From NCBI RefSeq assembly GCF_000764305.2, contig NW_025941306.1, forward strand, positions 124,001 to 188,000: a DNA stretch of 64,000 bases, in the 5' to 3' direction. The translations under genes were made by a program, and so were the position numbers. The DNA comes from Hyalella azteca. Lineage: Eukaryota; Arthropoda; Malacostraca; Amphipoda; Hyalellidae. Below are positions 1-64,000 of this stretch, in pieces; position 1 is the stretch's first letter, and every line of letters starts with the position of its first letter. Under the pieces are notes generated by a model. The model saw only the letters and a list, made by a program, of their open reading frames with translations. It was not told the origin of the DNA and did no database searches.

Positions 1-15
1 GTGTATAAGAGACAG
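1..15. other. Residual Nextera transposase mosaic end
   Basis: The first 15 bases, GTGTATAAGAGACAG, are the 3' part of the 19-base Tn5/Nextera mosaic end. Complete copies occur at three other places in the window. This is library adapter, not genome, so the contig probably begins at a mate-pair junction. Confidence 0.95.
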
Positions 16-860
16 TACGTGGGCCACCGCAACTCCAGGTCACCATACCGCGATGTCGACGAACGCATTCAGAAAAGTGAATTGTTCACACTATACAAAT
101 AGTGACATGTAATGTATGAAGCTTTGATACGCGCTTTTTAGGGACTAGCTGACTTAGGAGGACCCGCACTAAAGTGAAAAGGTGCATCGCTATTTGGACA
201 AATTCTCACTAGTGTCTGTGAGTGTGGGTTTGATTCCTGGCTTGGGGTTATGATCTGAAGGCGGCACGCCAGTGTCGCAGTGGACGAAGTCGCCCAGAAG
301 TCATCATTAGACCAGGGGGCGACAGCGGGGCACGGCTGGCTGATGGTTGGACGGGTGGGAGTGAAGTGAGAGTCTGCTGTATTGTGGTGGCTTGGGTACG
401 TGTAGATAAAGCCATTCAATGTTCTCCTCTACCATTAAAATATAGCCCTCATTACCTCGAGTTGTTGTTTCACGTTGGTGAAAAGTTGGTTATGGTTTCA
501 AGCTGGGGTTTCACGTACATTTTTGTGTTGAACATTCTGTAAATTTGTGTTTGAAATAATTTCTTGGAGTAATATTTTCACAAGCATGTCGCTAACATAT
601 TTATTCTAAATATCTCATCAGTAACACGCTCTATAGTCATGTGTTGTATAAACATGATAGCACTTGGCATAATGATATAATTCGTCCAGTCGCCTGTCGC
701 CATAAACATCCCACGCAATCACCTAATCACATGTCTTTAGTAAACATGTCTTAACATCAATTTCATCTATAACCTCTGTATTTATTATCTTGCCACAACC
801 TGACTTAAGTATGCCTTGTGTATCATAGGAACTTGCTTAAACATGACTTGCTTATTGCAG
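16..860. other. Sequence upstream of the first recognised DCAF6 exon
   Basis: No coding exon is recognised. The last bases (TTGCTTATTGCAG, ending at 860) form a pyrimidine-rich splice acceptor, so at least the right-hand part is intron of the DCAF6-like gene. An open frame on the minus strand at 138-419 has no recognisable family features. Confidence 0.6.
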
Positions 861-1113
861 AACGATGATCAAGGAAGCCTGTTTCTGGGGCTCTGACCAC
901 GTGATGTCAGGCTCAGACTGCGGCCGCATCTTCGTATGGGAGCGCAGCACGCAGCGCCTCGTGATGCTCCTCGACGCCGACCGTCGCGTCGTAAACTGCG
1001 TACGCCCGCACCCCAGCCTCCCCCTGCTGGCCTCTTCAGGCATCGACTACGACCTCAAGCTCTGGATGCCGCTGCTGCCTGAGCCCACCTTCGACGAGGA
1101 GAGGGCGGCAGAG
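861..1113 (+). CDS. DCAF6: DCAF6-like exon, penultimate
   Basis: Acceptor TTATTGCAG ends at 860. One base completes a codon and the frame then reads [10 protein letters not shown]. It ends ...ERAAE at 1113, before GTTGGT. Phase 0 at the 3' end agrees with the next exon. Confidence 0.85.
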
Positions 1114-1462
1114 GTTGGTTGTGTGCCGAGACCTCAAGCTCTGGATGCCGCTGCTGGAGGGCTATTGTGAGACTGGTGGTGCGTGCAGGTGATACAGTGC
1201 AACGAGTTGCTGCTGGAGGGCTATTGTGTACTGTGGAGGGCTATTGTGTGACACGTCATTGTGTATTGTGTGGTGCGTGCAGGTGATGCAGTGCAACGAG
1301 GTGCTGCTGGAGGAGACGCGCGACACCGTCACCGTACCTGCCGCCTTCATGATCCGCGTCCTGACGAGCCTCAACCAAATGCGGCGCGCCCCACGAGACG
1401 AGCCTCCCGCCAGGGAGCTTGTCAGCGACAATGACGATGACGACAGCGACGAGGAGCTCTGA
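861..1462 (+). CDS. DCAF6: DCAF6/NRIP-like WD40 protein, C-terminal two exons (partial gene)
   Basis: This is the C-terminal part of a DDB1- and CUL4-associated factor 6 (NRIP) homologue, a WD40 substrate receptor for CUL4-DDB1 ubiquitin ligases. Two exons are visible, 861-1113 and 1283-1462, joined in phase 0. The first carries the last WD repeats: [36 protein letters not shown] and [13 protein letters not shown]. These closely follow the vertebrate DCAF6 pattern ([20 protein letters not shown]). The second carries [16 protein letters not shown], which matches the conserved LEETRNTITVPASFM block of DCAF6, and ends in an acidic tail ([11 protein letters not shown]) like that of the family. 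The N-terminal WD repeats lie upstream, beyond the adapter at position 1. The two exons are G+C rich compared with their flanks. The only other candidates would be close paralogues such as DCAF5 or DCAF8, whose tails match less well. Confidence 0.9.
1127..1282 (+). repeat. Intronic duplicates of the two flanking exon edges
   Basis: The 169-base DCAF6 intron is largely built from copied exon pieces. Bases 1130-1156 repeat exon bases of about 1048-1075 (ACCTCAAGCTCTGGATGCCG). Bases 1176-1219 repeat the next splice acceptor plus about 30 bases of its exon (GTGCGTGCAG followed by GTGATACAGTGCAACGAG). A short unit, GGAGGGCTATTGTG, occurs three times. The copied acceptor at 1188 could act as a cryptic splice site. 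Confidence 0.85.
1283..1462 (+). CDS. DCAF6: DCAF6-like terminal coding exon
   Basis: Acceptor GCGTGCAG ends at 1282. It encodes 59 residues from [12 protein letters not shown] to the acidic tail S-D-E-E-L, with stop TGA at 1460-1462. Confidence 0.88.
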
Positions 1463-2035
1463 GGGCGGGTCTGGCGGGGCTGTGGCTCCTGCTTCAGCAG
1501 TACCTGAGGATGGTGGAGGCCTCTGCAACACAAATGTAGTGAGTTCTTGTGAGCCTAAGGCTCATGGATCCTCATTCTGATCAGCACGAAACTAATTTCC
1601 CCAGACTCGTTCATTCACTTTAATTTAAAAGTTGTCATTCATCGACTTTCTCTGCTAATCGAAATTATTGGTTGTTTTTAGTTCAAATTTGACGTCATTT
1701 GAGTAGCGCTCCATTTGTTTTGTCTCTCAACTTCCGCGTTGAACCGATAAAACCTGTGTCTTAACCTCAGTTTAAGCTTGAAACTGTTAATTTCTACGAC
1801 TAGAGTCCATTGCTTGGAATTTGTCACCTCTCTCTTTGTTCTACTCATCTTAACATTAGTTTCTTAAAGTTGAATCAACTTTTCGTTTCCGTTTTAGCCC
1901 ATTTGAAACTTCTGCTCAGCTGGTGTTTAATCACCGAATCCTCTTCCTATACTCTTTTCCAGCTCATTGGAAGCCTAACATGCCATGCTGCTTAGGGCAT
2001 TGTTTTATTAGGTAGGTTGTTTTTAAGTTGATTTT

Positions 2036-2075
2036 CCAGTAATACTTCACTTTTATTTACGTGAAGTATTACTGG
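2036..2075. repeat. Perfect 15-bp inverted repeat (hairpin)
   Basis: CCAGTAATACTTCAC at 2036-2050 and its exact complement at 2061-2075 are separated by a 10-base loop. No transposon ends or target duplications are seen around it. Confidence 0.9.
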
Positions 2076-2189
2076 ATTCAATGTTTTACTACAGCGCGTC
2101 CTGTGCAGGGGCGCTGACCTCCGACACAGACTTGATACGGAACACCGGGCTTTTGGAATGCGACAGTAATGGAGGCTCGTGGAAACTGG

Positions 2190-2356
2190 ACAGCAACAAT
2201 AATGAAGACTTGTGGACAACAATAATAATGAAGGCTCATGGACAGTAACAATAATGAAGACTTATGGACAGTTACAATATAATGAAGGCTCATGGACAGC
2301 AACAATAATGAAGCTGATGGACAGCAACAATAATGAAGGCTCATGGACAGCAACAA
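2190..2356 (+). repeat. Minisatellite, units of about 22-27 bp
   Basis: Repeated ACAGCAACAATAATGAAGGC / CTCATGG-type units, six to seven copies with some length variation. Open frames through it are by-products of the repeat. Confidence 0.85.
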
Positions 2357-3087
2357 AAAATGAAAGCTGGTGGCACAGCGTTGCCTGTAAAATCGCGTCT
2401 GTGGAGTCTCACTGTACTGTGTTTTGGTGGAGCACGATTCTTGCCCTTGTTACATTAATGAGCTTTTGGTCTACGGATATTATCTCATTTGGGTCCGCTG
2501 AATCACATTATTTAACTGGATGCAAGTGTTACCATTTATACCTTTACAGTAATAATTTATAGCTAAGCGCTTTAACAATGGCCTTAATTTTTAGATCCAG
2601 GTTGCAGTGCTCTTCATTTCCTGTTGTTTTTTAAACTTACTTGCTAGTGATCGCAAACCAAATAATCGAAATAAAGTCAGTATCGAAAATGCTTTGCAAG
2701 TCTTACTTAATTCAGACTACCGTATTCTCGGCCTAGCCAAAAAATGTTTTGAACAAACCTGTCCAGGATATCTTCCAAATTTGCCATAAGAAACGTCGTT
2801 TAGTTGTTACTCGTCAAGTTCATGTTCCCGTATATCATGCTCCCTTACGTTTGGAAACGATTTTTCAGTTTTTAAACTCTTAATTTAATTGTTACTTTAT
2901 TTAGATTGCGTTGTCCCTCAAGCCTGGTCCGCTTATGCTGGCCATATTTTGTTCAGCGTCGACCTACAGAATTGCCTTCTTGGCAATCCTGTGGAAGCAT
3001 CTTACGCTTGTCCAGCTTGTGGTTTTTTGATGTTTGTGAGAGTTATTTGTTTTATCCAATAATCGCTCGAGCTCATTGGTGTTTGTG

Positions 3088-3215
3088 TCCGACGTCTACA
3101 TCGCTGGACGCACCGAGTGCACGTCTACATCGCTGGACGCACCGAGTGCACGTCTACACCGCAGGTCGCACCGAGTGCACGTCCACATCGCAGGTCGCAC
3201 CGAGTGCACGTGCCT
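3088..3215 (+). repeat. 29-bp minisatellite, four copies
   Basis: The unit begins ACGTCTACATCGCTGGACGC and is followed by ACCGAGTGC. The last two copies differ (CGCAGGTCGC). The period is not a multiple of three, so any open frame changes frame at each copy. Confidence 0.88.
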
Positions 3216-4053
3216 GGTGCACGTATAAGTCGACGCATTTCTCCGTGCTCGGTGGTGCGGCTCTTAACTCTTCACTCTGCCACAGCGCCTCGCGTGGAGG
3301 AAGTTGATGACGTGTTCAGTTCTTCTAGTCGAATTCTCCAAGTATTATTACTCGATGTTATCATTTTTATTTATATAGCGTTAAGTTATTATTTAGTTTA
3401 TAGCTTTGCACTAGGGAGCTGTTGACGAACAAATTACTGCAGTTGTCGCCTGAATTGTTCGCTTAGATCACACTTAAAGTTTAGGAAATTTTGGCTTTGA
3501 AGCATCAGGTCTTCATAATTCGTCAAGTCAGTCCCATTCTTCGATAAATTTAACTGTAATCGTATCAGTTGTCAGGCCTAGAATCATCTATCAATTTTGC
3601 TTTATGTTTTCTCATATAGAGCGAATAAGAGTTTCTTACAATTAACAGTAGTTGCGGCTTCGAACATCACAACGGCGGTGCCTTAATCAAGACTATACTC
3701 TGAACTAACTCCAACCTTCTGTGTGTGTGCAACTCCGACTCGAACGCTTCATTGTACTTCACAGGCGTCACGAGTCAGACTTGTATTCTAGTCCACCTGA
3801 GTAGTTATGCACCTAACCTTAAGAGTATCCAGTCATACCTATTACTGTAATTACCAGGACAGGTGTTGTTTTGCCTGTTCTTTGTCCTCGCGTAAGTCAC
3901 TTAGCAATATTTATTTCAACTTTTCTTCCCTCTCTTTCTTCGGAGAGACAATAACAGTTTTGTTAATTTTACGTTATTTCTAACAAGAATTTAATAATCT
4001 TAACATATTTCTTGCCTCTTCTTCCAATTCTTTCTCCCAGTTGACGAGCTCCT

Positions 4054-4087
4054 CATGTCATGTCGTCCAATAGGACGACATGACATG
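4054..4087. repeat. Perfect 15-bp inverted repeat with 4-base loop
   Basis: CATGTCATGTCGTCC (4054-4068), loop AATA, then the exact complement (4073-4087). A family of short TGTATCAACA words follows (4088-4145). Confidence 0.9.
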
Positions 4088-6194
4088 TATCAACATAAAT
4101 TGTTGACATGTATCAACAATTGTAGCAACGTGTATCAACAATTTAGGTTCATGTTTTCAACCTTCTTGTTTGAACTTTTACCCGACGGCCCCATGCTATG
4201 ACGGCCCAGGTTGTGTCCTGACCCTTGAGCCGTCTTCAAATCGTCGTACGAGCTTGTTTCTATGCTAATATTTATTGAGTTCAACCCTCTTAAACATACT
4301 CACTACTTCTGAGGAAGGATGAGGTGCAGATGGCCCATCATTGTGTAAATATCAACTGTTCATTTTTGTCGTTGATCACAACTCTTGGTCGCTCAAAAGG
4401 TCTTGTTTTAACTCTATTCCTCCCTCTATTCTCTATTCCTGATGAAGCGATGAGTGCTACGCCTACGCGACCAAATTAGTCAAGGAACGGGATTATATCC
4501 GTCCAGTAATTAAGGCCGAACAGCGCGAGACTCCACACATTGTTTTCTCGAAATTAAAACTTTAGTGGAGTATTGCTCAAACCTCTTCTACTTTCTTCGC
4601 CTTTGGTTGTAATTTAAGTTTTTTGCTCAAACTTTCATGTTCACCCGTTCTGATGATTATCTCAGGATGGTTTTCTGTCAAGACAGTGCAGAATCAATAG
4701 CTTCGATTCGCGAAATTGAACAGGAATAACCCCTGGGCTTCTCTGCAGATTCTTTCAAAATTTTCCAGTGAATGAAAAACAAAGCTCTTCTTTAATTATA
4801 TTTTATTTAAGGGTAAAATTGAAAGACGCCAAGAACTCTTATTTTCTTATTACGATTAAGACTGTACAAAATCATTAAGTATAAATTTACAGCAATATAC
4901 ACACAATCTATAATTATAAACATGGTCTTGTTTGTATTCTTAAGATCATACGTCATAAAAATCTCCATAGTGTAACTATCAATAAAGATTGGAAAAGAAA
5001 ATAATATTTTATTTCTTATATTGCTACGTCTTTTCAAGTTCTCAGCAAGTCAACAATCTTCGCGAGGCGGGGGGACCGCTACCGTTGATACAGGAGAGAA
5101 ATTTTCCTTTGGACGAAGGAAAATACAATTCCAAAACGTCAATATTAATTCCTAATATTAATTTCAAATTAAATATATCATAAATTTTTCCAATGTAACA
5201 TAACTTCTGAAAATATTGACTCATAATTTCAGAAATGTAAATTCAGGTATTGCTAAAACAGCGATTGTCGAGCTGTCTAACGCAGGTAAATCAAGTGAGA
5301 AAATCCGACGGGAATGGGACATTACAGCTTGAATGTTATTCGTGACTCTTGTAGGACCTTTCCCAGCTGTTGCCAGCTTATCATCAATTCTAATTGAGTA
5401 ACTTCTATTTGAAAAAATTTTCTTTTGTATTTATTTTTCCTTACTGTACTTATTGTCATATCGCTTTTGTCGTAATAAGGAAGAGCCTCGCGTGTCTCAA
5501 TTAAATCAAAGCTTTGCGATCTCAGATGCAACGCGAACGCCTATTGAGTCATTAAAAATAGCAATTAATCCACAAAATCGGCATCAAGAGCAATAGACCC
5601 TACATATATCCAGCAATTTTTGCATGAGCGATGCTTGAGAGAGCAGGTGGGAACGTCGTATCTCCTCTTCAGCTACAATTAGGGTGAATGCCGCAGGGCA
5701 GTGTGATAGTCTGTACTATACCTCCCTCAGCGCGACAGGCAGTAAATATCTTATAGCAATAAAGTACATTCCCTCCAGCCAAACACAATCGTACAAACTA
5801 TTGAACCGCAGACCACAAATGCGCTTCTGTTCAAAAACCGTGGCCATGGACTCAAAAGTGCCAACAATCTCTCGACTACCAGGCTACCCAAGAGATGCCA
5901 GACGCCTTGAAGACGCGGCTTCGCTAGACATGGTAATTCTAAACGAAGAAGTCTCATGCCATGACCACTATGCCAATATTAACGCCTGCATACTCGATAT
6001 ATGACGTGAGTAATGCTAGAACGGGACAGTGTACGAGCCTGGAACACTTCATACCAGTGACCTAGGTCGATGGAATTGGCTTTGTTGCACATTGAGAATA
6101 AGCTACACGCGCCTAAAGCACAGCTACCTGCTTGAGCACCACCGTATACCGATCGCGCATCTTACAGAAACAAAAAAAAAAGCATTCACTCTCA

Positions 6195-6268
6195 AGACAA
6201 CGAATTAAGCGACAAAATAACGGCATTAGCGACAAAACAACGGCATTAGCGACAAAATAACGGCAAAT
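6195..6268 (+). repeat. Short tandem repeat, unit about 23 bp
   Basis: Three copies of ACGGCATTAGCGACAAAAT-type units, the last truncated. Confidence 0.75.
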
Positions 6269-6884
6269 TATTTATAAAAATAATTATTTACATTGCGTCC
6301 CGATACCGTACCTAAAAGATTATTTCAAAGCATTATCAGTGACGAAAATTTATTTTACAAATGAATGTCATTATAATAAGTTTAATGTTAGCAAATTTTT
6401 TGTTTCTTTCAATTGCATCAGGTAAGATTCACGTCACGAGCGCCTTCAGCAACTGAGTTTCTATAGGCAAATATTATTTGCGAACATTTACACTTCTGAG
6501 ACGAAACTTTTTAATTATCTCTCGTCAGTCAACCTGCTAACATCTATTCATTCGAAACTCACCCATCAAGTAATTAATCGGTATTACTCTCAACTCACAA
6601 ATATTGCAATAACCGTAAAAACATTTCTGTCAGAGAAGCCATTTGATAAGAATTAAACACTCAGACTAGAAGGTCTGATTTTCACTATAGCAGTATTCGT
6701 ACTCAATAAAGTAAGGGGAATTATTTACGATCATCTTCATCAGCCAACGTTTAAAAAGGAGCTGCCTCTTATCGTGCATCACCCAAGCTTGTTTCGCTTA
6801 CACGGCATTACATGTCCGATTGTCATTCGTAGGATAATAATAATATCGTAAGATGTGTACCACGACAGAAAGCTACGAAGATCG

Positions 6885-7061
6885 TCAAGAAGTGACCACC
6901 CTCCTGAAGGTGTTGCGCAAGGAGCACAGGGAGGGCATAACAGGTCTTCTGACGGCGAGGGTGAGGACGCGAGGTGGTCCGTCTTTCTCCTTGGTGAGGC
7001 AGAGGGGCTGAGAGAAGCCGTTCTTCAGGGTTGATGCCACACTCGAAGACACGCCAAAAAC
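6885..7061 (-). CDS. NLR exon 16 (C-terminus)
   Basis: Acceptor TAATTTCTCAG, 177 bases including stop TGA (6885-6887). Encodes VFGVSSSVASTLKNGF... to TFRRVVTS, 58 residues, basic. Phase agrees with exon 15. No family feature is recognised in this tail. Confidence 0.68.
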   Translation of the reverse strand, partial: VFGVSSSVASTLKNGFSQPLCLTKEKDGPPRVLTLAVRRPVMPSLCSLRNTFRRVVTS

Positions 7062-10000
7062 CTGAGAAATTACAAAGTTATTCGAAATAAAAGGGAAAGC
7101 TGCAGTAATAGTTAACAAAGGTTGGCAGAGTAAATAAGAAATAGCCGAAGCAAGTGAAGAAGTTACCAAAAGGCTGAAGAATTGACTATATAGAAATAAA
7201 TATTACATAGAAAACGATATCTAAGACTAAATAGAAAACAATATCTAAGACTGTATAGAAAACGATATCTAAGGCTATATAAAATACGATATCTAACACG
7301 ATTTTGAAAATGATATTTAAGATTGTTTAGAAAACGATATCTAAGACTAAATAGAAAACGATATCTAAGACTTTATAGAAAACGATATCTAAGCCTATAT
7401 AGAAAAAAAAAACAAATAAGAAAGATTAACAGAAGTCACAGAAGACTGAAACACAAAAAAAAGACTGGAGTAGAAGACCGAAATCTGGTAATGGAAACTG
7501 TTGGTTCGAGATCGTAACCTGCAAGGTGAAGCTGAACTTGTTCCAGTGCTGGTAAAGGCAGCCCGCCAGCCAAGCGGCCATCTCCTCGTCCATGTTCCTG
7601 GCGTTGACGGTGTAGAAGCAGACGGAGACGCTCTCGAGGCTCGGTAGGGAACTGACGAAGGCATGTAGTAGAGACGTGGTACACGTCGCCAGATGGTTCT
7701 TGTGCGGACGATGTTCGTTGACGTTGTGCAGTTTAACGTCCTTAATGTTTTTGCACTGACGTAATGCGTCGCAGAATTTGTCGAATTGAGCTTCGGTCTC
7801 GGAGAGGTTGAACTGCCACGAGTTGAGAGTGAGGTCGCGGAGCAGCGGGATTGTCGCCAGTAGGCGGAAGCATTGCTGGCAAGCAGCGTCGTCGAGGCGA
7901 GACGGTCGGGAAAGGCTGGCTGATAGGTCCAGCGTCACCAAGCTGGTGGGAACGTTTCATAAAATTAAATTCAAACCTGGATACAGAATTATTATAATTT
8001 GGATGAGATGTTAGCGCGCCGGCGCCAGAGCTCGATTGAGATGGTATGGTTTTCGGCTAATTAGAGACAAGAAAAAATATCAACGAAAAATCTGATAATA
8101 TTCTATCATTTCTCGCTTGAGAAAAAATTTTAAAGTACCGTACCACCTGAACGGTGTCTGGTGAATTCACAATTATGTTTTTTGGATTATCTAGCTATTT
8201 TCGTTTCATCTATTCAATTATCAGCCTATTAAATAAACAATCTAATTCAATCTAATAATCAAAATAGGAACAGCCATCGTATCAATGTTGACTATTCCAT
8301 GAGTCCATGAAAGGAACTCGTACAAAAATATTATAGAAAAACAGACCGGTCTGCGAAGTAACAATTCCAGCTGTCACAAGCAATAGACCGGTCTGCGAAG
8401 TAACAATTGCAGCTGTCACAAGCAACAGACCGGTCTGCGAAGTAACAATTCCAGCTGCCACAAGCAACAGACCGGTCTGCGAAGTAACAACTACAGCTGC
8501 CACAAGCAACAGACCGGTCTGCGAAGTAACAATTCCAGCTGCCACAAGCAACAGACCGGTCTGCGAAGTACCAATTCCAGCTGTCACAAGCAACAGACCG
8601 GTCTGCGAAGTAACAATTCCAGCTGTCACAAGCAACAGACCTCGTGAAGCCCCTGAGGGCAGGCAGCAGCAACGGCCCCCGCCTGGGCCCCACGTCCACC
8701 AGTTCCACCTCCGCCAGGCTGCACAGCGAAGTTCATTAGTTAATCTTCAGTGTACTAATGGTGACTCTCATAGCCAGGCGTGTAGACGAATGAAGAATTT
8801 TATTATTGGGGTTTTATTAAAAAACGTGTTGTTAGATTGATTTCGAATAATTTTGAAACGCTTTCAATAATCCTTAAATACGGAACTTCCGCCAACGCTC
8901 AACTCGCGCCGGATTCGGAATAACAAGTTTTTCGAACGAGGAGGTGAGGGCACTACACTCTCACTTGAGGGAGGTGAGGGCACTACACTCACTTGAGGGA
9001 GGTGAGGGCACTACACTCTCACTTGAGGGAGGTGAGGGCACTACACTCTCACTTGAGGGAGGTGAGGGCACTACACTCGTGCTGCTGAGGGATGGGAGGG
9101 GGGATGCTGGTCACGATGGGAGGGGACAGCATGAGCTGAGACAAGGTCCCCCGGCCGCTGGGGTCGCCGAAGCGGACGGTGCAGTGGCGCAGGCTGAGCT
9201 CCTGTACGCGCCAGCTGCGCAGCACCGACGACGCCTGCTGCAGCGCAGACGCCTTGTCCTGCTCGGTGAAAAAGATCGACTCAGAAAATATTTGGCAAAT
9301 GTTCCAAACATAAGAAGACTGTGCTCGAAATTATGAAATATATTGTGAAAAATGTAAAGTTTATGACAAGAATTTTTATATTAAAATCGTATCTGTCTTA
9401 CGAAATCGAGAAATGGTGACTTTGGAAACTCATTGGTGTCCAAAACTTAAGATTAAGAGGCGTCAAGAACAGATGTCAAAGAAGTCAAAATCTAATTGGC
9501 CTTGGCAGTTTGATTACAAAATCCAAGTTGATGACTGAAAATATCCACTGAACCACTAACAAGATGCTAATCCTGATCAAAGTGCCGTACCTGGAGTTGG
9601 AAGTTCCAGTGGTCGCAGTGTAGGGTCCTGAGGGACGTGTTGTTGCGTAGGGCGGTGCAGGCGAGCTGGAAGGCCGCGTCCTTGACGGTGACCTGGTCAG
9701 ACGAGAGCTTCACGGTCTCAATGCTCTCCGACTGACCCAACGCGATCAAGATCGGCATGTAGCTCTTCACCTGAACGAAAAAAAACATAGAAGTCATTCT
9801 TGACTTCCAGCCTATAATAATGTGCAAAGACTGCATGAGAAAAGATCATGATCAAGCATTTACAATTTACCGATAACGTCGTAAATTGTGTTTGATCTAT
9901 TTCATTAGCTACAGGGATTCAACCGAAACCAATTAATGGAGTATGTTTACTTAACAAATTATAAAAGTTTATTCGTCTCTCACGACTTACAACACAGACA

Positions 10001-13000
10001 ATATGTGAGCAGTTAATTTATGAATTATTCACTTCTCTGAGTCGTTGCAAGTCGAGCGTCTTGAGGTGCGGCGCCTGCCTGACGGCGTCACCGAGACAGA
10101 CGAGGTCGGCGATGGTGAGGTAGAACTGAGGCTGGTCCAGACTGAGCGTCTGCAGCCGCGACTCCGGCAGCGCAGCGAACAGGTAGTGGAACACAGACTT
10201 GTGTTCGCTCGTCACGCACAGAGGCAGCGGCAGGCGCGTCTCGCCTGCATAAATAGCAACTAATTATTGATATTGTAAATAAAAAATATGTTGCTAGTGT
10301 TTTTGCCTGAAGCAATATCACCCAACCAATTATCGATTGAGTAAATCACTGTGAGATGATACTTGTATGGCGGTTTTAGTGTTTATTAGGCCGGAGGCCT
10401 CTCGCCGATTCTCAACATTGCAGAGCATCCACAGCTTGTTGCGGGCTTGAACTCGCAACTCACTGCTCCAATTCTGCTGTGCTTAACCGCCCGGCCTCCC
10501 TGCCGATTCTGACCAGAAACTGGCGCATAGAGCTGGGATCGAACCCGCGCCTCTTTGCGCCAATCTTGGTACTCTGAACTTTAACCACTGAGCCACCCTG
10601 CCCTTTTATAATTTTTTGCTTCGCATGAACCTCGTTCACATCCTTGTTCAAAAGATAAATGAACGCAGCAGTAGCGCTGGGGAGTATAAGTTAAGAATAG
10701 CAGCATGCAATACAATTGAAAGCATAATTATGGAAGCTATGACGAGACGCAGGATAACTGTCGTGAATTACGTGCGCGGTGGAACTTAGAAACAAAATTG
10801 TTGTTGAAGATCGCGTCTCGCCTGAAAACAATGTAGGTGATTACGACTAGAAACATCAAAACGTTGCTTATACATTAGGTAGTAGAGTGTAGGTAATAAT
10901 ATTAATGTGAATTAAACCCAAATAATTAATCCTACAAAACGTGAGGCTAAAGCCATTAAAACTTATCATTGAATTGTGCCTGCAATATATGCATTCTTCC
11001 ACTCACTTGCCCTGATGAACCAATAATGGCGCGCCTGTGGCACCTTCTTGATGTCGTCTCCCTTGACGTCAAATAGGAAGGGGAATTCAGTGCACGGGTG
11101 AAGCGCGGGGGTGGCCGCCCCCACGCTCTGGGTGTCCTCACTGCTGCTGTACCCCGCCTCGGCACTCCCATTCCCCACGGAGGACAAAGGTATCGCGGGG
11201 CTTGAAGGCTGGGAGGCGTTAGGGGAGTCGTCGTTGTCGTGTTCGTGCAGCGTGAACTCGTCGTGGCTTTTCTGTGCGGCGTTCTTGCGTATGCGCAGCG
11301 GCTTGAGCTCTGAGCCCATCGTTGAGGGAGAGAAGTCGGCCACCTCATCAGCGCTGCCAAACACGTTCACCAGCAGCGCCTTGTTCATCGACACTGACCA
11401 GCCACAGAATCACGATATTTTAATTTATACTTTTGGAAGCATAAAAATTTCACTTAACCCAAACTGAACATTATAAGAAGTCGGAAATGCAAGCCAGAAG
11501 CAGCTGCATATCCAAGCTTTAGAAAAAAATTGTTCCTTTGCGATCTATCACTAGCACCTTACTTTATTATTCTTGTAAATGTAGGTAAGTGCACCCGAAC
11601 TTTTAAAAGACAACACAAACAGACATTAAATAGTTTTTTATATTAGGTGTTCTGTAATGCTTTGCTGCGGGGAGGATATAAAATACCTATATTACAATAT
11701 ATATTAGGTATTCTGATATGTTCTACGGATATAAAATATATTATAGCGGGCTAACATATTAGCATACTAAATAGCTCTGCTGCAGGGTAACGGTAGCGAG
11801 TTAGTATTAAAAAGATTGTAAATAAGAGAGTCTCTATGAAAGCTTATAAGCTTCTGATGGAGAAGGGATGAGTGAATGCTAAGTCACTAACGTCAAGGAG
11901 TAGGAATATAAAAGTGAAGAAAATGCCAAGGTGTTTCGCAGTTTCTCCATTGCTTTGGAGGCCAATTTCATCAAAAATCGAAAATTTTTCAAAAGTGGAT
12001 CATTTTTCAATCATTAGAGGAAAACCAAAATTTACATACATGGAAGACTTTAAAAATCAAGAGCGAAAAAATGACCAAGGTAACTAAAACCACAATCGAT
12101 TAAAAATTTCGAAGTTTTTTTTTTAATGATACGTTTTCAAGGTCCTTGGCCTGTTCTTTCAGTATTGATGTGTTAATTTCTTCCGTGTAAATTTGGTCTT
12201 TTATCAATTAATTATATTTGTATTCATAAAGTTTCTGAAATGATGATGGAATATGTATTACCGTACTGACGATGATATGGTACCTACATGTATTGTATAC
12301 TGTACAAATAATTTGTTTGTTACATTTTTGGTTCACCTCAGATTTAAGAGAATCAACGAAATAAATAAATAATGAAGAAGTTTGCATTTCCCCGTAACAT
12401 TTTTGGTGGTGCCTGTCAATATCCCTTACTGATTTAAGAATCGCATTTCTGTGACTATTAAGCTCCATCCACCACTCCACCGTCCACCACTCCACCACTC
12501 CACTAAAATATCTTCTAATGCACTCACCGAATCGTCAATGGTACTGGCGATCTCAAAGGAATTCTTGAGATGCTTGCCAAGATCGATCTTCATGTCGCGG
12601 AACTCGAGGATCTTGAGTCCCTTCTTGGAGTACAGGTGATGGATGTCGCTGAAGAACATGAGCAATTTGTCTTCGGTGAAGTGGGCACCGTCTTGTTTAG
12701 CTCGAATCTTTATGTTCTTTACACTTCCGTTCAGATGCAGAGCTTTGAAGAAAGCACTGAGTTGCTCCGCTGAGGCTTCGACAAACGAGCTTTCTTGGTC
12801 CGGATTGGAGCTTTTGATTCTCCATACAAGCTCCAGCGAATGCAATTTGCTGAATTTTTCCGGAAGCAAATGCGTCCAGCCTTCAATGTGAGCCTCGTTG
12901 GTAGACAGCACAACTGATTCTTGGTCCAGCAGACGAGCGATGATTCTCTTGTTGGCCTGGTGCGGCCCAGCTTCTTTCAGCAACGCCAGAAGTGTCAATT

Positions 13001-16000
13001 CGGGCAAATTTTGTAATCGTGGGTACCTAGTGATGGAAAAAAGCCGATGTGCGTAAGAGGAGAGAATTCCAGCTGTAAATGGTAGCACTTCCGAGTCTTT
13101 CCGTTCCAAAAGAGACGCGAATTTCCAGCACTGGCGGCAGCCACAGCGACAGCGACGAATGTGGTTCGCCATGTGCAGGGCGGCCAAATATTCAACGAAG
13201 GTTTGGTGCACAGGCTTCCAGAACTTCTGTACCTGAACACGCAAAGCATCGCTTTCATCTTCATTGTAGAGGAATCCTAACTGGCAGATGTCTTCGAAAT
13301 GAGGAACTGTCCTCAAATCTTCGTCGCTGAAGCGATGTCTGTCACTCTTGATGGCCTGAACGCAAAGTTTGCCGAGATGGTCGAAAGCTTGTTGGTATTC
13401 TGCGGGTAAACCGTCCATTTCAGCATTGGCTTCTCGGTTCCTCGACTTCTTCCACTTGATGAGGCACAGCATGATCTTGTGGAGCATATCAGACATGCTG
13501 TCCGGCAGCTCCTTGTTGGCGTTGTCGCTCTCATATAACATGCACAGCAGCACGCAGAACAAAGGCCTCTCCGCTAGCTTCCTGTACTTGGGATGTCGCG
13601 CAAGAATTTCCTGAAGAGACTCGCCACAGTTGCTGTCCTTGACGATATCGAAGTATTTCTCGATGAACTTCCACATTTGGTGCTCGTCGAAGCCCTTGAC
13701 GACGAGTCTCGTGGCAAGGCACTGCAGAGCCGCGGGGCGGGAGGTCACCAGGACGCGGCTGTTGGGGAAGTCCTGCCCGTTGATGAGGTTCTGAACGTCA
13801 CATTTGTCGTACTGCCCCATCTCGTCGTAGCCGTCCAGGATGAATAATATCGCCTTCTCGTACTTACGCCAGTAATCCCATACTTGACGAAACCTTGGGG
13901 ATCAAAGAGGAAAAGTTAATGATCGTTATATATAATATAATAATATGTTCGTTACACAGCATTCAAGCATCTCACGGGAATCATTAGATCCCACAAGGAG
14001 CGCGTAAAAAATTGACATTTTATTCAGCACACAAAAGTTCAGTATACGGAAAAGTTTCTCCGTGCCCCGTGTCAATCCATGGAGCTTTTCTTCGCGCGTT
14101 TCGCTTATTTTGTTGGAAGCAAAAATTGCTCAATGCTTGAGCTCACTTCTCCGGGTCGAAGTAGGAAGGTAGGATCTCGTCCTGGATGTACTGCTCGATG
14201 CTGCCCTGGTAGTCGCTCAGGGAAATGAGCAGCACGAGTCTGAAGTGGCCGAGGTCGCCGCCCTCCGCCCACTCCTGCGCCAGGCGGGCAGACAGCAACG
14301 TCTTGCCCATCCCGGCCTCCCCCTCCACCAGGAAACGTGTCTGCCAAAATCGCGGGTTTATCAGATACATATTACAATATATGTAATATGTCCATTGAAA
14401 TACACGAAAACACCATCTACTGTTGATTGAACACCTGAAAAAGACTCTTTATTGCAGAGACATGCGGAGAAAATACTCCATTACAACTGTCGTTCGAAAG
14501 CTCGAAAACCATATATTATATGATATCCAATAATTTCTCTGTTGCCAACAGATGCGCGTATGCTTAAACTGAATATGACATACAGAAGATAGCACAGCTA
14601 ACAGTGGTGTGAGGCGCTGTGTGTCGGTCGAAATATCATGTCGGTTTTATTGAATATCCTAAACAGAAAACGACAACAAACCGAGCCCAGCCTCCTAACA
14701 CTTTTCGAAGTTCATGCGGCTAAATTCTTTGTCTACTGACGATAATTCTAGCTACTGTTCTTTGAAGTTACGACTAATATTAACGACAGTTAAATTACAA
14801 GTAGAAAAGCGTTAAAAGTTCCGTTAGAGCTCGTAGGTGCAGGTGGGTACCTCGCTGTCGGCGGTGCGGAGCAGCTGGGAGAGGTCCACGGCGGTGGTGG
14901 TGGGCAGCCCGCGGCGGTCCACGGAGAAGATGCGCGGGTCAAGGTAATAGTCCTCCAGGGGCGCGATCTGCGGGGGTTGAGATGGGGGGTGGTGAGACGG
15001 GGGGTAATGAGATGTATGTAATGTAGTAGTAAGGTTTCTGAGTGCCACCAGGCGCCTGAGTGCCATTAGGCGTCTGAGTGCCACCAGGCGTCTGAGTGCC
15101 ACCAGGCGCCAGAGTGCCACCAGGCGCCAGAGTGCCACCAGGCGCCAGAGTGCCACCAGGCGCCAGAGTGCCACCAGGCGCCAGAGTGCCACCAGGCGCC
15201 AGAGTGCCACCAGCTCACCAGGCGTCCGAGGTGCCAGGGCAGCAGCGGTGACCGCGAGCGCTGACGGTAGCGGCGCTGCAGGATCTCGTGGAACATGACC
15301 ACGGCTTCGTCCAGACCTGCGGGGGAGGAGGGGTGTGGGTGATCGTGATATGGGCGCTGATGAATGCGTTTGTAATAATATATAATAATCAGTCAGAACT
15401 TTCTACATACCAGACTTAAACGTTGAAGCCGATGAATATTTCTGTCTCATGGATACTCTGAGACAGAACCTACGTTGACGAAAAGGTTCTCGGATGAACA
15501 AATTAACGATTTCATTGATCATCAACATAGGTTTCATATCAAAAAGCTCCCTGGTCGCACACAAACAGTGAAAAGATGAATTAAACTCGTCACACGGCCG
15601 TCACTAGCTGTTTATGAACACCACCAAGACGGCTACGTGAGAAATATGATCAAGTCGAGGATAAAAATGCCATCATTCGACGTTAAGAAAACCTTTTTCT
15701 CTTTATAAACATTTTGTTAAAAGTCTGCGTCAGTGGAGAATATAGTTTCTCGAATATTGAACTGCTGCGTGGGAACTTTGAAACTGCGAAAAACAGGCTT
15801 CCACTAGATTCAATGGAATTTAAAAAAGGCTATCCCTTAATGAAAATCAACTCGTTAAAATTTTTAATCGATTCTATTTACTACAAATGATGTGCTAACT
15901 TGTGATTGAAAATTATACCGATTAAAAAATTAAATTATGTGAGCTTTAAATATTCCTATTACTCGAAAGAACCATGCTTGGCACTAGTTTAGCCGTCTTC

Positions 16001-19000
16001 GTACTCGATTGTTTTCACGTTTTTCACGTTAAGAATTGAAAAAAATTCAAATTGAATCCAAAGTTTATCGGACGACGCCTTTATTTTAAATTAATATTAT
16101 TCGCAGCGCTCTACTACGTATACTGTCTCGCACAATTCTTGGGCAACCTATTAGTATCCAGCGACTTAGGTCACATTACGTTTAATAATTCATAATTGAA
16201 TAGTAGATATATGAATATTCAGGTAGTATAACCTAAAAAATCAGGCCGAAGTTTCAAAAAAATGTCGATTGAAAATGTAAAATTACGCTGATAATCACAT
16301 TTCTTTACTTTCCAAAGGCATTGCTTCACCTCAAAAATTATTTTACCGGAACATCACTAGACGGTGATTTTGAAAGGTGTACATGTAACAAAACTGATAA
16401 TTGTACAGCCATTATCAGTTTGCGTAAAGGAAGGGAAAGCATTTTTTACACATCAGTTTGCGTAAAGGGAAGTGCGTAAAAAGCTGTTTTTCGTTCAACC
16501 CTAAGCTAGGGCAACTATGGGATAGCCAGGCAATCTGCCAGTAACTGCTCACCGGCTTGGATTTCCATTCGGCGATCTCCTATTTTGAATCATCCGCTAT
16601 TACGTTATTGATTACTGGATGATTTTTAAAATCACAATGGTATTAATTCTTTGGCATGAATATCGATCAAAGTGCAAAAGGTTTAGAGAATATTTAGGGT
16701 TGCCAAATGCAAATATTTTATTAAAAACATGATTCTTTTGGTAATAATGAAAAATTATAAAATAAATAAAGAGATAAAAATACGAGGCTGCAATAACCTA
16801 CCTTGCAGGGCTGGTGCCGGGGAGGCGGCGTGGCGACACGACCCATCCCGACAGCCCGTCGCGCACGACTGACAAAAACCACGATATTTCTGATCAAACT
16901 TCAGCGCATGATATAAGTTCAATGTATAACGCGTACTAAAGGCATGGCATAGCAATGAAACTGCGAATAGCAATGAATGTACAGCATAAATGTGATGCTT
17001 GAGCATATATTGAAGTATAACACAAATTTTCATGCATAACAAGAAGTTGGAGAACAAGACTGAGCCACGAGTGTTGTTCTCCGAGTGTTGTTCTCACCTT
17101 ACGGCCGCAGTTGGTGTACGTGATCACGATTTGAGTGCCATTGTGTATTTTAGAGTTGACGAATGTGGGTTGCCCGCCAGTGTGTGCCAGGGGCAGCCCG
17201 CTGGGGGAGAGAGGACTCCTGGGGGACAGCGTGTGGTCCCGAACGGCTGGCAGAGACGGCTGATCACCATCTGGGACGGAAGAGACACGCATCGTTCACT
17301 GGATGACGTATGGTTATGGCCAGCAAGTAAGTAAGAACATTTAATGTAGTATAAACATTGTTCGTAAATTATACGTGTATTAGATGAGGAACGACACGTG
17401 ACGTTAACTGTAAATCCTCAAGGCTGACCGATTGTATAAAATCTGAGCACGAACGCGACCGTATTGATGGCGTGACCTATTGAGACCGGTCCTGTGAGAT
17501 GGCGTGACCTATCGAGACCGGTCCTGTGAGATGGCGTGACCTATCGAGACCGGTCCTGTGAGATGGCGTGACCTATAGGTGGCGTGACCTATTGAGACCG
17601 GTCCTGTGAGGTGGCGGGACCTATTGAGACCGGTCCTGTGAGGTGGCGTGACCTATTGAGACCGGTCCTGTGAGGTGGCGGGACCTATTGAGACCGGTCC
17701 TGTGAGATGGCGTGACCTATTGAGACCGGTCCTGTGAGGTGGCGTGACCTATTGAGACCGGTCCTGTGAGATGGCGTGACCTATTGAGACCGGTCCTGTG
17801 AGGTGGCGTGACCTATTGAGACCGGTCCTGTGAGGTGGCGTGACCTATTGAGACCGGTCCTGTGAGATGGCGTAAGCCGACCTGCGCCGAGGCATGATGG
17901 CGTGGAGTGGGGGAGTTAATGCGTACCGTGGGGTGGAGCGGACTGGGGGATGGGGGAAGACATGGACTTGCTGACGCCCCTGGGGGAAGGGCTGGCGCCC
18001 CTCAGACGCGGGGAAGGCACCGCGTCGGCGGTGAGGCTGTGATCCAGGGGCAATAACACCTGACACGCGAGCATAGCATATAAAAAATATTATTATCATA
18101 ATTTGTAGTAGGTAATATGAGTGTTAGCTAAAATTACGCTTCTTTAATACTTATTACAAGTGATATTGTTTGATACGTAATTTGATACGTAAAATACGTA
18201 AATACGTATTGTTTGATACGTAAAATACGTAATTTTGCTAAAAAAAATACTATGAAAATCATTGGCAATGAACCATTCATTCATAGAATTTCTACGTTTA
18301 AATAAGAAATTTTTGATTAATTACAATAGTTATGAATTTATAAGAATTTTGCTGTGAGTGACAGAGATCTCAGTGAGTTGTGACATGTGGAGTGAGGCCA
18401 GCAGGGCACGGCGTCAGAGAGTCACCAGAGAGGCCACACTCACGCTGCCGTTGCTTGTGGCCTCGACGGGGCCGTGGGGAGTTATTTGTATGTGCAGGGC
18501 CTTCTGGTCCCCAGGGGGGAGAGGGGAGGACGACACACCCACACTCTCATGGCTACCTGCGTCTGGAACGTGAAACTTGAATAAAGAGTGGCTTTTGCGC
18601 TGCTTGAGGACAGTTTTTGATGGATAACAAGACATTTTTCACTTGAAGCCTATTTAGAATTGTCGCTTGTGATAAATAATCTACAAATTGCTTCAGTAGC
18701 ATAAAAAGTGTTCGAAAAATATCGTTTGATACTTGACTATATAACCTCAAGTAATTAATAATGAATTTCTTTCTCTGCCACAGCTGCTTGTTGATGCTAT
18801 TCAACAACACATCAGTAAATTGGCTGGCAGGCAAGGTTCCAGCTATGAGTAATGTGTCAATGGAAGTGTGCCATTAGGCCTCAAGGTAGGGATAATAATG
18901 ATGATGTTTGATGTATCCGAACAAGGGATAATCTGAGGCTGGACTGATGATATTTGATCTATCGGAAGAAAGGTTAATCTTTGGCTGGATTGATGATATT

Positions 19001-19413
19001 CGATATATCCGAACAAGGGTTAAAGTCTGATGCTGGTCTGATAATAGTTGATCTATCCGAACAAGGGTTAATCTGAGGCTGGAATGATGATATTTGATCC
19101 ATCCGAATAAGGGTTATTGGCTGAAGTTTCTATCAAACAATATCACTTGTAATAAGTATTAAAGAAACACACCTCGGATGTTGATGACGGGAGTCTCGGG
19201 TGTCGGAGATGCCACGATCTTGGCGCCGAACTGCACCTCAGAATTGCTCACGTTCATCACGGCGCCCGCCATGTTAAAATGGAACGGATTCCCTGAAATT
19301 TCGTTCAAATCGAACGCCGGGGACTGGCGGTCCCCAGCCGGAGCAGTCGACGGGCTGGGGGCGCAGAGCCCCAAGAGTTCCTCGTCTCCAGGTTGTAACT
19401 GAATCTCCGTCAT
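6885..19413 (-). CDS. NLR-type receptor: RHIM-like N-terminus, NACHT, leucine-rich repeats
   Basis: A 16-exon gene whose exon phases agree at every junction except one (see exon 10). It encodes about 1385 residues. Residues 1-245 are a Pro/Ser-rich region holding a RHIM-like motif, V-Q-F-G at 60-63 in NVSNSEVQFGAKIV, and a second Asn-rich beta-prone stretch (NGTQIVITYTN, about 208-218). Residues 246-316 resemble the pre-NACHT linker of invertebrate NLRs (SPLLPW, then APLEDYY). The NACHT domain follows: Walker A GEAGMGKT (323-330), Walker B FILDGYDE (398-405), sensor 1 VLVTSRPAAL (about 428-437) and the winged-helix/HD2 signature VHQTFVEYLAALHMA. Leucine-rich repeats run from about residue 690 to 1327. 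No CARD, Pyrin, TIR or death domain is seen. By family, such proteins are cytosolic sensors that oligomerise on ligand binding. The RHIM-like motif suggests amyloid-type signalling, which is inference. All catalytic motifs are intact and there are no in-frame stops, so the gene appears functional. Confidence 0.88.
7195..7402 (+). repeat. 24-bp minisatellite in NLR intron 15
   Basis: About eight copies of ATAGAAAACGATATCTAAGA plus CTAA, with several diverged middle copies. Confidence 0.9.
7519..7942 (-). CDS. NLR exon 15 (LRRs)
   Basis: Acceptor CGTTCCCACCAG, 424 bases, donor GTTACG. Several LRRs: LVTLDLSASLS, LLRDLTLNSWQF, NIKDVKLHNVN, SLESVSVCFYTV. Phase 2 in, phase 0 out. Confidence 0.87.
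8341..8640 (-). repeat. 42-bp minisatellite starting at the exon 14 donor
   Basis: Seven copies of a 42-base unit (plus strand ACAGACCGGTCTGCGAAGTA, then ACAATTCCAGCTGTCACAAG, CA). The array ends at base 8640, the first intron base. Each copy carries GGTCTGTTGC, like the real donor. In the exon frame it encodes a 14-residue unit of the form CDSWNCYFADRSVA without stops. Confidence 0.92.
8641..8718 (-). CDS. NLR exon 14 (LRR)
   Basis: Acceptor CGCTGTGCAG, 78 bases, donor GTCTGT. With its neighbours it reads LTSLNLAEVELVDVG ... LPALRGFTSLVTLDLS, a good LRR register. The frame also stays open through the following 42-bp repeats. Confidence 0.75.
8940..9075 (-). repeat. 30-bp minisatellite spanning the exon 13 donor
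   Basis: About four and a half copies of GAGGTGAGGGCACTACACTC plus TCACTTGAGG. The first copy overlaps the last bases of exon 13, so each unit holds another CCTCAA|GTGAGA donor. Confidence 0.92.
9053..9258 (-). CDS. NLR exon 13 (LRR)
   Basis: Acceptor CACCGAGCAG, 206 bases, donor GTGAGA after CCTCAA. Contains VQELSLRHCTVRFG and ends SALTSL, continued by N-L-A-E-V-E-L in exon 14. The donor is the first of several copies in the adjoining 30-bp minisatellite. Confidence 0.78.
9591..9770 (-). CDS. NLR exon 12 (LRR)
   Basis: Acceptor TTTTCGTTCAG, 180 bases, donor GTACGG. Contains IETVKLSSD and ALRNNTSLRTLHCDHWNF, a ribonuclease-inhibitor-like LRR pattern. Phase 0 at both ends. Confidence 0.85.
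10033..10244 (-). CDS. NLR exon 11 (LRR)
   Basis: Acceptor TATTTATGCAG, 212 bases, donor GTGAAT. LRR strands SRLQTLSLDQ and HLKTLDLQRL. Phase 1 in, phase 0 out. Confidence 0.82.
10382..10603 (-). mobile_element. tRNA-derived SINE, copy A (in NLR intron 10)
   Basis: On the minus strand the element starts at about 10603 with GCAGGGTGGCTCAGTGGTTA. It has a Pol III A box (TGGCTCAGTGG) and B box (GGTTCGATCCC) at tRNA-like spacing, then an unrelated body. A second copy, 51159-51379, aligns over the whole length, and a 3' fragment lies at 23917-23983. Open frames here are spurious. Confidence 0.9.
11007..11393 (-). CDS. NLR exon 10 (acidic, Ser-rich spacer; 5' border uncertain)
   Basis: Open frame from VNVFGSADEVADFS to ARHYWFIRA, donor GTGAGTGG, phase 1 out. 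The obvious acceptor (CTGGTCAG, exon from 11393) needs a phase-1 partner, but exon 9 ends in phase 0. An acceptor 14 bases inside (AACAAG, exon from 11379) would restore the frame; alternatively a small exon between 11.4 and 12.5 kb was missed. The encoded segment is acidic and Ser-rich (HEHDNDDSPNASQPSS). Confidence 0.65.
12528..13893 (-). CDS. NLR exon 9 (Walker B, sensor, winged helix, first LRRs)
   Basis: Large exon of 1366 bases. Acceptor TTGATCCCCAAG; donor GTGAGTGC after GACGATTCG. Holds AILFILDGYDEM (Walker B), RVLVTSRPAAL (sensor 1), ERPLFCVLLCMLY, the QTFVEYLAALHMA signature, a Cys cluster RRCRCGCRQC, and early leucine-rich strands (KLHSLELVW, LKILEFRDM). The open frame continues 34 codons past the donor, but that part is low complexity (VEWWSGG). 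Confidence 0.93.
14147..14340 (-). CDS. NLR exon 8 (NACHT Walker A)
   Basis: Acceptor GATTTTGGCAG, 194 bases, donor GTGAGC. It contains FLVEGEAGMGKTLLSARLAQ, an intact P-loop, then FRLVLLISLSDYQ (NACHT strand 2). Phase 0 in, phase 2 out. Confidence 0.92.
14851..14967 (-). CDS. NLR exon 7 (pre-NACHT linker)
   Basis: Acceptor CAACCCCCGCAG, 117 bases, donor GTACCC. Starts IAPLEDYYLDPRIF, matching the PLE-x-x-Y linker found just before many NACHT domains. Phase 0 at both ends. Confidence 0.82.
15035..15218 (-). repeat. 18-bp minisatellite at the exon 6 donor
   Basis: Ten or so copies of GGCGCCTGGTGGCACTCT on the minus strand, beginning at the exon 6 donor (CGCCTG|GTGAGC). Each unit contains CGCCTGGTG, a near copy of the splice junction. 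Period 18 keeps frames open (WWHSGA repeats). Confidence 0.92.
15219..15316 (-). CDS. NLR exon 6 (pre-NACHT helix)
   Basis: Acceptor CCCTCCCGCAG, 98 bases, donor GTGAGC. Encodes LDEAVVMFHEILQRRYRQRS then RSPLLPWHLGRL, typical of the segment before a NACHT domain. An 18-bp minisatellite starts right at its donor. Confidence 0.8.
16802..16868 (-). CDS. NLR exon 5
   Basis: Acceptor TTTTTGTCAG, 67 bases, donor GTAGGT. Encodes SCATGCRDGSCRHAASPAPA, with three cysteines. Phase 0 in, phase 1 out. Confidence 0.68.
17098..17270 (-). CDS. NLR exon 4 (second Asn-rich beta-prone motif)
   Basis: Acceptor CTTCCGTCCCAG, 173 bases, donor GTGAGAAC. Contains FVNSKIHNGTQIVITYTNCG, which resembles amyloid-forming segments but lacks the exact RHIM tetrad. 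Phase 1 in, phase 0 out. Confidence 0.8.
17465..17872 (+). repeat. 32-bp minisatellite in NLR intron 3
   Basis: About 13 copies of CCTATTGAGACCGGTCCTGT plus GAGATGGCGTGA, with A/G and T/G variants; one copy is shortened near 17570. Confidence 0.93.
17927..18059 (-). CDS. NLR exon 3
   Basis: Acceptor CGTGTCAG, 133 bases, donor GTACGC. Encodes VLLPLDHSLTADAV... to QSAPPH, Ser/Pro/Arg rich and probably disordered. Phase 0 in, phase 1 out. Only this frame links exons 2 and 4. Confidence 0.7.
18444..18562 (-). CDS. NLR exon 2
   Basis: Acceptor CACGTTCCAG, 119 bases, donor GTGAGT. The split codon gives Asp, then AGSHESVG... to ATSNGS. It contains ALHIQITPHG, a short beta-prone stretch. Phase 1 in, phase 0 out. 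Confidence 0.75.
18890..19115 (+). repeat. About 60-bp tandem repeat in NLR intron 1
   Basis: Four diverged copies of GATGATATTTGATCTATCCG plus AACAAGGGTTAATCTGAGGC-type units. Confidence 0.85.
19173..19413 (-). CDS. NLR exon 1 (start codon, RHIM-like motif)
   Basis: ATG at 19413; 80 codons plus one base; donor GTGTGT after CCGAG. It holds NVSNSEVQFGAKIVAS, whose V-Q-F-G fits the [V/I]-Q-x-G core of RHIMs, with Asn/Ser on the left as in RIPK1 and RIPK3. Confidence 0.8.
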
Positions 19414-19649
19414 AACGAAGACGTTATTTTAAACTAACAAGGATAACTCGTTCAGCGATCTTGAGGGACTGTCGCCGTTAGAGATTATACACGAAATGAA
19501 AATTAGAAGGGCTCGAGATTATCGAACTTTTTCCATAGTGATGATGAATCTTGCTGAAAACCAAAATGAATTGAGAAGCTAGAGCAGCTCGTGTCAAAGT
19601 TGCTAAGACATCAAATCACAACCGAGCCAGCTGCATTTTTCTAAAGAAT

Positions 19650-19861
19650 TTATGAACAACAGCAGCTTTGTCCCTCACCGTCAAATTGCACCTCATGGCA
19701 CAGTTGGTTCCGTGCAACAGCGAAATCAAACTCAAGCTAACTCTGTTGGAAGAAAATCAAACTTCAGCACGAGTCGCACACGAAAAGTGATAATAAAAGT
19801 GATTCAATTTATAGGCCCCGTAATGTGGAATGATTTCCCTTGTAGATACAAGTCAGACTGA
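19650..19861 (+). mobile_element. Non-LTR retrotransposon 3' coding remnant
   Basis: The frame ends FIGPVMWNDFPCRYKSD. The G-P-x-x-W-N-x-x-P pattern is typical of the C-terminus of LINE reverse-transcriptase proteins (G-P-x-W-N-S-L-P). It lies just upstream of the NLR start and differs from the LRVTDMWNS family found elsewhere. Confidence 0.6.
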
Positions 19862-20809
19862 GCGTCTCTTCTATTAAGTGTTTCCTTCATTGTTTGTCGC
19901 CGCCTCTGCGTGCGCTGCATGGGCACGAAAGAAGCAAGGGATGAATTTTTGTAATTTTTGCAAAAAAAAATTATTAACTTCGCGCTCTCACTAAACATTC
20001 ATATTATTGTATATTATTACCAAGGCCGATTCTGTTAAGTTTCTGAGAAAATGAAAAAGGAAAACATTTTTCTGAAAAACGTGCTTAACTTTGTATTCTT
20101 TCCAAGGATTGGAGATGATTTTAAATTGATAACCGAAATTTTGAAAACTACGTAATTTCTACAGTTAATCTGACATTTTTTGCAAGCTACTTACCTAACT
20201 GAATAATTTTAAGGAACGTCGAAAGTTTTGCTATATCCACATAAAAGCATATTTTCTCAGCTTTTACATTATCTTGGAATATTTTGTTACTTGAAAAGGA
20301 AAATCCACAATTTGGACAAAGAAAGAAACTAAAGTTATTTAGGAACTATAATAGCTTTGTAGTATTTAACAGCCCGTATATAATTCAGTAATCTTTACCA
20401 GGAACTCTTACAAAACAACGTCCTCGTACACACACCAGTTATCGTAACGCGCGTGCCTCGTCTCAGGTCACGTCTGGTGACGACACAACACCTGTGCGCT
20501 TTAACACCGCAATAACAAGGCTTCAATATATGAACCCCCATACCATATTCAGAGAAAAATTTATTTGCATTGAAATACGATAAATAGAAAAGAACGGGCA
20601 GTTGGAAAATACGACAGGCTAATTAAAGATCCACATATTAATATAATTCCAATGAAACTCCATTATTAATGTCATAAATATTAATATATTATATAGCAGG
20701 AGCCATATAGTTAATTGGCTTCCTACACAAGAGCGTCTGGCACGCATATATGCGACCGCTTGCATATACGCGCGTCTAGCTTGCCTGTGACACGCAAGGG
20801 AGGCTCTCT

Positions 20810-20990
20810 ACAGTGAGCAGGGCAGTGAGCAGGGCAGTGAGCAGGGCAGTTAGCAAGGTAGTGGGCAGGACAGTAAGCAGGACATTGAGCAGGGCAGTAA
20901 GCAGGACAGTGAGCATGACAGTAAGTAGGACAGTGCGAATGGCAGTGAGGAGGACAGTGAGCAGGACAGTGAGCAGGGCTTGTGCAGAAC
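20810..20990 (+). repeat. Short-period repeat, unit about 12 bp
   Basis: GCAGTGAGCAGG-type units with many point variants. The open frames on both strands (S-R-A-V / L-L-T-V repeats) are by-products. Confidence 0.88.
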
Positions 20991-21589
20991 AGTGAGAAGC
21001 CGAGAACAACAGCGAGCAGTAATAATCTTCGACCGAAACGAGCGGACCGGAGTTTCAGTTAAAAAAAAACTGCTACGCAAATCCTTTTGACGGTCGAAAG
21101 CCTCAGAAATCCTCGACACTTCAGTGCTTGACATCAGCGGACGTATCCCAGGACCTGATCACAACAAGCCTAAAGTTTACACACGGCGACCACATTCCAG
21201 CAGATAAATCAGCAACGAAGACAGCCTCCGCCAAACCTGCAGCGCGGTCATTACACCGGTCCATCATTCGGGCACTATAAACCGCATTGCTCGATAAATA
21301 AATACAGAAACTAATAAAGAGCTTGAGAGAAAAACACGTGACTTCTCAGTTGCTTCGTTGCCAAATTGGAGGGTGACTCTGTGCAACATATCTTCACTTT
21401 AAATTAACATTAACATGGTCATCATTTGACTTTCTCCATTCATTCGAAGCATTTAGAGCGTTGCATGGTGCTAAAGTCGATGAAAACTGAAACAGTTCAC
21501 AGGCGTGCTAGCTGCTGGCCAATATTAATGTAAACGCCAACAATTCAGTGTCTCCAGTTCGTATTTTCTCACTGCTGCCTTAAAAATGC

Positions 21590-21715
21590 CATCAGTATTG
21601 CTGCGACATGCCATCAGTAAAGATGCCATCAGTATTACTGCGTCATGCCATCAGTAAAGATGCCATCAGTATTGCTGCGACATGCCATCAGTAAAGATGC
21701 CATCAGTATTACAGG
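21590..21715 (+). repeat. 37-bp tandem repeat, about three copies
   Basis: Unit GCCATCAGTATTGCTGCGAC plus ATGCCATCAGTAAAGAT. Confidence 0.88.
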
Positions 21716-22219
21716 GCTTCAGACAGGCTCGTCTTCCCTGTGAGTTTCTCCACAAATTATGCTGGACTTTACGTACTCCACTTTGTAAATGAGACGAAAA
21801 TCTGAATTTTTCCATGCTTAACCAGCTATTTATTTACAAACGGCGGTGGACAGTAATGTTTTCTTTGTATTAAAAGAGTTATTTCGAAGGAAATTTCAAG
21901 AAACTTTGAATATTAATGTTCATGAAGTGTACGACTTTCACACTTATCTCGAGATGTCAACAGGTTGAACTTTTTATTCTCCACTGAATGGCATACTTGG
22001 CATTTCATAATCAGCCTCCTTGTTGTAGATATTATCTACCAAAAACTAGTTATGAAGAGCATACGTGGAGTGAAAATCCCGTACTATATTAACAGATTAA
22101 ATGGAAGCGTGTGGAAGTATACGAGGGGAAAGAGACGTCGTCAATTACTGTGCTGTCAGTCCACGATCGACGGGCGGCATGATGAAGGCGGACTCAATGA
22201 GGGGCGAGGAATAATACGT

Positions 22220-22265
22220 GGCCAGTGGTCGGCCTAGTCCAATTAGTTATAGCCGACCGCTGGCC
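22220..22265. repeat. 14-bp inverted repeat, one mismatch
   Basis: GGCCAGTGGTCGGC at 22220-22233 pairs with GCCGACCGCTGGCC at 22252-22265. The 18-base loop is AT rich. Confidence 0.8.
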
Positions 22266-23916
22266 ATTCTTTGGCCACCTGAAAGCTGCCTGTTGCCACA
22301 AAAAAGGGGGCTGGCTAGGATATCATATTTCAAAGACTACAAGCTCGAGGGTAGCGACTAGCCGGGCTTAGGGCAGATCCAGGATTTCACACGTTGACGT
22401 TGGTTGCGAATATTTCGCCCGCAAGCAGACGGTGAAGTCGAGAGCCAGGAATGTGCGACAATGATGTGGAATCCTTGTTAGGGGGTGGGAACCCTCTCCA
22501 ACGATGTTAGAAAGGGTTCACCCCTTTCCAACATGTTGAAACAACAATGTGGAACCATTTTCAACGATGTGGAACCCTTATTGTAGCTTTAACTGAGCTG
22601 TTATATATAGGCTGCAGAGCTTTCGTCAGGTACGAATCCACAGTTCTGTGTTAGGTTAGGTGATGTGTTCATATGCATTTATTTGTAATTAAATTATCTT
22701 GATGTTTTGTGAAACTATTATCTTGAGATCTATTTATTCGTGTTATTTTGTTAATCTTGTGCGACAAAGCGGAGTTACTGCTCTCATTCCCAGCTTACTC
22801 CTCACGTCTTGCTTATGTTATCTTGACGGTTTCTTGCCTTTCGTTAGATTGTTCAAGGGTTACTTCTGAATAAAAGAAAAAACTACGACTGCTGTAACTT
22901 AACCAAAAAAATATTACTACAGACAAGTAAGAAAAATATTTACAAATAGCAGAAAATTTCGGCATAAAAAACGTTCGTCCGCACTGCTGAGCAATATAAA
23001 CAAAATCTTACTCAATTCGATAGAGACAGTACACGTTTTTACCCTGCAGTCCCATAATATCAAAACAGTACATAATTCACTGCACACAGAACGCGCCTTT
23101 ACTCTGTTTGCCGATCAGTAGTATACAATTTTCTGGAATGGTATGCAATTCTCTGTTTAATGCTTGTTTAGTGCTGAACTCTAACATTTTATTGCACCAG
23201 CAACTGCATGTTCATGACGTTGGAGTGACGTCATCGACGGGGAAAGCCCAGCACGCCAACAGCCAATGAGCGACCGGCAGTGGCGGCGGAGCAATGCAAG
23301 CTGCAACCAATCACGCTGTTGTGATGATGGTGGTGAACAGGCATGCTGAGTGCCACACGTGAACGCTGAAGATTTTTCGTACATTGCTTTGAAATTATCA
23401 GCATCTATGCATTTCTTGCTTGCCATACGTTCAAGTGACACGTACTGATCAAGCTAGAAATGAGAATTGTTGAGGGAAATCAAGGTAAGTTATTTCCTAG
23501 CAGCGAAGGCGTGGTCGAACACTACGACCTTTACGGCACACTTGAGAAGGTTCTTTCTTCCTCCGCACAATAATGGGCACAACGAAAACAATGAGCGAGA
23601 CCAGAAGACATTGATATGAGCACACAATTAAGATAGAAGTAATTGATCTGAGATGCCGTAGGACAGAAAAACCATTAAAAATTATCGGTTGGAAATAACA
23701 TAAAAATTGCAAGTGGCCATTCAAAGGTTACACGGAGGACATTCTTGTCATATTATGCATCACGTACACAAAGAAGAGCGAATGTAAAAGCCCGCTATAT
23801 AAACAAGAAAATTTCAAGATTTCCGCTACATAATGATTTCAATTTGAATAATGTTATTGAGTCTACATTCCTAAAATAATTTTAACCGATATAACTATAC
23901 AAAATTGAAGCAGTTA

Positions 23917-23983
23917 GTTGCGTGTTCGAGACTCGCAACAAGCTGTGAATGTTCTGCGATGTTCTGAGTCGGCGACAAAAATG
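23917..23983 (+). mobile_element. SINE 3' fragment (same family as 10.4 and 51.2 kb)
   Basis: CTCGCAACAAGCTGTGAATG, then TTCTGCGATGTTCTGAGTCGGCGA, aligns with the body of the two full SINEs. The tRNA-like head is missing. Confidence 0.75.
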
Positions 23984-24004
23984 ACGGTCCATTTAACGCT
24001 GCCA

Positions 24005-24118
24005 CCGCTGTACTATACTATACAGTATACACTATACTATACACAATACTATACTATATTATACTGTACTATATTAAACTATATTATACCACATTATACT
24101 ATACTATACACTATACTA
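24005..24118 (+). repeat. Degenerate TATAC pentanucleotide microsatellite
   Basis: Long run of CTATACTATAC-type sequence with interruptions. The same pentamer forms the 3' tail of LINE fragments near 46.9 and 54.9 kb, so this may mark a LINE 3' end, although no coding part is seen here. Confidence 0.85.
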
Positions 24119-24716
24119 GAATATAATCCCTCCTACTGAATGGAGTTAACGTCGGGCCACGAGGCGAGGCGCGCGCTAACCTATATGCATGTCTGATATA
24201 GATTCCCATAATGAACCCGGAAAACGAGACGAGACAAGAAATGTAGCGGTAGTCCAAGGAAAATGAATCAGAGGAAAGAATTGTCCAGGAATGAAGTTAG
24301 ATATCAGGAAATTATTACGAACCGAGACAAATATGAGATGGAACGTGACATAACGATACGGTAAATCCTATTGCGGTGCATGCCCGAACGCGCATAGTAA
24401 GGATTAACAAGTTAAACTTGATTATTGATGGTCATTTGTGTAGCTTTAGCGACATTAGACTGCCAGCACAACTTGGCAGTGATTGTTTTTAGTTTAATTT
24501 TCCTAACTTTTCAAGACCCACACAAAGTTTAGTGTCGAAAAATTGCAGGGTAAACCGTATGACTCAACTCTCAATAGAGTGGGCACGTCAAAATTGATTT
24601 TTAATCTGTTCACTTTTTAGTGAGTTTTATACTCGGCACTATTTCGGCAATATCTCAACTTTCAAATTATGGCAACTTCGACAAAGCACATAAGTTTCCT
24701 CGAGTAAGATAAACGT

Positions 24717-24925
24717 CACGACAGGCAGTGAGGGCATGAAGATACAGCAGCAAGATGGCAGTGAGGGCATGAAGATATAGGAGCAGGAGGGCAGTGAGGG
24801 CATGAAGATACAGCAGCAAGATGGCAGTGAGGGCATGAAGATATAGGAGCAAGATGGCAGTTAGGGCATGAAGATACAGCAGCAAGATGGCAGTGAGGGC
24901 ATGAAGATACGGCAGCAAGATGGCA
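24717..24925 (+). repeat. 33-bp minisatellite, about six copies
   Basis: Unit GGCAGTGAGGGCATGAAGAT plus ACAGCAGCAAGAT. Period 33 keeps all frames open, giving spurious repeats on the minus strand. Confidence 0.92.
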
Positions 24926-25299
24926 CGGCACATTAGAATTTGACAAGGCACACGGCAAGCCATATATAGGAACCTATTTTGACAGGCTTAATGCGCGCGA
25001 AGATTTTCCGCTAAATGAATTTCATATCAATCCGTCACCCAAATGTGCTAGCAAAGCAAATCAGTAGAAAGATGGCGGATAAGAGGCTGATGACCCGAAT
25101 TGTACTGCAGGCGTGTCGATAACATCTTTCTTTTCAGGTATGTCGTTGTTCGAGCTGAACACCAACTGAAAAAACTGCACACGTCATTCGAATTGAATTC
25201 TGACTTGTAGCTTACTTACGAACTCGGTCAAAATTGTACCTTGCCCGTTTTAGATACATTCGGCCAAGTTAAATAAAATTCATTCGTCACAAGAGTTCG

Positions 25300-25967
25300 T
25301 CAAGAATCCTACAGATGTCTGGCGAGTCGTGAACGCTGCCAGCGAATATCCAGAACGCTATAAATACAGCACAATACGCACCCTCATCCAAAGAGCTCTT
25401 AAGACCTGCACATCTGAAATAACTTAAATACAGAGCTGAAAATTTTCAAACAAATCTTGGTAAATAATGGGTTTGACAATAGAATAATCGACAACGAAAT
25501 ATCGAGACTTCGAATGAACCAAAACAAGAATCAATTGACTAGATGCTATAAAGCAAATGAACGTAACCTTCAAGCCATCGTTCATAACAACATTGTGAGC
25601 ACAAATAATGGCAGAAATATCAAACTATGGATCTAATTTGAAAAGAAGAAGAAACAAAATCTTGTTGTAAACAATAACCCCTGCAAGAAAAACAGGAGTT
25701 CTCCACGAGTCCAATGTAGACTATAAATTTTCCTATTCCAACGAAGGTTGTAGACTTCTCCCTAATAAAGACCACATCGGGCTCACAACTACGAAATTAA
25801 GCCGACGTCTCACGTGCCACCTTCAGTCTGGTGGACCAAAGAACCACCTGATAGAAGCCCACAACGAGACCTTCACTCGTACGGTGCTGGAGGAGTGCAC
25901 CAGCGTCGTCATGAGATGCCCCGACGCCAACCGACTCACGATAGCTGAGGCCCTCATCATTAATTAA
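25300..25967 (+). mobile_element. Penelope-like element remnant with degraded GIY-YIG domain
   Basis: Two open segments interrupted by stops match the C-terminal part of Penelope-like elements. The first includes FKQILVNNGFDNRIID, as in the RT-to-endonuclease linker. The second reads HIGLTTTKLSRRLTCHLQSG ... KNHLIEAHNETFTR ... RLTIAEALIIN and stops at 25965-25967. The family has Y-(I/V)-G-x-T-x-x-x-L-S-R-R-L; here the Tyr is His and the first GIY Tyr is lost. The element is a dead 5'-truncated copy. Confidence 0.85.
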
Positions 25968-26691
25968 GGATGGGACTCCAGCTATCAACCTTCAAACTAC
26001 CGGATTGGTCAGAACCTTGAGGCTGTTTTCTTGGTGATTTTTGGACTTCCATTTTCAAACATTACCTCTATATGTGTGATTTAATACTCTAATTTTTGAG
26101 TTGTATATTATTTACAGGATATTGTACTTATGTCAATCAAAGTTTCACAACTCAATGAGTCCTGAAACTTGATAATGAATGTTGCTACACTTGAAACGTC
26201 GTTAAAATATTAAAAATTCCATTCGGAAGCCTGACTTTTAATTTAAAAATGCCTACGAAAATTCTAGTTCGACTTAGTGAGAAAACCAATCAGAATATTA
26301 TAAATAAAAATAAATAAAACTTCAATCAAACTTATCTGTATGATACATGCACCTGTGCAAGATTTTTTTAAAGTGACATTGTTGATTGTGAAAAACAATG
26401 TTGAAAAAAAATTTTTTTTTCAATGCTACCGGTTATTTTATCGGAAACATAATATTCCGGCAATATCAGCCTACAGAGACGCAGCGTATGATCAAGGCGT
26501 GTTGAGAGCACTGCGTGTATGAATGTTGGAATCAATTACTTATGAGCGTCATCCGTGACCGGCCGAAACAGAGCTTCCTGAGCACGGAGGTGCACAGAAC
26601 GCACTCATGCAGACATATCGATGTTACCTATTGATTGGTGTTGGCAACCTATTTGCACACAATGTAACTATTGCATATCATATAATTCATT

Positions 26692-26770
26692 GTGAGATGC
26701 GAAAGAATATTTAGTTAACTACCCTTTCCTTCATAGTGAGATGCGAAAGAATATTTAGTTAACTACCTTT
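26692..26770 (+). repeat. Direct repeat, about 35 bp, two copies
   Basis: GTGAGATGCGAAAGAATATT followed by TAGTTAACTACC occurs twice, about 44 bases apart. Confidence 0.88.
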
Positions 26771-27299
26771 TCAATTTCACTGATCTGCTTTGAGGTTTTT
26801 GTCAATATTGAAGGCGTGACAATGATGGTATCTATGATACTTTACTTGTGCATTCATAACACTTCAAGTCGGCTCAGTTTTTTAAAAAAGATAGGAAAGT
26901 AGAAGCCCATTTACGTCTAGTCATTTCTTTGCGGTCTTGTATTTATGTTAGTTCACATACTGATACTGGCAAACGAGAGACTTTTTACATCCCTTTTCTT
27001 TTATAAAATATTTGAGATTTTCATCTGAACACGAAGTGTCTTAAATTCAAAGTAAATAGTTGGGCTTTCTTGTCCAGACCATGAATGAAGCCCAAGCGCT
27101 ACAATTCCAGCGGAGGCCGGAGGGTACAGTTAAAATCAATCAACATTAATCATCCGTTTAGACAAACAGTTTTGTCCCAATTCCTAAATATGTTTCCCAA
27201 ATCTTTACTGAATGTACGTTAAGATTGCCGTAGAGTGACAAGGCAAAGTGTGCACAGTGCAGCACTGCAGCCAAGCCTTAAAAACATCGCAACTACAAA

Positions 27300-27790
27300 A
27301 AATTGCTCCCTAATTCAAGGTCCCAGAAGGAGCCATCGAATTTGAAAGAAGAACCAACACCAGGGGCTATGGCTATAAACAAAAAAAAACTGCGTTGTAA
27401 CACATCCATGCGACAACATTTCTTCAAGCTTCGAGTCACTGACATGTGGAACAGCCGATCTGATCGCATCGTTGGCATTCGTTGCCGCTCCGAGTATGAA
27501 CGCCTTCAAGAACATACGAGACAAAGTTATTCAGGTGCATAACTGCATATGTTCAGTCATGAAATGCCTAGCACCTTACGGGCCTTGCAATAAGTCCAGC
27601 AGCTATCTCAAACAATCGTCATTAATGGAAAGATGGGCTTCAAAAGGCCGGATCCCTTGTGGAATCAAGTCGCGAAAAGTACAAGAATAGGCAACAGGCC
27701 ATGGCATGGGCCTATTTCTTCAGTGCAGACACTTCTATTCTATTCGAATTGAACACGCGGCTGAAGGCTGATAATCACAAGACTAATATT
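27300..27790 (+). mobile_element. LINE 3' fragment (C-terminus of RT protein plus 3' UTR)
   Basis: Frames with shifts give TSMRQHFFKLRVTDMWNS, then APSMNAFKNIRD, the conserved C-terminal block of CR1/L2/Jockey-type LINE proteins. Downstream bases (CAACAGGCCATGG ... GGCCTATTTCTTCAGTGC) align with the 3' UTR of the copy at 54.6-54.9 kb. Confidence 0.8.
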
Positions 27791-28566
27791 AAATTTGTGC
27801 AACATACAGACGTAGCGTACCAACAAGTAACGATCTTTACCTACATTTTTTGCTTGGAAATAACATGAAGCAAAGATTGTAATACAATCTTTACAAAATA
27901 CCAGTAAATTACGTAAACTGCAAGAGTATGTTGCCAGTGCACAGTGACGTTCCCGGCCACGACGCACGTACTGGATTAGTGGATGTTTTCTCAATGGCAC
28001 TCTCGTAACTTGACGCCTATAAAAAACACTGACATCATTCGTGTCCAGACTCCATTTTTACAAGTTATTCTACATCGTTCATAGTCAAACACTGCTGTTT
28101 CGTTAAATTTAATAGAAAAAGAGTACCGTGTGATTATTCGTATTCAAACATGCCACAGGAAATACATTATCGCGGAGTGGTCAAGCGACACACCCTACAC
28201 CTGCCGCGGCACAGCCATACTGACGCAAAAATGTAGCTACTAGCTACAGTAGTTGCTGCATATATAATGCAGCGAATACCAGCGAATGTATGTTCATCTC
28301 ACGATAGGTCAAGTTATCATTTCTGAAGGTAAATGCTCTTCGTTTGTTCTTTCTTATGCATAAATCAAATGAAAAATGCAATCAAGCCAACTTGTTCAAG
28401 ATACCGACTAGGTAGCGATACTTTATTCAGGGCCTATCATCTCAAATACCCCTTTCATGGCCAAGCAAAACTGAATATAAAAAATATTTACTAATCTTTC
28501 ATAAGCTAATCATAAATAAAAGAATCAGCTTGTTCTCCATGCAATGGACTTTAAATTGTAATTTAA

Positions 28567-28848
28567 TTAATCATGTTGGCTTGGGTAGACTACTTGCCCA
28601 CCGTTGAAGTCTCTCGCATCGATGAGTTCCTCGTTCGCGTACCTGGGATTATTGCAACACCAGATAAATTCGGTAGGTAAATTTCTTTTCGTAGAAAGTT
28701 TACCAGCAAAAACTTTGGCATATTCTACCTTATTTGAAAATTTTAATCGCGCTGCCGTCCAATTTTCAATATAGTATTTCGGATTGTTTTCATTTATACA
28801 TGCTGTCGAACACCACTTAAAATTTTTGACAGTCACCTTGATAAACAA
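28567..28848 (-). CDS. Uncharacterised open frame or exon
   Basis: An open frame of about 93 codons in AT-rich DNA with non-repetitive composition. It starts LFIKVTVKNFKWCSTACINE, includes FIWCCNNPRYANEELIDARD and ends VVYPSQHD. Four cysteines lie in two pairs (C-x3-C, CC). A possible acceptor, TTTGTTTATCAAG, lies before VTVKN. No family is recognised; it could be an exon or a transposon piece. Confidence 0.3.
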   Translation of the reverse strand: MFIKVTVKNFKWCSTACINENNPKYYIENWTAARLKFSNKVEYAKVFAGKLSTKRNLPTEFIWCCNNPRYANEELIDARDFNGGQVVYPSQHD

Positions 28849-30139
28849 ATTATCATTGTGAAAAATGTACAGAATTTTCGAATGACAATATGCATGAAGC
28901 TATTACTACCTTTTTGAACATTTTATTAATAATATAATATAATTTCAATCTAACCTTTTCTTATAATATAACTGCAGGACCAATTGATGAAGCCTCCAGA
29001 TGTCATTGAAACAAAATTAAACCTGCTGAGTGCCTGAGTCCAGGTGTAACAAGAGGTCACTGCGCGACTACTTCCTCACCTACAAACTGGAAACAACAAC
29101 ATAACCTTTCCTTTGAACATACTAGTAATAGACTAATAGTCGTCTGGGTGCAATAGTAACTTGATAACTCGAAAGAATATTTTTTATACCTAATACTAAT
29201 AGGCTATTTATGGCATGTACTGATGTACATTATTGTTCTCAATCGCATCGCTGGCATCATTTTCACCGTGCAGCTGCATGTATAACTTCCGACCACGTTT
29301 CTTACATCACTTCACTTCAACAAAAGTACGGTCCCGCGGTCAATTTCATACGGTAGCAACTACAACTCTTTACAAAATTTTTGTCCGTGTCAAGCTTCGG
29401 TGACCACTCGGCGTTTCCAAACTCTAGCTAGGTTCGGGCGCACGACTACGACAAGCAACAGCTTCATCGCTTCTGCATCTAGGAACTCGTAACAGCGTCT
29501 GATCAGTCCAAGAAGTTTATCGAATAGCTTGCGTTTCACTACCGTAGACAATTTTAGCTCCTTGTCGACATAAACTCCTAAATCTTTTTCAACGCTACAC
29601 TATAATAATCAATAGTTCAGCTAATAATAATAAAAAAAATTTGATTATAAAGTTTACAATATTAAAATTTTAGTCATAATCACCAAGAATTTTTACTCAT
29701 TAATCATTGGCCATTGAGCCATTCGAGTCATTGGCCATTTGAATCTTCATAGCCATATAACCAAATAACCGAATTGAAAACGAAAAGTTTCTCAGGAACT
29801 TAACACGAGCAACAAGTAAATTTACGGCCAACTATAGAATTTTCGTTGAAATCTGTGCAGTAATTGCTTATTGGAAATTTCAAGTCGTGTAAATTCTAAA
29901 TGAAGAAAAAAATAAACTGGGAAGCTTTCGACAGGGCCGCCAAGTGATAATACGTGACGGGGCCCCTGTCTCAAGTAAAATTCGCTTAGCTTTGAGTAGG
30001 TGGCTAGGTGCAGCAGACGTCTCGGACAAATTTACGGCCGGACTTGCGGCCGGTCTCCCCATATTCAGTGACTGTGAGCATGGAATATCTCCCAAAGTAA
30101 TCAACGTAGCTCGATAAAACTCGGTACACGTATTCATTA

Positions 30140-30465
30140 GGACCTAACGGTGATGTTTAGCTCGTGAACATTTATGGAATTTCACCTTAATTCGTGAGTT
30201 ATATGACGATACGTGCCGAAATTTGCAGTGAGCATGACATTTCTTCTGAACTACTGTACAGATCTGAACGAAACTTTGCATATAGAAACCTAACCCCCCC
30301 AACGGTGATGTTAAGCTCGTGACAATTTTTTTTAAATTTTGCCTTCGTTTGCGAGTTTTTTTCACTTTTACATCATTCGTGATTTAAATAGCAATTCGTG
30401 CTTAAATTCGCAGTGAGCATTGAATTTATCCTAAAATACTGAACGGTGATGTTTAGCTCGTGACA
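30140..30465 (+). repeat. Diverged tandem repeat, unit about 150 bp
   Basis: The word GGTGATGTTTAGCTCGTGA recurs near 30148, 30302 and 30444, followed by similar T-rich and GCAGTGAGCAT segments. Confidence 0.75.
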
Positions 30466-31006
30466 ACTTTTAACAAAGTTTATGCACAAAAGCATTCTAT
30501 GAAAAATTTCGTTTACACACAAATAATTTTGATCTATATTCATTGTACTATGCTCTTTACCATTTATGCATACAAATCAAGACATTCTACTTACATCGTT
30601 CCTAGGCTATTGTACTTTGCCAGATCAAAGAACATTTATTGTTCAATGTTAATTATTAACATTCAATCTCGTTATACCCATGCTTAAACCAATCAGACGA
30701 CTGAACATTGGACAACTCAAAATTTCTCCGGTTCTCCCTCAAAACTTTCATTGCTCAAGAAGTCCAGCAGTGCTCCTGTAAGAAGAAATAATAAAAAAAA
30801 TCTCAAAAAGCACCTGCGGCAGTTTGTCACTTCTCTGTATTGCTGACGACCTGGAGAGCAAGTGCCTGCAGAGACATTAATGAAACTGAAAGAAACAATA
30901 TGAAGACTTGAACCAAATAATCATTGCTGAGTCCAGCAGGCGTTATTAATTTCATGCGGTCATCGCGTGACTTCCTCACCTTCAACCCGCCAACTCTTTC
31001 TCCAGC

Positions 31007-31274
31007 CCAGTGTTGCCAAATGGGCCTTTTTCAGGCCAAATTTCGCAGATGTGACCTTTTTGAAATGCACTGGCCTGACAAAAATTCATTTGGCCTTTTT
31101 GTCCGTTTGGGGCCTTTTTGGGAAAAATGTAATTCTCGGCTTTTTTTTGGTGATAATTTGGTCCTTCAATTTTATCCAAGACGAGTACACCCAATGGTAG
31201 TTTTGCCCCAGGCGAGTACACTAAAATTTCGACACGTAAGTGTGTCAGCACTTCGATTTAGGTGGCAACACTGG
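31007..31274. mobile_element. MITE-like element, 12-bp perfect terminal inverted repeats
   Basis: CCAGTGTTGCCA at 31007-31018 and TGGCAACACTGG at 31263-31274. The interior is T-rich with repeated GGCCTTTTT words and no coding capacity. No clear target-site duplication is seen. Confidence 0.6.
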
Positions 31275-31323
31275 CGAGTGCCGCCTTAATCCGGGCAACA
31301 CTTTGGTTAAACCGTTAAACCAT

Positions 31324-31938
31324 GGCCCGTATGCTAAATGGGGCACTAGCACTACGAAGTAGCACTACGCACTACAAGCCGTAGTGCGGTACTAGTGCGA
31401 CATGGAACACTACGGTTGGCATGCTAAATAGGGCACTATCACTTTGAAGTAGCACTACGCACTACAAGCCATAGTGCGGCATGGAACACTACGGTTGGTA
31501 TGCTAAATAGGGCACTAGCACTATGAAGTAGCACTACGCACTACAAGCCATAGTGCGGCATGGAACACTACGGTTGGTATGCTAAATAGGGCCAAAAGCA
31601 TAACGCGCACTACAAAAATCTGAAGTGTCCTACACACCGCACTTCACGACGATACTACGGTATATTTCACCTTGTTTACTTCGTCAGCTATGGATCTGTT
31701 TGGGTTACAGCAAAGGCATCATCGCGTAAAAACCTCAGGAACAGCATGCCATGAATATAAAAAAGTGTCCCGCTTCAGTGAACAACATGTTATTCTTAAG
31801 AATCAGTAGTTCGACACTAAACATTGTAGAGCTACTTCGAAGTGCTTAGTGTCTGTGACGTATTTAGCATACCAACAGGACACTTCGTAGTGCATAGTGC
31901 TACTTCGTAGTGCTAGTGCCCTATTTAGCATACGGGCC
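31324..31938. mobile_element. Non-autonomous DNA transposon, 52-bp TIRs and internal tandem repeats
   Basis: The left end, GGCCCGTATGCTAAATGGGG then CACTAGCACTACGAAGTAGC, is mirrored at the right end with two mismatches over about 52 bases. The trinucleotide CAT flanks both sides (31321-31323, 31939-31941), a possible 3-bp target duplication as in PIF/Harbinger elements. Inside, a unit of about 78 bp containing part of the TIR is repeated three times (31400-31600). No transposase is encoded. Confidence 0.82.
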
Positions 31939-32720
31939 CATGAGACTATATCCAGTTGCCGATCCGTATTAATAACCGCGGATGGCAGAGCTGACAGCGC
32001 GGATATTCGAGTATAGTTTATACTCCTAAAGACTAAAGAGTAGTAAATTCAGTATTTATTTTTGAGTTTACAGCGCTGTTTCTCCATACATTCAGCCTTC
32101 TGGTGTGAGTTACTACCAAATTTCACTTTGAATAAATATAATTATTCCTCTCCGAATTATGATAGGCAACATTTTTTTCTACGCATTCAAAAGTTGTGAT
32201 AAAATACCGCAGAAATTAGTTCGCATTTATTTCATTTTCACGTATAAATATTCTGTGGGGTAACTGCCGTACGTTGCCCGCACAGTGAGGAAAATGCAAG
32301 ATCGGAAATGAATCGAACTGGATCAAGTGTATTTATTTGATACGGAAAAGAATACGGCCTTTTCTGTTAGCTAAATTGGCCTTTTTCTCTCGGCTCCATC
32401 TGGCATTAGACTGGCAACCCTGCTGCAGTCTGCAGCCAGCACTTAGCCGTGACGCAATGCCGTGTGTTTAGTTGAGTAAATGCGCATATTGCTGGGTTAT
32501 TACCTATTGATGATATATTTATGGAAAAAGAAATAGTACCAAATTTAATTGGTTATATGAAATAAGTATACTTCTCAGCTTCTAGCTCTTATAAAATAGT
32601 GATTTTTTTCAAGTTATTCGTCATTGCGTAGCGCCGTAGCCTAACGTAACGTAGGTAAATAGCTTAATAGGCGGTTCGTTTTTATACTATCGAACTATCG
32701 ATTGCTTTTAATTTGACGAA

Positions 32721-32855
32721 ATGACATCTGAGTTGAACTCTAAAAAACCTGTTCGAGTTTGGTCTTGTGATAGAAAATTGAGGTATGGCATTGTTGCTGA
32801 CAGTTGGAAGCAGCTTCAAGAGAAAATTGACCTGAAATTTTCTCTAGGTGGTAAG
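32721..32855 (+). CDS. CIDE-N gene exon 1
   Basis: ATG at 32721, 45 codons ending LKFSLGGK, donor GTATGT at 32856. An AT-rich sequence precedes the ATG; no TATA box is assigned. Confidence 0.82.
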
Positions 32856-35180
32856 GTATGTCCAGATTTTCTTTATCTTTGTCTTCTGTGTATGTAGCAA
32901 GTTTTTTGTTAACAAATATTAGTTTTAATTTTGACGTGGTGTGACTACTGACTAATCTTAAGCCTCAAAGTCATTTTTGTCAATAACTTTCAATACAAAT
33001 AATTCATTCACTCAGTACCTAATAAATTAAGAAATCTTAATTGCAACTTTCTGACCAAAGCAGCTTGTAGATTTTACATGGTGATCACAAAAATTTTTGA
33101 AATCATTGTTCTGACCATTGATTAATATTAATTATATTGTTTCATTGTTTTTACTGTTGACCAGCTTATCATATGTCCAGCACTCCAGCTATCAGTTGTT
33201 GAAAGATCAGCTGCTACTTGATAGCCAGTAGCCACAGTAGCACAAGGCAGTCCCAGACTTTAAAATATGGCATACCTAACAATAACATTGGTTAAGCCCA
33301 TATTTTGGTTAATGATAAACAGATAATAAATACTTTTTATTACATTTTATTAAGCTACAATATTCACATAATCACGGTGGCACAATCTAATTGATAACAA
33401 TGCACAATAAATGATTGACCAATCAATGAATAATATACAAATGAATATAAAATTATATTACTAATTATAAGTGACTATTAAGATTCAAATTCCTGGAAAT
33501 AAAGAAAAATTAGCATATCATGCATACAAAAAATAACATATTTTGACCTGAGTAAATGAGTAGTAAATAAAGTATATACTTAATGGTCGCATTGCAAAAA
33601 AAAAAGAATAGGTATGTACACCAGTATTGTAGAGCAAGATTTTCTCTTTTAGATGATACTATTCACAAGCAGATTTGGGCTGACTATTTTTTAGTACCGT
33701 AACTGGCTTTGAACTTTGGTAAATTTTACCATTTGTGCTGAAACTTCCAAATTTGAAGAGATCCTGCATGACAGCTATAGGGTCTGGGAGGCTGAAAATC
33801 TGGCTGTATTATGTCCAGAACAAACATAAAGCTTGTTCAAAAGTTCAATTCCATATCTTGATCTGAAAGGAAATTTTTGCAGTCTAAATACTGGTCAAAA
33901 TTTGTTGCGTCAAGTCACGACAAATTTTGAGGTACATTTGAATCAACTTGTTTGGCTGAATTTTTCATCAGTAATGTTAAAAGTAATTTTATCAAAATTG
34001 GCACAAAAGCTGTACAGGATCTCATTTTACTAGCCATTTTATAAATTAGTTTCTACTTTATTAGACCCCAAAAATGGCATTTTGTTCAATGTTGCATGCA
34101 CTTGGATTGACTACCCTTCAGAAAAGGGGGTCTAGATCAGCAACTATTGCAGCTAGAGGCCTAATATTTTGGAAAACTTAGTTTAGCACTTCACTAGTGC
34201 TACAGTTAAAATTTGAAGGAAATTTGAGACCATGATGGTGGAAAGGGTTAGACCACTTGGCATGGACCCAAGACAATGGTCTAACCCTTTCCCAAGGGTT
34301 AGACCATTGTCTGACATTGTTAGACCATGACCCATGAGACAATTCATCCAGGGGAAATCTCAGGGCTCTGAAGTGGTGGGAAAGCTATAATTGCTGGTTA
34401 AACAGTTGATATATTCTATTCCATGCCAGATCAATATAATTGTCTTGCAGGCCAATTGAAAGTCAAGATGGTTTGATGAAGAACTTCAAAAAACACCAAT
34501 AACTTGAGCTAAAAGGCCATACTTAACAGTCTGACAAGGCACTTGTGTTATTGATTGCTTGAATTTGAAATAGAATTTGCTCAAATTTTTTCCAATTACC
34601 TAGATTTGTCTTTGCAGTTTCAGCTAAAATTATATTAATCTCATTTTAATTTGCACATTCTTCATAAATATTTCATTCAGTAAGTATTCCATGTATTTCC
34701 TTTCTCTTGCAGAATTTCTCAGTTGTGTTAGAAGAAGATGGCACTCTAGTGGACGAGACTTTCTGGGAGGCAGTAGAGGCTCAGAAGCGCCTGATGGTTG
34801 TCCAAGAACATGAGTGCTGGGTGCCGGCACCAGTGCCAATCCCTAACTTCTTGAGTGGCATGCAAGACTTGCCAATTGACTCTTCAGACACTACTGATGC
34901 TGCTCCTGCTGTGGCTCATCATACTATACACATGTTCATTGAACTACAAAACAATCCTGCCGCATTAGCTCTCTTGAATCTTGATAATCTTGAGCTCATC
35001 AAAGATATTGATCTTGATGAGATACTCAACAGTGAAGGTTCTTATGGTTTGGACAAAGAATTTTGTAAGAAGATCCAAGACATGTCAATTGAGCTTTATG
35101 TTAAGCGCAGGACTGAATCACAAGCTATGGAGTACATCGAACTGCTCAAAGAATTTCAAGTGTCTGTCTCTAAGCCATGA
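32721..35180 (+). CDS. Short ICAD/DFF45-like CIDE-N protein
   Basis: Two exons, 32721-32855 and 34713-35180, join in phase 0 to give 200 residues. Residues about 9-82 form a CIDE-N domain: KPVRVWSCDRKLRYGIVADS, then FSVVLEEDGTLVDETFWEAV and RLMVVQEHECW. This matches the domain of DFF45/ICAD, DFF40/CAD, CIDE and insect Drep proteins, including the acidic E-E-D-G-T-x-V-D/E loop used in head-to-tail polymerisation. Residues about 115-195 are helical (HMFIELQNNPAALALL, NLELIKDID) and resemble the C-terminal DFF-C domain of DFF45. No CAD nuclease motif is present, so this is an inhibitor/chaperone type rather than a nuclease. It is shorter than vertebrate ICAD (about 330 residues), and no D-x-x-D caspase site is obvious between the domains. 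It is divergent to the NLR gene 13 kb away. Confidence 0.85.
34271..34312. repeat. Perfect 19-bp hairpin in the CIDE-N intron
   Basis: AGACAATGGTCTAACCCTT, loop TCCC, then the exact complement. Related words (GGGTTAGACCA, GTTAGACCATG) flank it at 34245-34330, so it arose within a small cluster of the same word. Confidence 0.92.
34713..35180 (+). CDS. CIDE-N gene exon 2
   Basis: Acceptor TTTCTCTTGCAG ends at 34712. Encodes residues 46-200, from NFSVVLEEDGT to VSVSKP, stop TGA at 35178-35180. Confidence 0.88.
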   Translation, partial: NFSVVLEEDGTLVDETFWEAVEAQKRLMVVQEHECWVPAPVPIPNFLSGMQDLPIDSSDTTDAAPAVAHHTIHMFIELQNNPAALALLNLDNLELIKDIDLDEILNSEGSYGLDKEFCKKIQDMSIELYVKRRTESQAMEYIELLKEFQVSVSKP

Positions 35181-35489
35181 CGTTCACAATTCATTGTTTT
35201 GGATTTCTGCTCAGTTGGTTGAACAACTTTGGACTCTGGATTGCCTTACATGCTCATTTTTATGAAAGTGTTGGCTTGTCTTTTATATATAAGAGGACTG
35301 AAAATTTGAAACTATGTATTTGATGTGTTTGTTTCCCATTTAATTTTATTTATTTAGCAAAAAGTACAAAATATTTTTTGATCTCTTGACTTGTAATTTT
35401 GTAATATCAATCATACCAAATAATATGTTAATATCATATAATTTATGAATAACCGTATGTTCTATCTTTCATCAAATCCATTAGAGGCA

Positions 35490-36060
35490 TTAATGTGTCC
35501 ATTACATGCATCATGCATTCATTACATGCATCATTCAACCATGAAATGTATAATGCAGCCATTAAATGCATCATGCAACCATTAGATGCATCATGCAACC
35601 ATTTAACGCATCATGTAACCATTACATGCATCATGCAACCATTAGATGCATCATTCAACCATTAAATGCGTCATGCAATCATTAGATGCACCATAAAACC
35701 ATTAGATGCATCATCCCACCATTACATGCATCAAGTGCCCATTACATGCATCATACACCCATTACATGCATCATGTACCCATTACAGCATCATGCACCCA
35801 TTACCTGCATAATGCGCCCATTCCATGCATAATGCGCCCATTACATGCATCATGCGCCTATCACATGCATCATGCACCCATTACATGCATCATGAACCCA
35901 TTACTTGCATCATGCACCCATTACATGCATCATGCGCCTATCACATGCATCATGCGCCTATCACATGCATCATGCACCCATTACATGCATCATGCGCCCA
36001 TTACATGCATCATGCACCCATTACATGCATCATGCACCCATTACATGCATCATTCACCAA
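35490..36060 (+). repeat. 20-bp satellite-like array downstream of the CIDE-N gene
   Basis: About 28 copies of TTACATGCATCATGCACCCA, degenerate at the left (to about 35700) and homogeneous on the right. Each unit contains the palindrome ATGCAT. All three plus frames read repetitive peptides; none is likely coding. Confidence 0.93.
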
Positions 36061-39000
36061 TTCATAATATACCTTTTAAGTAGTCAGAACCATTAGGCTC
36101 AGTGTCAACTAACTTCACTTCAGTTGTTGTTTTTGGCCCAAATATGTTTGTATGTTGATGTTGCTGTCGTTCATTATATGGTAATGTAACAAAAAATTCT
36201 CCGAGTTCTGAGAATGTACGTGTACTAAGCATTCATGCGAAGATCTATCAATTTTTATATTGTTAAATTTGCCAGCCTTGTGGCTGTATGTGGATGTACC
36301 TATCAATGATGAAATAATTTGACTATATATTCCACAGGGTGAATAAGACATGTTCTAAAACATCAGAAAACATGACATTTTTCATTGTAAAATTATAAAG
36401 AACAAGGCAATGGAGTTAACGAATAATTTTTGCTCATAATTAGTGTTAGGGAAAGTATAGGTAAATATGACATTTTACATGTTAGCTTATTGTGCTGCAA
36501 TGTCTATGTTGTTAAGTGATGAATGCAACATGTTCTTCGTGTGCCAAGTTCACACCTCTATTCTTATCGATGTGTATCACATTGCTTTCCGTCATTGTTT
36601 CTTACTGGTTCCATTGGCCTGATCTTTGTTCACGACTGGTTGTGATGGTTACAATAGCAAACACAGTTTGCTATTGTATGTCCCATGGCTCTTTTTTCGT
36701 TTTTGCCAGCCAATTTATTGAATATTTGTGGAGTTAAATAGCCATTCAGGCTGCCCAAACTTCCCTCTAGCAACGTTATTGATTTTAACGAACTTCTAAT
36801 GTTGGGTATGGCCTGCAATTGCTTTCTCATTTGCAATCAGCTTTGGTGGCATTTAGCATTACCTGCATCTTTTTGAAAACAATTTGGATGCTTCATTTTG
36901 AAGCATTTTGCGTGCGCGTTATTGCGCTTTATAATGTATTGATGTAGCTAGTTGTTGGTTAACAAAGTCATGCTTTCACTGTGACGCATTCTTACGTCAC
37001 CCATACTTTCTTTGCCTTGAGAAATTGTGTCATAATGTTACTCAAATAACACTATTTGAATGGTGTTACTTCATTATTTCTATGAGCATGCTTTTTACAT
37101 AAGTATTTTTTATATTTTTGGATCGCTAGACGCGCTTAAATTTACAGTTGATTCCTCTCCTGTCATTGTTTTCTTTCAAATTCTCCTGACGCTGAATTCA
37201 TGATTAGTACTTGTTATTTACAATATATTCGGCCGTTTGGATAATAGGTAGTGACTGCAACTTGCTTGGCGGCAACCTAATGCATGTACATGCTTAATTT
37301 AACCTTCAATATACGTACCATGCTGCATCTCTAAAGGCTCAGGAAGGGCTCGAAGTTTTGAGTAATTTAACATATTGATGATAATTAATCTTTTAGATTA
37401 ATTATCATCAATACCACGACATTGATAACTAAATACAACAGCGTTGCGCTGGTTTATTCGTTTTGATTTTTTAAGGAACAATATTGTACTGGAGGACAGG
37501 TTGTGGGACCTTAAGTGTATAAATGTGATTTCATATTGATTCATTGATGTATGAATTGCGCTCAAGTACAATTCAATTGTGAGATGGAATCAAAATTTGA
37601 GGTTATGAAATCATCTATAAACGAGGGAGTGATCGAATAGATCTCCAAGAATAATACTAGAAGTTCTGCAGGTTTGGAGGATGGAGTTAGTCGAGACTCC
37701 ACAGAGTCAACCAGCCCAGCATTATGTCTCCACTTCATCAATATTCGTATTCTTTAAGTATTTGAAACTTCCATATGACAATACGTATGCTTGGTCATAC
37801 GTAGTCATATACATTGTTTACAATAGGAATATCAATGAGTTAGTGGCGCAGTTTCATTCAAGAGCTCCATGGACGGTGGGTGACGTCAGCCTGTATACTC
37901 ATGGGAGTATACACCCCCCCCCCCTGCCTGGTCATTCAGCTCACGACGCGCGTTTGTGTTACTTTTCTGCTTCCTCTTTGCCTTTCACCTGCATATATTT
38001 TACCCGTCGTCAATGCTGTTCACAAATGAAGACCTGGCAGCTAGTGCTACCCTCAGTGGACCGAGTTCAGCCACGTTTCTTTTCCCTTCTGGAACTCCGT
38101 TCCCTCTGTACAAATCAAATCGTGCTGAGTTATTGACATGATTGTTAAATTAAATTGGCTATGATTGTAAATTGTGGTCATTTCCACACTATTGAGTTTC
38201 GATCATTTCAACGCCACTATTAATTTGTGCTACTGGCAAATTTTTCCCATTGCGCTGACTGCAAATTTTAAGTTATTATTCTGATGTTTGATGCTTATGC
38301 TCATTTTTTTATGCGTTAAGGCTGAAGCGATAACTTTGTGATGAATTACTGTCGTAGCATTGCTGTATACATTGCTCCAGAGATGGAGCAAGTGTCTCTA
38401 ACCGATGCACTGCCCTCAAGACAATGAACTTTTTTCCTAAAATATCTTTTATTACCCTACACTAACTTACATTGAAGGCCTTGGAACCAAAATTTCCTTT
38501 GCTTAACCGAGTTTGCAACGACTTTTGGGAAGGATAAGTAGTAGTCCTCTGTTCATGGTGGCATCAATTACTTTGATCACGTTTGTTACCATGGGAATTT
38601 CACATCCCTGTTCAGTTTTTCATCATCTATGTATTATCGGGATCCGGCACTAGAGCTCAATTACAAGATCATTTTAATTGGTGAACCTGTAATATTATAT
38701 TGCAACGCTGCGTCAAGGAACGAGAGCTTGCAAAAAATTTTTTGCACTATTAACAATCACTGCTCAATCATTTTGTGTACTGCTTGATATTCATTAAGTC
38801 GAAAGCTTAGCATGTTCTCTTACTGTTGAGAGCACATGCAAACAGAAAAGTGTGCAAGGTTAGACATTAAATAAATACTAGATTATAGGTCAATATAAAT
38901 ATCAGAATCTTGAAGCGATGACTTAAGTGAACGTGCACACAAGAGCGGGTTTAGTGAAGCAGATAACTCGCTGTACAATTAACAAAGATATACCGATTGT

Positions 39001-39185
39001 ACAGCTTTCATGTTCGCTTGTAAGCAAATTCAACATTTACAATCGCCATAATAATGACATGCTCTAGCAATAATTAGTTACTGACGTGAAGTCGTAGGCC
39101 GAGAATTCGGATTTGGTTCGCTGGTGAAAATCTGAGAGAATTCTCGCGAGGACAAGTATTTATTCACGACGGCACTATCGTATAC
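36061..39185. other. Region without recognised genes
   Basis: No exon or transposon is recognised apart from the 19-bp hairpin. A 14-base poly-C run lies near 37912. An open frame at 37681-38136 (+) has no family features. Confidence 0.55.
37373..37413. repeat. Perfect 19-bp hairpin, 3-base loop
   Basis: TATTGATGATAATTAATCT at 37373-37391, loop TTT, then the exact complement at 37395-37413. Confidence 0.92.
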
Positions 39186-39214
39186 CTGTCTCTTATACAC
39201 ATCTAGATGTGTAN
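39186..39214. other. Nextera mate-pair junction adapter and one-base gap
   Basis: CTGTCTCTTATACACATCT followed by AGATGTGTA and then N at 39214. The left contig ends in adapter and the right contig starts after the N, so linkage across this point is scaffolding only. Confidence 0.95.
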
Positions 39215-39224
39215 CACTCTCAGG

Positions 39225-39290
39225 CGTGGGTGGCAGGTGGTGCCACGTCACCCTCAGGCGTGGGTGGCAGGTGGTGCCACTTCACCCACT
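39225..39290 (-). repeat. Tandem repeat of about 34 bp at the end of the C2 gene
   Basis: CAGGCGTGGGTGGCAGGTGG plus TGCCAC(G/T)TCACC occurs about twice between the contig edge and the stop codon of the last C2 exon. Confidence 0.8.
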
Positions 39291-39424
39291 GCTGTGGGTG
39301 AGCTGATGGGTGCCGGCAGCAGGCACTTCTGTGCAGGCAGCGGCGCGTTGCCAGTGGGAGCGTCCCTGGCTGGTCGGGGCGGCGTCCCCCAGCTGGATGG
39401 TCCCCAGGATGCACCGACCTCCTC
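39282..39424 (-). CDS. C2 gene terminal exon (C2B end)
   Basis: Acceptor GACTGTGCACAG, 143 bases with stop TGA at 39282-39284. Encodes GGRCILGTIQLGDAAPTSQG, then RSHWQRAAACTEVPAAGTHQ, L-T-H-S-S-G. The spacing matches synaptotagmin C2B ends. Confidence 0.78.
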
Positions 39425-42400
39425 CTGTGCACAGTCCCTATTCTATTATTTATATTCTAGCGCGAGTAAAACACAATGTACAAGATGGCGGCGGAGGACT
39501 TTCACCTATCATCTCATTGTGACATTTTCTCACGAATAGAATTTAACATTCAGTTAAATTTATTCTTTATAAAGGTTCTTATGCTTGTTTCGTATAAATC
39601 TAGTTAGAAAATTAATGTTTCGTCACAAGAATCCGTACAGTTTACATCCGTAATATCTAAATGGTTTATCGATCTGTCTACTTCCCATAGCCATAGTACT
39701 CAAAAGAGTATTCAATCAAGAATTTGATGATAGCTAAAGAATAAATTTCAAGTTCTAAAAGTTAATTTCTAATGGCGGGAAAGAAGTGTAGAATCGACAT
39801 CAGTACTTACGCTTGACTGTCTTGAGACGAACGCTGAGCACAAGCAGCATCTGGGTCGACGAGCTCTCTTGGTCAGCCTGCTCTTGCTGACACTGTAACG
39901 TCTTTCCTTCCAAGGCCTCCGATAAACTCTTGAGCTTCTCACTCATAATGCCCTCCATGAACTCTGAAAGTGACGCCTGGTCGCATTGTTCCTTTAATCT
40001 GTCTTGGATATCGTCAGACGTTTCAACACCGGTACCACTCTGGTACTCCCGAGGTTCGTTTTCCGAATGTTGTTGTGTTGGCGAGTCTAAGTTTTTGTCC
40101 GATGTTGAAGTGGAAGCTTCCGCCGCTCCCTGTGATGCACCTGAGAGGTCAGCGCTTGGTTCGCTGCTAGAATGAGCGGCTACGTCGCCTAGTTTAGGAT
40201 CGATTTTCAACTCGAGCTCGTGAGTTAAATGGGTTCGCTGGCGGTTCAAAAGAACCGGTTGACTTCTCCGCCAGCAAATTATTTCTTTGCCCTGATAAAC
40301 GGAAGCCTTGAGATAGACCAGGCAGTTCCCTGCATGGAATAACAAAGTAGATACTTCAGTTGGGTGCTCTATGTGATGTTTTATACAGATATTTACACTA
40401 ATAAGAAAAATCACTGAAATAAGTTGAACAGAAATGCAACAATAACTATTACTAAATTTCTTGCAAAAATTGTCCCTGTAAAAGAAGTGCAGTTGATCCC
40501 AAGCTAACATGATATGACTCATTTTTTAAACTTACTGGTAATAATTATGGGCGACCTATTCCGTGAATTTCTTCAAACAATGCGCAAATCATACATTTGT
40601 CCGAAATGATTCTCAAATTGTATGTCACTTGACAGGCGTAAAAAATATTTAAATTTTCGTTTGCGGACATGACACACACGGCGGTTATACCAAGCATTGA
40701 GCGTCGAAACTGATCCATAAATCACGTTAGGTAATCCCAAAAAATGTCTTATTTTGGCTGCCCCTTCACTCGCCTATGTCGAGGTTGGCAGAACTGCGCA
40801 CGTCCTGCAGAGTGACGCTGGAGACCGTCACCTTACTGCAGTCCCTCTTCAACCCGAAGGTGATGTTGCCGTCGCAGGCGAGCTGCCCCGACAAAGCACA
40901 ACTAATTAAGATAATGAATACAAAGTAATGTATCGTGAAGAGATACATGATTCATTTCGTTTCATCAATTACAGTGAAAAACCACGTGGAGAAAAGTCTT
41001 CTGAGCACTATTTGGAAGACACCATGACCTCTTCTGAACTATTTAATTATCAATTTTGGTAGAATTGTTAGAAATTTTCACATTCCTTAGGATCTAAATT
41101 TCTTTTTCTTCATACCTATTGTTGCGTATGAATTTGCAAATAGTAATAGTTGGCAGTAAGACTTAGAGGTGAAAGCGTCTAATCAATGTTGCTCCGGTAG
41201 GAGTGTGTAAAGCCATAGGCCTACCTTCCTAATTGCTATTTATTACTTTGAGTGATCACGCTTTGCTTTTCGTTTAATTTATTTTTCTTACGTGCATGTT
41301 CGCTCTTCCTTAATTAGAAGAGGGCCGACTCCAAATCAAATCTTGGACATCGCCCTCTACTCTATATGACCACTTAAACTTTGGAGCTTTGGCTCTTTAT
41401 AAATTGTATGTTCCTTACCTAATGGAGAGGCTTAGTTCTTTCTAATAATCAACTAATATAAATTAAAGTCTGCCCTTACTTCTAATTTCATGATTTCCCT
41501 TTATATGGCCTCTTTTATTGCCTCTTAATATTACTGCTTAACTGCTTGGAGCTTGGTGGTACAAAACTTTAAGGTGGGTGTGAGGCTGTTACATTACGGT
41601 TACAATACTGAAAAAGTGAGACCAAATATTAGGCACGTTCACCTGTCACTTTTCCCCATTATTCAGCGGCTATTTTCTGTTTCATTGCCATAGAATTCCT
41701 GCATATCTGTTGCGACGCTTCGTTCGATCTTTTGGGGGACCTTCAGCGACTACAAATGTGCAATTCCGAGATGCTCCTTATTGTCAATGGTGTGTAATGT
41801 CATTGCGTCATAAGATTGAAATCATTTTTAACTACTAAAATGTTTAATATTTTTGTTATACGAGGGGCATCCGGAAAGTAGTACCTACCCGTTTGGGAAT
41901 TGAACAGAAGGAAGTGAATATTAACAAATGTAAACATGTTTATTGAAAAGAACATGTATTACACTACTTCTCTACATAATTTCCGGACAAATTTAAGCAT
42001 TTGTCGTATCTTGTCACGAGTTTTTGTATACCAGTGTCATATACACTATAAATACAGTGTTTGCTTGAGGTGCAGCTCAGTAAACCGCCTGGCATTGTAT
42101 GAAGAGGTGCGCATGTAGTCGCTCCCACCATCCTTGAGTGGAATCAAGTTCCAGAAACGTTTAGTTTCGTATCCTTGCTACATTGAGTGCCTATTGCGAT
42201 GCGGGCATGACTTTGTCGCGCTCTCCTGAACATTCAGTTATTGTCACGGAAAACTTATCTCCTCCTAGAGTTCTGAAGCTACAGCGATGAGACCTATACC
42301 ATTCGATTTGTAAAGACCATACCTATCGAGTAACGAAGCCCCTTTTTTAGATTTGTGCATAGTTTGGATTCAAAATTGGGGGAGGGGGGAAAATTTGAAG

Positions 42401-45400
42401 AAAATGAGAAGAAAACGAAAAAATGCGTGAGAAAAAAAACTAAGGCAAAAATAAAAAATCAGGCTCGATTGGTATGGTCTCACTCGATTGGTATGTTACG
42501 TTAGTAAATGTGTGAGTTTTTCTGGAGGGTATACCCCCCCTTAAGGTCGGCGAACCTTTATTATGGCATCTACCAACCTCTTATTCTGGAACTTCGTCTC
42601 GTTCTAATTTGGATGGGCGCCGGCTTCTTCAAGCTTTGTACCGATCGTCCTTGAGATCAATTCCAAAATAAATAAATATTTGAATTTGTTTCTTGTTTGT
42701 GTATCAAGTCCAACAGAATTCCTAGAAAATTTTCTTTTGACTCGTACTAATCCCAAGACGACCTGATGCTGCGGCGCAGTTTGATGTCTAAACGAAATAT
42801 CTATGCTCTGTATTTCCGATGCATTTTCTCTTCCTTCTCGTTGTTAATTTGTCAAAATGCTACAAATATTTCTTGAATTTTGTTTCAAAAAATTTAAAGC
42901 ACCTGATGCTGCGGCGTGGAGTCGCTGAGCGGCAAGATGAGGCGGTGAGTGGTAAGGTTGTGGCTTATGCGTGTGTTCAGGTGCAGGATGGGCCACAATT
43001 CTGCCAGGTTCACGGTTGCGTAACCAACCACAACACGACGGTTTTGGCCGTCAATCTAAAAGAAATAATTATTATTCCGTCAAACTGAGCAGAAGTTACA
43101 GTCGGTCGTGTGGCATTTAATCACATTTATGAGGTCTAATCTCAATTGCCCAATCTTCTACTTTCCTGAACGTTTCAAGTGAGTATATACGACTGTGATG
43201 GTGATCAAAATAATATTAAAATAAATGAAATTTTAATTTCTAGTCATAAAATTCATAACTAGTGCCGAATTCGCGATTAAGTAACGGTCTAAATCAGAAA
43301 TTTGCATACATCATGAATACTCAGCGTCTGAGCTGCGGGTGCCTGCTACACGTCACGCTACAGTCCATCACCTGACACACGGAGAGCCTGAGCTGCGGGT
43401 GACCTGCTACACGTCACGCTACAGTCCATCACCTGGCGCACGGAGAGTCTGAGCTGCGGGTGCCTGCTACACGTCACGCTACAGTCCATCACCTGGCACA
43501 CGGAGAGTCTGAGCTGCGGGTGCCTGCTACACGTCACGCTACAGTCCATCACCTGACACACGGAGAGTCTGAACTGCGGGTGCCTGCTACACGTCACGCT
43601 ACAGTCCATCACCTGACACACGGAGAGTCTGAGCGGTGTGCGGGACAGCCAGGCTGAGGGCACGCGGTGCGCCAGGGTGCAGCTGAAGTTGGGGCTCTCG
43701 GTACCTGGCACCGCAGGCGTGGTGTACCGGGTGCTGGTACCTATCAGCACCTGGCGGTACAGGCAATCTTTTTGGTCTTCATTAAATTTTACAAGTTTCA
43801 GCCTAAGCTTTGAAAACCCCCTGTTTACACGCTGTTTATCCCTCGCCCTTTCGCCCCCTCCATTAATTTATCTTCAATATAATTTTTGTGTCAACTATAA
43901 ACTAGAGCAAAAACTCCTGAGTTTTCATTTGAAATGGTATAATTCCAGCAAGATGAATTAGCAGAAAAAAAAAGTATTCATTAGTGGTTACTTAAATTGA
44001 AATAAACCCATTCAAGTTTTTAATTAATTTAGAACTTTACCTTGACGTATAGTTTGGTTTCTGGGTTGTGGAACCGGACGGGTAGACTCAATGCCGAGAT
44101 GACGGTCACGACAAGCTGCTGCTGCACTGCTTGGTATTTCAGTTCCACTTCCACGGCTCCTAAACTTCCTACATTTGGTTCTTGAACTTTCTTCTCGCTG
44201 ACCTCCATCTCTGGAGGAAGGGTGGAACTTTCAGATTCTTTGATTAACCCTTCGGCCCCAAGGGGTTTCGAAGTTGGTCTGTTTTCCTCCTTTCCTGTAG
44301 TGACCATAGAAATTGTTTTCCTTGGCTCAGCACTTAGACCCGTGGCAATGCCCAAATTTTGTATTAAATCAGATTCTGGAGCGCTGCTCACCATCTGTTC
44401 CTTGACTCGTCGTGAGTGAGAACTGCTTCGACTCCTGCTACGACTTCTACTGCTGCCATTGGTGCTTGTCAACAGTGGCATTTGTTCGATTTTGAACCCT
44501 GTACTTAAAGTCATGTTCGTGTTTTGATCAGCTCCATACCGAGATACTTTCGCCCTACTGGCTAGTATCGGCGACTGATTGTCCCATTTGGCAGACTCTC
44601 TACCATATTTATTCGCCTGTGAGGGCACAGTTTTCTCGTGCACACTTTTCCTGCGACAGATCGCGTGTTTTGTCTTGTTGACGTTCACATCGAGCTCGTC
44701 CAGCGCAGGGTTCAGGACTTTGGGGCTGCTGTAGCCCAAACTAGACACGAGTAGCCGCCTTCCTTCGACAACGCATGGGTCCCTGGACGTACTGCTGCTG
44801 GCTGCCTTGATGCTCGACAGGCTGCTGTCGCTGTCGATATTAGAGTCTCTGGGGCGTGACGGCAACTGGCGTGTCCGCGCCCGTCCTGGCTTCGGTGCTT
44901 GTCCGTTTACACTATGAAAAGAAAGTGCACTAAATAATGAATTTAACCTAATTTGAGAGTAAAAATAGGTGAAATACATCTTCCTTTGGCTGAACAATTG
45001 ATACAGTTGAAGGACTCACCTGGTTTGGGACCTGCAAGTAAAGGAGTCTGGTCCCATAGACCCCTCAGGGTCCATTGACCTGCTGTTGGACCGCCTACAC
45101 GTGGACGTAAAGCTGGCCATGTGTTCCCTATGAAGAGGGGGACATATGGATTCAATGCATTTGTCATCTCATGTATAAATTATGATGTAAATACTAGTAA
45201 ATATTAGAGAAACTGACGAATGCACAAATATATGAAGGGATAAGTAACGGCACCCACCGGTGGGTGGGAGAGGCGACGGAGTACATGGTCGCGTACTTGG
45301 GGGGCAAGTCGTAGGGCGGCGGGAAGACCATGGCGCGAAAAGGGTCTGAACGGTCTGTAACATCACCATTTGGCCATCAAAGATTGTCTAGGGATCATTT

Positions 45401-45928
45401 ATTATATTTGAATCCCATTAATACTTTTATTTTGTGCGTTTTGTAGGTTGTGCGTCCAAAATAAAGCGAAATCGTTTGATCGGGCAGAGTGCATGGTGTT
45501 CATTTCGAGCACAATCGTTTATATACTCGCTAAGAGGCAACTAGCCCCATAATTAGTATTGATCATTAATTTTCATATCTAACGGCGGTCAAAACTTGAC
45601 CCATAGGATTTTTATAATGGTTTTCAAGTGTTAAGTAAGCTTTGGCGTTATCCACTGCTTTCGGGCCCAACTTCATACAGGCTTATTTGACTAAAGGATG
45701 ACCAGTTTTTGCCTGTACTCCCTACTAATGACAGTCATACCGAAGAAAACTACTAATTTTGATCTTATGGATCTCTGACAGGGCACATAACATACCGTGA
45801 TCGAGGGAGAACGGTTGCTGAGAGCCGCGACCCACCGACCAATATGAGTGCTGCGACATGGCTGACGTGGGCGTTATAGACAGCGGCGTGCGGGGCTCGC
45901 TACCAAGCTCGCTCAGCGTCACCTTCAT
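39282..45928 (-). CDS. Tandem C2-domain, synaptotagmin-like protein
   Basis: Nine exons whose phases agree encode about 753 residues. Residues 1-350 are low complexity, with paired PPxY motifs (FPPPYDLPPKY, about 50-60) that would bind WW domains, and an SRSRSRSRSSSHSRR stretch. The first C2 domain spans exons 4-6: VEVELKYQAVQQQLVVTVIS, KLYVKVLIGT, TPLRLSVCQ, VVVGYATVNLAEL. The second spans exons 7-9: GNITFGLKRDCSKVTVSSVT, NCLVYLKASV, MLLVLSVRLKTV, then CILGTIQLG and HWQRAAACTEVPAAGTHQL. This end aligns residue for residue with the synaptotagmin C2B finish (H-W ... W-H-x-L), with Trp replaced by Thr. The acidic Ca2+-binding loop residues are largely missing, as in Syt14/16-type proteins. No transmembrane segment is seen. 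C2B carries an insertion of about 130 Ser/Glu-rich residues. Exact orthology is uncertain. Confidence 0.82.
39811..40329 (-). CDS. C2 gene exon 8 (C2B with long insertion)
   Basis: Acceptor TTCCATGCAG, 519 bases, donor GTAAGT. Starts NCLVYLKASVYQGKEIICWR, then THELELKI, a Ser/Glu/Gln-rich insertion, and SSSTQMLLVLSVRLKTVK, which resumes the C2 fold. Phase 1 in, 1 out. Confidence 0.83.
40774..40882 (-). CDS. C2 gene exon 7 (C2B start; donor uncertain)
   Basis: Acceptor TTTGTCGGGGCAG. Encodes LACDGNITFGLKRDCSKVTV to SANLDI. A GT donor 4 bases further (GCGA|GTGAAG, exon end 40770) leaves phase 2, which does not fit exon 8. A GC donor, ATAG|GCGAGT, at 40774 leaves phase 1 and fits, so a GC-AG intron is likely. 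Confidence 0.7.
41862..42130 (-). mobile_element. Mariner remnant: terminal repeat and transposase C-terminus
   Basis: A mariner-type end, TACGAGGGGCATCCGGAAAG, starts next to a TA dinucleotide near 41862. On the minus strand, just inside it, the frame reads GIQKLVTRYDKCLNLSGNYV-E-K-stop, the usual C-terminus of mariner transposases. The rest is degraded. It lies in intron 6 of the C2 gene. Confidence 0.75.
42903..43055 (-). CDS. C2 gene exon 6 (C2A end)
   Basis: Acceptor TTTCTTTTAG, 153 bases, donor GTGCTT. Encodes IDGQNRRVVVGYATVNLAEL, then WPILHLNTRISHNLTTHRLI to PQHQ. Phase 0 at both ends. Confidence 0.83.
43324..43634 (-). repeat. 60-bp minisatellite copying the exon 5 / intron border
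   Basis: Five copies of a 60-base unit. Each holds the end of exon 5 (CTCCGTGTGTCAG) and the following intron start (GTGATGGACTGTAGCG). Period 60 gives an in-frame 20-residue repeat, L-R-L-S-V-C-Q followed by VMDCSVTCSRHPQ, continuing the exon frame. Confidence 0.93.
43613..43750 (-). CDS. C2 gene exon 5 (C2A middle)
   Basis: Acceptor TGTACCGCCAG, 138 bases, donor GTGATG. Encodes VLIGTSTRYTTPAVPGTESP ... to RTPLRLSVCQ, the C2 strands 4-6. Phase 0 at both ends. Its 3' edge is copied in the adjoining 60-bp repeat. Confidence 0.85.
44041..44911 (-). CDS. C2 gene exon 4 (disordered region and start of C2A)
   Basis: Acceptor TTCTTTTCATAG, 871 bases, donor GTAAAG. Encodes 290 residues from VNGQAPKPGRARTR to NPETKLYVK. 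The last 40 are the first strands of a C2 domain. Phase 2 in, 0 out. Confidence 0.85.
45020..45127 (-). CDS. C2 gene exon 3
   Basis: Acceptor CCTCTTCATAG, 108 bases, donor GTGAGT. Encodes EHMASFTSTCRRSNSRSMDP ... to TCRSQT. Phase 2 in, 2 out. Confidence 0.72.
45258..45345 (-). CDS. C2 gene exon 2 (PPxY motifs)
   Basis: Acceptor CCGTTCAG, 88 bases, donor GTGGGT. Encodes PFRAMVFPPPYDLPPKYATM then YSVASPTH. Two overlapping PPxY motifs. Phase 1 in, 2 out. Confidence 0.75.
45796..45928 (-). CDS. C2 gene exon 1
   Basis: ATG at 45928, with an in-frame stop 15-21 bases upstream. Encodes MKVTLSELGSEPRTPLSITP ... to FSLDH, donor GTATGT, phase 1 out. Confidence 0.7.
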
Positions 45929-46506
45929 GGAAGTGGTCAGTTAAGTCTCCAAGCACTCTCGATCGTGCATAATCAGTTGTCCACAGATACACAGCATTTG
46001 AGATATTGATACACAGCTTTTCGTTGGGAGACCTAGAGGGTTAGTATAACATAGTAGTCTCAGCGTCTAATGTTAGGGCTGTTCCTGATTATTATTATCC
46101 TGAGAAGCAGTTATCGTGGCGTCTGGTTCATACGAACTTCGAGGACAAGTTACACATAAGTTTAATTGCAAGCAAAAATGCGAGATGTGAGAAAGGATGA
46201 GAACGGATAAATATGATTAAGCACTTGATTCCTTGGCTCTACTAAATAGTTCCGTCCTTAGGCATTGACGAAACACCTGCAACAAAGGAGCCAATGTTAT
46301 GGAAGCCGGTAGACTGTTCCAGGTTCTGGCGGAGGCGACCAGGAGCGCTCTGTCGCCGACGGTAGATAAACGAGTAGATGGAACAACGAGGTCCACTGTT
46401 GATGACGAGCGCAGTCGTCTTCTAGAAGAAAGATCCGAAACGCGCTGAAGACATTACTTTAGATAAGAAGGCTCCAGACCCTGAAGGAATCGGAACGCCA
46501 GAACAG
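45929..46506. other. Region 5' of the C2 gene
   Basis: No exon or element is recognised. If the start codon at 45928 is right, the 5' UTR or promoter of the C2 gene lies here. Confidence 0.5.
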
Positions 46507-48640
46507 TGACCTTGCTTGAACTGCGTGCGCTGCCTCATGCGCAGTCAGTGAAGATGGTGCAATATCGGCGTCATATGGTCGAATTTTCGCTTATTGCACA
46601 CGATTCGCGCAGCAACATTCATTACGGATTGCAGTTTATTAAGTGCCGTGGTCAGAAGTCCATATATATAGAGTGTTGAATTACCACAGTCCAATCTATA
46701 TGGTAATGACGAAAACGCAGGCATAACGAACTCGTTGCCCACGCGAATAGGGTTGGCCGGAATCTGATGCTGGCGCCAAGAAATCTCAAACAAAATTAAG
46801 TCATTTTTTCATTTTTTGGTGCATTGAGCTGGAGCCGGTTGGAGCGCATCCAGTCTGAGACACTATTCTTTAATGCCGAAGATACGATACTATACTATAC
46901 TATACTATACTATACTATACTATACTATACTATACTATACTATACTATACTATACTATACTATACTCTGTGGTACGTCGCAAGTGACCAACGATGGCCTT
47001 AGATTATAGAAGAGTTCCCGCGTCGAACGCATTGAAATCTTTTGCTGAGATAAGACTCGAACCACCGCAACACTGTGCCGCGCAGGCAGAATGATATATC
47101 AAGTCTACGCAATAAAGTGACGAGGTCGTGTATCAAATACTGTTGACAGTAGATTTAAGCAAGCCAGTGTCGCAATGTCGCAATGTCGCCGCTGTCTAGT
47201 GCTCGCAGTATTTCTGAAAGCTCCTTTAGCACAGGTGGTTTCCGTCGAGTGGAGATGACGGTATGCAGACTAGAGGCGAGGCATGAGACCGGACTGCTGA
47301 AGATGGTTATTCAACTGTCTGGCCACAACGCGTTCAAGGAATTTGATAAAATCGACAGGTTGGAGGTCGAAATTATTTGGGATCAGAAGCGTCAAGGTTT
47401 TTTTTTAATAGAGGCGTAATGTAAGCCGATTTGAAGTTCACTGAAACAACACCGTCAGTGAAGCAGCGGTTGAAAAATTCGACAAGAAAAGAGGCATGGG
47501 ATTACGACATTTTAACAAACGACGTCGGCAGCGGATCGCTGGCACACTGCTTGTTAGGCAGCGCAAGCACTGCAACGATGACATCGTCAGTTGCATCGGA
47601 AGTGAATTATTGGAGCACGCAGTCGAATGGGCACGGCGCTAATGTTGCAGAGGGAGCATCGGCTAACGACGCTCGCACAGCGGAAATTTTGTTTTAAAAA
47701 ACCGCATAGAATGCCTCCACGATTACAACACCCGAAGCATCTGTATGACCTCTTCCCATAAGTTTATCTAGTAAACGCCACAGCACCCGAAGGTCGCTGC
47801 GTTGCGCGTCGACTCTCTGGCGCCAAAATGACTCTCTTTTAGATCGAAGAAAGTCAAGATTATTGACCCGCGCATCTCGCCAGGTGGAGGCCACAGCAAC
47901 TGCAGTAGCAGGATTGCCGCGTCCATTCGCCCGATAGACAGCTCTCTGGGGCATTCGAACTTTCTTCTTCGAGGCCCGACATTCGTCGTCGAACCATGAG
48001 ACGGGGATACGTTGGGTTACCCGAACTGTGCGAGCAAGAATGAGGTCATCGAGTGCACAGGTCTAATCCGGTATTGTAGAGTTGCGCCAGATCGTTAACT
48101 GACAGCGCCAACCATGAGTCAGGCCGATCTAGTCAGGGCGACTGCAGTTTTTCGCGTAAAGCATCGCCGTCGAGACGTACCACGGTTTACAGGTAACGGT
48201 TTTTTATGCTGGCACCGGACGCACACATGACACCGTCCACTGAAGTAGTCGATGGTCGGATATTGCAATCACGATGATGTCAACTGGCTGAATTTGAAGG
48301 TCAGCACGCGTGATGACAACGTCCAGCAGTCCGCCCATATCGTGCGTAGGCAAGGTCACGTGACAAACGTTGCCGAAGGTGGAACGCAGGTCGTTCAGCT
48401 GACGCGATGATGGGTCATCGACGCGATCTAGTCGAACGTTTATTTCGCGGGTGATAAGAACATGATCGGGGAAAGTCACAAGTCATCGCTCAATTCGACG
48501 AAAAAATCACGTGCCACAGCAACGGATCGGGGACGATATATGGTGACTGCAACGCCAGTAAACGAGGCCGAGTAGTCATTTCGTCGAGCAAGCTAACCGC
48601 TAACGGCGCCAAGAATAGCAGCCAGATTCAGTTTGGGTAA
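46507..48640 (-). mobile_element. Decayed CR1/L2-type LINE (endonuclease and reverse transcriptase pieces)
   Basis: Minus-strand frames in the correct order for a LINE ORF2. Endonuclease: TGVAVTIYRPRSVA, then EINVRLDRVDDPSSRQLNDL, PTHDMGGLLDVVITR and ISDHRLLQW (48640-48210). Linker: SKRESFWRQRVDAQRSDLRV then LWRLLDKLMGRG (47954-47694). RT N-terminal part: NHLQQSGL-like and LKELSEILRALDSGDIA (about 47540-47150). RT end: ALNKLQSVMNVAARIVCNKR then KFDHMTPILHHLH (46793-46545). Frameshifts and stops separate the pieces, and the RT catalytic core is absent. Confidence 0.85.
46862..46970 (+). mobile_element. LINE 3' tail with (TATAC)n end
   Basis: TATTCTTTAATGCCGAAGAT then ACGATACTATAC and about 15 pentamers. 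The same tail follows a LINE C-terminal coding piece in the duplicate at 54.6-54.96 kb, which shows it to be a LINE 3' end inserted opposite to the surrounding LINE. Confidence 0.75.
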
Positions 48641-49039
48641 CGAACGTCTATACTATAGTAAGCTAAGTTGACCGATCGGTGAAAGAACAATAACGGCCGC
48701 CCATAGTCAGATTTTAGGCACATTCAGCTTGTCTACAGTTAAGTCGAAGCTGAATATAGCGAAAACAAAAACCACAATATAGTCCCTGGTCGAAAACACG
48801 GTTACATCGACATAGCTTGGTTTAAGCAAGCTACGCGAGCAGCAAGAATCCTCCCTCCCCCCAAGCCACCGAGATCAAAACGGTGCCTGGTGACGTACGC
48901 CCACTCCAGCCACGATCAGATTCAAACCAAGATGGCCGAATAAACCAAGATGGCCGGTCAGTGTCTGAACAGTAACAGTCGCCCACCGTCAGATTTCGAG
49001 GCACAAATGCTGAAAGGTTCTTGTGATGTTCTTGAGAGG

Positions 49040-49200
49040 TTTCTAGTGGTTAGAAGCTACTAGACTTTGAGCACGACGGAATGCTGGGAGCCACATGTTT
49101 GCAAACAGACTGTTCCACATGTCTTTGAAACGAAGTCTTTGAAAATTGTTGTCTCATGAAAGAGTTGCCATCCTGCTCTTAGCTTAGAGAAGTAACTTCA
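49040..49200 (-). mobile_element. LINE 3' fragment
   Basis: Minus strand reads SFMRQQFSK (frameshift) LRFKDMWNSL, matching SMRQHFFKLRVTDMWNS of the copies at 27.4 and 54.65 kb. Confidence 0.65.
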
Positions 49201-51158
49201 CGTCATTCCTAGAATAAACCCTTAACGGATCCTGAAGAATAAACCCATTTTGAAGGAATCACTGATAAACTGGTTTCTGAAACATTTTCAATTAACTTAT
49301 GCTGGATTTACATGGCTTTTTCCTAGCTTTTAAATTATTGTAATTTGTAAGTCGTGAATCGTAAAAAAAATTGATCTGCTAGATTCGTAAGCAACGTTTC
49401 TCGGAAACGTTGAACTTGAGACCAGAGACCTTGTTTACAGTTTGATTACATTGATCTTAGCCGAATATTCCAAGACAAATGCGTGAGAAAAGCATATAAG
49501 GAAGCGACCTATATATATTCGACGAGTACCAAGAAGGGAACACAACAGATGTGCCTACACTTGCTTGCACTCAGCTGTTGTCGCATGTATTGAATACAGC
49601 TGCATCTGCGTGGTCTTGCAGCTGGAGCAGCGTATCTTCCTGTTATTGTTCTATAGCGGATATTTTATTTGTATAGATTTTGTTTAACATCAGGCCTATA
49701 GTCTTCAGCGCTGACATCACTATGCACTATAATGCTATAACGGCGAAAAACACCCCTTAAAATGTCATGATGGAGTAACGAGTTGCGTGCGCGTAGAAAG
49801 GCACGGCCGAGGGATCTATACAGAAGAATAAGTTTTACACACTATAATCAACTGCTATATTTCTCTGCAGTTTGATCCGATTGATTTTATTCCTTTTTAT
49901 CAGAGCTTTCTTACATTAGTCTTCAATCTTTACTGTAAAATTTCCGAGTTTCGTTATTTATCTGTTTTAATTCATTATATAAGATACGAAGGCTGAGCAT
50001 TTTCCAATTGTGGTGCAATAATTTTGTGTAGATTTAGCGATAACGCTTTGAATTCAGTCGCGAGTGGAACGCGATATTGATGGTTGCTTAAAAAATAAAT
50101 ATGAGCGTTTTTATACGGTTTAGAAGTAAAAAGACAAAGATCATACGATGCGCGAGTTGGTGGTCAAGAAATTTAGATTTAGTGGTGTATGTACATGACG
50201 TCATTTTCCTAGGAATAGTTCACTGGAATGCAATGAATTCAGAACAATTGTACTTCACTGTTCGCTAAAAATTCACGTTAGTGAAAGCATGTTTAACTGA
50301 GTTTTACCGAAGGCAGCAGCATGGATGCGTGTGACGGCAGATTGCCGTTCTTCTCGTTGATCGGATCCAGCACCGTGACACACTGAAGCTCAGCGATGGT
50401 TAATGATTGCTGTTATTGCTGTTTTGGTTAATGATTGCTTGTGATGTTTCCTAATGACAAACGCGCAGCACCAAAGCGACACATTTTGCCACCATGTCAA
50501 TGTTTCTCTGTTGTACTAATTGGATGAAGCATTTATGAAAAATAATATTCATTGTATTCAATAATATTAAACACTGTCACTGATTTTTCACTCTTTTTTC
50601 AGGCCAGGGGCTGTCATTGCTGATATAACGTCAGCCAGCTTATGGGCTTACTTCCGCTTACACACATATGAAAACTTTTAGACTTTCATAATGCATAATT
50701 TTTTCACTTCCTTTAAGGATGCCTCAGCAGTTGAGGATAACATTTGATTCCAAGTTCATTCAGCAATTCGGGACAATTTTCCCGCTGCAAAAAATTTTCT
50801 CAAATTAATAATAAATAAAATTGAGTTAAACAATGATCGACAAGCACTACTTCTCTCTCTGGGCACACGACGAAAGTGTGAGAGAACATGGTTAGGCCAT
50901 GTTGGTGTCATGACAACAGGGGTTGGCTAGAAGAAGGGCACAGTTTTTTTCGGACGATGGACTCATTTTCTTGAATGTAGCTCAAGTCGATCACTGGTAT
51001 GTCCAACAACAGTTTTGAGACTTCAGGTGCAAATATATTCTAAATTTGGATTAATTTCAACTGATCACCATTGTGGAGTTGCAAGTACGTTAGTGCGTGG
51101 ATTCAAACGAGTACATTTGCTGCACGCACGCACCGAGTTTTTAATAGCGGTTCCCGCG
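49201..51158. other. Region without recognised genes
   Basis: AT-rich DNA with no exon, transposon or tandem array that I can identify. Confidence 0.5.
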
Positions 51159-51379
51159 TTATTAGGCCGTAGGCCTGTCGCCGATTCTTAACATCGCAAA
51201 ACATTCACAGCATTTTGTTGTCTTGAATTCGCAACTCACTGCTACAATTCTGCTATGCTTAACCGCCCGGCCTCCTTGCCGAGTCTGACCAGAAACTGGC
51301 GCACATAGCTGGGATCGAACCCGCGCCTCTCTGCTCCAATCTTGGTATTCTGAACTTTAACCACTGGGCCACCCTGCCT
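51159..51379 (-). mobile_element. tRNA-derived SINE, copy B
   Basis: Aligns with copy A (10382-10603) over its full length with scattered differences. It retains A box TGGCCCAGTGG and B box GGTTCGATCCC. Confidence 0.9.
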
Positions 51380-51764
51380 ATGCAGTTGGAATGATGTAAT
51401 GCTTTTGATGATGCAACACTTCACGGAGGCTCATATCTGAGTGCTTAATAAAATGATTATAGTTTGCAACCCAATCGTCATGTTTCCGACCATAGAAAAT
51501 TTAAGGCAATTGACACTATAATAATTATTTCTTTAAGCGAAGAACAAGGTATACAGAGCCAGTGGGTCATTGCCATTCTTTACTTCATGACTAGAGGGTT
51601 TATAGTCCGTGGTTTCCATGGGATGAAAAGAATCCAAAATGAATCATGGCTGCGTGAATCATCTCGTGTAGCGCATATGGAGATGCTTCAACAGCTGCAT
51701 CTCTTGCATGTGATCACACCTGCACATTTTGGCTGTGATGAGCTTGGTTTCGAGCTAGAATCGT

Positions 51765-51945
51765 GGCCCACATCTACTCGTTCTTTGTCCGCATTACGTG
51801 TAAACACATCTACATCTACTCGTTCTTTGTCTACAAGACTGTTAAATACGTCGATATCTACTCGTTCTTCTTGTCTGCAGGACGCGTGAAGTCGTCTACG
51901 TCTACTTGTTCTTGTTGTCTACATTTCGCGTGAAGTCGTCACTCC
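51765..51945 (+). repeat. Degenerate tandem repeat, unit about 55 bp
   Basis: ACATCTACTCGTTCTTTGTC recurs three to four times with variable spacers containing (G)CGTGAAGTCGTC or TAAACACATC. Confidence 0.75.
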
Positions 51946-52437
51946 GGACCGCTGATGCGCATTACAATGCTCATTACCCCACATAAATAGATCGATTAGT
52001 CCTACTCGGCTAACATTAAATGGTCCTAGGTGCCATTTCTACACAAAATTTAAATTTATTTGATGGAACAACTTATTAAGTTAGACCTCATAAAGTACGC
52101 GAAAAAACGTGGTAATATCCAAAGCCGAGTGTTTATTCAGTAAGAAGGCGCAATGCAGCATACAAAGGAGTAATATTTAAAAGCTCGCGGAAACGTCAAA
52201 TGTTTGCACGGTCATTTAAGATATCCAACAATATCTTTTATAGTCATATATTTTACGACCAAAATGGAAAAAAGTCGGTGGCAGGTTAATCGACTGTGTT
52301 CAATCAATTTTTTAAGGCTAAATAGAATATGCGCTAATTAATAAACAATTTCATGTTTTGTGTACCTGAAATTATGCGGTTTGAAGAAACTAAATGAGGT
52401 TTTGCATTTAAAAATTATGCGGGTAAATTAATTAATT

Positions 52438-52500
52438 GCATAAATAATCGGTAATTAATAATTAATTACTTATAATTAGTAATTACTTAATTATTTATGC
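52438..52500. repeat. AT-rich inverted repeat
   Basis: GCATAAATAAT at 52438-52448 and ATTATTTATGC at 52490-52500; the centre is also largely self-complementary TAATTA sequence. Confidence 0.75.
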
Positions 52501-54078
52501 GGTTGTGAAAAAAAGCAAAATGTTAAAAATGCGTTAAATCTTCGTGTATCAAAGCATCTATACAGAACAACAATGCTGGTATGAGTAATAAAGGCGATAA
52601 AAATGATTAACTGCATGTATTCATTTCTGCTCTCCCACTTAAATTTTCTCCAAAAGATCCACATAAACCATTGCAGTTCCGAAACGGTTCTTTAGCACCT
52701 ACGCATCAATGTCACGTGTAACCTCCAGTCTCCACACTAGTGAACCACTCCTACAAGTTTCAGAATAAGAGTCTATGATTTATAATATTGCGTTTGATTA
52801 ATAATAAATGCATGCAAAAATTGTTACTCAAATACTTAAGGGTCTCCATGGGAAATAGTTTTATTGTGGTAACACCGTCTCAATGACACACCATGATAAA
52901 CCCATTCTGCACATTGTCCAATTCTTACTGAGGGCTGGTTACATAGAAAACTTCGTGCATCACACTTGTTGCTCTCTAATTTCGATTAAATGTTCGTCAC
53001 TGCAAGCCACATTGGTACTAGGACGTTGGCAGACCGACAAGAGAGATTTTCAGTGGTGGTGAATCGATCGTTCTTGTTCTTCGAAAGAACACTTGAGCTT
53101 GCAAATGCAGCGCGGCACCAGACTCATAGTTGGAACAAAAAATCAGAAAGCAATTAGGAAAAACCTCATGAACCTTATTTTTTTCTGGTTTAAAAAATTC
53201 TTGAGGAAAATGATAAGGGAAATTTCTGAAAAGGCCCCATGCTCGAGCGACTATATAACAAACTTTTAGATTGAACATTATTATCGAAATAATTTGTAAT
53301 CCTAAGATCCAAATGCAAGCATAATTGTCGTAAAATATAAACTAGTGATTTACAGTTTAAAAATAAAAAAATATTTATTTTCATTCATTTTGAGTTACTG
53401 TATTTCTATCGCCATTCTGTACGTATGGACTTTGGACCGTTTTGGAACATGGTGGTGGTGGTGCGATCAGCCGATCATGTGTGACTGTGACTGTGAATAG
53501 TGACAGATTGAATACTGGACAACGTTTTGCGTGCTGTACCCTAGACTGTCCCAAGTACTGTTGTGAATTGAACTGATTGCAGTAAGTATTTTGCCGTAAT
53601 CGCTGTACTTCTCTCGGATTTTTCTGCAAAGCAAAATGAATCAGGCAGCCAGGGCCAGCAGCTTGCATATACCTTGTAATAACTTATCTAAGGTTCTTTT
53701 GTCCAATTATACTGATGATCCTAACAGTCTCAGTCTGAGTAACAGATCAATTAACCATATCCAGGATGGTGCCGTTTTCCGTGGATTAATCCGGCGTAAA
53801 CGAGGCTCCAAGCCCTTCTACTGGCATACAACGCATCGTACAATGAGCTAAAATAACATTATTGGCGCACACGCCCGGCGTATGTCCACATCTGGTTTGT
53901 CTCGATGTACATCTGCATCTGGGTGATCTGGCTTGTCCCGATGTACCGTACGTCCGCATCCCACACTCAGGAAGATGTATATAAACGGGGAAATTTCTCG
54001 CGTAAATCAATCTAATTATATTTTTTTCGCGCAGACGTTCGTGCAAATCACGGTCATTGATTCCGCGCCGCGCAGCAC
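52501..54078. other. Region without recognised genes
   Basis: No supported exon. Minus-strand open frames (53018-53278, 53381-53668) show no family features. The region ends at an adapter. Confidence 0.5.
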
Positions 54079-54116
54079 CTGTCTCTTATACACATCTAGA
54101 TGTGTATAAGAGACAG
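54079..54116. other. Complete 38-bp Nextera mate-pair junction adapter
   Basis: Two mosaic ends head to head: CTGTCTCTTATACACATCT then AGATGTGTATAAGAGACAG. This is the circularisation junction of a mate-pair library, so the flanks are not necessarily neighbours in the genome. Confidence 0.97.
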
Positions 54117-54118
54117 GT

Positions 54119-55533
54119 AGTGACCTAGCTTGAACTGCGTGCGCTGCCTCATGCGCAGTCAGTGAAGATGGTGCAATATCGGCGTCATATGGTCGAATTT
54201 TCGCTTATTGCACACGATTCGCGCAGCAACATTCATTACGGATTGCAGTTTATTAAGTGCCGTGGTCAGAAGTCCATATATATAGAGTGTTGAATTACCA
54301 CAGTCCAATCTATATGGTAATGACGAAAACGCAGGCATAACGAACTCGTTGCCCACGCGAATAGGGTTGGCCGGAATCTGATGCTGGCGCCAAGAAATCT
54401 CAAACAAAATTAAGTCATTTTTTCATTTTTTGGTGCATTGAGCTGGAGCCGGTTGGAGCGCATCCAGTCTGAGACTGCGTCCATGCAGACAGACATCCGG
54501 TCCTGCAACGCTGCAGCGTCAGCTGGTGCACTGTAGCCATAAATTTGGATATCGTCGGCGCACGTATGTGGATTCAAACTATGTGCAATTCATCGACAGT
54601 ATATAATAGAAAAAATATCGGGCCGAGGACTAGCTGTCTCTTCGAGTCACTGACATGTGGAACAGCCTCCCTGAAGATATTGTTGACGCTCCGAGTATGA
54701 ACGCGTTCAAGACTAGACAAGGCCATGCAGGAGCATATGTTTAGTCTTAAAATGCCTCGTACCCTACGGAACAACTGATATCTAGAATTGATTTTAAACC
54801 TACCGTCCGTTGAAAAGATCTGATCAAAAGGCCAGTCTAGTGAAGAAAAACACAAGAATCGGCGACAGGCCTATCCAGGCCTATTCTTTAATGCCGAAGA
54901 TACGATACTATACTATACTATACTATACTATACTATACTATACTATACTATACTACGCAAGTGACCAACGATGGCCTTAGATTATAGAAGAGTTCCCGCG
55001 TCGAACGCATTGAAATCTTTTGCTGAGATAAGACTCGAACCACCGCAACACTGTGCCGCGCAGGCAGAATGATATATCAAGTCTACGCAATAAAGTGACG
55101 AGGTCGTGTATCAAATACTGTTGACAGTAGATTTAAGCAAGCCAGTGTCGCAATGTCGCAATGTCGCCGCTGTCTAGTGCTCGCAGTATTTCTGAAAGCT
55201 CCTTTAGCACAGGTGGTTTCCGTCGAGTGGAGATGACGGTATGCAGACTAGAGGCGAGGCATGAGACCGGACTGCTGAAGATGGTTATTCAACTGTCTGG
55301 CCACAACGCGTTCAAGGAATTTGATAAAATCGACAGGTTGGAGGTCGAAATTATTTGGGATCAGAAGCGTCAAGGTTTTTTTTTAATAGAGGCGTAATGT
55401 AAGCCGATTTGAAGTTCACTGAAACAACACCGTCAGTGAAGCAGCGGTTGAAAAATTCGACAAGAAAAGAGGCATGGGATTACGACATTTTAACAAACGA
55501 CGTCGGCAGCGGATCGCTGGCACACTGCTTGTT
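54119..55533 (-). repeat. Second copy of the LINE segment at 46507-47556
   Basis: Nearly identical to 46507-47556 on both sides of an extra block of about 413 bases (about 54474-54886); the 82- and 78-codon frames are the same in both copies. The extra block holds the RT core on the minus strand (LVLGPIFFLLYTVD, then C-A-D-D-I-Q-I-Y-G in place of Y-A-D-D) and a plus-strand LINE end (LRVTDMWNSLPEDIVDAPSM). Similarity stops at 55533. Confidence 0.92.
54640..54958 (+). mobile_element. LINE C-terminal fragment with 3' UTR and (TATAC)n tail
   Basis: SLRVTDMWNSLPEDIVDAPS then MNAFKTRQ, a 3' UTR matching 27.6-27.75 kb, then TATTCTTTAATGCCGAAGAT and about ten TATAC pentamers. It is inserted in opposite orientation within the minus-strand LINE. 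Confidence 0.8.
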
Positions 55534-56155
55534 ATATTGATCATTGGGCATCGGCTAAAACGATCATAAATCGCATGCGCTTGTGTCGATCATTAGGCAT
55601 CGGCCACTTTGATTGCAAAGAGCGTGCATCAGTGTTGATCATTGGGCATCGACTAAAACGATCGTAAATCGTGTGCACTTGTGTCGATCATTAAGCATCG
55701 GCCACTTTGATCGCAGAGAGCGCTCATCAGTGTTGATCATTGGGCATCAGCTAAACTGACCGTAAATCACGTGCGCCTCTGTCAATCATTAGGCATCGGC
55801 CACTTTGATTGCAAAGAGCACGCATCAGTGTTGATCATTGGGCATCATCTAAACCAATCGTAAATTGCGTGCGCTTGTGTCGTTCATTAGGCAACGGCCA
55901 CTTTGATCGCAGAGAGCGCGCTTCTGTGTTGATCATTGGGCATTGGCTAAAACGATCGTAAATCGGGTGCGCTTGTGTCGATCATTAGGCATCGGCCACT
56001 TTGATCGCAGAGAGCGCGCTTCTGTCTGTCTCTTATACACATCTAGATGTGTATAAGAGACAGGTTTGTGACGATTGCCAGGCATCAATCGTAAAGTTAG
56101 TGTGCCTGTGTTGATCATGCAGCATTGGCGAGGGATGCACTTCCGTTTTTAGCAA
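55534..56155 (+). repeat. 97-bp satellite, dimer of about 48-bp halves
   Basis: Five or so units at about 97-base spacing, each with GATCATTGGGCATCGGCTAA in one half and CGATCATTAGGCATCGGCCA in the other. A degenerate unit continues right of the adapter at 56026-56063 (TTGATCATGCAGCATTGGCG), so the adapter interrupts or edges the array. Confidence 0.9.
56026..56063. other. Complete 38-bp Nextera mate-pair junction adapter
   Basis: Same head-to-head mosaic ends as at 54079-54116. It lies inside the 97-bp satellite. Confidence 0.97.
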
Positions 56156-56997
56156 GCATATTGGCAACTTTCTTCCCTGGTGTACTGGCGTACATCCAAA
56201 AACGAACCTCCGGCGTACACGCTGCACTTTCCTGACCATGGGATCAATATTAAATATTTATAAAAATTTAGAATTTTGTAGTATTAAAAATATACAATTA
56301 TGGTTAAAGGCTAAAACCTTGAATCCTAGTTTGTTGAGGCTTTGAGCAATTTGGAAAATTGGACAGAATTTGTATAAAATTCCAGGTAAAAATTATCATT
56401 TTGCAGTCATTTTAAAAATTGCAGGTATTACAGTATTTTTTATATTTTTTCTAAAAAAATTAGTCAAATGCCACACTCAGGATGATGCATGTTTTTGGGA
56501 AATTTTCTCCTGCATAATGAGTTTTTTAAAGCCATAGGTTTGTGCAGTTGGCCCAATATAATCAAAATTGTTTCTCTTCATGCATGTGTTCACGCAATCC
56601 AGGCTATCAATTCTACGCCGCAGAAGAGCAGGTTGTGGAGGAACAGACATAATACTCAGTACAGTATGCCTTTAATAATTATCCCATAGTGGCAAAGCAG
56701 AGAGTTTTTTTAGACTCTCCCTCAAGTTCATTTTTGAGTCCTATAGGAGGACCAGTAAAGTATCATGATATGTACCAGCTTTATTATACTTGAGAAATTG
56801 GTTGAAATCTTGAGTAAATGAGGAAATTAAAAATGAACTGAATTCTAAAAAAGCTCTGGTTTGCCACTATGATAATTATCCTTCAATAATATATGATTTT
56901 TCTTGATATGTAAATTTGGTAAATGAGAAATCTAGAACTTTATTTTAGAAGAAATTTTCTTCAAAGTCATATGGCACCACTGAACAGTGAACACTTC

Positions 56998-59456
56998 TGG
57001 TGCAGAGGATGGATGCAGCGTTGCCAATATATGGGTTTTTAAGCCTAAGCGTCGCCGGGTAATTTTAAGATGTGTCACCGGGTAATTTTTAATGAAAAGC
57101 CATTTACGCTGATCGCTGAGTAATGAAAAACTATTTACAAGCCACGAACTTATTTACAATGTTTCATGCACGTGTTACCCCAAATAACTAATTTTACCCA
57201 AAAAATAGTCCGATTGTACAGCAAGTGTCAACTGAACATGTGATAATGCAGTCTGACCGCTCTAATGTGACCGCAACTACGTAATCATAAACTTGATGTT
57301 TACATTTTTTTGGCGGGAACTCATCACAACTGATTTCCGGACAAGCTTCACTGCATCCTGATCCATCCAACATGCCTTACTTTTTTTTAAATAGTTGGCC
57401 AAAGACTGACAAATATATTAAATGGAAGAATTTCAATCTAAATGTGTTGGCAAGATCTTCTGAAGGTGTAAATTTGGCTACTGAAGCGTCGCCAAAGAAT
57501 TAATAATATTCATGCACTCTCTGCACAGTGGTCTGTAAGTTCTGTTTACATTTCGTATGTTTAATAGCCGCAGTTTACGATTACCCTACGTTCCGTATCC
57601 AAAAAGCGGAAGAGTCATAAGCAACCCGGACATGTCTTACATTTTATTATTGTTAGTTTGACTTGCGTAGTTGATATAAACTTTGATGACCAACGAAATA
57701 TAACTTTTTAATAGGGAGACTTCGTTCATGTTTATTAAACTACAAGTAATGATCTTTATTTAATTATAGCCATGTTGAAATGTTTTTTTTTGTGAAGCCT
57801 GCTTCTAGATCATTAATGTTTTTATATACATCCTTGTATTGTTAGGGATGCTTGCTGCTTCCATCAGATCTTAAAATGTAAAAGTTTAATAGATGCAGAT
57901 TTGTATGAATAATGCCATTCAATATTGTTAGCTACATTAAATTGAGGGTGAAACATAGGAATAGCAATGATTAATATATCTGAAGCAACCTTTTCAAATT
58001 AGTGTCAAACAATAAACGGATGTCATGTCAACCGGAACTCGAACGCCACAGCAGAGAGCATTTTATGCAGCTAATGAATTTTGCAAACTTTGCTGGAAGA
58101 GAATTATTGAATTTTAGAAAAAAGGCCGGACAATTCAATGAAGGGTGGTGGCAGAACTGCAATCTTGATACTCTATTGCGATTTGTGCTATGATAACCTA
58201 CATAATGATTTTCATACCATAAAATGGAGTAACTTAGACCACTTTTTTTTTAATGATGCCCTTTTTTTACTAGCTAAATTAAACTTCAATTGAAACCTGT
58301 AAAATACAGGTCTATACTCTAGGTTCACTCACCATAAATTGCTGGCTCCTGCCTCTCATAGTTTTGATGTAATTTTAAAAAAAGTGATGGTCATTGTTAC
58401 CCCAGCTCCTGGGGTNTATCCAACTGCAGCACAATGCAGATATATGTTTATGTGTACGGTGTGTGATAGACTGAAAGCGTTGTCGCACATCCATATTTAA
58501 ACTATTTTAGCTTTGTTGGAGTACGGCGCATGGCAAATTTTTTTTACCAGCATAGTACGGCGCAGTGCACAGGTTTGTTAAAAGACAATTTAAATTCCCG
58601 TGCACCTGGCACATCTTCCTGACAACGGGTCAAATGCTCAATTAAAAATTTAAGGTTTTGATTCCTCAATAGTAGGTTATGTAGGTCATACTATGACTAT
58701 GAGTACGAGTCTCTGGAGAATGACTGATGATTGTAGATATGCGTACACAAATTTTTTTCTTTGACTGCACTGCAATGAAAATTATACATCCAAAAAGAAA
58801 AAAATATATAGAAAAATATATAAATTTGATGGGAGTACAAATAAAAGTGAAAAAGCTAAAAAAGTTTTCCTTTATTCAATTACGTCCCAAAAATGGATAA
58901 TTTTTTGGCACTTTTTTTGGAAGCACTATCTTTCTAGGTTTCCTATGAGCCAATTTCAAAGATTTTAGTACATTTGAAAGCTCTTGTTATAGGCTATTTT
59001 TTCTAACTAAAATAAAACATTTTGGTTGAGACTTTGAGTGTAGGTGGGTGGGGGCCACTGCAGAAAGTGGGTGCATATTGTAAGATCTTTGGCAACGTAT
59101 CGGCAGCAAAATATATGCCTTCTGAAGATCTTGCTGACACATTTGGATTGAAATTATAGCATTTGTGAAATAACTTCATAATTACTGAAAATCTGAAAGA
59201 CCACAAGTGCATACACTACAAGTAAGGTTTCTGGCATGCTGGATGCTGGAAGGATCAGGATGCAGTGAAGCTTGTCTGGAAATCAGTTGCGTTGTGTGTA
59301 AGTGTTGCAATGTGTGGATAGTAAGGGATATACTATCAAAGTTGCTTGCAGCACTTTCTTATTAAAAATCACCAGGCGACGGATCTTGAAGATGCCGGCG
59401 ACGCTTTGGGCTAAAAAAACATCTTGGTTGGTTCGCTGCTTGCACCCTCTGCACCC
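56998..59456. mobile_element. Long inverted repeat, possible foldback or long-TIR element
   Basis: The left arm (about 56998-57535) and right arm (about 59050-59456) are diverged inverted copies. Matching blocks in order: GTGCAGAGG, AGCGTCGCCGG, GGTAATTTTTAAT, ACAAGCTTCACTGCATCCTG and AATGTGTTGGCAAGATCTTC / AATGTGTCAGCAAGATCTTC. The central 1.5 kb has no recognised gene; one N lies at 58416. It could be a long-TIR DNA transposon remnant or two copies of a repeat inserted head to head. Confidence 0.7.
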
Positions 59457-60669
59457 TGAATTGGGGAAATGGGTACGAGTTCCAGCCTGTGTTACTGATA
59501 GATATGAATGTCATAAATTAACAAAAAGGCTGAATTAAACAGATAAATTTCCAGTTTGATAATTAAATGGTATAATAAATGACAAATAAAAAAGAAATGA
59601 TTAATAATTGATAAGTCCATGATAAATGAATGATAAATAAATGATGAATGAATAATAAATAAATGAAAAATGTATGATAAATAAATGCTAAATGAAGAAG
59701 CAGTTGGGTTTATTGATGTATTCATTATACAATCTGAAAATGATATTAAAATAATAGATGAATGTTAGGAAAATGATAGGTAAATTTTATGTAAGTGATA
59801 GGTAAGTGATAGGCAAACGATAATAATTAATGATAAATAATGATCATGATAAATTTTAAATAACAAAAATAATAAAAAATAAATAGTGATGATATTAAAT
59901 TTTAAATAATGATAATAATAAATGATAAATAATGATAATAATAATGAATTACGGTAATAATACTTGTACTAGTAGTACTGCATCACCAAATGCCATTGCA
60001 GCTGTCATTCACAGGGGCATTGGACTTGTCTTGTTGCAGCCTCTACCATTATTGTGCTCCCAACTGCAGAGCTTCAAAATGTTGAGAGCATTTTCTAAGC
60101 ATGTTTATCATAATTCAAGTTTTTTTTCATTCGTTTCCAAACACATGTGAATTAAATTAAGCTGCCAGTTTTGTGGGACTTTTAAAACTAAATGCTTCCT
60201 TTGTGCTGAAACAAAAACTGCCTGTCCACCTTCTAGGTATCCTTGTTGTGATCCTGGCATGGTTTTTGCATATATCTAAAATAGGACTATAGAAGTATTA
60301 CCACATAAGTTTATGGTGCCATAAATATAATTCACACAGATCTGGAGCCTGGAAAGAATTCTGGACCATTCTTATGGAATTGCTAAATGTTATCAATTCA
60401 AAGTAATTCAATCAAACCTTTAAATTGAATTAATTCAAAAGTTAGTTAAAAAAATATTTCATCATTCACTTTCTTAATCATAATGCATAGAAACATTATA
60501 TAGAACCTTATGCATTAATCATAATGCATAGCGGTATTCTATATGATAGACCCAATAAAATGAATGTGCATTTATATAAGTACCTACCATGCATAAATTA
60601 TAAATAATTTATACACCAATGGAAAGAGAAAGATTAAAAATTTTTTAAGCTATTGAAACACAGAATTTG

Positions 60670-61028
60670 TTGGCGGCAGCATTAGTTGCCAAAATGGCTT
60701 CTAGAGTTCTTGCCCCAGCCAGCTGCCTTTGTGATCCACTGTCACTATTTCACTTTCCCATGTGACTATTCCCATGTATGTTTTGCTATCTCTCGTGACT
60801 ATTTTTTATGGAGTTTTATCAAGGAAGCTGTTGGAAATCCCGCCTCAACCTGGTCTACCAGCAACTTTGGTTGATTGGAAAAACCGTATCACTGCTGCAG
60901 TGCACTCAGTAGCAGAAGATATGCTTTCTTGTGTGTGGGACAAGTTTAGCTACCCTTCAGATGTTTGCTGTTGCGCACAAGGGGGACAAATTGAGCATTT
61001 AAAAATATGTATGTGGAAAGGATTTTGA
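60670..61028 (+). pseudogene. DDE transposase remnant (frameshifted)
   Basis: A short frame with DYFLWSFIKEAVG is followed, after a shift, by PPQPGLPATLVDWKNRITAA and EDMLSCVWDKFSYPSDVCCC, then GGQIEHL. This is the C-terminal block (D-Y-F-L-W-G ... M-L-x-x-V-W ... H-I-E-H-L) common in arthropod mariner-like/DDE transposable element proteins. Upstream catalytic parts are not seen. Confidence 0.72.
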
Positions 61029-63744
61029 ATTTTTCTCTTTCCATTGGGGTATAAAATATTTATTTTGAATATATACTTAAAATAATACAAATTTATTAAA
61101 TTAGGTCATTTTGATTAAACCCTGAATATAATTTTATTATGTTGTACCGTACTATTGTAGCTGCTCCCACAGGGCTCAGAAAACAAACACACAGCAGGTA
61201 GGTACTTATGCCACTAATCCTTAATTGGAATTTTCATACTTATAAATAAAATCTTGTGTCTCCAAAGTGACCAATTTTTGATACATTTGGAATTGTGTAG
61301 CTGAATACTGTAATGCAGTTTTGTTAACCCTTTAGCAACCAAATTCTTTTAATTGAGTAAAAAATTTGTTCAGTATTTGCAATTTGGTGACAGATCAAAC
61401 TGAATTAGTCCGTGTTATGAGAAGTAACTACCATCAAAAAAGTTCTGAATATGGCTTACACAATTTATGTGCCATAAAAATGAACATGTGATTGAGTAAA
61501 ACCTGTTAATGGAAAGCAAGTAGTCCTGTAGTTATGGCTGCTTAAAAAAATAGGCAGCATCTCCATGGCATAAACAAATACATTCAATCAATGTAAATTT
61601 TTTGTCAAAAATTCATGTGCTTTAATATATTTTTACTATTGGTAATAAAAATATTGCATAAAGGCAAATTATAGAACAGTATTGCAAACACAATTCTTTT
61701 ATATATATATATACATAGCAATTCCATTCTTGCATGTTCATAAGAACAACATAACTCAATGGTTGTGTTTCAATTTTTCAAACAATGCAATTGTAAGTCC
61801 AACAGTAGGTACTGAAACAAGGTGTGATATATGCATGTAATTTTATTGTGTAATTAAATTTTGCATGTGCATTCCCTGTTGTATTAGAAAAAAAACATAG
61901 CATTATTTAAATGCTATAACTTGCCTGATGTTCGTGCCAAAATTCAATAAAGATTAAGAAAGTTCAGCAAGTGGATGACACTACTAATTCCTGACAAGTT
62001 CAGTGCTGAACTGCGTAGTTGGCAACAAAGAGCAGATTTGTATTGCCAGAACAAAGCAAGGATGCATTTCAAACATGTCCTAAACAGCTAATGCCAATTC
62101 CTGATCGCAACATTAATATTACAGAGCATATTTGAAAGTTGACCGTACACACCTGGGCATCAAAGAGTTAACAATTAGATAGTAGATGATTTGTCTTGCA
62201 GGGATTTTGCAACTCAGAAAATTATGGAAATGCTCTAGTTGCAGCTGTAACAATATATATATTCCATGCCAACACTGATGAAGTTGTGTGAGCCGCTGCT
62301 CTTTTTCTTTAACAGGCAAGTTAAGCTAAAGAAATAAGTTAACTGTTTTATGATACTTTTTAGAAAGGACTGATTTCCGCATTTTAATTTTATTGCGGAC
62401 ATCTTTTGCTAGATGTTCGCATGACATCTTGCAAAATTAAAAAATGATTGCTTGGAAAAATTTAAAGAACTAATTTATATGGGTAAAAAAGGGTTATTGG
62501 TACAAGTTCAGCTTGTGTTTCATGTTACATGTGCTTTTCAAGCAATATGACAAGCAAGGCAACTTCACAAGTGTTAAGAAAAGTTCAGAAAATGTACCCC
62601 TTCCTGATCAGAAAAAGTTCCCTTTTTTCCATCTGACCCTAATATCATTTCAGCATCTTCTTCATCCGAACAAAAAGTTGCACTTTTTGGGGTTTTCTTT
62701 TTGAAACTTGTTTATACTATCAAGTTTTTCCTAAATAATTGGGCAAATAGATACAAAAGTTAGAAAAAGCCATGGAATTATAAACCTATATATTTTGTAA
62801 ATAACAGCTTTTATACACCAGAAATACTGGAAATAATGGTAGATGTCACATTACACACTTAACTTTTAGTAGCTCTTTAATAATTAATGTTTACAAAAAA
62901 AGTTTTGAGTGAACAAAATTCTTAATTTAGTCACAGTGAAGATGGAGCAGCACTGGAGTATAGTAATGAAACCTGGAGTTAAACCTACATATCAACTATC
63001 AAGCCTGGGCTGCCACCTATCCAGTGATGCTTGAAACACCTAGGGTTGATAACTCATCACCTAATAACACCACAGTGCAACCTAATATTATCCATGGGCT
63101 CATGCAACACTTAAAGGGTCAATGTTAGCCCATTTGACAGTATTTAAGAGAGATGTTTTGGTAAAATCTTCTGAAGACATTGATTTTGGTGCTGCTGGGT
63201 ACTTGTAGTACTTAATTAATAGGCTTATGAATGTGGACTAATTGAGGACCATAGTGAGCAGTGTGAAGCAATTAATCATTGTGTCAAAACCCAAAGGCTA
63301 GAGCTTTGGTTGAAACATACATACTGTATGTATGTATGTATATATTGCCCATGTTCTTTGTCAATCTAAGCAATTGATTGAAACTCATTTTCATTGCCAA
63401 TTCTAATTGATTATTCTAGTAAAGTGTCACTTACAATTTTGACTTCTGAATATTAAACTCTTTGTTTACATATAAATTTAAATTCTTCAATGCTATTTGT
63501 ACCTAAATTCCTGGTAGCTAGTGTTACCATTAGGAGGCAAGAGGTTAAATTTGCTATAGGTACTACTGCATACTACACAGTAGGTAATTGATCTAACAGC
63601 AACACTATGGTACCTACTGAAATTTGATGCCCCTTCTGGGTGTGCATAATGTTGCTGGTGCATACTTAGGCTCCTTAATAAGTTCTCAAACTGCTAATGT
63701 GATAAGGCAAATTAAATAAGACTAACCCTTTTTCTTTGTTATAG
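61029..63744. other. AT-rich region without recognised genes
   Basis: Simple T-rich stretches and short microsatellites (TATATATA near 61705, GTATGTAT near 63325). No exon is supported before the candidate at 63745. Confidence 0.5.
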
Positions 63745-63831
63745 ATCAAACCCAATGCAACACAATGAGACAATGCTGCTCCAAACATCTTCCTTATAAT
63801 GTCATCTGCCATTAATGATTTCAAGTCTAAG
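63745..63831 (+). CDS. Probable first coding exon of an unidentified gene
   Basis: Acceptor TTTCTTTGTTATAG ends at 63744 and a consensus donor, TCTAAG|GTAAGT, lies at 63832. The exon contains ATG at 63799, opening MSSAINDFKSK in phase 0. The acceptor implies a non-coding exon upstream. Too short to assign a family; the gene continues past the window. Confidence 0.4.
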
Positions 63832-64000
63832 GTAAGTGCCACCTTTGGTCAACATGCATATAATTTAGTATCATGAATTTTATTGTATGAAATTTAATCC
63901 TATTTGAAAAACTGAAATAATATCTATGTTTACTAAAAATTTAAAAGCAAAGAATAGTCCACAAAAATTCATATCTTTATAGAAAACGTTTTCTATAAAG

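Follow-up and report, generated by a model that had tools for sequence, protein, structure and literature searches.

A crustacean NACHT-LRR receptor gene with two RHIM-like motifs in a predicted-disordered N-terminus

The NACHT-LRR gene and its product

The minus strand of the window, that is the whole 64-kb stretch of Hyalella azteca DNA that was analysed, carries a gene for a NACHT-LRR receptor whose exons 1–9 can be joined in phase through plausible splice sites. By tblastn these exons are collinear with a single annotated protein of the talitrid amphipod Trinorchestia longiramus (P0040) at 60–90% identity per exon, and the joined gene model is 78% identical to this protein. These matches point to an amphipod origin of the window, probably close to the talitrids. 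Exon 1 (19173–19413; all exons are on the minus strand and all identities refer to P0040) extends from the ATG to the donor GAG/GTGTGT and corresponds to residues 1–81 (60% identity, E 1.4e-23). Its product, read from 19413 to 19173, begins with MTEIQ, carries NVSNSEVQFGAKIVASP further on and contains the first RHIM-like motif (motif 1). Exon 2 (18444–18562, phase 1 to 0, 66% identity over 44 residues) encodes ALHIQITPHG and is followed by exon 3 (17927–18059, acceptor GTGTCAG/GTGTTA, phase 0 to 1, 68% over 41 residues). Exon 4 (17098–17270, phase 1 to 0, 61% over 62 residues, E 3.6e-15) encodes NGTQIVITYTN and contains the second RHIM-like motif (motif 3). A linker exon 5 (16802–16868, phase 0 to 1, 62% over 26 residues, E 0.001) leads to the pre-NACHT exons 6 (15219–15316, phase 1 to 0, 67%) and 7 (14851–14967, 85%). 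Exon 8 (14147–14340, 89%) encodes the NACHT domain with the Walker A motif GEAGMGKT, and exon 9 (12528–13893, 90% over 451 residues) the remaining NACHT domain and the subsequent helical region. Seven LRR exons with approximate boundaries lie between 6885 and 11393 (about 11393–11007, 10244–10033, 9770–9591, 9258–9052, 8718–8641, 7942–7519 and 7061–6885, minus strand) as collinear tblastn matches to residues 909–1464. For P0040 residues 836–908, an LRR stretch, no match was found within the window, the flanking exons on either side of 11393–12528 being matched; the stretch is either absent from the assembly or has been lost by the gene.

A 16-base microexon as exon 3 as well as mutually exclusive use of exons 2 and 4 were considered and dropped, as Trinorchestia shows a 133-base exon 3. 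The exon phases within exons 1–5 (16802–19413) alternate between 1 and 0, so that the exon pairs 2+3, 3+4 and 4+5 are skippable in frame. Judged from the sequence, isoforms with a single RHIM-like motif are possible. Some relatives of the receptor carry an isoform annotation. Minisatellites are present in the intron between exons 3 and 4 (17466–17873, 32-base unit, about 12 copies), in the intron between exons 6 and 7 (15040–15213, 18-base unit, about 10 copies) and elsewhere in the window. The window gave no Rfam and no tRNA matches.

The original prediction described the product as a NACHT-LRR protein devoid of CARD, Pyrin, TIR and death domains, and the domain searches agree with this description. 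The joined model matches the Pfam NACHT family PF05729 with an E value of 4.8e-23 (82.2 bits vs a cut-off of 26.7). That LRRs are joined to the NACHT domain is indicated by the collinear matches to P0040 and by repeated strand–helix units in the predicted structure of the Homarus orthologue. A Pfam search with a 206-residue N-terminal query, which contained a provisional exon 3, as did one protein search and one alignment, returned nothing at E <= 10, and thus no death-fold, CARD, PYD or TIR domain. In several more distant lancelet NACHT proteins, the precomputed Pfam lists name DED or Death domains. Orthologous predicted proteins join the exon 1 sequence and the NACHT domain in one chain, which supports the linkage of both that had been presumed. 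An additional protein search gained no further crustacean orthologues.

In an AlphaFold2 model of the Homarus orthologue, based on 13 sequences, residues 1–425 have neither helix nor strand and a pLDDT <50 except for residue 394; this disorder prediction was made for Homarus only and the alignment is shallow across the N-terminal region. Beyond about residue 427 the model is a folded NLR with the first predicted helix at residues 428–447, and motif 3 lies shortly before, at approximately residues 399–415. NLRC4 was the top PDB fold match of this model in a Foldseek search, and NOD2 was among the best. Unlike the receptor of the window, NLRC4 and NOD2 have CARDs at the N-terminus.

Conserved blocks of the N-terminal region

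Eleven N-termini were readable, those of the window gene, Trinorchestia, Armadillidium, Homarus, Procambarus, Cherax, Panulirus, Palaemon, a penaeid (identified as such because it matches Penaeus vannamei P0008), Halocaridina and Oratosquilla. Left out of the counts were P0006, which starts inside motif 3, P0008 and P0009, which start past the region, P0011, the start of which is short and seems unrelated, as well as the fragments P0001, P0002, P0004, P0010 and P0012.

Three blocks stand out when the window gene is compared with Trinorchestia. Motif 1, FNMAGAVMNVSNSEVQFGAKIVASP (19204–19278, minus strand), with the tetrad VQFG at 19225–19236, is identical at 20 of 25 positions. Block 2, KALHIQITPHGPVEA (18459–18503, minus strand), is identical at 12 of 15 positions. 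For motif 3, VNSKIHNGTQIVITYTNCGRK (17098–17160, minus strand), which has IHNG at the tetrad position, 22 of 23 residues are identical when the next two residues from exon 5 are included. Outside of the three blocks only 100 of 183 N-terminal residues are identical. Motifs 1 and 3 occupy one exon each in the window gene.

In the alignment of the N-termini motif 1 is recognisable in ten and motif 3 present in nine of the eleven sequences, window included, and both motifs span Amphipoda, Isopoda and Decapoda. The motif 1 block is found in nine of the ten readable relatives; had related NLRs lost the VQFG block, the RHIM-like reading of exon 1 would have been refuted. The consensus of motif 1 is roughly N-[IVL]-x-x-S-x-[VI]-[QHV]-[FI]-G, and that of motif 3 roughly [IVLM]-x-x-G-[TP]-Q-[IV]-[IV] with an invariant glycine and G[TP]Q[IV][IV] in all nine copies. 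Motif 3 has the highest block score of the N-terminal alignment (2.35), followed by motif 1 (1.64) and the next block (1.43). Exon 4 had originally been described as a second beta-prone stretch; beyond that, it carries what appears to be a second copy of the motif, and no other block of the N-terminus is as well conserved. In a profile-to-profile comparison motifs 1 and 3 match each other with a probability of 89% and an E value of 2.2e-6, and thus the protein appears to hold two copies. No clear motif 3 was found in the aligned Halocaridina sequence. The mantis shrimp Oratosquilla (P0013) has neither motif and a short N-terminus with a stretch similar to block 2, which reflects either a true loss or an incomplete gene model, annotated as isoform X2.

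The block in exon 2 has residues in all eleven rows of the alignment and is typically LHINI-like; weaker blocks also exist. This block is conserved and strand-like but differs from motifs 1 and 3, has no tetrad and was rejected as a RHIM.

Resemblance of the motifs to RHIMs

The tetrads of motif 1 are VQFG (two sequences), VHIG (four of ten: Homarus, Procambarus, Cherax and Halocaridina), VHFG, IHFG, VVIG and VVFG. Their glycine is invariant, and the core phi-x-phi-G is present in all ten copies, if valine is counted as x in two of them. The exact sequence VQFG occurs in motif 1 of the window gene and Trinorchestia only. At the tetrad position of motif 3 we find IHNG in the two amphipods and VQMG, LVVG, VVIG (twice), MVLG, VILG and VVVG in the remaining copies; the core is kept in seven of nine copies and broken in the two amphipod copies. 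The tetrad glutamine is present in two of ten copies of motif 1 (window and Trinorchestia) and one of nine of motif 3 (Armadillidium), with H, V or I elsewhere.

The four-residue core as such was rejected as evidence: the pattern [VI]Q[VILCF]G occurs eight times when all six frames of the window are read, and 8.0 occurrences are expected from 20 first-order Markov shuffles. As the bare core is at chance level, the evidence rests on its conservation in the relatives. A longer pattern that describes exons 1 and 4 was seen twice vs 0.05 times expected, and this pattern was written after both sites were known. A further site on the plus strand at 48626 (NSSQIQFG) was set aside because a stop codon follows directly in its frame; by appearance, the other strand could hold remnants of a retroelement.

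For a comparison with known motifs the mean BLOSUM scores of peptides from RIPK1 and RIPK3 (PMC9918910) and from BASS3 of Frankia (PMC8086366) were combined into a profile; these and all other papers are cited for the parts of their text that were available. The profile was slid over an alignment of ten sequences from which Oratosquilla was excluded. It scores 16.0 at motif 1 and 10.5 at motif 3, and the next place reaches 2.0. When the order of the profile was permuted, 3 of 5000 profiles reached 16.0 and 134 of 5000 reached 10.5, and 10.5 was not reached by any of 712 profiles taken from the NACHT/LRR region in three orthologues. Each of the three peptides taken singly picks the same two places, and the reversed profile scores below the forward one at motifs 1 and 3 (7.3 and 6.2). 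The individual sequences were also scanned with the three peptides, using 200 shuffles for each sequence. Here 8 of 11 sequences had their best match at motif 1 or 3, and p was <= 0.05 for seven of these eight and 0.23 for Panulirus; another place scored best in Palaemon (p 0.14), in the penaeid (0.05) and in Oratosquilla (0.32). With the block kept in the relatives and the profile peaking on motif 1, the original reading of exon 1 as RHIM-like is supported.

Nevertheless, this likeness is confined to the tetrad: once the tetrad was masked, the similarity of the flanks was no better than that of permuted profiles, of which 1094 of 3000 did as well. In the profile-to-profile comparison, motif 1 matches the three RHIM/BASS3 peptides weakly (probability 12%, E 0.0023). 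No Pfam RHIM match at E <= 10 was obtained for the N-terminus of the window gene, five relatives and six motif peptides, where P0006 is without most of its N-terminus, P0013 is without the motifs and most matches with E values beyond roughly 0.1 are removed by the HMMER filters. Sequence searches of the PDB with the motifs gave no matches. Thus, at the level of sequence, the likeness is that of a RHIM tetrad which is conserved and present twice within a tail predicted to be disordered, and not of a full-length RHIM signature.

Related systems and a possible mode of signalling

Several known receptors and adaptors share features with the receptor described here. PGRP-LC, PGRP-LE and IMD of insects likewise act in arthropod immunity. 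In Drosophila, the cryptic RHIMs of PGRP-LC and PGRP-LE are described as lacking the conserved glutamine and still forming amyloid, and IMD, Relish and Pirk are reported to have cryptic RHIMs as well (PMC9496462). In Aedes the cryptic RHIM tetrad of PGRP-LE and IMD is VHIG, the tetrad of four decapod copies of motif 1, and PGRP-LC keeps the glutamine and has N at the third tetrad place, as does motif 3 of the amphipods (IHNG); cells overexpressing Aedes PGRP-LE, IMD and PGRP-LC were reported as thioflavin-positive (PMC9531809). In the available accounts, the tetrad glutamine is often absent from the insect proteins, too. As a difference, the PGRP receptors bind peptidoglycan through their PGRP domain, whereas the NACHT-LRR part would be the sensor here.

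The vertebrate proteins RIPK1, RIPK3, ZBP1 and TRIF share the phi-x-phi-G tetrad, and ZBP1 also has two RHIMs (PMC12119088). According to the same source VQFG is one of the natural tetrads of RIPK3, occurring among others in rodents and bats; most tetrad variants of human RIPK3 gave NF-kB activation below wild type, VQFG not being one of the two failing variants named in the available text, which also states that a RIPK1 homologue was not found in arthropods (PMC12119088). The vertebrate RHIM proteins differ in their other domains, and in most of them the glutamine is conserved, in contrast to two of ten copies of motif 1 here. The fungal PP-motif NLRs, such as PNT1 with HELLP from Podospora and Chaetomium, are described as NLRs with an N-terminal RHIM-like motif that template a partner, the amyloid fold being passed on to effectors (PMC7885112, PMC12881547). 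In contrast to the NACHT/LRR receptor and its animal host, the fungal proteins have NB-ARC/TPR domains and a neighbouring effector gene. When the 64-kb window was scanned in all six frames, an approach that an intron-split motif would escape, the longer motif pattern was found in exons 1 and 4 only. Among the matches listed in the open-access literature, none reported an animal NLR that carries a RHIM-like motif. Amyloid-motif NLRs are known outside animals and RHIM proteins within animals, and both appear joined in the receptor described here.

The receptor is best read as an animal NLR whose N-terminus is of the amyloid type; such an architecture is known in fungi and bacteria. Since the RHIM-like repeats are conserved from amphipods to lobsters, the receptor likely signals through amyloid-like fibres, comparable to some fungal receptors. 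With moderate confidence we suggest that the two RHIM-like motifs in the predicted-disordered N-terminus of this crustacean NACHT-LRR receptor serve to seed an amyloid-type polymer. The first element of this proposal comes from the sequence comparison, in which motifs 1 and 3 are the best conserved N-terminal blocks and resemble each other as well as RHIM tetrads. As can be expected from NLR biology, binding of a ligand to the LRRs would open the receptor, whereupon the NACHT domain would oligomerise and gather several N-termini. By analogy to the fungal NLRs and the PGRP receptors of Drosophila, the clustered motifs could then adopt a cross-beta structure and template this fold in a partner that has such a motif as well. 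An animal NLR with N-terminal RHIM-like motifs would be the missing middle in this comparison.

Motifs 1 and 3 might instead be short linear docking motifs of a disordered tail, which attach to one partner by contributing a beta-strand and form no amyloid. Docking motifs commonly look like this, as a small number of short conserved stretches within a disordered region; block 2 is conserved without being RHIM-like, and the restriction of the RHIM similarity to the tetrad is compatible with docking as well. On the other hand, each of the two motifs resembles a copy of the other and outscores all remaining places of the alignment on the RHIM profile, and the HET-S-type fungal amyloids are likewise built on short motifs that are repeated, as described in the available text of PMC7885112. 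We regard pure docking as rather unlikely. The conserved V-x-[FI]-G block could also be RHIM-like by coincidence and have an unrelated function, in line with the chance frequency of the four-residue core in the window, the lack of signal in the flanks and the missing Pfam RHIM call. This we consider improbable, as the observed score is reached by 3 of 5000 permuted and none of 712 real profiles and as the tetrad of four decapods is the one given for Aedes PGRP-LE and IMD. Less probable still is an intramolecular role, in which the blocks would pack as strands on the NACHT domain or the LRRs and hold the receptor closed, as suggested by the position of motif 3 shortly before the first predicted helix (in Homarus ~399–415 vs 428–447) and by a NACHT–LRR contact reported for a shrimp NLR (PMC12370184, in part), since AlphaFold2 leaves both blocks unstructured, albeit from an alignment of 13 sequences that is shallow there.

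If the motifs seed an amyloid-type polymer, the likeliest partner would be IMD, or else Relish, the insect versions of which carry cryptic RHIMs. IMD is the best candidate because malacostracans retain it (as a single gene, along with Dredd and Relish), whereas a search for PGRPs was negative for the majority of the malacostracan species covered by the available text of PMC5437397; the same text posits an unidentified protein upstream of IMD. The receptor thus bears on the question of what acts upstream of IMD in these animals. Against a link to IMD, older work reported the RHIM-like motif of PGRP-LC to be dispensable for IMD binding (PMC2483946, PMC3724876), and four putative amidase-type PGRPs are listed for the talitrid amphipod Talitrus, Proasellus and Homarus (PMC5437397). 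In the available part of the latter study FADD, IKKgamma and TAB2 are given as not found in Malacostraca. The original prediction had already named the IMD pathway as a possibility. That this malacostracan NLR is wired into IMD/NF-kB signalling via twin cryptic RHIMs, as the posited activator of IMD after loss of PGRP-LC/LE and as the first amyloid-templating NLR of an animal, and thereby links the NLR signalosomes of fungi and bacteria to RHIM signalling of animals, is in our opinion a tentative and on the whole doubtful extension of the proposal.

A further system for comparison is LvNLRC of Penaeus vannamei, a crustacean NACHT-LRR protein with a long N-terminus and without CARD (PMC12370184, in part). 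It probably belongs to the same family as the window gene, as the published tree takes in NLRs of Hyalella, Armadillidium, Chionoecetes and Homarus. It is at most a candidate for a one-to-one orthologue of the window gene, as the landmark residues printed in the available text fit neither of the penaeid sequences compared. This one functional study of a shrimp NLR mapped binding of STING and cyclophilin A to the NACHT domain, and the words RHIM and amyloid do not occur in the paper (PMC12370184). Knockdown of LvNLRC raised the expression of LvVago5, an interferon-like gene, according to the same source; this would fit a negative regulator and lends no support to the idea of signalling through IMD.

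Two features of the window lie apart from the receptor gene. The window contains two repeat pairs, one of 357 bases at 46505–46861 and 54119–54475 (99.7% identical, 7.6 kb apart) and one of 635 bases at 46922–47556 and 54900–55534 (98.7% identical, 8.0 kb apart), which stem from either a recent duplication or a mobile element. Positions 1–15 of the window read GTGTATAAGAGACAG, which we take to be the mosaic end of the Nextera transposase, and as the window starts with this sequence the contig end looks like untrimmed adapter.
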